From: Lachnospiraceae bacterium
GTDB taxonomy: Bacteria; Bacillota; Clostridia; Lachnospirales; Lachnospiraceae
Assembly (NCBI GenBank): GCA_015057055.1
Contig: SVFE01000018.1
Coordinates: forward strand, 1-40,972
Direction of reading: 5' to 3'
Length of the DNA: 40,972 bases
Shown: piece by piece, positions 1-40,972 of the stretch
Layout of the letters: every line of letters starts with the position of its first letter
Position numbering within the stretch: the first letter of the stretch is position 1
The notes under the pieces: generated by a model
What the model was told of the DNA's origin: nothing
Seen by the model: the letters and a program-made list of their open reading frames with translations, nothing else
Database searches by the model: none
Made by a program: the position numbers and the translations under genes

Positions 1-127
1 AATGAAAGAAGGAAGCGGTATCGGTTTGTATGAAGCCAAACAAATTGCGTTGCGTTTGTCGGGAGATGTGTTTGGGCGATATATGAAAGATGCGGAAGGG
101 ATGGAGTTTGTTTTATACATTCCGTAG
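1..127 (+). CDS. C-terminal fragment of a sensor histidine kinase (runs in from upstream)
   Basis: An open frame enters from the left edge and stops at TAG 125-127, leaving about 41 residues. The fragment contains GSGIGLYEAKQIA, which matches the G2 box and following helix of HATPase_c domains of histidine kinases, then a short strand ending in VLYIP, as these domains usually end. The ATP-binding N and G1 boxes, the phosphorylated His and any sensor region lie outside the window, so the signal and partner cannot be stated. The frame stays open for about 39 codons after the stop, without a recognisable domain. Family assignment is moderately sure because the fragment is short. Confidence 0.6.
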   Translation, partial: MKEGSGIGLYEAKQIALRLSGDVFGRYMKDAEGMEFVLYIP

Positions 128-155
128 AAGATATCCTTACAGGCTACAAGTAAGA

Positions 156-437
156 ATGAATACAAGAAGAGAGCAGAGGTCAGAATATCTGAGACTTATA
201 AGGACGAAAAGATGCAGAAGCGATTATGGAAGGAGGGAAGCTTTGAACAAGGAATTTGAACGCTGCTGCACATTCCTGGCCGAGATGATGGGAAAATACG
301 GAGCATTGGTTTTGCGAGATATCGCAGTAGAGATTCAGTACGAACCGGAAACTTGGTGTGATGATGCAGAGGGAAAAAGACTTCGGTATGAAGCTTATGC
401 GAGAAGATTTATGAAGCGGTTTGAGAAAGCAGCATAA
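156..437 (+). CDS. Small hypothetical protein, possibly a remnant
   Basis: A 93-residue frame beginning at ATG 156 (an earlier in-frame ATG at 90 would overlap the kinase end). It is rich in charged residues and ends in a basic helix (RRFMKRFEKAA). The part from about residue 30, starting LNKEFERCCTFLAEMM, reads like a natural amphipathic helical protein. The first 30 residues are arginine-rich and less natural, and the kinase frame is also open across them, so the gene may be a frameshifted or truncated remnant. There is no good Shine-Dalgarno sequence before 156. I do not recognise the family. Confidence 0.35.
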   Translation: MNTRREQRSEYLRLIRTKRCRSDYGRREALNKEFERCCTFLAEMMGKYGALVLRDIAVEIQYEPETWCDDAEGKRLRYEAYARRFMKRFEKAA

Positions 438-587
438 GTATTACCGGCATCCTGCGAGAGTGGGATGTATACATACGATGGAGCGTTCAAAAATTATGTT
501 AATTAATGGAAAATGTTTTGGTATACGAAAGCTATTAATGGCTATTAAATATATAATGAATATATACGAAATAAGCAAAATGAAATT

Positions 588-632
588 AAAGGGAATGCAG
601 GTAAAAAATAAAAAAGTACCTACATTCCCTTT
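588..632 (+). terminator. Inverted repeat, probable terminator upstream of the abiE promoter
   Basis: Arms 588-603 and 617-632 are complementary at 15 of 16 positions (AAAGGGAATGCAGGTA against its near-perfect complement) around an A-rich 13-nt loop. The second arm is followed by TTAAAAATTC, so it lacks a long T tract on the plus strand. It lies just before the -35 box of the abiE promoter and could insulate the operon from upstream transcription. The stretch from about 438 to 587 has no convincing gene. Confidence 0.5.
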
Positions 633-640
633 AAAAATTC

Positions 641-668
641 TTGACAGTGTTTTGCGGTATGATATAAT
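641..668 (+). promoter_or_regulatory. Sigma-A promoter of the abiE operon
   Basis: TTGACA (641-646) and TATAAT (663-668) are both exact consensus hexamers, separated by 16 nt. Transcription would start near 675, immediately before or within the palindrome at 677-703, and the abiEi start codon follows about 55 nt later. Confidence 0.8.
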
Positions 669-676
669 TGGAGTAA

Positions 677-703
677 AAGTAGGTAAAATGCATTTTAATA
701 CTT
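677..703. promoter_or_regulatory. Palindromic candidate operator for AbiEi autorepression
   Basis: A perfect 14-bp palindrome TAAAATGCATTTTA (684-697) sits inside a longer imperfect one flanked by AAGTA and TACTT (677-703). It overlaps the expected transcription start of the abiE promoter. AbiEi antitoxins of characterised type IV systems repress their own operon through inverted repeats in the promoter, so this is the obvious candidate site. Binding is inferred from position and symmetry only. Confidence 0.5.
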
Positions 704-730
704 ACATTTACTTGAAGGAAGGTGAAGAAA

Positions 731-1273
731 ATGCTACTGTCATATCAGGAATGTTTGAAAAAATATGGAACGGATTATAAAATTAAAAAATGTCTTCAAG
801 AAGGGGAACTGTATGTAAAAGAAAAGGGAATTTATTCAGATAAGAGATATGTACCGGAGCTGGAGATTATTTCTAAGAAATATCCCAATGCAATTATTAC
901 GCTGAATAGTGCCTTTTATTATTATGGTTTAACGGATACCATACCTGATTTTTATTATGTTGCCACACCGAAAAACACAAGAAAAATCAGTGATGAAAGG
1001 GTGAAGCAATTTTATGAAAATAGCAAAGCCTTTGACATGGGAAAAACCAAGATGAATTATGATGGTGTGGATATTGTGATTTATGATAAAGAGCGTCTTC
1101 TTGTGGAATTGATACGAAATAAAAGAAAATTTTCTTTTGATTTTTATAAAGAAATAATTGCGAGTTATAGAAGAATTGTTCATGAGTTGGATATGACTTT
1201 AGTTGCGGAATATGCGTATGAATTACCAAAATCCAACACGGTTATGGAGACCTTAAGATTGGAGGTTTTATAA
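731..1273 (+). CDS. abiEi: AbiEi-like antitoxin/transcriptional regulator (type IV toxin-antitoxin)
   Basis: A 180-residue protein with the layout of AbiEi antitoxins. An N-terminal winged-helix segment (about residues 1-50) is followed by ITLNSAFYYYGLTD, typical of the family, and then by an alpha/beta C-terminal domain with VDIVIYDKERLLVELIRNK. In characterised systems the N-terminal part represses the operon and the C-terminal part is needed to neutralise the toxin. The ATG at 731 is preferred over the in-frame GTG at 722 because AGGTG at 720-724 is an ideal ribosome binding site for it. The stop codon overlaps the toxin start as TAATG, so the two genes are translationally coupled. Family call is good; phage-defence activity is not shown. 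Confidence 0.75.
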   Translation: MLLSYQECLKKYGTDYKIKKCLQEGELYVKEKGIYSDKRYVPELEIISKKYPNAIITLNSAFYYYGLTDTIPDFYYVATPKNTRKISDERVKQFYENSKAFDMGKTKMNYDGVDIVIYDKERLLVELIRNKRKFSFDFYKEIIASYRRIVHELDMTLVAEYAYELPKSNTVMETLRLEVL

Positions 1274-2076
1274 TGATTAATATACAGAAGTTGATTGAGG
1301 AAGCAAATGAAAACGGTTATCAGGGAGATAAGGCATCTGCGAAAGTATGCCAGGATATTGTATTAAAAGCATTATCAGTTGGACCGCTGAGTAGAAATGT
1401 AACAATTAAGGGTGGTGTGGTTATGCGCAGCAAGACCAATAATGTTAGAAGAGCTACGCAGGACTTGGACATTGATTTTATTAAGTATTCCTTGGCAGAT
1501 GAATCGATAGATGCGTTTATAAGCAAGCTGAATTGTCTTGACGATATCAAAATCAGCAGATTAGGCAAAATTGAAGAGTTGAATCAACAGGATTATAGCG
1601 GAAAGCAGGTATTCATTTTGATTGAAGATACAGAGGGGAATCAAGTCAGAAGTAAGATTGATTTAGGTGTACATAATCGATTTGAATTTGAGCAGGAAGA
1701 ATATTGTTTCGATATTGCGTACGATGATGAAGGAGCAAGCTTGTTGATTAATTCTGATGAGCAGATGTTAGCAGAAAAATTGCGCTCGCTTCTTAAATTT
1801 GGGCCATTTTCAACAAGGTATAAGGATGTATATGATATGTATTACTTGAAGGATTCTGTTAATAGAGAAAAATTGATGATAGCTTTGGATACATATATAT
1901 TTGGTGACACAACGATGAAGGAAAATACAGTGGATGATATAGTTAGGAGATTAAAAATCGCTTTTAGTGATAAGAGTTACATTCATAGACTTGATACTTC
2001 AGATAAAAGATGGATTGATGAAGAAATTGGTGTTGTAACGGAGGGGATTTTGGAGTTTATGGGGAAATTTTGTTAA
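1273..2076 (+). CDS. abiEii: AbiEii-like nucleotidyltransferase toxin (type IV toxin-antitoxin)
   Basis: A 267-residue protein of the AbiEii/DUF1814 nucleotidyltransferase family. Visible motifs in order are KGGVVMR with the Gly pair 47-48, TQDLDIDF with catalytic Asp 64 and 66, RSKIDLG with the third Asp 130, and EQMLAEKL (163-170) followed by TRYKDVYDMYYL, the family's motif IV. Characterised members block growth by nucleotide transfer, for example to tRNA acceptor ends, and are antagonised by the cognate AbiEi without stable complex formation. Start overlaps the antitoxin stop by one base. Length is normal and all key residues are present, so it is probably active. Confidence 0.8.
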   Translation: MINIQKLIEEANENGYQGDKASAKVCQDIVLKALSVGPLSRNVTIKGGVVMRSKTNNVRRATQDLDIDFIKYSLADESIDAFISKLNCLDDIKISRLGKIEELNQQDYSGKQVFILIEDTEGNQVRSKIDLGVHNRFEFEQEEYCFDIAYDDEGASLLINSDEQMLAEKLRSLLKFGPFSTRYKDVYDMYYLKDSVNREKLMIALDTYIFGDTTMKENTVDDIVRRLKIAFSDKSYIHRLDTSDKRWIDEEIGVVTEGILEFMGKFC

Positions 2077-2096
2077 ATAAGAGTAATTAGGTATAT

Positions 2097-2123
2097 CTCG
2101 GTAGAGTTTTAGCTTTTACCGAG
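2097..2123 (+). terminator. Weak hairpin after the abiE operon
   Basis: CTCGGTA (2097-2103) pairs with TACCGAG (2117-2123) across a 13-nt T-rich loop. Only GTTTGCTT follows, so it is a weak intrinsic terminator at best. It begins 20 nt after the abiEii stop. Confidence 0.4.
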
Positions 2124-2231
2124 GTTTGCTTATAAGAAACGGTGTTGAGAGGTAGTTGGAACAGATGTATAGTTACGTTGGGACGATGAAAAAACATATG
2201 AAATCAATGCATAAGATTGGAGGATGTTTAC

Positions 2232-2552
2232 ATGGAAGTTTCAAAAAGCGACTGGAAATTATTCAGAGAGCGCATTGGTGATTGGCAGGAAGCGTATATG
2301 GAACGCTTGGTTAAGGAATATGTGGATTTATTAGTTGGAGAAGAAAATGCTTCAGATAAGTTTTGGATGTTGGAAGAACGAATAAAAAAGGATAAGAAAC
2401 ATCCGGGAGTAATCCTTGAATTAAGCAAAGGGAATATGGTCTTTGATATTGTGGCACTGATTAATAGTGGAGTAATTACAACTGCAGATTTGGAAGGTTT
2501 TAGTGATGAATTAAAAGAAAGTGTAGCATATTTTACGATTGATGGCATATAA
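2232..2552 (+). CDS. Small conserved orphan protein of unknown function
   Basis: A 106-residue soluble, charged protein with no signal peptide or membrane segment. It opens with SKSDWKLFRERIGDWQEAYMERLVKEY and ends in two predicted helices around VITTADLEGFSDELKESV. I recall similar short proteins in Firmicute genomes, sometimes misannotated as multidrug transporters, but I know no function. TTGGAGG at 2217-2223 places the start at ATG 2232 rather than the in-frame TTG at 2217. It stands alone between the abiE operon and the ORF6N remnant. Confidence 0.6.
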   Translation: MEVSKSDWKLFRERIGDWQEAYMERLVKEYVDLLVGEENASDKFWMLEERIKKDKKHPGVILELSKGNMVFDIVALINSGVITTADLEGFSDELKESVAYFTIDGI

Positions 2553-2672
2553 GGTTGAGATAGAGCAGTTGGCGGACAAAAGAAATAAGGATGATAAGGA
2601 AAATGCATAACTAATCGATAGTGTGTTGGCAATTGTGCTGCAAGCTGTTGCGCAATTTGTAGGAGAAATGCT

Positions 2673-3295
2673 ATGGCAGAAAATACGGAATTAATGACGA
2701 TAGATAATATATGTAATAGAGTTTATTTCATAAGAGGCCAGCAGGTGATGCTGGATTGTGATTTGGCTGAGATTTATGGATATGAAGTAAAACGTTTGAA
2801 TGAGCAGGTAAAACGTAATATCACAAGATTTCCGGAAGATTTTATGTTTCAGTTGACAACAGAAGAAGATGAGATCTTGAAGTCGCAAATTGCGACTTCA
2901 AGTTGGGGTGGAAAAAGAAAACTTCCGTATGCATTTACGGAACAAGGCATTTATATGCTTGCTACAGTTCTAAGAGGAGAACTTGCGGAACAACAAAGCA
3001 TTTTTATAATGCGTGCGTTTCGCGAGATGCGTCATTATATAAAGCAAAATTAACAGTTTGTTACACAGTCTGAGATGCGGCTTGTTACGGCAAAAGTATC
3101 GGAGATATCAGTGCAGATTGCCATGACAGATTGATCGTTCTGGATTATGGTTTTCCTACAGAACAGGCATATCATTGCGGTGCGTCCAGTAAAGATGCGG
3201 GGAAGAAACTTTGCGCCATAAATGTGATATCAGAAACAAACATGATTCATCCGGTAATCGATAAATTGCTATTCGCTCCGGACAAACCGATATAG
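2673..3295 (+). pseudogene. Decayed ORF6N-domain regulatory protein
   Basis: The first 126 codons form a complete ORF6N domain (RGQQVMLDCDLAEIYGYEVKR near the N terminus, RFPEDFMFQLT, and LPYAFTEQGIYML). ORF6N is a DNA-binding-associated domain of phage-type and mobile-element proteins. TAA at 3051-3053 then interrupts the gene, but the same frame continues with QFVTQSEMRLVTAKVSEISVQIAMTD, the expected helical region after the domain. In another frame from about 3107, the sequence HDRLIVLDYGFPTEQ, then HCGASSKDAGKK and a tail ending at TAG 3293-3295, resembles the C-terminal domain of full-length ORF6N proteins. About 100 or more residues between the two parts are missing. The gene therefore carries a nonsense mutation and an internal frame-changing deletion. 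The 126-residue N-terminal product could still be made. Confidence 0.7.
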
Positions 3296-3300
3296 CAATA

Positions 3301-3329
3301 TTGACAAAGAAAAGTTCGCGTGCTAGAAT
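3301..3329 (+). promoter_or_regulatory. Strong sigma-A promoter of the P-loop/GNAT leader transcript
   Basis: TTGACA (3301-3306), a 17-nt spacer, and TAGAAT (3324-3329) preceded by TGC as an extended -10. The next large gene starts about 275 nt after the expected transcription start near 3336, which leaves a long untranslated leader. Confidence 0.75.
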
Positions 3330-3344
3330 GACGGTATCTTAAAG

Positions 3345-3584
3345 AGAGAGGTGAAACGATGTTTAGATAGTCTGCTTTTGATTGCATGAATGTATACGTA
3401 GTATGAGCGGTGTTGCTCATGCTGTTTGTCATGTTGCCAAAAGTGGATTATGTTCTCATAACCTCTCTTTTTGTGTGCAAAAAAGGATTACTTTGGTAGG
3501 GGATACCCTCCTTAGGTAATTACTATCAGCGGTTATGGTATGTAATGGAACTGTTTGGCAACGAATGGTTCTTTTTTGATTTTT
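3345..3584 (+). promoter_or_regulatory. Structured leader with candidate transcription attenuator
   Basis: The leader contains several complementary segments. AGAGAGGT (3345-3352) lies in the ribosome binding site of a 3-codon ORF and pairs with ACCTCTCT (3461-3468), which is followed by T residues. CCAAAAGT (3437-3444) can pair with ACTTTGG (3490-3496), while the overlapping GTTGCCAAA (3433-3441) can pair with TTTGGCAAC (3554-3562). These two pairings exclude each other. A 10-bp hairpin with one bulge spans 3519-3546. GAAC (3548-3551) pairs with GTTC (3568-3571), directly followed by CTTTTTTGATTTTT, resembling an intrinsic terminator. The layout is that of leader-peptide attenuators upstream of antibiotic-resistance genes. 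No inducer can be read from the sequence. Confidence 0.5.
3359..3370 (+). CDS. Putative three-residue leader peptide (Met-Phe-Arg)
   Basis: ATG TTT AGA TAG follows AGAGAGAGGTG, a strong ribosome binding site with no other start codon to serve. Its ribosome binding site is one arm of the 3345-3352/3461-3468 pairing, so translation or stalling here could change the fold of the leader. A longer 38-codon frame (3403-3519) also exists in the leader but lacks a ribosome binding site. Confidence 0.35.
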   Translation: MFR

Positions 3585-3611
3585 ACGGAAAGTAAGGAAT
3601 AGGAGAGTTGT

Positions 3612-4886
3612 ATGAAAAACATATTTGTTGAAGGTATTCAGGGTGCCGGCAAAAGCACCCTGGTAAATAATATTATGAAGTGGAATCCGAAACTTCGGGT
3701 ATGCCGGGAAGGGGACTATTCTCCGGTGGAGTTGGCTTGGTGCACGTATATGTCGAAGCAGGAATATGAGGCTGTTTTGGAAAAATACAAGCCAATAAAG
3801 GATGAAATTGTAAAAAATACGGTTGAGGAACAGGGAAAATATATCATTTCTTACACAAAAATTATCACTGACATTCCGGGATTTCACAAGGATTTGGAGA
3901 ATTATGAAGTTTATAACGGGCGAAAACCGCTGGCAGAACTAAAGGAGATTGTGGCAACAAGGTATAAAAATTTTACCGATACCGCATATTTGTTTGAATG
4001 TTCGTTCTTTCAAAATATCATGGAAGATTTGATTTTGTTTCATATGCTTAGTGACGATGAGATCAAGGCGTTTTACCGTGAACTATGGGAATGCATTGAT
4101 GCCAAGAATTTTATGCTGTTTTACCTCTTCAGTGATAATCCGGAAGAGAATATTAACGTGATTCGAAAGGAGCGTTCGGATGAGGCGGGAACCGAACTGT
4201 GGTATCCGATGATGCTTGCTTATTTGGCGGACTCGCCCTACGGAAGGAAACACGGATACAGTTCCTTTGCGGATTTAATCAGGCATTTTCAACACAGACA
4301 AGCTTTGGAGTTAAGTATTATTAAGGAAATCGTAGGAAAAAATGCAGTGATTCTTCCGGCAAAAGAATACGATGCAGAGCAAATCAGGGCGTTACTTGGG
4401 GCGTCGGAACAAAGCAATTATCGTATCCGGCGAATTAACCAAAGGGAGATTGCCTTATTGGACGATTTTCTTTACGAAGCAATTTTTATTCCGGAAGGGG
4501 TGGATGCGCCGCCAAGAGAGATTATTAATGCACCGGAATTACAGGTTTATGTGAAGGATTTTGGCAGGCAGGAAGGCGATATATGCTTTGTTGCCGAAGT
4601 AGAGGAAAAGATTGTGGGCGCCGTTTGGGTCCGCATTATGGAGGACTACGGACATGTGGAAGAGGGAGTCCCTTCCTTTGCAATATCGCTGTATAACGAG
4701 TACCGCGGGCGCGGAATCGGAACGGTGATGATGAAACGGATGCTGGCGGAATTGAAAGCCGAAGGGTATCTAAAAACCTCGCTGGCGGTACAGAAAGCAA
4801 ATTATGCAGTGAAAATGTACAAAAACGTCGGCTTTGAGATAGTAGATGAAAACGAAGAAGAGTATATTATGGTGTGCGTATTGTAA
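3612..4886 (+). CDS. P-loop NTPase/GNAT acetyltransferase fusion
   Basis: A 424-residue two-domain protein. Residues 1 to about 265 form a small-molecule-kinase-like P-loop domain with Walker A GIQGAGKST at 8-16. I recall this part as an uncharacterised clostridial NTPase. Residues from about 270 to the end are a GNAT N-acetyltransferase. They carry the acetyl-CoA-binding motif YRGRGIGT, preceded by a beta strand VGAVWVRI and followed by VKMYKNVGFEIV, the usual GNAT end. Joining a kinase-like domain to an acetyltransferase recalls bifunctional drug-modifying enzymes, but no drug-kinase signature is seen and the substrate is unknown. AGGAG at 3601-3605 fixes the start. A second acetyltransferase follows 63 nt downstream. 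Expression is probably controlled by the leader at 3345-3584. Confidence 0.7.
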   Translation: MKNIFVEGIQGAGKSTLVNNIMKWNPKLRVCREGDYSPVELAWCTYMSKQEYEAVLEKYKPIKDEIVKNTVEEQGKYIISYTKIITDIPGFHKDLENYEVYNGRKPLAELKEIVATRYKNFTDTAYLFECSFFQNIMEDLILFHMLSDDEIKAFYRELWECIDAKNFMLFYLFSDNPEENINVIRKERSDEAGTELWYPMMLAYLADSPYGRKHGYSSFADLIRHFQHRQALELSIIKEIVGKNAVILPAKEYDAEQIRALLGASEQSNYRIRRINQREIALLDDFLYEAIFIPEGVDAPPREIINAPELQVYVKDFGRQEGDICFVAEVEEKIVGAVWVRIMEDYGHVEEGVPSFAISLYNEYRGRGIGTVMMKRMLAELKAEGYLKTSLAVQKANYAVKMYKNVGFEIVDENEEEYIMVCVL

Positions 4887-4949
4887 CTGGGTGGCATGCG
4901 GTCACACGGTTGCATAGTTTACAAATAGTCACGGAAACGGAGGTTTCAA

Positions 4950-5696
4950 ATGAAACAGAAAGTAATTCGAGAAGTGTTTGCTGATTGGGAAGAAACCCTT
5001 ATATGGTCTTGTCTGCAAGGCATAATGGGCGAGGTATATGCCAATGATGCAGAGGATGCTGCCATGGCAATCCTCGGAGATTTTGCATTTTACGCAGGAA
5101 AACCAAGGGAAGAAGTAGTTCGATTTAAACCGGAAACCTGCAAAAAGGACTTTATAATTATGGTTCCGCAAAATGCAGAATGGGGAAATCTGATTGAAAA
5201 ATGCTACGGCGACAAAGCGAAGAAAGTAACGCGATATGCCATTAAAAAAGAGCCGGACGTATTTGATAAAAAGAAGCTGGAGCAGGTTGTTTGTAACCTG
5301 CCTTCCGGCTATGAATTAAAGATGATAGAAGAAGCGGAATATCAGTTCTGCCAAAACTGCGGCTGGTCCGGAGATTTGGTGTCCCAATACAAAGACTATG
5401 AAACATACAAAGCATTAGGCCTTGGCGTGGTTGCTCTTAAGGACGGTGAGCCGGTTGCCGGAGCCTCCTCCTACAGCACCTACGACAAAGGAATTGAGAT
5501 AGAAATTGATACCAGGGAAGACCACCGAAGGAAAGGATTGGCATACGCCTGCGGTGCCAAGCTCATATTGGAATGTCTGGAAAGAGGCCGGTATCCCAGC
5601 TGGGATGCCCAGAATCTATGGTCGGTTGCTTTGGCAGAAAAGCTGGGTTATCATTTTAGCCATGAATATACGGCGTACGAGGTGGAAGGATATTAA
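4950..5696 (+). CDS. GNAT acetyltransferase, ZmaR-like (PF12746 type)
   Basis: A 248-residue protein whose C-terminal half carries EIEIDTREDHRRKGLAYACG, then CLERGRYPSWDAQN and LAEKLGY. This is the arrangement of the GNAT_acetyltran family that includes ZmaR, the zwittermicin A self-resistance acetyltransferase. The catalytic domain is about residues 125-248, and residues 1-120 form the family's variable N-terminal part. GGAGG before ATG 4950 supports the start. It lies 63 nt after the P-loop/GNAT fusion on the same strand and probably shares its transcript. The real substrate is unknown; most family members are uncharacterised. Confidence 0.75.
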   Translation: MKQKVIREVFADWEETLIWSCLQGIMGEVYANDAEDAAMAILGDFAFYAGKPREEVVRFKPETCKKDFIIMVPQNAEWGNLIEKCYGDKAKKVTRYAIKKEPDVFDKKKLEQVVCNLPSGYELKMIEEAEYQFCQNCGWSGDLVSQYKDYETYKALGLGVVALKDGEPVAGASSYSTYDKGIEIEIDTREDHRRKGLAYACGAKLILECLERGRYPSWDAQNLWSVALAEKLGYHFSHEYTAYEVEGY

Positions 5697-5724
5697 GGGG
5701 ACGAAAGACTTGGAAGGATGACTG

Positions 5725-5742
5725 TTCTTCTTAATTGAAGAA
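5725..5742 (+). terminator. Short hairpin after the acetyltransferase pair
   Basis: TTCTTC (5725-5730) pairs with GAAGAA (5737-5742), followed by GCATTGTGTTTTTTC. It is small and AT-rich, so only a weak terminator, but it is the only candidate between the acetyltransferase and the next promoter. Confidence 0.35.
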
Positions 5743-5770
5743 GCATTGTGTTTTTTCTCCCATATTTTCC

Positions 5771-5799
5771 TTTACTTTTGCATTGGAAAGGGGTATGAT
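5771..5799 (+). promoter_or_regulatory. Candidate promoter of the permease/kinase pair
   Basis: TTTACT (5771-5776) and TATGAT (5794-5799) are separated by 17 nt. Both boxes deviate slightly from consensus. The permease start follows about 57 nt after the -10 box. Confidence 0.5.
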
Positions 5800-5855
5800 T
5801 GTAGTCGTTTGGGGATTTTGCTCCGGAAAATAAAATGGGAAAAGAGGAAGAGAAA

Positions 5856-7211
5856 ATGTTGGCACAAATTTTAGCTGTAACGATTTTTATTGCTATGTTT
5901 GTTCTCATTATTACGGAAGTGGTGGAGCGCCATATTATCACCCTTGCGGCAGGTGCGCTTACGCTTCTTTTGGTTTTCGGTCTGGGCATGCAAAGTATGG
6001 ATGCTGTTTGGTCGACGCTGAATCTTCATCCGATGATTACGTTGGATTTTTGGTATGCAGCGGGCGAAGCGCATGAAGAAGCTACCGGCATCAATTGGGC
6101 AACGATTATTTTCATTGCCGGAATGATGATTATGGTAGAGGGCATGGCTCACGTAGGATTTTTCCGTTGGCTTTGTATGAGAATTGCAAAAATGGTGAAT
6201 TACAAAGTTATCCCTATTTTTATGACGTTTATGGTTTTGTCCTTTATTCTTGCCATGTTTATTGACAGTATTACGGTAATTCTTTTCCTGGCGGCGGTAA
6301 CGATTGAGTTATCCCAACTTTTGAAATTTAACCCGGTGTCCATGATATTGGCGGAAGTGTTCTGCGCAAACCTCGGTGGTTCGGCAACCATGTGCGGAGA
6401 TCCGCCCAACATTATTATTGGTACATCTCTGGGATATTCTTTCGCTGATTTTATTTTAAATACCGGGCTGATTGCACTGGTTGCTTTGGTTTTTGTGTTG
6501 GTATATTTTTATCTGGTTTGCAGAAAAGAGTTGTCCACTACGGTGGGGAAAGCACAGGATCCTTCCACTTTCCCGAAACCGGAAGATGCAATTACCAGTA
6601 AAAGCGGATTTGCTGCAAGCACCATTATCTTTTTTGTTGCAATTATACTGCTGGTAACGCATGCGCAAACCGGACTTACGGTTGCATTTATCGGTGTGGC
6701 TGTGGCTATTGCAACGCTGATTGTTTCCGGAAAAGCAGCGCTTACTATTTTAAAAAAGGTGGACTATAAAACGCTTCTTTTCTTTATTGGTTTGTTTGTT
6801 GTTGTGGGTGGTTTGGAAGAAACCGGAATTTTAAAGATATTTGCTGGGTATATTGGTGATGTTTGCGGTGGAAACATCCACCTGATGGTGGCAATTATTC
6901 TTTGGGTATCGGCCATCGCCAGTGCATTTGTTGATAATATTCCTTTTGCGGCAACGATGATTCCGGTTATCAAAAATCTTGCAATTACGCAAGGGGTAAA
7001 CTTGGATATATTGTCATGGACCTTGGCGATCGGCACAGATATCGGTGGTAGTGCAACACCGATCGGCGCATCTGCCAATGTTGTGGGAATTGCTACAGCG
7101 GCTAAAGAAGGTCACATAATTAAGTGGGGAAAGTATTGCAAATTGATGGTTCCTGCGACTATAATAGTATTAGGAATAGCAACGGTTATGCTATTTGCAA
7201 GATATTTGTAA
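5856..7211 (+). CDS. SLC13/NhaD-type ion transporter permease
   Basis: A 451-residue membrane protein with about 11-12 hydrophobic segments, of the ion transporter superfamily (ArsB/NhaD/SLC13). The two re-entrant signature loops are visible and related to each other: GGSATMCGDPPNIIIGTSLG in the first half and GGSATPIGASANVVG in the second. AMFIDSITVILFLA and SAFVDNIPFAATMI are the matching Asp/Asn-containing helices of the two repeats. NhaD-like Na+/H+ exchange or anion uptake are both possible; the sequence does not decide. ATG 5856 is preferred to the in-frame ATG at 5835 because GAGGAAG lies just upstream of it. A cytidylate-kinase-like gene follows after 13 nt and is probably co-transcribed. 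Confidence 0.75.
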   Translation: MLAQILAVTIFIAMFVLIITEVVERHIITLAAGALTLLLVFGLGMQSMDAVWSTLNLHPMITLDFWYAAGEAHEEATGINWATIIFIAGMMIMVEGMAHVGFFRWLCMRIAKMVNYKVIPIFMTFMVLSFILAMFIDSITVILFLAAVTIELSQLLKFNPVSMILAEVFCANLGGSATMCGDPPNIIIGTSLGYSFADFILNTGLIALVALVFVLVYFYLVCRKELSTTVGKAQDPSTFPKPEDAITSKSGFAASTIIFFVAIILLVTHAQTGLTVAFIGVAVAIATLIVSGKAALTILKKVDYKTLLFFIGLFVVVGGLEETGILKIFAGYIGDVCGGNIHLMVAIILWVSAIASAFVDNIPFAATMIPVIKNLAITQGVNLDILSWTLAIGTDIGGSATPIGASANVVGIATAAKEGHIIKWGKYCKLMVPATIIVLGIATVMLFARYL

Positions 7212-7224
7212 AAGGAGGGGTTAT

Positions 7225-7815
7225 ATGAGTCAATTAATCATTTCCATTGGACGTGAATGCGGCAGCGGCGGACACGAAATTGCTCAGAAATTGTCGGAAA
7301 TTTATAATATTCCTCTCTATGACAGGAATATTTTGAAGGAGATTTCTGATGAAAAAAACTTGGATCACGAATCATTGGCCAAGTATGATGAAGTAAAGAA
7401 AAAATCTATTTTTGCCAGAAGAGTTCGCGGGCTTAATAATTGTCCTGCCCATAATGTGGCACAGCTCCAGTTTGAATTCCTTAGAAAAAAGGCAAATGCA
7501 GGAGAGTCGTTTGTTGTGGTTGGACGTTGCGCAGAAACCATATTAAAGGGACATGCAGCTTTGGTTTCCGTTTTTGTTCTGGGAGACCGGGATGCCAAAG
7601 TGAAGCGTGTTATGGAATATCTCAATAATTCATGGGATGAAGCAGCAGAGATTGTTGATTCCAAGGACGAAGCAAGAAAGCAGTATCACAACAGTCATTG
7701 CAACACCAAATGGGGCGATTCCAGGAACTATGATTTATCCATCAACAGCAGTAGATTGGGTATTCCCAAAACCTTGGATTTTATCGTGGATTACATAAAT
7801 ACCAGAAAGAGTTAG
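7225..7815 (+). CDS. Cytidylate-kinase-like protein (PF13189 family)
   Basis: A 196-residue protein that begins SQLIISIGRECGSGGHEIAQKL, the P-loop and first helix of the cytidylate kinase-like family, followed by IPLYDRNILKEIS. Further on are SFVVVGRCAETIL and NYDLSINSSRLGI, both typical. Its length fits the family, which differs from the essential Cmk; the true substrate of most members is not known. The ribosome binding site AAAGGAGGGG at 7211-7220 places the start at 7225, 13 nt after the permease stop. In Clostridia such proteins often sit beside membrane transporters, which may hint at a regulatory role (inference). Confidence 0.75.
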   Translation: MSQLIISIGRECGSGGHEIAQKLSEIYNIPLYDRNILKEISDEKNLDHESLAKYDEVKKKSIFARRVRGLNNCPAHNVAQLQFEFLRKKANAGESFVVVGRCAETILKGHAALVSVFVLGDRDAKVKRVMEYLNNSWDEAAEIVDSKDEARKQYHNSHCNTKWGDSRNYDLSINSSRLGIPKTLDFIVDYINTRKS

Positions 7816-7872
7816 TATTTGCTGCTTTTTTTACTGCACGAAAATCTCGAATTACATTAAGAAAAGTTTTTT

Positions 7873-7900
7873 AAAAAGTGTAGAGTATCTACACTTTTTT
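7873..7900. terminator. Intrinsic terminator after the cytidylate-kinase-like gene
   Basis: AAAAAGTGTAGA (7873-7884) pairs with TCTACACTTTTTT across a GTA loop. The T run makes it effective on the plus strand, and the upstream A run makes it potentially bidirectional. Confidence 0.8.
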
Positions 7901-7953
7901 CTTTGTATATGTTATTATGAGGGACAGAACATATGTGCCTGGAGGAGAAATTT

Positions 7954-8544
7954 ATGAATCGATTGGAAGGAAAAGAAGAAACGGAAAAAGTTTCCGGTCT
8001 CAGCCGGAGTGTTGCATGGACTAATTTGATTTTGACATTGGTGCTGTTGGTGCTTTTTATCATATTTCTTACAAAACCGCTGTTTTATTTTACACAGACA
8101 TATTGCGGCGGTTTTTTTACCGAAGAAGAAGTGATGGAGATCTGTATTGAAAACAGTCGTGATTTACAAGAATTTAAAGAAGCCAATTTTGGTGCTCAAA
8201 TTATTGTGGGCGGTGCATGTGTGTTCCTTTTTATTGCTTCTTTAAATGCAATTTCCTGTGCGTTGCGTCTGCATAACAATTGTCGGAAAAGTCCGGTGAA
8301 TAAGGCTGTGGGAAGTTTTTGCTTTATCTTGCCGGTGACGGTTTTGTATGGGGCATTGAAACTTGTGATGGATTCCGCATTTAAGGTTGCTGTGGAGCAC
8401 GAAGGAGATTTTAAGATAAAAGAACTGGATATGTTTAATGTATGCGATGCGGCATTTATTTTAGGAATCGTTCTGGTTTTTGTTGGAGTGACTAATATTA
8501 TCACATCGGTAAAAGCCAAAAAAGAAGCCAAGAAATTTTCTTGA
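7954..8544 (+). CDS. Four-helix membrane protein of unknown function
   Basis: A 196-residue protein with hydrophobic segments at about residues 23-45, 88-108, 120-140 and 165-185. A loop of about 40 residues between the first two is acidic (FTEEEVMEICIENSRDLQEF) and probably extracellular. The C terminus is lysine-rich and probably cytoplasmic. GGAGGAG before ATG 7954 is preferred over the in-frame ATG at 7933. I do not recognise a family. It lies 36 nt upstream of another small membrane protein, and the two may form an operon. Confidence 0.65.
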   Translation: MNRLEGKEETEKVSGLSRSVAWTNLILTLVLLVLFIIFLTKPLFYFTQTYCGGFFTEEEVMEICIENSRDLQEFKEANFGAQIIVGGACVFLFIASLNAISCALRLHNNCRKSPVNKAVGSFCFILPVTVLYGALKLVMDSAFKVAVEHEGDFKIKELDMFNVCDAAFILGIVLVFVGVTNIITSVKAKKEAKKFS

Positions 8545-8580
8545 TAATTTTGCTGCGATTCCCAGGGAAAAGGAGGAAAA

Positions 8581-9135
8581 ATGTTGGTAGGTATTATATG
8601 GTGCTTTTGCGGGGCATTGACATTATATGCGATGAAAAAAGCAGAGAAAGGGAAGAGGGGGATGATTCTTCTTCTTTTTCTCTTCTTTGCTTTTTTCGGA
8701 ATCTGTGGTGTAGTCGGCGGGCTTACAAAAAATAAAATTCTATTGAGCACAGCCAATATACTTTCTGTTTCCGTTCTCTGTTTTCTGCTGTTTTTTAAAT
8801 TGGTATTTGATAAAAAGGCATGTACCACGAAAGTTGTCGGTGTATATCAGGGCTGTCAGGAATATAAAAGTGTGCGTGGGTATCGAAGTTATGCTCCGAT
8901 ATTTCAGTATTATTTTGATGGGAGAGAGTATCAGGGGCAGGCCAATGAAAATTATTCCATGAAAAAAATAACAAGCCGGTTTACACCCGGCCGTCAATAT
9001 ACGATTTTGATAAATCAAAATAACCCCTGTCAATATGTCACCGGAAACAGTCAGTTGGGAAATAAAATTCTCCTGTTTACGGTTGGACTTTTTATGTTGG
9101 CAGGATATGTTATTATGCTGATACAATATAGTTAA
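8581..9135 (+). CDS. DUF3592-like membrane protein
   Basis: A 184-residue protein with hydrophobic segments near residues 1-18, 27-48, 57-76 and 160-180. Between the third and last lies a beta-rich extracytoplasmic-type domain. Its elements CTTKVVGVYQGCQEY, YAPIFQYYFDGREYQG and PGRQYTILINQNNPCQYV match the general pattern of DUF3592 domains, which read T..V.G.V, P...Y...G..Y and G..v.i.y.p..P. Function unknown. AAAGGAGGAAAA immediately precedes the ATG. Confidence 0.6.
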   Translation: MLVGIIWCFCGALTLYAMKKAEKGKRGMILLLFLFFAFFGICGVVGGLTKNKILLSTANILSVSVLCFLLFFKLVFDKKACTTKVVGVYQGCQEYKSVRGYRSYAPIFQYYFDGREYQGQANENYSMKKITSRFTPGRQYTILINQNNPCQYVTGNSQLGNKILLFTVGLFMLAGYVIMLIQYS

Positions 9136-9138
9136 AAG

Positions 9139-9172
9139 GCGTTTTGCGTTATATAGCCTATCGGAAAAACGC
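9139..9172 (+). terminator. Candidate intrinsic terminator
   Basis: GCGTTTT (9139-9145) pairs with AAAACGC (9166-9172), followed by TTTTATAT. The stem is 7 bp with a 20-nt loop. It lies 4 nt after the DUF3592-like gene. Confidence 0.5.
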
Positions 9173-9213
9173 TTTTATATAAAACGAAAAGAGAAAACCA
9201 AGGAGGAAAATTT

Positions 9214-9702
9214 ATGCTAATGTTGTTGAGCGGAGAAACCGCAGAAGTTTCGCCGGTAGTAATTATTATTTTTGTGGCAGTAATCATCGGAGTTACCTTT
9301 TTTTGCATGAAAATGTCATCCGATCAGACGGTTGCGACAATCAAAAAACGTTTTGCGGGACAAATCCTGGCGGAATGTGAATTGCGTACCCCGGGATGCT
9401 GTAGCTTTATTACGCAGGATTCTTTTTTGATTCAAAGTAATAGCAACTGTTTTTTGGCATTTCCGCTGGCAAATATCGCCTACGTACATCCTTACAGGGA
9501 CGTATCTTCCGGACAATGGTATTTTGCGCTGCGGGACAGAGAAGGAAAGAATAAGAACTTAAACTGTTCCATGATTTGCGCAAACGGAAAAGTAAAGCAA
9601 TTGAAAACACCGCCACTGGTGGCGATGTCTCATGCGGATACCTTGAAACTTTCGGAATTTCTCATGTCTGCGGCACCCCATATTCAAATGGCCGAAAAGT
9701 AA
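9214..9702 (+). CDS. Single-pass membrane protein of unknown function
   Basis: A 162-residue protein with one strong membrane segment (about residues 14-32, VVIIIFVAVIIGVTFFC) and then a soluble, probably cytoplasmic domain of about 125 residues. Alternating strands such as DSFLIQSNSNCFLAFPLANIAYVHPY suggest a PH-like beta-barrel. Resemblance to the small PH-like membrane proteins at 37.7-38.9 kb is in layout only. The ribosome binding site is AAGGAGGAAAA. It converges on the minus-strand AT3-permease gene, with only 4 nt between the two stops. Confidence 0.6.
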   Translation: MLMLLSGETAEVSPVVIIIFVAVIIGVTFFCMKMSSDQTVATIKKRFAGQILAECELRTPGCCSFITQDSFLIQSNSNCFLAFPLANIAYVHPYRDVSSGQWYFALRDREGKNKNLNCSMICANGKVKQLKTPPLVAMSHADTLKLSEFLMSAAPHIQMAEK

Positions 9703-9706
9703 AGTG

Positions 9707-12439
9707 TTATTCCGTTACATGTCCCAGAACTATTTGGGAAGCCAGTGTTTTGGAAAAGAGGATTAGTATGATAATGGGCGGAATGGTGAAAATCAAAAGT
9801 AAAGCACTGTTTCCGAATCCCTGGTACATCGAAATTGTTCTTAAATGCGGCATATGAAGCACCAACGTGTGGAAATAGGAGTTATTCCAAGCGGCGCTGA
9901 AGGAAAACAGTAGTTGGAGGCATAATGCCGGTTTGATTGCCGGTAAAATAATTCGGTGAAAAATACCGATTTCGCGACAACCGTCGATGCGGGCTGCTTC
10001 CACGATACTTTGCAGCGGTATCATTCGCAGGTACATCCGCATAAAATAGGCCACGGAAGGAGTTGCAATTGCCGGTAAAATCAAGGGAAGCAGATTGTTT
10101 AGTAAACCAAGCTTTAACACCAAATGGAAAAAACCGACGGAGCTGCCGACCGGAGAAAACATAAGTGCTACGGTAATGAGTTTCCAAAGCGGCTTTCGGC
10201 CTCTAAAGCGATACATTTCAAGACCGTAGGCGCACAGGCTTCCGCAGTAGACTGCTAAAAACATACTGCCGAGTGCCACGACCAGAGAGTAGAACAAGGC
10301 TTCATAAAAGGTACAGTCCAGGCCTGCCGTCATGGAGAGCAGTGTATTGTAATTGTCTTCAAAGTGTCCTTCCGGAAGGAATTTAATCCCGCGTTGGTCC
10401 TTCCGGGTGGCATTGATGAAAACGATATAAAGGGGCAGGATGGAAAGTACACTTAAAAAAATACAAAATATATGGCGTAGTGTGAGACGCAAGGTCTTTG
10501 CCGGGCGGTGTTTTACAAAATGTGCCCAGCGCTGTAGCTTGCCTTTTATTTCGCAAAAAAAGTTTCTGATTGCGGGTCGGAGGTCCTTCCTTTTGGGGAA
10601 GGGCTTTTTATTTATTTTGCACAAAATAAAGGTGCTGATATCGTGAAGCAGGGTTGCGGCGATAACAGAGCACATAAGTACCGCCAGTATATAAAGCCCT
10701 GCGCCGGTAATTGCACTTAAATGATTGATAAACAGGTTGTGAATCAGATACAGTTCCAGGGAAATTTTTCCAAGGAAACGCAGCACTGTATTGTCAAACC
10801 GGCATTTAAGGGAAATCATAACCATTAGGCATACAAAGAAAACGGTCATGCCAAGTTGGGGGAGCAAAGTGATTACTTTGTCATAATACTGCGGATTATC
10901 CGGTGTTTCTGTCCAATAACCGTGGTAAAGCAGCATTTGGGATGTGACGTAAGTAAGCACAAGGTAAGCCAGGGAAAAGAAAACCGTCAGCATCACATAA
11001 TGTTTTTTCAAAAAAGTAAGGATTGATTCTTCCCGGTACGCCATAAGGATTCCAAGGAGGAAAATCAGGGAGGAATTGTACCACCATTCCCCTTGAAACC
11101 AATATTCTCCGTGACCGAGAAGAAGGCTTCCGGCGGTCAGAAGGCACAGAAACAAAAACATACCGAGGATAGCAATGTGTTCTCTTTTTATGAAGCAAAA
11201 CAGCAGATAGAACACCGTATACAGCAGTGCGATTTCTACGATGTACCACATGTGTGAGTTAATCAGGAGCCAGCCGCTAAGGTAAGCTAACCATTCCGTG
11301 ACGTTATATCTTTGCCCGCTCAAAAATTCCGTCGCCAAAAAGACAATAATGCAAAGGTAAAAAGGAATTAAAATGGCGGGAAATCGTTTGCGGAAAAAGC
11401 CCTTGAAATAGCCGGGCTTATTTTGCTTGCTTTTCATCAGTCCGTAGCCGGAGTAGAAAAAGAATCCGCCCACAAGGCATACTCCGAAATGCTCCAAACA
11501 GGCCAGAATACTTGCATTTTCTGCTCCGATGGTCTGTACCAGGTGGTGAAGGACAATAAGGAGTGCAAAAAAACCAAGGACCGCTTTGGAGTTCTGTAAT
11601 CCCAGCGGATTTAACTGCCAGGCACCGTATAGTTCTTCCTCCGTGACTTTTCCCCGGGACAAATCCTGAAGGTCTTTGGCACTGGGAACATAATTACTGT
11701 CTTTATGTTTCATTCCGGAAAACAGAATGTAAAACAGGGGGATTACCAAAATCCAAAGTGAGAAGGTGAAGGTTTTGGCAAGTTCCCAGAAAGATTTTCG
11801 AGGAATTTCCCGAATTCCTTCGGTGGCATTGCCGGTTTGAATTTCAGAGATAATCGGTAGGAATTTGGCATCCAAATCCGGAAGCAAATCCTCCGGCAGG
11901 AATTCTTCCTCTGCCACATAGTAACAACGAAACAGCACAAAATTATCGTTGGTGACGGTAACATAGTCGGTTACCAGCTCGTAATCATTGTAGTAGGGTT
12001 CGAACCGTGCATAGGTATATTTGGTGAAGGCAAGGTCGTTAATCTCCAGGGCTTCCGAAACCGGTTCCGTAGAAACAGAGAAGCCATCCACTTGCGGTGC
12101 GTAGGAGGTGCCTTCCGTGACATTGTGAATATAAACTTCCATGTAATAAGTCCATTGTTCGTCCGTAAGAAGGAAAGAAATATCGTATTTTTCAAAATGA
12201 TTCCGATAGCCTTTTTTGGTATCCTGAAAGAAACGCAGCCATCTTCTCGGTGTTTCGATGGAGAGATCGGCTTCGTTTAAATAGGTGATAGTCTGGCTTC
12301 GGCCGTTATAAACGGTGTTTCCGAAGGCGGAGTTTTCCTCCCTGTCGCGGACAACCCGGCCGGTTAACATTAAAGTGATTATCATAAGCAGGATAAAGGC
12401 TCCTGCGGTGCGAATATTCCATTTTAAAAATGTTTTCAT
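9707..12439 (-). CDS. Extracellular domain/AT3 acyltransferase/MalG-type ABC permease fusion
   Basis: A 910-residue membrane protein. Residues 1-30 are a membrane anchor, and about 35-215 an extracytoplasmic alpha/beta domain that I do not recognise. Then come a helix at 218-240 and an acyltransferase-3 domain at about 281-605 (His298-His299, FFYSGYGL at 327-334, FLGKISLELYLIH at 556-568). After a basic linker, a full carbohydrate ABC permease domain spans about 645-908. Its ATPase-contact EAA loop, from E814 to P833, fits EAA-x3-G-x9-I-x-LP exactly. AT3 proteins move acyl groups onto surface sugars or lipids; MalG-type subunits normally pair with MalF, an ATPase and a binding protein, none of which is here. 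No internal ATG lies between M589 and M699, so one chain is likely. It starts 11 nt after the preceding AT3 gene, whose AT3 domain is a close paralogue (shared GEWWYN and GYWTETP). It is the least usual protein in the window. Confidence 0.75.
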   Translation of the reverse strand: MKTFLKWNIRTAGAFILLMIITLMLTGRVVRDREENSAFGNTVYNGRSQTITYLNEADLSIETPRRWLRFFQDTKKGYRNHFEKYDISFLLTDEQWTYYMEVYIHNVTEGTSYAPQVDGFSVSTEPVSEALEINDLAFTKYTYARFEPYYNDYELVTDYVTVTNDNFVLFRCYYVAEEEFLPEDLLPDLDAKFLPIISEIQTGNATEGIREIPRKSFWELAKTFTFSLWILVIPLFYILFSGMKHKDSNYVPSAKDLQDLSRGKVTEEELYGAWQLNPLGLQNSKAVLGFFALLIVLHHLVQTIGAENASILACLEHFGVCLVGGFFFYSGYGLMKSKQNKPGYFKGFFRKRFPAILIPFYLCIIVFLATEFLSGQRYNVTEWLAYLSGWLLINSHMWYIVEIALLYTVFYLLFCFIKREHIAILGMFLFLCLLTAGSLLLGHGEYWFQGEWWYNSSLIFLLGILMAYREESILTFLKKHYVMLTVFFSLAYLVLTYVTSQMLLYHGYWTETPDNPQYYDKVITLLPQLGMTVFFVCLMVMISLKCRFDNTVLRFLGKISLELYLIHNLFINHLSAITGAGLYILAVLMCSVIAATLLHDISTFILCKINKKPFPKRKDLRPAIRNFFCEIKGKLQRWAHFVKHRPAKTLRLTLRHIFCIFLSVLSILPLYIVFINATRKDQRGIKFLPEGHFEDNYNTLLSMTAGLDCTFYEALFYSLVVALGSMFLAVYCGSLCAYGLEMYRFRGRKPLWKLITVALMFSPVGSSVGFFHLVLKLGLLNNLLPLILPAIATPSVAYFMRMYLRMIPLQSIVEAARIDGCREIGIFHRIILPAIKPALCLQLLFSFSAAWNNSYFHTLVLHMPHLRTISMYQGFGNSALLLIFTIPPIIILILFSKTLASQIVLGHVTE

Positions 12440-12450
12440 AAAGAATTCCC

Positions 12451-13569
12451 CTATTTTTTTTCTAATATAAGCAATTTAATTTTGTTGATGATGATGGCCA
12501 AAAACAAGGTGCACACCGTGGTCGTCAGCAGGTAGAGTCCTGTTTTTTGCGGAAAATAGTCTGTAAAAAGGAACAGAAATACATTTTGCAAAAGCACCAG
12601 TTCCAATGAAATTTTTCCGAGAAAAGTCAGAAAGCGATTGTGTATCCTGACTTTTAAAAGGATTAGCAATAATAACAGTTCGAAGGTAATGACCATGGGG
12701 AGCTGGACTGACAGAGTCAGTATTTTATCGGCATAGCCATTGTCAAAAGGGGTTTCGGTCCAATAACCGTAATTTGACAGCATATAATCGGTTGCTTTCC
12801 ATAACAGCAGAAACAAAACGGAGAATACAAGGAGGAGACGGCCGTAATACTTTTGGGCCGTGACCAGTAGTTTTTCGCGATGCTTTGCAAGGAGCATTCC
12901 GATAAAAAACAGAAGCGTGGTATTGTACCACCATTCTCCGTGGAACCAATGCATTTGAATATTGTCGTTGTCATGACCCTGAAAGAAGCTAAAAATAATG
13001 AGGCCAAGGACAAAGGTTCCCATGAAGAGAAAATTCAATTTTTCGTTTTTGGAGAAACGGAAAATAAGGAAAAAGGCCATATACAATATCATAATTTCCA
13101 CGGCAAACCACATTTGGTCATTGAGCAGAATCAGGCCAAAGAACGAAAGGACCAATTCTTTCATGGAATACCTGCTTCCGGCCAGCAATGTGGTGAGGAT
13201 ATAGATGTAGTGGCAGATAAAAAAGGGTAAGAGCACGGTGCAAACCCGTCGTATCACAAAGGTTTTTAAGTAGTTTTCTTTGGTTTCGCAGCTGATTATC
13301 AAACCGTATCCGGAAAAAAGAAAGAAAAAGCCGACGAGGAGAACGCCCATCTGTTCCACCGCGAAGGATACCGCATCGATTTCATAATATCGATTGTAGA
13401 GGACGGCTACGTGATGAAACAGGATGCAGAGGGAAAAGTAGCCGGTCAGACCCTTGGTAACGCTTAGGTCGAAGGGGGATTCCTGAAATTGTTTTTTGCC
13501 GGCAATTCGGATTCCGGGCAGCAAGATGACCAGAGAAAACAGCAGAAAAAACAAACCGTACCGTATCAT
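12451..13569 (-). CDS. Acyltransferase family 3 (AT3) membrane protein
   Basis: A 372-residue integral membrane protein with about ten helices. AT3 features are FHH near the end of the first core helix, FFFLFSGYGL, a long loop with HGEWWYN, GYWTETP, and FLGKISLELVLLQN in the last third. AT3 proteins transfer acetyl or other acyl groups across the membrane to polysaccharide, peptidoglycan or lipid acceptors; the acceptor is not evident here. GAAAGGAGG places the start at 13569 rather than the longer frame start at 13623. Its ATG overlaps the TGA of the XRE gene as ATGA, so translation is coupled. The downstream fusion protein carries a paralogous AT3 domain, which suggests tandem duplication. 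Confidence 0.8.
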   Translation of the reverse strand: MIRYGLFFLLFSLVILLPGIRIAGKKQFQESPFDLSVTKGLTGYFSLCILFHHVAVLYNRYYEIDAVSFAVEQMGVLLVGFFFLFSGYGLIISCETKENYLKTFVIRRVCTVLLPFFICHYIYILTTLLAGSRYSMKELVLSFFGLILLNDQMWFAVEIMILYMAFFLIFRFSKNEKLNFLFMGTFVLGLIIFSFFQGHDNDNIQMHWFHGEWWYNTTLLFFIGMLLAKHREKLLVTAQKYYGRLLLVFSVLFLLLWKATDYMLSNYGYWTETPFDNGYADKILTLSVQLPMVITFELLLLLILLKVRIHNRFLTFLGKISLELVLLQNVFLFLFTDYFPQKTGLYLLTTTVCTLFLAIIINKIKLLILEKK

Positions 13570-14156
13570 CTTTCTTCCTCCTTTCGCAATGTATGATTTA
13601 ATATGGTGAAAAGTTCGCTCCACTCCGGAGAGAGGGTATCGAGAGCGTCTTTTTGCATTTGTCGGATGGCTTCTTCCGGGTCGGAAAAGCAGGGGATTCC
13701 GTCTGCGTCAAGTTCTGTTTGGTAGGCCGGATGCTGCAAATCAATTGCGCCATTGTTAACGTCCGGCAATCCGGTTAGATTCATGATGTTTAGGATGATG
13801 GAAACTAAAAGCAACAAAACAACACAAATCAATATAATGATGGATTTGCTGATTACGTGTTTTCGGTGCATTTCTTTGTCGGAGAGCTGCAAAGAATCAT
13901 CCAGAACCTGCCGTACCTGTTCGATTGGAATCGGTTCTTCTGCGGGCATGCGTTCCCCTTGCAACAGTTCCAATACGCTTACTTGCAATGCGTCGGATAA
14001 GGGCTCTAACATGGAAATATCAGGATAGCTTAACCCCCGTTCCCACTTTGAAACCGCCTTGTCCGTAATGCATAGTTTGTCGGCAAGTTCTTTTTGCGTC
14101 ATTTGTTGTTCTTTTCGGAGCATCTGAACAAACGCTCCCAATTTTTCTTTATCCAT
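13566..14156 (-). CDS. Membrane-anchored XRE-family regulator
   Basis: A 196-residue protein. Residues 1-65 are an XRE/Cro helix-turn-helix (MTQKELADKLCITDKAVSKWERGLSYPDISMLEPL). A cytoplasmic linker follows, then one membrane helix at about 105-128, then an outward-facing domain of about 65 residues. The layout suggests a one-component sensor that couples an envelope signal to transcription. It is the first gene of the AT3 operon and overlaps the next gene by 4 nt. It probably controls its own promoter (candidate at 14188-14216). A divergent AT3 gene begins 156 nt away and may be controlled by the same protein (inference). Confidence 0.8.
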   Translation of the reverse strand: MDKEKLGAFVQMLRKEQQMTQKELADKLCITDKAVSKWERGLSYPDISMLEPLSDALQVSVLELLQGERMPAEEPIPIEQVRQVLDDSLQLSDKEMHRKHVISKSIIILICVVLLLLVSIILNIMNLTGLPDVNNGAIDLQHPAYQTELDADGIPCFSDPEEAIRQMQKDALDTLSPEWSELFTILNHTLRKEEER

Positions 14157-14187
14157 CAGCGCCTTCTCCCCTTAGAATCCTGTTTTA

Positions 14188-14219
14188 AAACTATCACAGA
14201 TAGACGGTTTACACAACCG
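14188..14219 (-). promoter_or_regulatory. Candidate promoter and operator of the XRE-AT3 operon
   Basis: On the minus strand, TTGTGT (14216-14211) and TAGTTT (14193-14188) are 17 nt apart. The plus-strand inverted repeat CGGTT-TACAC-AACCG (14205-14219) overlaps the -35 box. GACGGT also occurs twice, about 20 nt apart, around this site. The -10 box is weak, so a regulator could matter here. Assignment to the XRE protein is inference. Confidence 0.35.
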
Positions 14220-14245
14220 ACTGACGGTAGAGTTGTTCTTTTTGC

Positions 14246-14274
14246 TTGAATATAAGGGAAAACAAAGCTAAAAT
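14246..14274 (+). promoter_or_regulatory. Promoter of the third AT3 gene
   Basis: TTGAAT (14246-14251) and TAAAAT (14269-14274), separated by 17 nt, lie 39 nt upstream of the GTG start. It is divergent from the XRE-AT3 operon. Confidence 0.55.
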
Positions 14275-14312
14275 ATACTTAATGGAGAGGGGATACAAAA
14301 GAGGAGGTTTCT

Positions 14313-15383
14313 GTGGGAAAGAAGCGTATTGCATATTTGGATTTGGTCAGAGTGGTAGCCTGCGTACTGGTGGTGCTGGTACATGTGGCTGCCCGTGAGG
14401 TAGAATATTATAACGTAGAAAGTTGGCAGTATGTGGTTGCCAATGCGTTTCATATTTTGGCTTTTTCCGGAGTGCCGCTGTTTGTGATGATTAGCGGGGC
14501 ATTGGTACTACGCCCGGAAAAGGAAATGGGGATAAAGGACTTACTGATAAAAAAGACCCTGCATTTTTTCATTTTGTATTATATCTGGAAATTCATTTAT
14601 CAGATTGTGATGGTGCAGGAGCAAGGAATCCCTTTGTCCGGAGAAACGATAAAAACAGAACTGATATTGGCGCTGGTAAAGCAGCGGGGATATTATCATT
14701 TGTGGTTTTTGCCCATGCTTGCCATTTTGTACATGACGGTGCCTCTTATTAAAAAAAGCGTGGCGGAAAAAAATGTGTGCCGTTATTTCCTTAGCGTATT
14801 TATGGTGGTAGCACTGCTTTTCCCGACCTTGTTTTTATATGAATTCAAATTTAAGTATATGTTTGTGAGTTTATTTTCTTATAATGATTTTTCGTTTTTT
14901 TCCGGTTATCTTGGTTATTTTATTCTGGGGCATTATCTCCACTGCTGGCAACAGGATATTACCGCAAAGAAACGGGGGTGGTTGCTATTAACCGGCGTAG
15001 CCGCATTTTTGTTGGCTTGTATTTTGGGAACGCATGCAGCGAGAGAGGCGGGGATGCCGGACTATGGTATGCAGTCCCCCTTTGTAATAACGAACTTTTT
15101 TACTACCGTAGGAATTTTTCTGGCATGTCAAAGCATAGGAAATAAAAGGGAAGCGAAGCAGGATACGATGGAACATCCGCCCTACAGAAAAGCAGCGGAG
15201 TTAACTTTCGGAATTTATTTATTGCATCCGCTTTGTCTGAAAGTGTTTGAAGAATTGAAACTTGAACGGTGGCTGGAAGTGCCGATGCTTACAATACCGG
15301 CGGTACTGGCGGGAACCGTTTTGGTCAGTGCATTTGTTACGGCGTGGCTAAAGGTCATCCCGATTTTGCGAAAATTAGTATAA
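14313..15383 (+). CDS. Acyltransferase family 3 (AT3) membrane protein
   Basis: A 356-residue integral membrane protein with the most canonical AT3 signature of the three in this region. In YLDLVRVVACVLVVLVHVAA an Arg is followed by ten residues and then the conserved His. MISGALVL and FGIYLLHPLCLKV are also typical. About ten helices and no attached SGNH domain. It is probably an O-acyltransferase acting on an exported glycan or a peptidoglycan component. GAGGAGG at 14301-14307 supports GTG 14313 as the start. It is divergent from the XRE/AT3 operon and less similar to those two AT3 domains than they are to each other. Confidence 0.8.
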   Translation: MGKKRIAYLDLVRVVACVLVVLVHVAAREVEYYNVESWQYVVANAFHILAFSGVPLFVMISGALVLRPEKEMGIKDLLIKKTLHFFILYYIWKFIYQIVMVQEQGIPLSGETIKTELILALVKQRGYYHLWFLPMLAILYMTVPLIKKSVAEKNVCRYFLSVFMVVALLFPTLFLYEFKFKYMFVSLFSYNDFSFFSGYLGYFILGHYLHCWQQDITAKKRGWLLLTGVAAFLLACILGTHAAREAGMPDYGMQSPFVITNFFTTVGIFLACQSIGNKREAKQDTMEHPPYRKAAELTFGIYLLHPLCLKVFEELKLERWLEVPMLTIPAVLAGTVLVSAFVTAWLKVIPILRKLV

Positions 15384-15396
15384 CAGGACTGATAAA

Positions 15397-15430
15397 AAGG
15401 CGGTTATCCGGAAAATCCGATAACCGCCTT
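15397..15430 (-). terminator. Strong terminator for the minus-strand DUF4190-like locus
   Basis: AAGGCGGTTATC (15397-15408) and GATAACCGCCTT (15419-15430) form a perfect 12-bp stem. Read on the minus strand, the stem is followed by TTTATC with a preceding T run, so it terminates the gene at 15453-16061. It may also serve the convergent AT3 gene, though the T run is missing on that side. Confidence 0.75.
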
Positions 15431-15452
15431 AATGCTTGCCTATGTATTTCCA

Positions 15453-16061
15453 TTATGCAAATTGCATAGCCATGTTCAAAATCCATAAAATAATGGTGAT
15501 GACAACACCGATAATAGCAAAAACCTTACCGGTCTTGGCAAGTCCTGCCTTGGAAGAACCGCTTCCCATGCGGGCCTGATTAAAGCAAAGAACACCGCAA
15601 ACGATACAGAAAATAGGGGAAATAAATCCCAAAATGAAGGTCACGATACCGAGAGCCAAAGCAGAGCCAGCAGCTTTGGTATTGTCGGTGGTTTGTACCG
15701 GGATGGGAACCGGCTGACCATTGGCATCCAAGCCGCCATTGGGAAGTTCCTGCAGCAGCACATCAAACTGTGCAAGGATGCTTTCTTTGAACGGTTTCTT
15801 CTGGAGTGCCCCGGCAAAACCTTCCAAATCCATTTCACCACCAAAAGAGCCTTGCATCCATGCTTAAAAGTGAAAATTGCTGCCGTCATAAGCCCACTTG
15901 ATGTATTTAAAGCCTTCCAACATTGCATCGCCGGCGCGGAACACTTCCTCCCCTTTGTAGTTGTAGGGCTTAAACTTATTTTTGGTCAGGTAATCATTCA
16001 TTACAAAGGTAACAAATTCGGTGGGTTTGTTTAACTCCAAGTCTCTGATAAATCGTGCCAT
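15453..16061 (-). pseudogene. DUF4190-like membrane protein split by one in-frame stop codon
   Basis: Two adjacent frames (15864-16061 and 15453-15857) lie in the same reading frame and are separated only by TAA at 15866-15864. Reading through gives about 200 residues. A soluble N-terminal part (ARFIRDLELNKPTEFVTFVMNDYLTKN) is followed by AWMQGSFGGEMDLEGF. A linker then leads to two membrane helices around the motif ARMGSGSSKAGLAKTGK, in the manner of DUF4190-type proteins. Intact relatives that I recall have Glu where the TAA is, so one GAA-to-TAA change explains it. It could be a recent mutation, a sequencing error, or a gene now translated as two pieces. Function unknown. The N-terminal part has a good ribosome binding site (GGGAGGAA), and the pilin gene lies 37 nt upstream. 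Confidence 0.7.
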
Positions 16062-16098
16062 TTTTTTAAATTCCTCCCAAATTTCTCTTTTTTGTTTT

Positions 16099-16626
16099 TT
16101 ATTTCACATGAATTTCATCGGTGATTGCGGCAGCGGATGTGGCGGCGTTATCATTTTTCTGGCCGGTTGCATCGCTGTGTACAATCCACACGGTATAGGA
16201 ATTGCCGCCGGTGCATTGAATCATAAAATATCCGTTATCTCCGGCGGGAGTGGATTTCATCTGTTCCTGATAATCCCCGTTTTGCCATACGCTGAAGCCT
16301 AAAATGTCGTTTACCGCCCGGACAAACGCGGAGTTGGCAGCGCCGCCCATCATATAGAGGGTTACCGGTGTGCCGCTTTGTATGGTGGCAATCTGGTTCT
16401 GGCTTGTATCTGCCGGAGGTCTGGAAGTAAAGACTTCCGGATCGGACATGGCGGTTATAATAGCGCTACGCACGGCGTCGCAAAGCTGGGTGTCCGCAGC
16501 CACATTGGTTTTTTCAATGTATTTCATCAACTGCGGCGCCATAATGCCGACTAAGATAGCCATGATTGCAATGACAATAATGAGTTCTACCAAAGAAAAT
16601 CCATGATTGTTCTTGTGTGTTTTCAT
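16099..16626 (-). CDS. Orphan type IV pilin-like protein (pseudopilin)
   Basis: A 175-residue protein with a type III signal. A short basic leader ending in HG is followed by FSLVELIIVIAIMAILVGIM. Cleavage would fall between Gly9 and Phe10, with Glu at mature position 5 as required for pilin assembly. After the helix comes a globular domain with Gly-rich turns and a hydrophilic end (NNAATSAAAITDEIHVK). No prepilin peptidase, assembly ATPase or platform protein is in the window, so partners must be elsewhere. GAAAGGGG before ATG 16626 sets the start; the longer frame to 16692 is unlikely. TTTACT and TATACT boxes about 17 nt apart, just upstream on the minus strand, may be its promoter. The broken DUF4190-like gene follows after 37 nt. 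Confidence 0.8.
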   Translation of the reverse strand: MKTHKNNHGFSLVELIIVIAIMAILVGIMAPQLMKYIEKTNVAADTQLCDAVRSAIITAMSDPEVFTSRPPADTSQNQIATIQSGTPVTLYMMGGAANSAFVRAVNDILGFSVWQNGDYQEQMKSTPAGDNGYFMIQCTGGNSYTVWIVHSDATGQKNDNAATSAAAITDEIHVK

Positions 16627-16785
16627 AATATTACCCCTTTCGTAAGAAATGTGTTTTTCCCCAATACACATGAAAACAAGCATAAAAACCAAGTTTAAGT
16701 AAAGTATATACCATCATTGTCGGAAAGTAAATGTGAAGAAAGCAATATTACGGGAACAAAAAAGTGGAAAAAGTCCACGTTTCTG

Positions 16786-16838
16786 TTTTCCGAAAATAAA
16801 TTCTATGGTATAATATATACCGCCGGAGACGGTATATA
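16786..16838 (+). promoter_or_regulatory. Promoter with palindromic operator for the beta-glucosidase
   Basis: TATAAT (16809-16814) is preceded by TGG as an extended -10. The -35 region TTTTCC (16786-16791) is poor, so activity may depend on the extended -10. TATATACCG (16814-16822) and CGGTATATA (16830-16838) form a perfect 9-bp inverted repeat with a 7-nt centre. It overlaps the -10 edge and the transcription start, the usual position of a repressor operator for a sugar-utilisation gene. The repressor is not encoded nearby. Confidence 0.6.
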
Positions 16839-16866
16839 AATTGTCTGAGGGAAGGTATGGACGGTT

Positions 16867-19626
16867 ATGCAAAACGAAAAGACATTAGATTGGAAAGAAT
16901 ATATGGAAGTGTCCCGGGAATTGGTATCCGAGGGATGTATTCTGTTGGAAAATAGAAACGCTGCTCTTCCGATTGATGAAGGAAGCAAAGTGTCCGTGTT
17001 CGGACGGATTCAGACGCATTACTACAAAAGCGGAACCGGTTCCGGAGGTATGGTAAATGTAACGAAGGTATACGGTATTCTGGACGGTCTTAAAGATAGC
17101 GGAATTGTTATTAACGAAGGGCTGTTAGCAGAATATGAGTCGTGGGAAGCAGAGCACCCCTTTGATGAAGGCGTGGGCTGGGGAACGGAACCCTGGTCAC
17201 AGCCGGAAATGCCTCTGACGAAGGAACAGATTGTACGGGCAAGGGAATTCTCCGATACGGCAATTGTTATTATCGGGCGTACCGCCGGTGAAGACAAAGA
17301 TATTAAGGATATTCCGGGCGCTTATCGTTTGGCGGAAGAAGAAATAGCCATGTTGGACGGTGTACGGGCTGCTTTCCCCAGAATGATTGTTTTGTTAAAT
17401 ATCGGAAGTTTGATTGATTTAAATTATTTTGACCGATGCGTGCCGGATGCCCTTATGATTGTATGGCAGGGCGGAATGGTGGGCGGACTCGGTACCGCGG
17501 ATGTGCTTTGCGGCAAGGCGTCGCCTTCCGGAAAATTGACAGATACGGTAGCGTATACTTTGGAGGATCATCCTTCTCACCCGTATTTCGGAGATAAAGA
17601 CAGGAATTTCTATTCCGAAGACATTTTCGTGGGATACCGCTATTTTGAAACCTTTGCCAAGGACAAGGTAAGATACCCCTTCGGTTATGGTTTGTCTTAT
17701 ACCGATTTTGCGATTTCTGGTGGGAATTTTAAACATGAACCGGAGAAAAAGTCTTTGGAATTGCAGGTTCTGGTGAAAAATACCGGAACTGTGGCAGGCA
17801 AAGAAGTGGTGCAGGTATACGGAAAGGCACCCCAGGGAAAATTAGGCAAGGCTTCGAGGGTACTTTGCGGTTTTGGTAAGACGAAGACGCTCACGCCCGG
17901 AGAAGAAGAAACCATGACGATTACGGTTTCCTATGATGCGCTGGCTTCTTATGATGATGAAGGCGTGACCGGATATGAGGATGCTTTCCTGTTGGAAGAA
18001 GGAACCTATGAAATATTTGCCGGCGATAATGTGCGTACGGCTTCGAAGATGGCGGAGTTTACCTTGCCGGAAATCGTGGTGCTGGAACAGATGGAAAGCG
18101 CACTGGCACCGGTACTTCCCATGAAGCGAATGAAGGCGGTTGCGGCTGAGGGTGATGCGCCGGTGGTTGTATTTGCGGATTGTCCCGTATCGGATATTGA
18201 TGAAAAACAGAGACGGCTTGACGGAATGCCGGCGGAAATAAAGCAGAATTTTACCACTTCCTATGTATTGGAAGATGTAAAATGCGGCAAAGTATCCATG
18301 GATGATTTTATTGCCCAGTTTACCGATGATGATTTGGCGTGTATTGTCCGGGGCGAAGGTATGGGAAGTGCGCTTGTTACGCCCGGTACCGCTTCGGCCT
18401 TCGGAGGTGTATCCGAGCATCTTCGGGAGATGGGAATTCCCTGCGTATGTTGTGATGACGGTCCTTCCGGAATGCGTCTTGACAGCGGGGAAAAAGCATT
18501 CAGCTTACCATGCGGCACTATGGTTGCGGCCTCTTTTAACGAAGAACTGACCCAGCGGCTGTATGCGTTTACCTCCCTGGAAATGGTAGCCAACAAGGTT
18601 GAATGCCTTTTGGGACCCGGTATGAATATTCACAGACATCCGTTGAACGGAAGAAATTTTGAATACTTTTCCGAGGACCCGTTCATGACCGGAAAGATGG
18701 CGGGGGCCTGCCTTCGCGGACTTGCGACGCATGGCGTAACCGGTACCGTGAAGCATTTTTGCGGAAACAACCAGGAGTATAGTCGTTTGGATGTGGATGC
18801 GGTGATTTCCAAGCGTGCCCTTCGGGAGATTTATCTTAAAGGATTTGAAATGATTGTCAGAGCAGGGGAAGTTAGCTCCGTAATGACGACCTACGGTGCG
18901 GTAAACGGTCTTTGGACTGCCGGCAATTATGATTTAAATACCATGATTTTACGGAAACAATGGGGCTTTGAAGGCATCGTTATGACGGATTGGTGGGCAA
19001 AAACCAACACCCGTACGGAAGAAGCCAGCAAGACAAATTTTGCTGCGATGGTTCGGGCTCAGAATGATTTGTATATGGTGGTCGCGGACAGTTCTGTGAA
19101 TGCCCACGGCGACAATACCATGGAATCGTTGGAAAACGGAACGCTGAAACGGGCGGAATTGCAGCGATGCGCGGCGAATATTTGCCGCTTTGCAATGAAC
19201 AGTAAGGCAATGGAGCGTCTGTTGAACCGCGGTGATAAAGTTACTATTATCAACGGGGAAAAAGAAGGCGGCTTCATGGAAGCGAGTGATGCTCAGTACC
19301 AAAAACTGGATGGTGAGATTACCATTCGACTGGATGACCGGGAATCCAAAGCCGGCACGGATTACATTATGCCCTTGGATATCGTTCATACGGGAATGTA
19401 TGAAGTGACACTGACCGGAAAATCCAACATGACGGAAGTGGCGCAGATGTCCTGTACACTGTTTTATACGGGAGTGCCGTTTATTTCTTATACCTTCCAC
19501 GGAACCGGCGGAAAGAGTGTTTCTATCTCCAAGCAGATGGATTGTCACAACCGGTTTGGTCTGTTCCGTTTGAATGTGGGAAGCAACGGATTGGAATTGG
19601 AGTCCATTACATTCCGAAAAGTTTAA
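16867..19626 (+). CDS. Glycoside hydrolase family 3 beta-glucosidase with permuted domain order
   Basis: A 919-residue cytoplasmic enzyme (no signal peptide). The domain order is reversed relative to most GH3 enzymes. The GH3 C-terminal alpha/beta domain comes first (about 20-290, starting SRELVSEGCILLENRNAALP). A fibronectin-III-like domain follows (about 305-390), then the catalytic TIM barrel (about 465-780). The catalytic aspartate is D708 in GFEGIVMTDWW; KHF at 629-631 and NGRNFEYFSEDP are typical substrate-site segments. The last 120 or so residues form an extra beta-rich module. The same order is known from rumen Butyrivibrio and Ruminococcus beta-glucosidases. It probably hydrolyses imported beta-gluco-oligosaccharides. 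It is a single-gene unit with its own operator-bearing promoter and a strong terminator. Confidence 0.85.
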   Translation: MQNEKTLDWKEYMEVSRELVSEGCILLENRNAALPIDEGSKVSVFGRIQTHYYKSGTGSGGMVNVTKVYGILDGLKDSGIVINEGLLAEYESWEAEHPFDEGVGWGTEPWSQPEMPLTKEQIVRAREFSDTAIVIIGRTAGEDKDIKDIPGAYRLAEEEIAMLDGVRAAFPRMIVLLNIGSLIDLNYFDRCVPDALMIVWQGGMVGGLGTADVLCGKASPSGKLTDTVAYTLEDHPSHPYFGDKDRNFYSEDIFVGYRYFETFAKDKVRYPFGYGLSYTDFAISGGNFKHEPEKKSLELQVLVKNTGTVAGKEVVQVYGKAPQGKLGKASRVLCGFGKTKTLTPGEEETMTITVSYDALASYDDEGVTGYEDAFLLEEGTYEIFAGDNVRTASKMAEFTLPEIVVLEQMESALAPVLPMKRMKAVAAEGDAPVVVFADCPVSDIDEKQRRLDGMPAEIKQNFTTSYVLEDVKCGKVSMDDFIAQFTDDDLACIVRGEGMGSALVTPGTASAFGGVSEHLREMGIPCVCCDDGPSGMRLDSGEKAFSLPCGTMVAASFNEELTQRLYAFTSLEMVANKVECLLGPGMNIHRHPLNGRNFEYFSEDPFMTGKMAGACLRGLATHGVTGTVKHFCGNNQEYSRLDVDAVISKRALREIYLKGFEMIVRAGEVSSVMTTYGAVNGLWTAGNYDLNTMILRKQWGFEGIVMTDWWAKTNTRTEEASKTNFAAMVRAQNDLYMVVADSSVNAHGDNTMESLENGTLKRAELQRCAANICRFAMNSKAMERLLNRGDKVTIINGEKEGGFMEASDAQYQKLDGEITIRLDDRESKAGTDYIMPLDIVHTGMYEVTLTGKSNMTEVAQMSCTLFYTGVPFISYTFHGTGGKSVSISKQMDCHNRFGLFRLNVGSNGLELESITFRKV

Positions 19627-19633
19627 CCAAAGA

Positions 19634-19659
19634 AAAAAGGAGGAGTTTTCCTCCTTTTT
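19634..19659 (+). terminator. Intrinsic terminator of the beta-glucosidase gene
   Basis: AAAAAGGAGGA (19634-19644) pairs with TCCTCCTTTTT (19649-19659) across a GTTT loop. It has an 11-bp stem, a T tract, and begins 8 nt after the stop codon. Confidence 0.85.
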
Positions 19660-19719
19660 ATACTTGTGCGATGGTAAAAACATGAGACGGAATTAATAAA
19701 GTAGGAAACGGAAGGAATC

Positions 19720-20988
19720 GTGAAAGACAGGACGTATTTTTGTATTGATTTAAAATCTTTTTATGCCTCGGTAGAGTGCGTGGAACGGGGGCTGGATGCG
19801 CTGAAAACCCGCCTTGTGGTGGCGGATCCGGAGCGGAGTGAGAAAACGATTTGTCTTGCGGTATCGCCGGCGATGAAAGAGGCCGGAGTACACAACCGCT
19901 GCCGCGTGTTTGAAATACCGGAGCATCTGGATTATATTATGGCACCGCCCAGGATGCAGCTTTATATCGATTATTCGGCCAAGATTTACAGTATTTATCT
20001 GAAATATGTGGCCAAGGAAGACATTCATGTCTATTCCATAGATGAGGCTTTTTTCGATGTGACGGATTATCTGGAAATGTATCAGATGAGCGCCCGGGAA
20101 CTGGCGTTGACCATAATGCAGGATATTTTAAGCCAGACGGGAATTACTGCGACTTGTGGTATCGGTACCAACTTATACCTGGCCAAGGTGGCCCTGGACA
20201 TTCTGGCCAAACATGCACCGGATTTTATCGGTATGCTGGATGAAGAGGGGTATCGGCGGGAACTTTGGGACTATCGTCCGCTGACTGATTTTTGGCGCAT
20301 CGGAAGAGGAATTGCCGCGCGGCTGGAAAGCTTCGGGATTTATACCATGAAAGATTTGGCCGAGGTGGAGGAGGACAGGCTGTATCGAGCCTTTGGCGTG
20401 GATGCGGAGCTTTTAATAGACCATGCTTACGGCAGGGAGATTACTACAATCCGGGATATTAAGATGTACCGGCCCAAGAATAATAGCATTTCCAGCGGAC
20501 AGGTACTCTCCCGGGATTACGGGTTTGAAGAAGGCTGTCTGATTGTAAAAGAAATGACGGATTTACTCTGTTTGGAACTGGTGGACAAGGGACTGATTAC
20601 ACAGCAGGTGCATTTGTATGTAGGATATTCCAACCGGGTTGAGATGAGCGGAGCAAAGGGGCATGTGAATTTGCAGACAGCAGGAAGTTCGGCGAAGATG
20701 ATGCTTCCTTATGTGGAAAAATTGTATCGGGAAATCGTGCGTCCGGACATTCCCATTCGCAGGATAACGCTGACTTTTGCAGATGTTACGGACGAGACTT
20801 ACCGGCAATATGATTTGTTTTATGATGCGGAAGAGTTGGAACGGGAAAAGAAAATGCAAAAGGCCATGCTTTCCATCAAAAAGAAATTCGGTAATAATGC
20901 GATTTTGAAAGGAATGAATCTGCAGGAGGGGGCCACCACCCGGGAGAGAAATCAGCAGATTGGAGGGCACAAAAGTGGCAAATCATAA
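19720..20988 (+). CDS. Y-family DNA polymerase (UvrX/DinB-like)
   Basis: A 422-residue translesion DNA polymerase. The catalytic carboxylates are visible: D10 in CIDLKSFYASVE and D108-E109 in YSIDEAFFD. The palm and fingers are followed by a helix-hairpin-helix thumb around DFWRIGRGIAARLESFGIYTM, and by the little-finger domain (about 235-350). The sequence is closer to the UvrX/YqjW branch than to DinB (ERSEKTICLAVSPAMKEAGV, and the YolD partner). It bypasses DNA lesions with low fidelity. The start is GTG 19720 after GGAAGG. It overlaps the YolD-like gene by 14 nt, so the two are co-translated. I found no clear Bacillus-type LexA box upstream. Confidence 0.85.
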   Translation: MKDRTYFCIDLKSFYASVECVERGLDALKTRLVVADPERSEKTICLAVSPAMKEAGVHNRCRVFEIPEHLDYIMAPPRMQLYIDYSAKIYSIYLKYVAKEDIHVYSIDEAFFDVTDYLEMYQMSARELALTIMQDILSQTGITATCGIGTNLYLAKVALDILAKHAPDFIGMLDEEGYRRELWDYRPLTDFWRIGRGIAARLESFGIYTMKDLAEVEEDRLYRAFGVDAELLIDHAYGREITTIRDIKMYRPKNNSISSGQVLSRDYGFEEGCLIVKEMTDLLCLELVDKGLITQQVHLYVGYSNRVEMSGAKGHVNLQTAGSSAKMMLPYVEKLYREIVRPDIPIRRITLTFADVTDETYRQYDLFYDAEELEREKKMQKAMLSIKKKFGNNAILKGMNLQEGATTRERNQQIGGHKSGKS

Positions 20989-21340
20989 AACCGGAGCACG
21001 GATGACGGCGGCAGAACGGGCCAAACAGTTTATGCCCTTTGCAGCCTTGAAAGGATATGAGGATGCACTGCGGAAGGTGGAAAAGGTGGTACGGGAAAAA
21101 GTGGAATTGTCGGAAGAAAAAAAGGAAGAACTGGACCGGCTTTTGCACATTATCCGTAAGAATGACATGGTAAAAGCGGTGTATTATGAAGACGGGGAAT
21201 ATTTGGAAATCACCGGAATGGTGGCCCGTCTGGATGTGACGGCCGGCATTCTTAAAATTGTACAAACCAAAATACCGTTTGAAAATTTGTACGATTTGGA
21301 ACCGGTGGGCAAAGGAGAAAACAAAAAGGAAAGAGAGTAA
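20975..21340 (+). CDS. YolD-like protein (partner of the Y-family polymerase)
   Basis: A 121-residue protein with the YolD-like signature AAERAKQFMPFAALKGYEDAL near the N terminus. A long charged helix (about 35-70) follows, then a small beta domain with VKAVYYEDGEYLEITGMV. YolD-like genes are typically coupled to UvrX-type polymerases and have been proposed as functional counterparts of UmuD. GGAGGG at 20962-20967 sits 7 nt before GTG 20975, so this start is chosen over the TTG at 20960. The tcdA gene starts 4 nt after its stop. Confidence 0.8.
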   Translation: MANHKTGARMTAAERAKQFMPFAALKGYEDALRKVEKVVREKVELSEEKKEELDRLLHIIRKNDMVKAVYYEDGEYLEITGMVARLDVTAGILKIVQTKIPFENLYDLEPVGKGENKKERE

Positions 21341-21344
21341 AATT

Positions 21345-22046
21345 ATGGCAGAGCATTGGTTGAGCCGCGGGGAAGGGTTACTCGGCATAACCGGAATAGA
21401 AAAACTAAAAAAAGCAAAAGTGGCGGTTTTTGGCATCGGCGGAGTGGGCGGCTACGCGGCGGAAGGGTTGGCAAGATGCGGCGTAGGTGCTTTGGAACTT
21501 GTGGACAGTGATGTGGTATCGGTTACCAATATCAACCGCCAGATTATTGCGACGACTAAAACTTTGGGAGAATATAAAACAACTCTGATGGCACAGCGGA
21601 TTAAAGAAATCAATCCAGAGGCTGCGGTGACGGAAAAACGTCTTTTTTTCTTGCCGGATACGGCAGAGGAATTTGATTTTTCCGGATATGATTATGTTGT
21701 GGATGCGGTGGATACCGTAACGGCAAAATTGGAAATTATTGTAAGGTGTTCGCAGCTTGGAATACCGGTAATCAGTGCTATGGGAGCAGGAAACAAGCTG
21801 CATCCCGAAATGATGGAAGTGGCAGATATTTACAAAACCAGTGTGTGTCCGCTGGCAAAGGTGATGCGCCGGGAATTGAAAAAACGGGGTGTTACCCGGT
21901 GCAAGGTGGTGTATTCTAAGGAAGAGCCCCATAAATGCATTACGGAAAACGGGGAAATCGTACCGGGCAGTTTGATTTTTGCGCCGGCAGCAGCAGGGCT
22001 GATTATGGCCTCCGAAGTTGTAAAAGATTTGGTGCGGGAAAAATAA
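21345..22046 (+). CDS. tcdA: tRNA threonylcarbamoyladenosine dehydratase
   Basis: A 233-residue ThiF/E1-like enzyme of the TcdA (CsdL) branch. The nucleotide-binding loop is VFGIGGVGGYAAEGLARCGV, followed by LELVDSDVVSVTNINRQI. YVVDAVDTVTAKLEI and GAGNKLHPEMMEVADI are also diagnostic of TcdA. The enzyme uses ATP to cyclise t6A at position 37 of ANN-decoding tRNAs to ct6A. ATG 21345 is chosen over the longer frame start at 21258, which overlaps the yolD-like gene. It lies immediately upstream of the thrS T-box; threonine is also the precursor of t6A, a possible functional link (inference). Confidence 0.85.
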   Translation: MAEHWLSRGEGLLGITGIEKLKKAKVAVFGIGGVGGYAAEGLARCGVGALELVDSDVVSVTNINRQIIATTKTLGEYKTTLMAQRIKEINPEAAVTEKRLFFLPDTAEEFDFSGYDYVVDAVDTVTAKLEIIVRCSQLGIPVISAMGAGNKLHPEMMEVADIYKTSVCPLAKVMRRELKKRGVTRCKVVYSKEEPHKCITENGEIVPGSLIFAPAAAGLIMASEVVKDLVREK

Positions 22047-22074
22047 ATCGGCAAAAGAAAAATACTGAAAATCA

Positions 22075-22104
22075 GTTTACAAAATTCAAAAAAAGGAATA
22101 TGAT
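22075..22104 (+). promoter_or_regulatory. Promoter of the thrS leader
   Basis: TTTACA (22075-22080) and TATGAT (22099-22104) are separated by 18 nt and lie just upstream of the T-box Stem I. Confidence 0.65.
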
Positions 22105-22110
22105 AGATGC

Positions 22111-22385
22111 AATATGAAAAATCGTTGACGGGAACAGTAACAGGTTAGGAACTGTCGCCAGAGAGCAGGTGTCATGGCTGGAAACACCGCAGGCAGGTAA
22201 TTTGTGAAAACCATCCCTGAGAGGTCCTTAATCGGAACCCGGTGATTCCGTTATCATCACTAAATGAGTGGTCTTTTGGTTGCCTTTTTTCTGATTCGGA
22301 AAAGGGGTAGATGCCGGAAGGCAAAAAGGGTGGAACCGCGTATGATACGTCCCTTACATTGCGTAAGCAGTGTGAGGGATTTTTT
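22111..22385 (+). ncRNA. T-box leader (tRNA-Thr-sensing) of thrS
   Basis: A Stem I region with the GAGAGCAGGTG and GGCTGGAAACACC distal elements leads to the specifier loop. There ACC (22210-22212) is the candidate threonine codon, in the context GAAAACCATCC. The T-box AGGGTGGAACCGCG (22327-22340) is nearly invariant. It is followed by a terminator whose arms are TCCCTTACATTGC (22350-22362) and GCAGTGTGAGGGA (22367-22379) with six T residues. Uncharged tRNA-Thr should stabilise the antiterminator and allow transcription of thrS. The segment from 22386 to 22521 has no gene; it includes a strong AAAGGAGGT at 22421-22429 with no start codon at a usable distance. Confidence 0.9.
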
Positions 22386-22521
22386 ATATTCGTAAGATAT
22401 TCAGATAATAAGACATTTAAAAAGGAGGTAAGGCAGGAAGGTTGCTTGGAAAGAAATAGAGTCATCACAGAGTTCGAAATGCTGTTAGGTAAATATTAGT
22501 GAGAGAAAGGAAAGAAAGAAA

Positions 22522-24483
22522 ATGATTATCACATTAAAAGACGGAAGTACGAAAGAATACGCAGGTGCAATGAGTGTATATGAAATTGCACAGGATATCA
22601 GCGAAGGTTTGGCAAGAGCAGCCTGCGCCGGTGAAGTAAACGGGGAAGTAGTGGATTTGCGCACGGTTATTGACAGTGACGTAAACTTAAGCATTCTTAC
22701 AACGAATGATAAGGAAGGACTTCGGGTATATCGCCATACGGCTGCCCATGTTATGGCAGAAGCGGTAAAGAGATTGTTCCCGGAAGCGAAGCTTACCATC
22801 GGACCTGCAATTGATAACGGTTTTTATTACGATTTTGATGCCCCCGCATTTTCCAGAGAAGATTTGGATAAAATCGAAGAGGAAATGAAGAAGATAATTA
22901 AGGAAGGCGCTGCATTGGAACGCTTCACCCTGAGCCGGGAAGAAGCCATTAAACTGATGCAGGAAAAGCAGGAGCCTTATAAGGTAGAACTGATTGAGGA
23001 TTTGCCGGAGGATGCAGAACTTTCCTTCTATAAACAGGGTGATTTTGTGGACCTTTGTGCCGGTCCTCATCTTATGAGCACCAAGAATATTAAAGCATTC
23101 AAAATTATTTCTTCTTCCGGTGCGTATTGGCGAGGGGATTCCAACAAAGCAATTTTGCAGAGAATCTATGCAACCGCATTCGGCAAAAAGGATGAGTTGA
23201 AGGAATATTTGGAATACTTGGAAGATATCAAGAAGAGAGACCATAATAAAATCGGTCGTGAAATGGAACTGTTTACTACCGTGGATGTAATCGGTCAGGG
23301 ACTTCCTCTTCTCATGCCCAAGGGAGCCAAAATGATTCAGATTATGCAGCGCTGGATTGAAGATTTGGAGGATAACGAATGGGGCTATGTTCGTACCAAG
23401 ACACCCCTTATGGCAAAGAGTGACCTTTATAAAATTTCCGGACACTGGGATCATTACAAAGAAGGTATGTTTGTTATGGGAGATGAGGAAAATGACAAGG
23501 AAGTATTTGCGCTTCGTCCCATGACCTGTCCTTTCCAGTATTATGTGTATAAAGCAAGCCAGAAATCCTATCGTGATTTGCCGCTTCGTTACGGTGAGAC
23601 TTCTACGCTGTTTCGAAATGAGGACTCCGGTGAGATGCACGGTCTTACCAGAGTAAGACAGTTTACGATTTCCGAGGGACATTTGATTGTGCGTCCCGAC
23701 CAGATGGTGGAAGAGTTCAAAGGCTGCCTTGCCCTTGCAAAACACTGCCTGCAGACCCTTGGCCTGGAAGATGAAGTGACTTATCACCTTTCCAAGTGGG
23801 ATCCGGACAACAAGGAAAAATACATCGGTGAACCTGAGGTGTGGGAAGAGACCCAGCAGCACATCCGTGAAATCTTGACCGAGCTGGAAATTGATTTCGT
23901 GGAAGATGTAGGAGAAGCTGCATTCTACGGACCGAAGGTGGATATTAACGCAAAGAACGTATATGGTAAAGAGGATACCATGATTACCATTCAGTGGGAT
24001 GCTCTTTTGGCGGAACAGTTTGATATGTACTACGTGGATCAGAATGGTGATAAGGTGCGTCCTTACATCATTCACAGAACCAGTATGGGATGCTATGAAC
24101 GTACATTGGCATGGCTTACGGAAAAATACATGGGCAAATTCCCTACCTGGCTTTGCCCGGAACAGGTGCGTGTTCTTCCGATTTCCGAAAAGTATGCGGA
24201 CTATGCGAATGAAGTTATGAAGCAGCTGAAAAAGAACGGTATCCTGGCAACAGTGGACCAGCGTTCGGAAAAAATCGGATACAAAATCCGTGAAACCCGT
24301 CTTGCAAGAGTGCCGTATATGCTCGTGGTAGGCCAGCAGGAAGAAGCGGATAAGACCGTATCCGTAAGAAGCCGCTACGCAGGAGATGAAGGCGTGAAGC
24401 CCCTTGGCGAATTTATTAATCAGATTTGTGAGGAAATCCGTACAAAAGAAATTCGTAAGGAAGTTGCAGAAAACGAACAATAG
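22522..24483 (+). CDS. thrS: Threonyl-tRNA synthetase
   Basis: A 653-residue class II aminoacyl-tRNA synthetase with the standard order. A TGS domain (1-60) is followed by the editing/SAD domain (HVMAEAVKRLFPEAKLTIGP near residue 75). The catalytic core has MTCPFQYYVYK, motif 2 in TLFRNEDSGEMHGLTRVRQF, and motif 3 in HRTSMGCYERTLAWL. An anticodon-binding domain (about 555-640) completes it. It charges tRNA-Thr. Expression is controlled by the upstream tRNA-Thr-type T-box. Motif 3 is slightly diverged from the textbook form but retains the Arg. The downstream EAL gene starts 7 nt after its stop and is probably co-transcribed. Confidence 0.95.
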   Translation: MIITLKDGSTKEYAGAMSVYEIAQDISEGLARAACAGEVNGEVVDLRTVIDSDVNLSILTTNDKEGLRVYRHTAAHVMAEAVKRLFPEAKLTIGPAIDNGFYYDFDAPAFSREDLDKIEEEMKKIIKEGAALERFTLSREEAIKLMQEKQEPYKVELIEDLPEDAELSFYKQGDFVDLCAGPHLMSTKNIKAFKIISSSGAYWRGDSNKAILQRIYATAFGKKDELKEYLEYLEDIKKRDHNKIGREMELFTTVDVIGQGLPLLMPKGAKMIQIMQRWIEDLEDNEWGYVRTKTPLMAKSDLYKISGHWDHYKEGMFVMGDEENDKEVFALRPMTCPFQYYVYKASQKSYRDLPLRYGETSTLFRNEDSGEMHGLTRVRQFTISEGHLIVRPDQMVEEFKGCLALAKHCLQTLGLEDEVTYHLSKWDPDNKEKYIGEPEVWEETQQHIREILTELEIDFVEDVGEAAFYGPKVDINAKNVYGKEDTMITIQWDALLAEQFDMYYVDQNGDKVRPYIIHRTSMGCYERTLAWLTEKYMGKFPTWLCPEQVRVLPISEKYADYANEVMKQLKKNGILATVDQRSEKIGYKIRETRLARVPYMLVVGQQEEADKTVSVRSRYAGDEGVKPLGEFINQICEEIRTKEIRKEVAENEQ

Positions 24484-24490
24484 GTAAGAA

Positions 24491-26479
24491 ATGAGTAAAT
24501 CAAAAGATAAAAGAATTCGGAAATTTAATAAAAAAAGCATCTGGCCGTCCATTATCGGTTTGTTTATTTTGTCGTCGATTATGGTTGGTATTATTGTGGC
24601 CATTTTGGAGATTTACGTTTTTGATGTCATTAACCGAAAAATGCTGGAAGCGAATCAGTTTTCACAGCATGTGGCAGATTATATGCTTCGCAACGACGCT
24701 GCGGAGATGACGCCGGAAGACTTGAAGGAGCACATGGAAATTCTCGGTGAGGTTCCTTCTGTGGTGTTGGTTGATGAAAACGGGGATATTATCTGGAAAA
24801 ACTGTGATGATGTTCCGGATCTTAGAAAAATTACGACGTATACAGACCCCAATGAGTTTTTTAATGAATCCATTGAGATGATTTTCCAAGACGAAGGCGA
24901 AGGAAACGGCTTTCTAAAAGGCGATAGTAATGTATTCCGGCAGTTGTTTACGAATTTAGACTGGAATTCGGAAGCACTGGAAGAGGGGATTGATTTTCTG
25001 GAATACAGAAACAATCCGATACTTAATACAAAGGTGTGGATTGCCATTGCCGCGGAAGGTCAGACGGTTCTTGTGTTAAATGATATTACTGTAACGAACG
25101 GTGATTTGCTTATGGTAATTCTTACCATGGCAATGATTGTGATTCTGGTTTTGGTATTTATGGTTTACCATATTATATCCATTGTTGATATCGCAAGAAA
25201 CCAGTCGAGAGTAACCAAGATTCTTTATACGGATATGGTTACCGGAGGAAATAACTGGCTGTATTTCACCAAAAAGGGTGACAAACTGTTGAAAAAGAAT
25301 CGCGGGAAGAATAATTACGCGGTGATTGATTTTCGGATGGATAAATACCGGAGTTTTTGTACTTGCTTCGGTGTGAAAGAAGGAGAAGAACTTCTGGAGC
25401 GGTTTTATCTGGTATTAAAGAAGCAGTTGAAACGGAAAGAACTTCTGGCTCATCATGACGAAGCAGACTTTGGTCTTTTGATAATTTACGCAAATGAAGA
25501 GGATTTGCTGCATCGTATCGCGAAGATGGAAAGCGAAATTAACCGCTTGATGCCGCAGATTAAACTGTATTTCCGTTTTGGTATCTGTCTGGCGGATAAT
25601 GGTGACCGGGATGTGGACAGTTTGTACAATAACGCCACCAATGCCTTGGCGATGATGCCGGAGGATTCGGAAGAAAAATACGCGTTTTATAACATTGAGA
25701 TGCGAAAGCAACAGCTCTGGGAACGTAAGGTAGAGGATGAAATGGAGAAGGCTTTGGAAAATCGACAGTTTAAACTCTATCTACAGGCAAAGTACAGTAC
25801 AAAAGAGGAACAGGTAGCCGGCGCGGAAGCGCTTGTCCGTTGGATTCATCCGACGGAAGGCTTTATTCCGCCCGGTCGCTTTATACCGATATTTGAAAAA
25901 AACGGATTTATCCTGCATTTGGATGATTATATGCTGGAACAGGTTGCGATGCAGCAGGCTAAGTGGCTTAGGGAAGGCAAAGCGCTTTATCCCATATCGG
26001 TGAATGTGTCAAGAGCCCATTTTACCAGAGAGGATTTGGCGGAGCATATATGCAGAATCGTAGATAAATATGAGGTTCCGCATAAGTTCATTGAGTTGGA
26101 ACTTACGGAAAGTGCGTTCTTTGATGACAAAAATGTTTTGATCAGTACGGTAAAAAAACTCCGGGATTCCGGTTTTGTTGTTTCGATGGATGATTTCGGA
26201 GCAGGATATTCTTCGCTGAACTCGTTAAAGGAACTTTCCATTGATGTTCTCAAAATTGATGCCGATTTCTTCCGTGGTATGGATTCCGTGGAGAGAGGTA
26301 TGTTGATTGTTTCTGAGGTTATAAATCTTGCAAAAAAACTGGATATGAAGATTGTGGCCGAAGGAATTGAAAGTAAAGAACAGGTGGAGTTTTTGGCTGC
26401 CCAGGAATGTGATTTGATTCAGGGTTATTATTATGCAAAACCCGTTCCGGTGGAAGAGTTTGAGGAAAAATACAGTTAA
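24491..26479 (+). CDS. Membrane sensor with degenerate GGDEF and active-type EAL domain (c-di-GMP phosphodiesterase)
   Basis: A 662-residue protein. A helix at about 15-38 and another at about 205-230 flank an extracytoplasmic sensor domain. A GGDEF-like domain follows (about 260-400), but its active site reads HHDEADF (321-327) instead of GGDEF, so it probably lacks cyclase activity. The EAL domain (about 415-660) keeps the residues expected of an active enzyme: E446 in GAEALVRW, ELTES, DDFGAGYSS, KIDADFF, VAEGIE and QGYYYAKP. It should hydrolyse cyclic di-GMP, possibly modulated by the degenerate domain binding GTP. The gene starts 7 nt after thrS, so T-box read-through may also affect its level. 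Confidence 0.85.
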   Translation: MSKSKDKRIRKFNKKSIWPSIIGLFILSSIMVGIIVAILEIYVFDVINRKMLEANQFSQHVADYMLRNDAAEMTPEDLKEHMEILGEVPSVVLVDENGDIIWKNCDDVPDLRKITTYTDPNEFFNESIEMIFQDEGEGNGFLKGDSNVFRQLFTNLDWNSEALEEGIDFLEYRNNPILNTKVWIAIAAEGQTVLVLNDITVTNGDLLMVILTMAMIVILVLVFMVYHIISIVDIARNQSRVTKILYTDMVTGGNNWLYFTKKGDKLLKKNRGKNNYAVIDFRMDKYRSFCTCFGVKEGEELLERFYLVLKKQLKRKELLAHHDEADFGLLIIYANEEDLLHRIAKMESEINRLMPQIKLYFRFGICLADNGDRDVDSLYNNATNALAMMPEDSEEKYAFYNIEMRKQQLWERKVEDEMEKALENRQFKLYLQAKYSTKEEQVAGAEALVRWIHPTEGFIPPGRFIPIFEKNGFILHLDDYMLEQVAMQQAKWLREGKALYPISVNVSRAHFTREDLAEHICRIVDKYEVPHKFIELELTESAFFDDKNVLISTVKKLRDSGFVVSMDDFGAGYSSLNSLKELSIDVLKIDADFFRGMDSVERGMLIVSEVINLAKKLDMKIVAEGIESKEQVEFLAAQECDLIQGYYYAKPVPVEEFEEKYS

Positions 26480-26500
26480 TTTTGAAAAATGATTTTATTT

Positions 26501-26531
26501 TGAATAAGTTTTAAGCCGGTAGCGCATACTA
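26501..26531 (+). promoter_or_regulatory. Candidate forespore sigma-G (or sigma-F) promoter of the DUF1540 gene
   Basis: TGAATA (26501-26506) and CATACTA (26525-26531) are separated by 18 nt. They match the Bacillus subtilis sigma-G consensus in both boxes and in spacing. The expected start is near 26538, 24 nt before the DUF1540 start codon, with TTGGAGGT in between. An overlapping sigma-A reading (TTGAAT and CATACT, 19 nt apart) is poorer. Confidence 0.55.
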
Positions 26532-26561
26532 TCTTCGAAGAATAATTTTGGAGGTAGTGAA

Positions 26562-26876
26562 ATGGCTGAATTAAAATGTGGTGTTGATACATGTACCTAC
26601 AACAAAGAATCTCTTTGCTGCAAGGGCGATATTATGGTGGGTGGCAGCAATGCCTGCGAAAGCAAAGAAACCTGTTGTGATTCTTTCCGCGAAAGAAAAG
26701 AGGACAGTTACAGCAGTTCTTTGGAACATCCCAGCAGAGTAATCAGCATTGATTGCGAAGCAGTTAAGTGCATGTACAATTCTAACTACAAATGCAATGC
26801 CGAGCATGTGGACATCAGCGGCGGTGGTGCCTGCAGTGCGAAGGGAACACAGTGCAAGACATTTAAAGAAAAATAA
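26562..26876 (+). CDS. Cysteine-rich protein with two DUF1540 domains
   Basis: A 104-residue soluble protein with two repeats of the DUF1540 pattern. The first (about 5-42) contains CGVDTCTYNKESLCC and ends CESKETCCDSF; the second (about 64-101) contains CEAVKCMYNSNYKC and ends CSAKGTQCKTF. There are 12 cysteines in all, which suggests metal binding or disulfide cross-linking. The function of DUF1540 is not established. The sigma-G-like promoter suggests forespore expression and hence a spore role (inference). The gene stands alone with its own terminator. Confidence 0.8.
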   Translation: MAELKCGVDTCTYNKESLCCKGDIMVGGSNACESKETCCDSFRERKEDSYSSSLEHPSRVISIDCEAVKCMYNSNYKCNAEHVDISGGGACSAKGTQCKTFKEK

Positions 26877-26885
26877 AAAAAGAGG

Positions 26886-26913
26886 AGGCAGACCGATGGT
26901 CTGCCTTTTTTTA
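26886..26913 (+). terminator. Intrinsic terminator of the DUF1540 gene
   Basis: AGGCAGACC (26886-26894) pairs with GGTCTGCCT (26898-26906) across a GAT loop, followed by a run of T residues. It starts 9 nt after the stop. Confidence 0.9.
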
Positions 26914-26965
26914 CGTGAAATTAGGGAAGGGAAAGTACAACGAAGAAAAATCTTGCAAAAACTTC

Positions 26966-26994
26966 TTGCAAGAAATAAAAAAACGTGGTATTAT
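26966..26994 (+). promoter_or_regulatory. Promoter of tRNA-Trp
   Basis: TTGCAA (26966-26971), a 17-nt spacer, and TATTAT (26989-26994) preceded by TGG as an extended -10. The tRNA begins 32 nt after the -10 box. Confidence 0.7.
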
Positions 26995-27025
26995 AGCAAA
27001 CGTCGAGTGTATATCGACATGATAT

Positions 27026-27096
27026 AGGGGCGTAGTTAAACGGTCTAACATCGGTCTCCAAAACCGTCGAAGAGGGTTCGACTCCTTCCGCCCCTG
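27026..27096 (+). tRNA. tRNA-Trp (CCA anticodon)
   Basis: A complete cloverleaf. The acceptor arms AGGGGCG and CGCCCCT pair over 7 bp, with G as discriminator (27096). The D stem is GTTA/TAAC. The anticodon loop CTCCAAA gives anticodon CCA. The T arm is GAGGG-TTCGACT-CCTTC. The 3' CCA is not encoded. The first pair of the anticodon stem (T-T) is mismatched. The transcript ends at the hairpin at 27108-27143. Confidence 0.92.
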
Positions 27097-27107
27097 CTCT
27101 GTTTTAG

Positions 27108-27143
27108 AAAAGACGCAGTTTTTGACACTTGCGTCTTTTTTTT
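27108..27143 (+). terminator. Intrinsic terminator of tRNA-Trp
   Basis: AAAAGACGCA (27108-27117) pairs with TGCGTCTTTT (27130-27139) across a loop holding TTTTTGACAC, followed by more T residues. The -35 box of the next promoter lies in the loop. Confidence 0.85.
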
Positions 27144-27150
27144 GTATAAT
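27122..27150 (+). promoter_or_regulatory. Perfect-consensus sigma-A promoter of the hybrid histidine kinase
   Basis: TTGACA (27122-27127) and TATAAT (27145-27150) are exact, with the ideal 17-nt spacer. The -35 hexamer lies in the loop of the tRNA terminator, and the spacer is made of its 3' arm and T tract. The kinase start follows at 27191 after AAGGAGC. Confidence 0.85.
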
Positions 27151-27190
27151 AGTAATACTTATCCTATAATTTAAGGAGCAAGGAAATACT

Positions 27191-29920
27191 ATGGGAAAAA
27201 CATCGGATTCGCAAAAAACGTTATTCGGAATAGGTGTTGCATTGGTGATGGTTTTCATCGGTTGTGCCATGGAAATTTTTTCAGCCAGTGAAGGAGAGGT
27301 TTTGGCCGGCGTTAAATTGGAATGCATCGGTACGAGCCTTTTTATTGTGTCTTTATGCATTTTTACCATTTCCAGTTGTCGGATCAAGATTCCCAGAGTA
27401 ATTAAATATCTGATGTTTATCTATTGGGCGGTGGTTTTTATTGCCATTTCCGTCTCTTCCCTGTTTCCTGTTTATTTTCAGAACATAACTTATTTGGAGA
27501 GTGGTTTATATAATCGTATTGTTTGCGAATACGGTGTGGTAAAAATTGTAGATATTGTATTGTCCGTGGTATTTGGGATTATGGCATTTCATGTGACGTA
27601 TCAGGCATATCGTTCTCGGGAAAAGGAGAAAAACAAGGGAATCCGTATGATGGCGTTTGCCAATTTGTTTCCCATTGCCGGTACGATTTTGGCGATACTT
27701 TTCCGTGAAAACGGTTATCCGATTATGGCATTGGCAGTGTTTTTTACGGCGGGAGTGTTGCTTTTTGCGCTGTACCGCTTTCGTTTGTTTGATACCATGC
27801 AGATGGTGAAAGATGATATTCTGGAGACGATCGAAGACGGTTTCGTCGTAGTGGACGTAAATCAAAATGTGTTGTTTTTAAATGAAAGGGCCAAACGCTT
27901 TTTCCCGGAACTGAAGTATGAAGCTACCCAAGGGCAGGTAATCGAGAAACTAATCAAAAGTGATAAGCTGGTTCTGATTGTCAAAGAGAAGCATTACCAA
28001 ATTTCCGCGGTACCGTTCTACGACCAGAAAACCCATAAAGGAACCACCATCTGGATGAAGGATATTACGGAAGATTATCAGGCCCGGCGCAAACTGATTG
28101 AACTGAAGGAAGAGGCGGAGAAGGCCAATGACGCTAAAACCGTATTCCTTGCCAATATGAGTCATGAAATCCGAACCCCCATGAATGCCATTGTGGGTAT
28201 GACGGAGCTGATTTTGAACGATAACATCAACAGCAATGTAGAAGAAAATGCCAATAATATTAAGAGTGCCAGCAATAATCTGTTATCCATTATCAACGGT
28301 ATTTTGGACTTCTCAAAAATAGAAACCGGCAATGTTGTGATGGAAAGTGTGGATTATAATCTTGGCCTTGTTATAAAAGACATTTGTAACATGATAAATT
28401 TCCGTCTGGCGGACAAAAACGTTGAACTTATTGTACATATGCGGGAATCTATTCCGTCGCTTTTGCGGGGAGACGAAACTCATGTGCGGCAGATTTTCAC
28501 CAATATTCTTACCAATGCGGCAAAATACACCAAGCGGGGCTACATCCGGATGAATATCGATTGGGAAGAGGAGAACGGAAGGGCTGTTATTAAGGTTTCG
28601 GTGGAAGATACCGGCTGCGGAATCAAGGACGAACATATTGATACGCTGTTTGACAGCTTTCAACGGGCGGATATGATTAAGAACCGTACCATTGAAGGTA
28701 CCGGCCTTGGACTTGCGATTTGTAAGCGTCTGGTGGAAGGTATGGAAGGTAAAATTGGAGTAAAAAGTTCCTATGGTGTGGGCAGTGTGTTTAACTTTTA
28801 TATTAAACAGGAAATTGCAAACCGGGAGCCTATGGGGAATTATGACTATCTGGAACTCCACGGCGGCAGGGACAGCGGGAAGAAATCCTTTATTGCACCC
28901 CTTGCCAAGATTTTGGTGGTGGACGATAACATTACCAATATTAAGGTAATCCGGGGAATTCTTACCATGTATCAGGTGCGTGTGGATACTGCTCTTAGTG
29001 GTAAAGAATGTCTGGAAAAAATCGAAAAGCAGAATTACCACATGATTTTAATGGACCAGATGATGCCGGATATGGACGGAATTGAGACCACCAAACTCAT
29101 CCGTCTTCACCAAAATCCGGAAGTCAGAAATATGGTGGTGGTGGCAGTTACGGCCAATGCCATTGCAGGAACCAGGGAAATGTTTTTGCAGAGCGGTTTT
29201 CAGGAATATATTTCAAAGCCTATCAATCTGTCCAGTATGGAGGCGGTATTAAAGAAATATCTCCCGCAGGAAACCATTCACTATGTTGAGGTAGAGGAGG
29301 AAGATACGGATTATTCCGAAGTAGAAATCAAAATTCCTTATGTGGATGTGGAAGCGGGACTTCAAAATTACGGAAATGACAAGGGTCGTTATTTGCAGAT
29401 ATTGAAGTTTATTCATGACGACGGTCCCGGACATTTGCAGAGGATTCAGGATTATCTTGGGACGAAGCATTACCGGGAATATGTCTTTGAAGTACATGCA
29501 TTAAAAGGATTGATGGCGGGAATCGGGGCAACCCAGTTGGCGGAATTTGCCAGAATTCAGGAGTTTGCCGGCCGGGACGGCAATATTGAGGTTATCAACC
29601 GGGAATCTCATTACATGCTGGAGCAGTATGAGGCTATGCTGGAGAATATTAAAACGGTGCTGAATGAAACCGGAATGCTTCGGGAGGAGATTATCCAAAT
29701 CCGTGAGCAGGAGCTGACATGGGAAGAATTTTGCAATATGTTGCATTCTTTGCAGGGAAGCTTGGATTTATTGGAGCAGGGTGAGGCAGCCAGAAAAACA
29801 GATAACCTGCTGACCTATCCTCTGGATGCGGGAATCCGGAAACAGCTAATCGAAATTAAGCATGCGATTAATGAATTTGAGTATGATGAAGCCTTGGAAT
29901 TGGTAAGACAATTGTTGTAG
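27191..29920 (+). CDS. Hybrid sensor histidine kinase (7TM-like/PAS/HisKA/HATPase/REC/HPt)
   Basis: A 909-residue phosphorelay protein. Six or seven hydrophobic segments fill about residues 10-205, like the histidine kinase N-terminal 7TM region. A PAS-like domain follows (about 212-295). HisKA has the phosphorylated H325 in NMSHEIRTPMNAIVGM. The HATPase (to about 555) has GCGIKDEHID and GTGLGLAICKRL. The receiver domain has LVVDDN and phosphoacceptor D622 in MILMDQMMPDMDG. A C-terminal HPt domain carries H769 in VHALKGLMAGIG. All relay residues are present. No separate output response regulator is adjacent, so the partner is elsewhere. It is driven by a perfect promoter overlapping the tRNA-Trp terminator. 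Confidence 0.88.
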   Translation: MGKTSDSQKTLFGIGVALVMVFIGCAMEIFSASEGEVLAGVKLECIGTSLFIVSLCIFTISSCRIKIPRVIKYLMFIYWAVVFIAISVSSLFPVYFQNITYLESGLYNRIVCEYGVVKIVDIVLSVVFGIMAFHVTYQAYRSREKEKNKGIRMMAFANLFPIAGTILAILFRENGYPIMALAVFFTAGVLLFALYRFRLFDTMQMVKDDILETIEDGFVVVDVNQNVLFLNERAKRFFPELKYEATQGQVIEKLIKSDKLVLIVKEKHYQISAVPFYDQKTHKGTTIWMKDITEDYQARRKLIELKEEAEKANDAKTVFLANMSHEIRTPMNAIVGMTELILNDNINSNVEENANNIKSASNNLLSIINGILDFSKIETGNVVMESVDYNLGLVIKDICNMINFRLADKNVELIVHMRESIPSLLRGDETHVRQIFTNILTNAAKYTKRGYIRMNIDWEEENGRAVIKVSVEDTGCGIKDEHIDTLFDSFQRADMIKNRTIEGTGLGLAICKRLVEGMEGKIGVKSSYGVGSVFNFYIKQEIANREPMGNYDYLELHGGRDSGKKSFIAPLAKILVVDDNITNIKVIRGILTMYQVRVDTALSGKECLEKIEKQNYHMILMDQMMPDMDGIETTKLIRLHQNPEVRNMVVVAVTANAIAGTREMFLQSGFQEYISKPINLSSMEAVLKKYLPQETIHYVEVEEEDTDYSEVEIKIPYVDVEAGLQNYGNDKGRYLQILKFIHDDGPGHLQRIQDYLGTKHYREYVFEVHALKGLMAGIGATQLAEFARIQEFAGRDGNIEVINRESHYMLEQYEAMLENIKTVLNETGMLREEIIQIREQELTWEEFCNMLHSLQGSLDLLEQGEAARKTDNLLTYPLDAGIRKQLIEIKHAINEFEYDEALELVRQLL

Positions 29921-29984
29921 TATCCGGGCGCAGCACTCGGATAAACGAAAAGCAGAAGCAGAGAAAAGAAAGGTGCGTGAAGAA

Positions 29985-30443
29985 ATGGAAGAAAACAGAG
30001 CGAGCGTTACAGAGATTATTGAAAAATACAGAGACGATGTGGAGGCAATGCTGCCCTACCTTCTGTGGCTGGAAAGAATGAGCGGCCAGGAAGTATCGGT
30101 AAATTATGACCCGGACACCGCAGGCAGCGGGACCATGAAATTCCCGGTGTATGATTCTAATTTCCTGAATTTTATTAAAATTGCCAAAAATACAAAATTC
30201 ATCACGCGCAATTATGTCTATGCTTATACCAAAAAGCGGATGAAGACCGTAGAAGATGAACTGCGGGTGATTGAGAAGGCGCAAATTATGGATATGGAAA
30301 TTTTGGGTTCTATTTTGGCAAAATACGTGATGAAGGGGATGACAAAATCTTCCGTATGGGCGGAAGGAATCCGCTACGGTGTATTTTATAAAGTGGTGGC
30401 CAAAATGAAGGAATTGATTGAATATTGGACGGTACCGATGTAA
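29985..30443 (+). CDS. DUF6508-like protein of unknown function
   Basis: A 152-residue soluble protein. MLPYLLWLERMSGQEVSVNYD, FPVYDSNFLNFIKIAKNT and NYVYAYTKKRMKTVEDELRVI follow the pattern I associate with DUF6508. A C-terminal part around LAKYVMKGMTKSSVWAEGI is predicted helical. No catalytic motif is obvious. ATG 29985 is chosen over the GTG at 29973 because AAAGGTG lies upstream of it; the GTG remains possible. It is followed after 21 nt by a TetR gene, probably in the same transcript. Confidence 0.6.
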   Translation: MEENRASVTEIIEKYRDDVEAMLPYLLWLERMSGQEVSVNYDPDTAGSGTMKFPVYDSNFLNFIKIAKNTKFITRNYVYAYTKKRMKTVEDELRVIEKAQIMDMEILGSILAKYVMKGMTKSSVWAEGIRYGVFYKVVAKMKELIEYWTVPM

Positions 30444-30464
30444 ACAGAGAGATGGTGACAGAGT

Positions 30465-31046
30465 ATGGGAGAAAAATCCAAAGAAAAGAAGAAATATATT
30501 GTAGAAGTGGCCAGAAAGGTATTTGCCGAAAAGGGATACAAAAATGTGACCATGAAGGATGTAGTAGAGGCATGTGAAATAAGCCGCGGTGGTCTGTATT
30601 TGTATTTTGACAGTACGGACACGTTATTTTTGGAAGTTCTGAAGGAAGAGGCAGGCCGGGGCAGCGAAGATTTGCAAAGGGGATTAAGCGATGCCGCAGG
30701 CAGTCTTGAAATACTAAGTCTGTTTTTCAAAGAGCAGAAGAAAGAAATTTTACAGGAGAAGGAGTGTCTTTCCCTGGCAATTTACGAATACAGTTTTGCC
30801 AAGGGCAAGAAAAGCCCGGAAAATCTTATCCGCGCCCAGCAAGAGCAGGGAGCCCTTCTGTTGGAGAAACTGCTAGAGGATGGCAAAGCGAAAGGCGAAA
30901 TCGCCTGCGACGATGTTAAGGCTGAGGTGCGTCATATGCTGTATGTGTTGGAGGGAATGAAAATTCTTGCAAAAACCGTGGGGATCAGTGAAAAAGAAGT
31001 GGACGCAGAGCTGGTACGGTTACTGAAAGGTGTTTTGCCCGAATAA
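30465..31046 (+). CDS. TetR-family transcriptional regulator
   Basis: A 193-residue protein. The N-terminal helix-turn-helix (about 10-57) is clear: VARKVFAEKGYKNVTMKDVVEACEISRGGLYLYFDS, in which residues SRGGLYLYF form the recognition helix and following Tyr. The remainder is helical and would hold the ligand pocket and dimer interface. Ligand and targets are unknown. No transporter or enzyme of the usual TetR-regulated type is adjacent; the co-transcribed DUF6508-like gene and purL are the nearest. Confidence 0.85.
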   Translation: MGEKSKEKKKYIVEVARKVFAEKGYKNVTMKDVVEACEISRGGLYLYFDSTDTLFLEVLKEEAGRGSEDLQRGLSDAAGSLEILSLFFKEQKKEILQEKECLSLAIYEYSFAKGKKSPENLIRAQQEQGALLLEKLLEDGKAKGEIACDDVKAEVRHMLYVLEGMKILAKTVGISEKEVDAELVRLLKGVLPE

Positions 31047-31073
31047 ATTGTAGGGCAAAAGCGTAAGAAAGAA

Positions 31074-31102
31074 TTGAATTCGGCGGGAAAAGTAAGTATA
31101 AT
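31074..31102 (+). promoter_or_regulatory. Promoter of purL
   Basis: TTGAAT (31074-31079) and TATAAT (31097-31102) are separated by 17 nt. A 6-bp inverted repeat TCTATA/TATAGA lies at 31112-31129, just after the expected start. I recognise neither a PurR box nor a purine riboswitch here. Confidence 0.65.
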
Positions 31103-31174
31103 GTGTTGTGTGTCTATAGTTCTTTATAGATACAAAAATATTATAAATATTTTATGAGGAGACATAAGAGTAAC

Positions 31175-34100
31175 ATGAGTGACATAAGTGGTGTGAAACG
31201 TATTTATGTGGAAAAGAAAAAAGAGTTTGCGGTAAAAGCGGTTGAACTCAAAGAAGAATTACAGGGTTATCTGGGAATTGCCGGATTGGAAGATGTACGG
31301 GTATTTATCCGCTATGATGTGGAAAATATATCCGAAGACATTTTTGAGCGTGCTTGCAAAACCGTATTTTCCGAGCCGCCGGTTGATATTTTGGTTCGTG
31401 AGACAATCGATATTCCGGAAGGCGGAAGAGTGTTCAGTGTGGAATATCTTCCCGGACAATACGACCAGAGAGCAGATTCTGCTGTGCAGTGTATTCAGTT
31501 TTTGAAAGAAGACGAACAGCCGATTATTAAAACTGCCACCACTTACCTCATTACAGGTAATATTTCGGACGGAGAATTTGAAGCAATCAAACAGCATTGT
31601 ATCAATCCCGTAGATTCCCGTGAAACCGATATGGTGAAGCCGGATACGCTGGTGACTAACTATGAGGAACCGGCGGATGTTATTGTATTTGACGGATTTA
31701 TTTCCATGGAAGAGGCGCAGCTTAAAGATTTGTATGAATCTTTAAATTTGGCCATGACATTCCAGGATTTTCTTCATATTAAGAAGTATTTTACCGAGGA
31801 AGAAAAGCGCAATCCGTCCATGACGGAAATCCGCGTTCTGGATACCTATTGGTCGGATCATTGCCGTCATACTACATTCTCAACGGAACTTAAGGATGTG
31901 GAGTTTGAGGATGGTTATTATCGTACGCCCATTGAAACAACCTATCAAAGCTATCTTGATACAAGAAGCGAAATGTTTGCAGGCAGAAAAGACAAATATG
32001 TATGCCTTATGGATATTGCCCTGATGGCAATGCGTAAATTGAAAAAAGACGGAAAACTCAATGATTTGGAGGAATCCGAAGAAATCAATGCATGTTCCAT
32101 CGTTGTTCCGGTGGAAATTAACCCCGGCGACGGCACGGACTCTTATACGGAAGAGTGGTTGGTAAGTTTTAAAAACGAAACCCACAACCATCCTACGGAA
32201 ATTGAGCCCTTTGGTGGTGCGGCTACCTGTCTTGGCGGAGCGATTCGTGATCCCTTGTCGGGCCGTTCCTATGTGTACCAGGCTATGCGTGTAACCGGTG
32301 CGGCAGATCCTACCGTTTCCGTGGCAGATACATTAAAAGGAAAACTTTCCCAGAAGAAACTGGTTCGCGGTGCGGCCAGCGGATATTCTTCCTATGGTAA
32401 CCAGATTGGTCTTGCAACCGGATTTGTAAAAGAACTTTATCACCCGAATTATGTGGCAAAGAGAATGGAAATCGGTGCCGTTATGGGTGCTGCTCCCAGA
32501 AAGAATGTAATCCGTGAGACTTCGGATCCCGGTGATATTATCATTCTTCTCGGCGGACGCACCGGACGTGACGGTTGCGGCGGTGCAACCGGTTCTTCCA
32601 AAGTACATACGGAAAAATCCATTGAAGTATGCGGCGCGGAAGTGCAAAAAGGAAATGCTCCTACCGAACGAAAGATTCAGCGTCTCTTCCGTAGAGAAGA
32701 AGTCAGCCGTCTGATTAAAAAATGTAATGACTTTGGTGCCGGCGGTGTATCCGTAGCCATTGGTGAGTTGGCAGCAGGTCTTGTGGTAGATTTGGATAAA
32801 GTACCGAAAAAATATGCCGGTCTAGACGGAACGGAACTTGCGATTTCCGAGTCTCAGGAACGTATGGCAGTTGTGGTTGATCCCAAAGATGTAGATCAGT
32901 TTTTGGCATATGCCGGAGAAGAGAATCTGGAAGCCGTTCCCGTGGCAAATGTAACAAAAGAGCCCAGACTGGTGCTTCAGTGGAGAGGAAAGGATATTGT
33001 AAATGTATCCAGAGCCTTCCTTGATACCAACGGCGCGCATCAGGAAACCGAAGTTAAGGTTTCTGTTCCTTCGGAAGAAGATAATTACTTTAATAAGATT
33101 GCGTTGGATGATGTGGCAGATGCAGTGGCAAAAGATGATATGAAAGCTGCATGGCTTGCAACCGTTTCCGATTTGAATGTGTGTTCCCAGAAGGGGCTTG
33201 TGGAAATGTTTGATGCTTCCATCGGAGCAGGCAGTGTGTTTATGCCTTACGGCGGAAAATATCAGCTTACAGAGACACAGACCATGGTGGCAAAACTTCC
33301 GATGCTGGGCAGCAAGAGCACGGAAACCGTAACAATGATGAGTTATGGCTTTGATCCTTACCTTTCTTCTTGGAGCCCGTATCACGGTGCAATTTATGCG
33401 GTTATGGAATCTATGGCGAAGGTTGTGGCATCCGGCGGCGATTATAAGAAGATTCATTTTACCTTCCAGGAATATTTCCGCAGAATGACAGAGGATGCTT
33501 CCCGTTGGAGCCAGCCTTTTACCGCACTTCTCGGTGCATATGATGCGCAGATGGGATTTGAACTTGCTTCCATCGGCGGAAAGGACAGTATGTCCGGTAC
33601 CTTCAATCACATTGATGTACCGCCTACCTTGGTTTCTTTTGCGGTAGATGTGGCAAAATACGGCGATATCGTTACGCCGGAATTGAAGAAAGCCGGCAAT
33701 AAACTGGTAGTATTTGAAGTTAATAAAGATGAGTATGATATTCCGGTATACATTGATGTAATGGAAATGTACGACGGAATTACCAAGCTGATGGCGGAGA
33801 AAAAGATTGCTTCTGCTTATGCGTTGGATGCAAAGGGTATTGTGGCAGCAGTTTCCAAGATGGCGTTTGGTAACGGACTGGGCGTTAAGATTGCAGAAGA
33901 TTTGAACGCAGAAGAGTTGTTTGCAAACCGGATTGGTGATATTATCGCAGAAATTCCGGAAGAGTATCTGGCGGATATTACGGTGGATTATACCGTTGTC
34001 GGTGAAGTGACAGAGGGAGACTTTGTTTGCAAAGACATGGTGCTTTCCCATGAGGAAGTACTTGCGGCATGGAAGAGACCTTTGGAAAAGGTATTCCCTA

Positions 34101-34981
34101 CAAAGGCAGTCAAGGATACCACGAAGTTGGATACGCCGATTTATAAGGCAGACAGCATTCATATTTGCAAGAACCCGGTAGCAAAGCCTACGGTATTTAT
34201 TCCGGTATTCCCCGGAACTAACTGTGAATACGACAGTACACGTGCCTTTGAGCGTGCCGGTGCCAATGTAATCACCAGAGTGTTTAAGAACCTTACGGCA
34301 GAAGATATCCGTGATTCTGTGGCAGAATTTGAAAAAGCCATCGGTCAGGCACAGATTATCATGTTCCCCGGCGGATTTTCCGCAGGTGATGAACCGGACG
34401 GAAGTGCAAAATTCTTTGCAACGGCCTTCCAGAATGAAAAGATGAAAGAGGCAGTGACCAAGCTGTTGAATGAAAGAGACGGTCTTGCGCTTGGTATCTG
34501 TAACGGTTTCCAGGCTCTTATCAAACTCGGACTGGTTCCGAATGGTGAGATTACCGGACAGAATGAAAATGCGCCGACCCTTACTTACAACACCATTAAC
34601 CGTCATATTTCCAAGATGGTTTATACCAAGGTGGTTTCCAATAAATCACCCTGGCTGGCACAGGCTGAGCTTGGAGCAACCTATTGTTCCCCGGCTTCTC
34701 ACGGAGAAGGACGATTTGTTGCACCGAAGGAATGGCTGGATAAGCTGTTTGCTAACGGTCAGGTTGCAACACAGTATGCGGACTTTAACGGCAATATTTC
34801 CATGGATGAAGAGTGGAACGTCAATGGTTCCTATATGGCAATTGAAGGTATCACTTCTCCGGACGGACGTTGCTTTGGTAAGATGGCACATGCAGAGCGC
34901 CGTGACACAGCAGTAGCAATGAATATTTACGGACAGCAGGATCTTAAGATCTTTGAATCCGGTGTGGCTTATTTTAAATAA
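31175..34981 (+). CDS. purL: Phosphoribosylformylglycinamidine synthase (single-chain)
   Basis: A 1268-residue enzyme of de novo purine synthesis that converts FGAR, glutamine and ATP to FGAM. An N-terminal PurS-like segment is followed by the linker with DTYWSDHCRHTTF, characteristic of PurL. Two AIR-synthase-like halves come next (FKNETHNHPTEIEPFGGAAT in the first). A C-terminal glutaminase domain starts at VFIPVFPGTNCEYDS and contains the catalytic Cys in LGICNGFQAL and His/Glu in SHGEGRF. Most Firmicutes split this into PurS, PurQ and PurL; the fused form is common in Lachnospiraceae and Proteobacteria. The start is chosen at 31175 (MSDISGVKRIYVEKK) with AGGAG upstream; ATG 31154 lacks a ribosome binding site. 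No other pur gene is adjacent. Confidence 0.95.
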   Translation: MSDISGVKRIYVEKKKEFAVKAVELKEELQGYLGIAGLEDVRVFIRYDVENISEDIFERACKTVFSEPPVDILVRETIDIPEGGRVFSVEYLPGQYDQRADSAVQCIQFLKEDEQPIIKTATTYLITGNISDGEFEAIKQHCINPVDSRETDMVKPDTLVTNYEEPADVIVFDGFISMEEAQLKDLYESLNLAMTFQDFLHIKKYFTEEEKRNPSMTEIRVLDTYWSDHCRHTTFSTELKDVEFEDGYYRTPIETTYQSYLDTRSEMFAGRKDKYVCLMDIALMAMRKLKKDGKLNDLEESEEINACSIVVPVEINPGDGTDSYTEEWLVSFKNETHNHPTEIEPFGGAATCLGGAIRDPLSGRSYVYQAMRVTGAADPTVSVADTLKGKLSQKKLVRGAASGYSSYGNQIGLATGFVKELYHPNYVAKRMEIGAVMGAAPRKNVIRETSDPGDIIILLGGRTGRDGCGGATGSSKVHTEKSIEVCGAEVQKGNAPTERKIQRLFRREEVSRLIKKCNDFGAGGVSVAIGELAAGLVVDLDKVPKKYAGLDGTELAISESQERMAVVVDPKDVDQFLAYAGEENLEAVPVANVTKEPRLVLQWRGKDIVNVSRAFLDTNGAHQETEVKVSVPSEEDNYFNKIALDDVADAVAKDDMKAAWLATVSDLNVCSQKGLVEMFDASIGAGSVFMPYGGKYQLTETQTMVAKLPMLGSKSTETVTMMSYGFDPYLSSWSPYHGAIYAVMESMAKVVASGGDYKKIHFTFQEYFRRMTEDASRWSQPFTALLGAYDAQMGFELASIGGKDSMSGTFNHIDVPPTLVSFAVDVAKYGDIVTPELKKAGNKLVVFEVNKDEYDIPVYIDVMEMYDGITKLMAEKKIASAYALDAKGIVAAVSKMAFGNGLGVKIAEDLNAEELFANRIGDIIAEIPEEYLADITVDYTVVGEVTEGDFVCKDMVLSHEEVLAAWKRPLEKVFPTKAVKDTTKLDTPIYKADSIHICKNPVAKPTVFIPVFPGTNCEYDSTRAFERAGANVITRVFKNLTAEDIRDSVAEFEKAIGQAQIIMFPGGFSAGDEPDGSAKFFATAFQNEKMKEAVTKLLNERDGLALGICNGFQALIKLGLVPNGEITGQNENAPTLTYNTINRHISKMVYTKVVSNKSPWLAQAELGATYCSPASHGEGRFVAPKEWLDKLFANGQVATQYADFNGNISMDEEWNVNGSYMAIEGITSPDGRCFGKMAHAERRDTAVAMNIYGQQDLKIFESGVAYFK

Positions 34982-34990
34982 TCAGTAACA

Positions 34991-35028
34991 AAAAGGCGTA
35001 CAAGATTTTATGGTTTTGTACGTCTTTT
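34991..35028 (+). terminator. Intrinsic terminator of purL
   Basis: AAAAGGCGTACAA (34991-35003) pairs with TTGTACGTCTTTT (35016-35028), including one G-U pair, and ends in T residues. It starts 10 nt after the purL stop. Confidence 0.8.
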
Positions 35029-35070
35029 CCTCATAGTAGGGTAGTGTGTTTTGAAAAAAAGGAGATTGAA

Positions 35071-36663
35071 ATGAAAAAAGGAAAAACAGGGTTGGCATTG
35101 GTTTTCTTACTTTCTGTGATACTGACGGCATGTACGCCGGAGCTTTGGGATGAGAATTTGCGGGAAGAAGAGACCGGTACACAGGAAAGTGAAAACGAAG
35201 AGAATACGGAAGATGAGGCCGTGCGGGAAGAGACCGATAACGAAGAAAACGAAAGCAAAGAAGAAGCGGAGAGCGAAAACCCGGAGGAAAATGAAGGGAA
35301 TGCCGAAGGAGAGACCTATTCTTTCGAGGAAATTACCATTACTTTTCCCGCGGATTGGGAGGACCGTTATGTGATCGAAGAGACGGAGGATTGCTTTCTG
35401 GTATATCAAAAAGCATCCTATGATTTTTCCGAAGGGACAGGATTTGTATTTGCCATCGGAAGAAGCGAAAGTCCCTTGTACGGAGCCCCGTCCGGAGGAA
35501 CCATTGCGTATTCACCGGAAAATAATTACTATGTGAGTTATCCCACCGATGTATGTTATGATTACGATTCCCAAGAGATTTCGCAGGATTATATGGAAAT
35601 GTCGGCAGATGTGGAAAGTATTCTGCGTACACTTTGGATTGATGCAGAGAATGTTTGCTATCATACCTATGAATATATTTTCCCCATGAGCGAATATGAA
35701 ATGCTTAGTGAAGAGGACCTGCTTATGTTTAGTGAACACGAGCTGTATCTTGGAGAAAATGAAATTCTGGCAAGGTACGGTTATCATTTTGACTATCCCT
35801 ATTTGCAGGCATATTTCGAACGTTGCAGCTGGTATGAGGACAGAGGGGATGAATTTGACTCTTCGGAAATCACCCTGATTGACCAAAATAATATAGCGAT
35901 GATTCAGGCGATGCGGGAACAGCGTAATACGGAGTGTCTTACGTTAAATGTCGGAGAGCAATACGAAGTGGATTTGAATCAGGATGGTGTGAATGAAACG
36001 GTTTATTATCGCGTGGAAACGGATGAGTGGGGAGACAACTTCGGTTATATATCCATAAATGGTGAGGAACGAAGTTTGCAGGAACTTGGTATCTATCCGG
36101 ATCATTTACACGGCGCTCATTTTTATTTAACCGATATATCGACGGGTGACAACAGAAAAGAATTGGCCTTTACGGCAGATGGTCCCAGTGACGACCCGGA
36201 AACCTTTTTTGTGGTCTATGACGGGGAGATTCGTTCTATCGGAAGAGTAAGCGGATTCCCTATGGAAAGTTTAAATTATTATGACGGTTTTCAGGATAAT
36301 TATGTCATGGGAAGAGTTCGTTCGGATGTGTTAGAAACTGCCTATGGTTATGGCGTATGGTATCCGGATTATTCCACGGGAGAATTGGTTTATTCGGAGA
36401 ATACCTATGTGGAGTTGGAACCTTGGTATTCCCATGTGCTTTTGGCGGATGTACCCATTCATTACAGTAGGGATTTGGACTCTGCAGGAGAAGTTTTAAC
36501 TGCAGGACAGACGGTGTACTTTATCGCTACGGAAGGAAATCACTGGACGCTGGTACGGGGAGAAGACGGTACCGAGGGCTGGGTATACAGTGAAAACGCC
36601 GTAGTGACGGAGATTGGAATGCAAAGCGAAGAAGTCTTTGAAGGTGCCTTTTTCTATGATTAG
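35071..36663 (+). CDS. Lipoprotein with acidic linker, YARHG domain and SH3-like C terminus
   Basis: A 530-residue exported lipoprotein. The signal peptide ends in the lipobox LTAC with Cys21 as the lipidation site. Residues of about 25-90 form a Glu/Asn-rich low-complexity linker that could span the wall. A domain at about 90-190 is beta-rich and unrecognised. A YARHG domain follows at about 219-256 (MFSEHELYLGENEILARYGY, then LQAYFERCSWY). The C-terminal part at about 450-510 looks like a bacterial SH3 domain (AGQTVYFIATEGNHWTLVRG and EGWVYSENA). YARHG proteins are thought to act at the cell surface, perhaps on peptidoglycan; function unproven. AAAGGAG supports ATG 35071 over the frame start at 35044. 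Monocistronic. Confidence 0.75.
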   Translation: MKKGKTGLALVFLLSVILTACTPELWDENLREEETGTQESENEENTEDEAVREETDNEENESKEEAESENPEENEGNAEGETYSFEEITITFPADWEDRYVIEETEDCFLVYQKASYDFSEGTGFVFAIGRSESPLYGAPSGGTIAYSPENNYYVSYPTDVCYDYDSQEISQDYMEMSADVESILRTLWIDAENVCYHTYEYIFPMSEYEMLSEEDLLMFSEHELYLGENEILARYGYHFDYPYLQAYFERCSWYEDRGDEFDSSEITLIDQNNIAMIQAMREQRNTECLTLNVGEQYEVDLNQDGVNETVYYRVETDEWGDNFGYISINGEERSLQELGIYPDHLHGAHFYLTDISTGDNRKELAFTADGPSDDPETFFVVYDGEIRSIGRVSGFPMESLNYYDGFQDNYVMGRVRSDVLETAYGYGVWYPDYSTGELVYSENTYVELEPWYSHVLLADVPIHYSRDLDSAGEVLTAGQTVYFIATEGNHWTLVRGEDGTEGWVYSENAVVTEIGMQSEEVFEGAFFYD

Positions 36664-36691
36664 TGTTGCTGGCGTGGGAAGAAGCTATCGG

Positions 36692-37537
36692 TTAGCTGTC
36701 GCCGCGCTGGTGTCCCAGTTGCCAGAAAGCGACGGCGCTGGCAGCTGCTACGTTTAAGGAATCGACTCCATGGGCCATGGGGATGCAGACGGTATAGTCG
36801 CAGGCACTAATTGTAGAAGCCGGCAGACCATCGCCCTCCGAACCCAGGAGAACGGCAAGCTTTTCTTCTGCCATTAAGGCCGGGTGGTTGATGTTAACAG
36901 AATCTTTGGAAAGTGCCATGGCGGCTGTTTTATATCCAAGTGCTCGAACCGCGTCCACATAGGATGCGGTTTCTTGCATTTCTCCGCTAAAATAGGTCCA
37001 GGGAATTTGGAATACGGTGCCCATGCTGACGCGGATGGCACGTCGGTAAAGGGGATTGCTGCAACCCGGAGTCAGAAGGATGGCGTCCATTCCAAGGGCT
37101 GCGGCGGAGCGGAAAATGGCCCCCACATTGGTGGGATTTTCCACTTGGTCCAGGATGACAATGCGGGTGGCGTCCTTGCATAGTGCGGAAAACGAAGGAA
37201 GCGGTTTTCGCTTCATGGCGCAGAGGGCGCCCCGTGTCATGGGAAAGCCGGTAAGGTTTTTTAGTACTTCTTCTCCGGCAGTAAATACCGGGGTATCCGG
37301 GCAACGGGAAAGAATCCCGGCAGCTTCGCCGGTGACATGCCTGGTTTCCACCAAAAAAGAAACCGGTTCGTATCCGGCATTCAGCGCCCGTTCAATTACT
37401 TTGGGACTTTCTGCAATGAACATGCCCTTTTCCGGTTCATGACGATTCAACAATTGGTTTTCGGTTAAACGGGCATAAATATCCAGCCCGGGATCGTTAA
37501 AGTCAGTAATTTCTTTTATCAGACGGTTTGCATTCAT
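36692..37537 (-). CDS. SpoU/TrmH-family RNA 2'-O-methyltransferase
   Basis: A 281-residue SPOUT enzyme. An N-terminal substrate-binding domain (about 1-110, with EKGMFIAESPKVIERALNAGYEP) precedes the knotted catalytic domain. That domain has motif 1 VENPTNVGAIFRSAAALGMDAI, motif 2 AVLLGSEGDGLP, and motif 3 VCIPMAHGVDSLNVAAASAVAFW. These carry the conserved Asn/Arg, Glu and Ser/Asn. It methylates a ribose 2'-OH in rRNA or tRNA using S-adenosylmethionine; the exact site cannot be told. The frame extends to 37753, but the first 72 residues are not protein-like and the family start is MNANRLI at 37537. Confidence 0.85.
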   Translation of the reverse strand: MNANRLIKEITDFNDPGLDIYARLTENQLLNRHEPEKGMFIAESPKVIERALNAGYEPVSFLVETRHVTGEAAGILSRCPDTPVFTAGEEVLKNLTGFPMTRGALCAMKRKPLPSFSALCKDATRIVILDQVENPTNVGAIFRSAAALGMDAILLTPGCSNPLYRRAIRVSMGTVFQIPWTYFSGEMQETASYVDAVRALGYKTAAMALSKDSVNINHPALMAEEKLAVLLGSEGDGLPASTISACDYTVCIPMAHGVDSLNVAAASAVAFWQLGHQRGDS

Positions 37538-37650
37538 AGGGATGGCCTCGTATCGTTTATTTGACACTATCTTAGCACAGCGGAGAAATTCGGAAAAGTA
37601 AATTTGCTGTTTTTCTTTGGTATTGCTTTTCTTAGGAAATGGATAGCGAC

Positions 37651-37679
37651 TTGAAAGGCAGGGCTTAAGAAGATATAAT
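37651..37679 (+). promoter_or_regulatory. Promoter of the three-gene membrane protein operon
   Basis: TTGAAA (37651-37656) and TATAAT (37674-37679), with a 17-nt spacer, lie 36 nt before the first start codon. It is divergent from the SpoU methyltransferase gene. Confidence 0.75.
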
Positions 37680-37715
37680 GTGGGAAGAAAACAAAAAGTG
37701 AGAAGGAGAAGAAGC

Positions 37716-38255
37716 ATGCGAAAGGAAATGCGGAAAATGAAGGTCCGGGGCATTGTAAAAATTCTGTTTGCCCTTCTTCTGTCGGTAGTGGTGATTTTTG
37801 TACTGGTGGTACAGAAAGAGGAATTGGAAACGGCAGCAATTGTTACGGTAAGTATCTGCTGGGGCGTTGCAGCGCTGATTTATATAATTGCCGGGATTAC
37901 GAATATAAAAAATGACAGTAAAAAAGCAAAGGAATATATCCGTACCTATCCTTACGGAGAAGAGGCTCTGGAAGGGGAATTTAATATGGCGGAGAACCAT
38001 GGGCGGTTAAGGCTGGGCGGAATTCATGCATTTGTCGCAGCAACGGATGATTTTCATATCATTCCGTATGTTCAGATGGAAGATGTGTATTTGAAAAATC
38101 ACGGAAGAAACCGGGCAAAACTCAGAAAAGGGTATTACTACCTGTACATAAAAATTAAGGGACAGGATCGGCCGGTTAAAATCTATTACATGTTTGAAAG
38201 AGACGGTAATCAGGCATATGATAGGTGCTTTGCAAAGATGATACAGTATCGGTAA
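37716..38255 (+). CDS. Two-helix membrane protein with PH-like domain
   Basis: A 179-residue protein with two membrane helices (about 12-32 and 42-62) joined by a short loop. A cytoplasmic-type domain of about 110 residues follows, whose alternating strands (GRLRLGGIHAFVAATDDFHIIPYVQM, GYYYLYIKIKG) suggest a PH-like fold. The N terminus is strongly basic. AGAAGGAGAAG precedes ATG 37716, which is preferred to the frame start at 37680. It is first of three closely spaced genes with a similar size and plan. I know no function. Confidence 0.6.
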   Translation: MRKEMRKMKVRGIVKILFALLLSVVVIFVLVVQKEELETAAIVTVSICWGVAALIYIIAGITNIKNDSKKAKEYIRTYPYGEEALEGEFNMAENHGRLRLGGIHAFVAATDDFHIIPYVQMEDVYLKNHGRNRAKLRKGYYYLYIKIKGQDRPVKIYYMFERDGNQAYDRCFAKMIQYR

Positions 38256-38269
38256 GATAAGGAGAAAAA

Positions 38270-38863
38270 ATGAAAAAAGTCAGTGGTTTGTATATTTTTT
38301 CGTATGTATTTGCAGTGCTTTTGCTTTCTGCGCTTGCAGGAATATTATTGGGAGGTTATACAGGAAATCCGGAAGCGTTCATCGGATTCTTTATCATGAC
38401 CTTGTTTTTGCTGGGCATTACGGTTTTTGTTTGGTTTTTCACATCCTCCAATGCCATATCTGACAGTATTATGAAGAAAACGGTGAAAAAGTATGAAGGA
38501 AGTTATGGCTTTGTGGCCTGCAGAACATTTACCGCATATAATGCAATTTTAAAAGTGGATGTGCCTACCGGCAGGATTGCTTTTATCTCCTGGCTTAACC
38601 CCTTTGAATTTCAGGTGATTTCCGCTGCGGAAATTGAGAATGTAACATCCTCTTATGTGGGAGGTCCTTTTGGTGGCACCAATTATGTGTATTTTCAATT
38701 TTTTCATAAGGGAAAGAAATTCCGTATTCCGACTTTTGTGGCAATAAAGGCCATGTATCGGTTGGATTCCGTGCAAGTACTGGAAGGAGTGTCCAAAGCG
38801 GATGCCTATGCGGAATTATTAAATCAGGCAAAGGAAAATGCAATTCGCCTCGGCGTAAGATAA
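38270..38863 (+). CDS. Two-helix membrane protein with PH-like domain
   Basis: A 197-residue protein with hydrophobic segments at about 8-29 and 38-60. A beta-rich domain follows (IAFISWLNPFEFQVISAAEIENVTSS, then GTNYVYFQFFHKGKKFRIPTF) and ends in a helix. The layout matches the preceding gene, so both may descend from one ancestor, although identity is not obvious by eye. AAGGAG precedes the ATG; the gap to the preceding gene is 14 nt, so they form an operon. Function unknown. Confidence 0.6.
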   Translation: MKKVSGLYIFSYVFAVLLLSALAGILLGGYTGNPEAFIGFFIMTLFLLGITVFVWFFTSSNAISDSIMKKTVKKYEGSYGFVACRTFTAYNAILKVDVPTGRIAFISWLNPFEFQVISAAEIENVTSSYVGGPFGGTNYVYFQFFHKGKKFRIPTFVAIKAMYRLDSVQVLEGVSKADAYAELLNQAKENAIRLGVR

Positions 38864-38880
38864 TTATTTAGGAAGTAAAG

Positions 38881-39441
38881 ATGGATAATTTGTTTGAAGT
38901 TTTAAAGTGGATACCCGGAATACTATTGCTTTTATGCATATTTGGCCGCTATATCTGGCCGAATCTCATGCGGGTCTGGATAAAAAATGCGGAAGAAAAA
39001 GGTGTAAAGTGTGATGTGTGCAAAGGTCCGGTGATGGACCGGGAAGAATATCTTTTTCTGATTCCTTCTTCTTTTGATGCGCCCCATGTGAAGGAGTTGC
39101 AATATTATATCAATAACGGAAGATTTATCGGTGATGTCTCACAGATTCCTACGGGAAACCGGGCGTGTCGTATGGCGGTGACCCAGTGTCAGAATTGCGG
39201 ACGCAGGGAAGTTGTGGTAATTGATTTCTTGCGTGTCCGGGATACGGAGGTTTTTAAAGGTGCGGAAGCGTATCCGTATGAGCAACTGCGGGGATTTTTG
39301 GAGCAATTTCCGGTAACTTTTGATGCTCCGGCAGGAGCATGGGAAAATGCAAATTCCAAAGGGACTGTTGCTGCCTCGCCGTCGACTGTATCCGACAGCA
39401 GTGCAGATACAAAGTATGGAATTCATTTTCCGAGAGTTTAA
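38881..39441 (+). CDS. Single-pass membrane protein with two CxxC pairs
   Basis: A 186-residue protein with one membrane helix (about 10-32). CDVCKG and CQNCGR are separated by about 55 residues and would form a split zinc ribbon. The last 40 residues are a Ser/Ala-rich tail. It is the third gene of the operon, 17 nt after the previous one. Zinc binding is inferred from the cysteines. It converges with lrgB, and the two stop codons overlap by 4 nt. Confidence 0.6.
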   Translation: MDNLFEVLKWIPGILLLLCIFGRYIWPNLMRVWIKNAEEKGVKCDVCKGPVMDREEYLFLIPSSFDAPHVKELQYYINNGRFIGDVSQIPTGNRACRMAVTQCQNCGRREVVVIDFLRVRDTEVFKGAEAYPYEQLRGFLEQFPVTFDAPAGAWENANSKGTVAASPSTVSDSSADTKYGIHFPRV

Positions 39442-40136
39442 AGGACCGATAATAATAACGGACAGATTATAACGGTGAGTATGCCGGTTACTACGATGGC
39501 AAGAGAACTCATGGCGGCTTGAATTTCGCCCAGTTCTACGGCTTTGGACGTTCCCACGGCGTGGGAAGCGCTTCCGAGAGCAAGTCCCTGGGCGGCGGGA
39601 TTGCGGATGCCAAAAAGTTTGAGGAGGGCCGGCCCTAAGATGGCGCCCATCAATCCGGCAAATGTAACGCCGATTACCGTAATTTCCTGAAGCCCGCCAA
39701 TTTTGTCACTGATGCCGAGGGCAATCGGTGTGGTGACGGATTTGGGTAAAAAAGATAAAAACAGTGCATCGTCTAAATGAAACAGCGCAGCGATGCCCCA
39801 TACGACAAAAAAGTGAGCCAGGCATCCGAGCAATATGCTGATCAGAATGGCCGGAAGATTTTTCTTTAATATCTGCATTTGCCGGTATAACGGAAGGGCG
39901 AGACACACGGTAGCCGGTGTCAGAAAATAGGTAATGTATTTCGCGCCGGCATCATAGGTTTCATAATCAATGTGAAAAATTTTAAGAAACAGAATGACTA
40001 AAACCAGACAGATCAGTAACGGATTTAAAATCGACAATTTCCATTTCTTTTGTATCAAGGTGCCGAGCCAGTAAAAGAAGATGCTGAGAGCTGCACCGAA
40101 GTATACGGTTTCTTGTAAAATTTCATTTAAATTCAT
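39438..40136 (-). CDS. lrgB: LrgB-family membrane protein
   Basis: A 232-residue integral membrane protein of the LrgB/CidB family. FLTPATVCLALPLYRQM, FLPKSVTTPIALGIS and LGSASHAVGTSKAVELGE are signature segments. With LrgA it is implicated in holin-like control of murein hydrolases, and members also act in export of small organic acids such as glycolate or pyruvate. Its start overlaps the lrgA stop by 4 nt (ATGA), so it is translationally coupled. Confidence 0.88.
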   Translation of the reverse strand: MNLNEILQETVYFGAALSIFFYWLGTLIQKKWKLSILNPLLICLVLVILFLKIFHIDYETYDAGAKYITYFLTPATVCLALPLYRQMQILKKNLPAILISILLGCLAHFFVVWGIAALFHLDDALFLSFLPKSVTTPIALGISDKIGGLQEITVIGVTFAGLMGAILGPALLKLFGIRNPAAQGLALGSASHAVGTSKAVELGEIQAAMSSLAIVVTGILTVIICPLLLSVL

Positions 40137-40519
40137 TTGCCTTCACCATCCTTCGAAAGTTCATCCCCGGAATTAGCTTCCCTTTGAAGCATTGCCTGGG
40201 CAGTCAGGCCCGTTACGGCAGTTACGCATACCGTGGACAAAAACAGCAGTACCAGTATGGCGATAAGGTGGTCTGCAATAAGTTCCCAGGAAGTCATCAG
40301 TTTTACGGAGGGGGAAATAAACAGAATGGGAAGGATGGACATAAAAAAGTCGCTGATTTCCTGAATTTGTATCGGTTTAATGATACCCAGACATAAAAGC
40401 AGAAACAGTAAAATCAGTCCGTATACGCCTGACGGAACCGGAAAAGGCAGAAGAACCGACAGGATTTCCCCTGCAAAACAAATTGCTGTAATAATGCCGA
40501 TTTGAATCAGATATTTCAT
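40133..40519 (-). CDS. lrgA: LrgA/CidA-family holin-like protein
   Basis: A 128-residue membrane protein with four helices. FPVPSGVYGLILLFLLLCLGII, and SDFFMSILPILFISPSVKLM are typical of LrgA/CidA. GAAGGAGAC precedes ATG 40519; the frame start at 40546 is unlikely. It is coupled to lrgB. No LytS/LytR-type two-component pair lies beside it in the window. Confidence 0.85.
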   Translation of the reverse strand: MKYLIQIGIITAICFAGEILSVLLPFPVPSGVYGLILLFLLLCLGIIKPIQIQEISDFFMSILPILFISPSVKLMTSWELIADHLIAILVLLFLSTVCVTAVTGLTAQAMLQREANSGDELSKDGEGK

Positions 40520-40544
40520 GGTATGTCTCCTTCCTGCATAAGAC

Positions 40545-40573
40545 ATTGTAAGTATTATTTTTTATTTATTCAA
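40545..40573 (-). promoter_or_regulatory. Promoter of lrgAB
   Basis: On the minus strand, TTGAAT (40573-40568) and TACAAT (40550-40545) are separated by 17 nt, 26 nt upstream of the lrgA start. It is divergent from the dGTPase gene. Confidence 0.6.
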
Positions 40574-40672
40574 GATTTTTATGCAAAATAAAAAAGGAAA
40601 TCCGCCGCGGAAGCAGAATATTATAAGTGGGGAAGCGTACACACAAAAGCAAAAGCTTTATGGAGAGAGAAA

Positions 40673-40972
40673 ATGATTGTTCGGGAACAATTAGAGAAAA
40701 TGGAGAGGGAGAACCTTAGCCCTTATGCCACATGGAGTGAAAAATCAAAAGGAAGGTTAAAGGATGAGCCTCAGTGTGACATCCGGCCGGTTTTTCAACG
40801 CGACCGGGACCGTATTATCCACAGCAAATCCTTCCGCCGTTTAAAAGATAAAACCCAGGTGTTTCTGACGCCGGAAGGGGATCATTACCGCACCAGACTG
40901 ACCCATACATTGGAGGTATCTCAGAATGCCCGCACAATTGCCAAGGCACTTCGCCTTAACGAAGAATTGGTG
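40673..40972 (+). CDS. dgt: dGTPase-like HD hydrolase, N-terminal part (runs off the window)
   Basis: The first 100 codons of a deoxyguanosinetriphosphate triphosphohydrolase-like protein. [29 protein letters not shown] is followed by [27 protein letters not shown]. This holds the first metal-binding His of the HD domain (THTLEVS) and the Arg-rich nucleotide-binding segment. The enzyme hydrolyses dNTPs to deoxynucleosides and triphosphate. TGGAGAGAG precedes the ATG. In Clostridia this gene commonly stands before dnaG and rpoD, which would lie to the right. Confidence 0.88.

Follow-up and report, generated by a model that had tools for sequence, protein, structure and literature searches.

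A conserved membrane protein of Lachnospiraceae predicted to join an extracytoplasmic domain, an AT3 acyltransferase and a MalG-type ABC permease

Can a membrane-bound acyltransferase and half of an ATP-driven sugar transporter be parts of one protein, and what would such a protein do? The question is raised by a gene on a 40,972-nucleotide contig of a Lachnospiraceae bacterium (SVFE01000018.1, assembly GCA_015057055.1), which was analysed over its full length and is called the window here. A preliminary description of this DNA had read one frame of 910 codons, in which an extracellular domain, an AT3 acyltransferase and a complete MalG-type permease follow one another with no internal ATG between them. 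It suggested that acyl transfer may be coupled to the movement of a glycan or its acyl donor by an ABC transporter with its other subunits encoded elsewhere, or that the permease domain serves as a scaffold. Bacterial AT3 carbohydrate acetyltransferases are described with two known architectures, AT3-only and AT3-SGNH, in the accessible part of PMC7448272. The preliminary description knew of no fusion to a sugar ABC permease, and we found none described in the papers searched, among which subscription journals are few. The word permease is absent from the searched text of PMC9558356, PMC7448272 and PMC12423673, and one paper (PMC6045613) names both Pfam accessions.

The frame is open on the minus strand from an ATG at 12439 to a stop codon at 9707, and its three-part anatomy is borne out by Pfam, structure models and 14 homologues (Table 1). 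Judged by its sequence, this protein of a gut bacterium would carry an outside-facing domain, an enzyme that passes acyl groups and half of an ATP-driven sugar transporter in one chain. The outer domain is flanked by hydrophobic stretches (residues 12–30 and 224–242). In the Pfam scan of the whole protein, Acyl_transf_3 (PF01757) was located at residues 289–598 (E 4e-22, 79 bits against a curated cut-off of 31) and BPD_transp_1 at residues 731–895 (E 9.5e-6, 25.9 bits against a cut-off of 26.4); the latter reached 37.7 bits, above the cut-off, in the genome scan. NCBIfam sugar-permease models match residues 653–872 with E 5e-21 and 75.5 bits, far under the equivalog cut-off of 340. The Pfam scan found no SGNH/GDSL domain in the chain. 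The linker sits in a basic loop (residues 599–656, with 16 Lys/Arg and 3 Asp/Glu), which is presumably cytosolic. The parts are indeed not separated by an ATG, since within codons 560–680 ATG occurs once, at codon 589 of the AT3 domain; the TTG codons at 606 and 650 lack a convincing Shine-Dalgarno sequence. Synthesis of a separate permease from an internal start was rejected because the linker contains no ATG and, by eye, no methionine there is common to the homologues.

Table 1. Features of the fusion gene and its apparent operon in the window
Feature	Positions	Strand	Remark
Fusion gene, 910 aa: outer domain, AT3, MalG-type permease	9707..12439	minus	
PsbP/Mog1/DcrB-like extracytoplasmic domain, residues 47–204	11828..12301	minus	by model
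AT3 / TmAT-fold acyltransferase, residues 277–606	10622..11611	minus	fold by model
Linker without ATG, residues 607–645	10505..10621	minus	
Complete CUT1 MalG/SugB-type ABC permease, residues 646–910	9710..10504	minus	
EAA loop E814–P833	9941..10000	minus	ATPase contact site by homology
C-terminal tail GHVTE	9710..9724	minus	counterpart of MalG -GVKG tail
HTH_3 regulator, first gene of apparent operon	13566..14156	minus	hydrophobic stretch, by eye
Second AT3 gene of apparent operon	12451..13569	minus	without TMH9 Tyr
Terminator-like hairpin after fusion gene, 12 pairs	9604..9631	minus	consensus match only

The 14 full-length homologues (884–943 residues, 34–54% identity to the window copy) have the same domain order, and one of them comes from an isolate, Eubacterium sp. 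MSJ-21. Within the genus, 10 of 35 genomes, including the window's own, encode the protein as a single uninterrupted frame; in G026 it is split into two pieces. A scan of GTDB contigs found 24 loci that encode a relative; five of them (L034–L038) are full fusions, one from an isolate. In the larger samples, no more than two top candidates of each genome were scored among the matches listed. On this basis, full fusions occur in three of 397 genomes of the family (G000, G003 and G119, the last being by eye the L035 fusion), with a short copy in G233, and at E 1e-95 the window's own genome was the only one found among 392 genomes of the order and among 398 of the phylum. None of the 403 matching plasmid records covers more than 80% of the query. 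The architecture is rare and seldom found beyond the genus.

Could the frame be the product of an assembly join, a frameshift or a pseudogene? The window belongs to an assembly of 104 contigs, the G026 copy is broken and the G233 copy is short. However, the 14 other full-length homologues are single frames in other assemblies, one of them from an isolate, and dN/dS is well below 1 in the relatives. An artefact is thereby ruled out, and we regard its probability as negligible. Separately encoded homologues were an outcome that the preliminary description had named against itself; all full-length homologues are fused, and G026 and G233 have a broken or short gene, not two ordinary genes. As related bacteria have retained this rare fusion, the sequence comparison confirms it as a real, conserved three-domain membrane protein. 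The two pieces in G026 lie on two contigs (L066:5362–8293 and L067:4383–6047), with a transposase gene after the first. In the G233 copy (L074:1126–2895), an apparent part of the HTH gene stands, by eye, beside the second half of the AT3 domain and the permease, which looks like a deletion or an assembly fault.

The AT3 half is predicted by modelling to adopt the TmAT membrane fold. Together with the outer domain, it resembles the AT3-SGNH acyltransferases OafA, OafB and OatA, which also combine an AT3 membrane core with an extracytoplasmic domain. Unlike in these enzymes, the outer domain of the fusion is N-terminal and PsbP/DcrB-like by model rather than SGNH, a permease occupies the C-terminus, and two motifs deviate. 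His298, Phe328xxxxGly333, Arg352, Glu451–Asn455 and Ser560xxxTyr564 are kept in all 15 fusions, so that FxxxxG of TMH2 and SxxxY of TMH9 are present throughout (motif names after the accessible text of PMC12423673). In TMH1, all 15 rows have His298 and His299, but residue 288, where the alignment puts the arginine of R-x10-H, is Leu in 14 and Met in one. Position 285, three residues before it, is Lys or Arg in every row; the TMH1 arginine is usually replaced by Lys in two related families, as far as the text of PMC12423673 goes. In TMH3, Lys351-Arg352 is invariant and the second arginine of RxxR is missing at that spacing. Membership among catalytic AT3 proteins is therefore qualified by the deviation from R-x10-H, and acyl transfer by the fusion is likely, not certain, on this evidence. 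Glu451, Trp452, Trp453 and Gly463 are invariant in the 79 AT3 rows of the clade (15 fusions and 64 others). The first three belong to an EWWYN motif (residues 451–455, window 11075–11089), of which Tyr and Asn are nearly invariant in the same rows; it is absent from a more canonical AT3 at 14313–15383 and is a possible subfamily signature.

The permease half matches the MalG/SugB sequence profile and is predicted by modelling to have the corresponding fold. It shares this fold, the EAA loop and, in 14 of 15 members, the tail with the CUT1 permeases MalG, SugB and AraQ, which work with MalK/MsmX-type ATPases. Loss of the EAA loop in all relatives would have counted against the preliminary description. 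The loop is an exact fit to the consensus EAAX3GX9IXLP (quoted from the accessible text of PMC5730181), as had been claimed, and is kept in 15 of 15 rows, with Glu814, Arg817–Gly820, Glu823, Phe827, Pro833 and Pro837 invariant. Asp819 should, from its place in the motif, be the counterpart of the EAA aspartates of AraP and AraQ, single changes of which impair uptake. According to the same source, seen in part, the C-terminal tail of MalG touches the Q loops of MalK, the tail is conserved in permeases energised by MsmX, and its deletion from AraQ slows growth on the substrate, possibly through destabilisation (PMC5730181). The permease may stand at the end of the chain because its C-terminus has to be free. 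The tail of the fusions reads G-x-V-K (third place Val or Ile), with the exception of the window copy, in which Thr replaces the lysine. The TM5–TM6 loop of the window copy is also shortened; given the GHVTE tail as well, ATPase docking may be least convincing for this copy. Comparison of 22 stand-alone with 17 fused permease rows gave 62 positions conserved in the former. The fused rows retain 36 of these, among them the glycine and lysine of the tail and most EAA-loop positions; the other 26 have changed or vary (for example, Gln to Ile, Val or Ser at 764 and Pro to Gln or His at 857). The fusion is further set apart from MalG, SugB and AraQ by these 26 positions, by the acyltransferase in front of the permease and by the lack of an adjoining MalF or binding protein.

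Phylogenetic trees compared each membrane domain with its relatives, a comparison already envisaged in the preliminary description. One clade, with support of 100/100, unites the permeases of 17 fused rows, two of which are partial, and lies beside stand-alone MalG proteins of Lachnospiraceae; the AT3 parts of 15 rows form one clade with 99/99; the inner order of the two trees is similar, not identical. Both were midpoint-rooted for drawing only. The permease tree covers matches of at least 80 bits except L002, and the AT3 alignment and tree cover those of at least 200 bits except L002, L014, L074 and the first G026 piece, a threshold that also leaves out the AT3 genes beside MalF and MalG in L046 and L052. 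A2 covers 13 of the 15 full-length fusions, without L006 and L010. The two halves are co-inherited, and descent from one fusion event is the best explanation. The window copy is nearer to L034 and L038 (54%) than to nine copies of its own genus (34–38%), a pattern suggestive of transfer or ancient sorting of the entire gene. In five pairs of relatives, none of which includes the window copy, dN/dS was 0.038–0.107 for the permease part, 0.060–0.098 for the AT3 part, 0.058–0.184 for the outer domain and 0.124–0.264 for the linker; for most parts of three pairs dS approaches or exceeds 1, and some members are common to several pairs. In these relatives, purifying selection thus acts on the permease as strongly as on the AT3 part.

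The fusion gene is the third of an apparent operon, after the HTH_3 regulator and an AT3 gene; the start of the AT3 gene overlaps the stop of the regulator (ATGA), and 11 bases separate it from the fusion gene. HTH and AT3 genes precede the fusion in 6 of 15 loci (window, L034, L035, L037, L038 and L066). Genes for a secreted-looking esterase or a GDSL protein lie near it in three loci (L035, L059 and L066) among selectively scanned neighbours, and in G003 the gene after the fusion encodes a separate GDSL protein. In G021 (L062:6796–8712), the fusion gene shares its first few bases with a CotH-kinase gene. Elsewhere in the window, positions 1273–2076 encode an AbiEii-type nucleotidyltransferase (Pfam), possibly half of a toxin-antitoxin pair.

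Neither MalF nor a binding protein nor an importer ATPase directly adjoins the fusion, by eye and by selected Pfam scans, in the 15 loci with flanks (window, L034–L038 and L058–L066, with only 349 bases upstream in L063). In L061, a CUT1 operon is encoded on the opposite strand at a distance of about 2.2 kb, and the GntR-like gene, ABC ATPase and membrane protein downstream in L037 are, by eye, of another type. The 13 permease-family matches in the window's own genome comprise the fusion, three MalF/MalG pairs, two further pairs and two single genes. As judged by pairing and frame length, no orphan MalF was found among them, and a MalF query, which also bears on the two unread single genes (C46 and C42), matched only the three paired MalF proteins. 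The genome encodes one MsmK-like ATPase away from the fusion. Of the subunits that the preliminary description placed elsewhere, a candidate ATPase was thus found and an orphan MalF was not. The OB_MalK domain is present in 6 of 6 and in 6 of 8 genomes; it is missing from G023 and G434, and the own MsmK as query detected N-terminal pieces of 93–94% identity in G434. In the fusion carrier G023, neither this domain nor an MsmK above 50% identity was found, and G005 (67% complete) yielded no MsmK above that level. G023 is rated 99% complete and has several paired CUT1-like permeases. Orphan multitask ATPases are described in the accessible text of PMC7658222.

As a whole, these observations are best explained, with a probability of about 0.45, by a protein of one fusion origin that would combine acyl transfer and an ATPase-docking permease half in one complex. 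A single event would have joined a CUT1 permease of the MalG/SugB type to an AT3 acyltransferase that carried a PsbP/DcrB-like outer domain. The AT3 half would probably take an acyl group from acyl-CoA in the cytosol and deliver it across the membrane to an extracytoplasmic acceptor, which the outer domain may hold. The permease half would dock a shared MsmK-type ATPase through the EAA loop and, in most members, the free C-terminal tail. The fusion would then work as an ATP-driven half-unit in the membrane, paired either with a second copy of itself or with a borrowed MalF, and acyl transfer would take place in the same complex. Most likely, the protein is an acyltransferase of the cell surface with a permease half that has kept its docking to the shared ATPase. 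Against this explanation stand the TMH1 arginine missing from its usual place, the absent RxxR, the lack of directly adjoining partners, the 26 altered positions, the shortened loop and missing tail lysine of the window copy, and the results for G023 and G005. The lack of adjoining partners, the altered positions, and the loop and tail of the window copy would favour a permease that has ceased to move a substrate and now serves the acyltransferase as a scaffold, a dimerisation module or a sensor of the ATPase, placing or gating the enzyme. Such a role is at odds with the conserved docking parts (the tail in 14 of 15) and, in the five pairs of relatives, with a constraint equal to that on the enzyme part, and we consider it somewhat unlikely, with the 26 of 62 changed or variable positions still in its favour. 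The preliminary interpretation is partly supported: the anatomy, the MalG-type permease and the ATPase-contact loop held, the coupling of acyl transfer to ABC-driven movement is still a proposal, and the scaffold alternative stands beside it.

The fusion might also replace MalG by pairing with a resident CUT1 MalF and so bring the acyltransferase to an ordinary importer, a proposal that overlaps one form of the best explanation. The position of the permease domain in the tree and the three MalF/MalG pairs in the window's genome fit this proposal. However, G432 has the fusion and a 90% identical MsmK, and the MalF query gave no match there at E 1e-5. Among the eight listed of its nine permease-family matches, six resemble other importers and two adjoin a PotA-like ATPase; the ninth is presumably the fusion. 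We consider it unlikely that the fusion is chiefly an alternative MalG subunit. We dropped G432 as decisive proof that MalF is unneeded because of its uncertain completeness and because G434 has a binding protein–MalF–MalG operon. A distinctly improbable reading is an ATP-coupled acyltransferase, in which fusion proteins would dimerise through their permease halves, share MsmK and move or gate the glycan or acyl donor by alternating access; if true, it would be a hybrid of an ABC transporter and a transmembrane acyltransferase. How acyl donor and outer acceptor meet in acyltransferases of the AT3 kind is only partly understood. A natural AT3-permease fusion with an intact ATPase dock would offer a direct test of whether surface acylation can be coupled to ATP-driven movement, and of the abilities of a single MalG-type half that has no MalF encoded next to it. 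A client other than a plain importer would extend the multitask-ATPase idea.

Related AT3 clades are found in long proteins with other partners. In the double-AT3 proteins of 13 loci (L039–L045, L047–L051 and L057), the C-terminal partner is a second AT3 domain, not a permease (by Pfam in L040, L042, L043 and L049), and an HTH gene and another AT3 gene lie nearby in 12 of the 13, as beside the fusion. By eye, one to three outer domains stand in front. AT3-DUF6273 proteins (L080 by Pfam; L081, L088 and L096 by eye) have DUF6273 instead of the permease. The outer parts of both groups gave no match to the profile of the fusion's outer domain. In L046 (on the same contig as L128) and L052, genes for an AT3 protein (464 and 470 residues), a MalF-like and a MalG-like protein overlap one another, with no directly adjoining binding protein or ATPase seen; the neighbourhood also has an HTH gene and additional AT3 genes. 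Unlike in the fusion, these are separate proteins, and their MalG lies outside the fusion permease clade; the two loci are a second association between AT3 and ABC genes.
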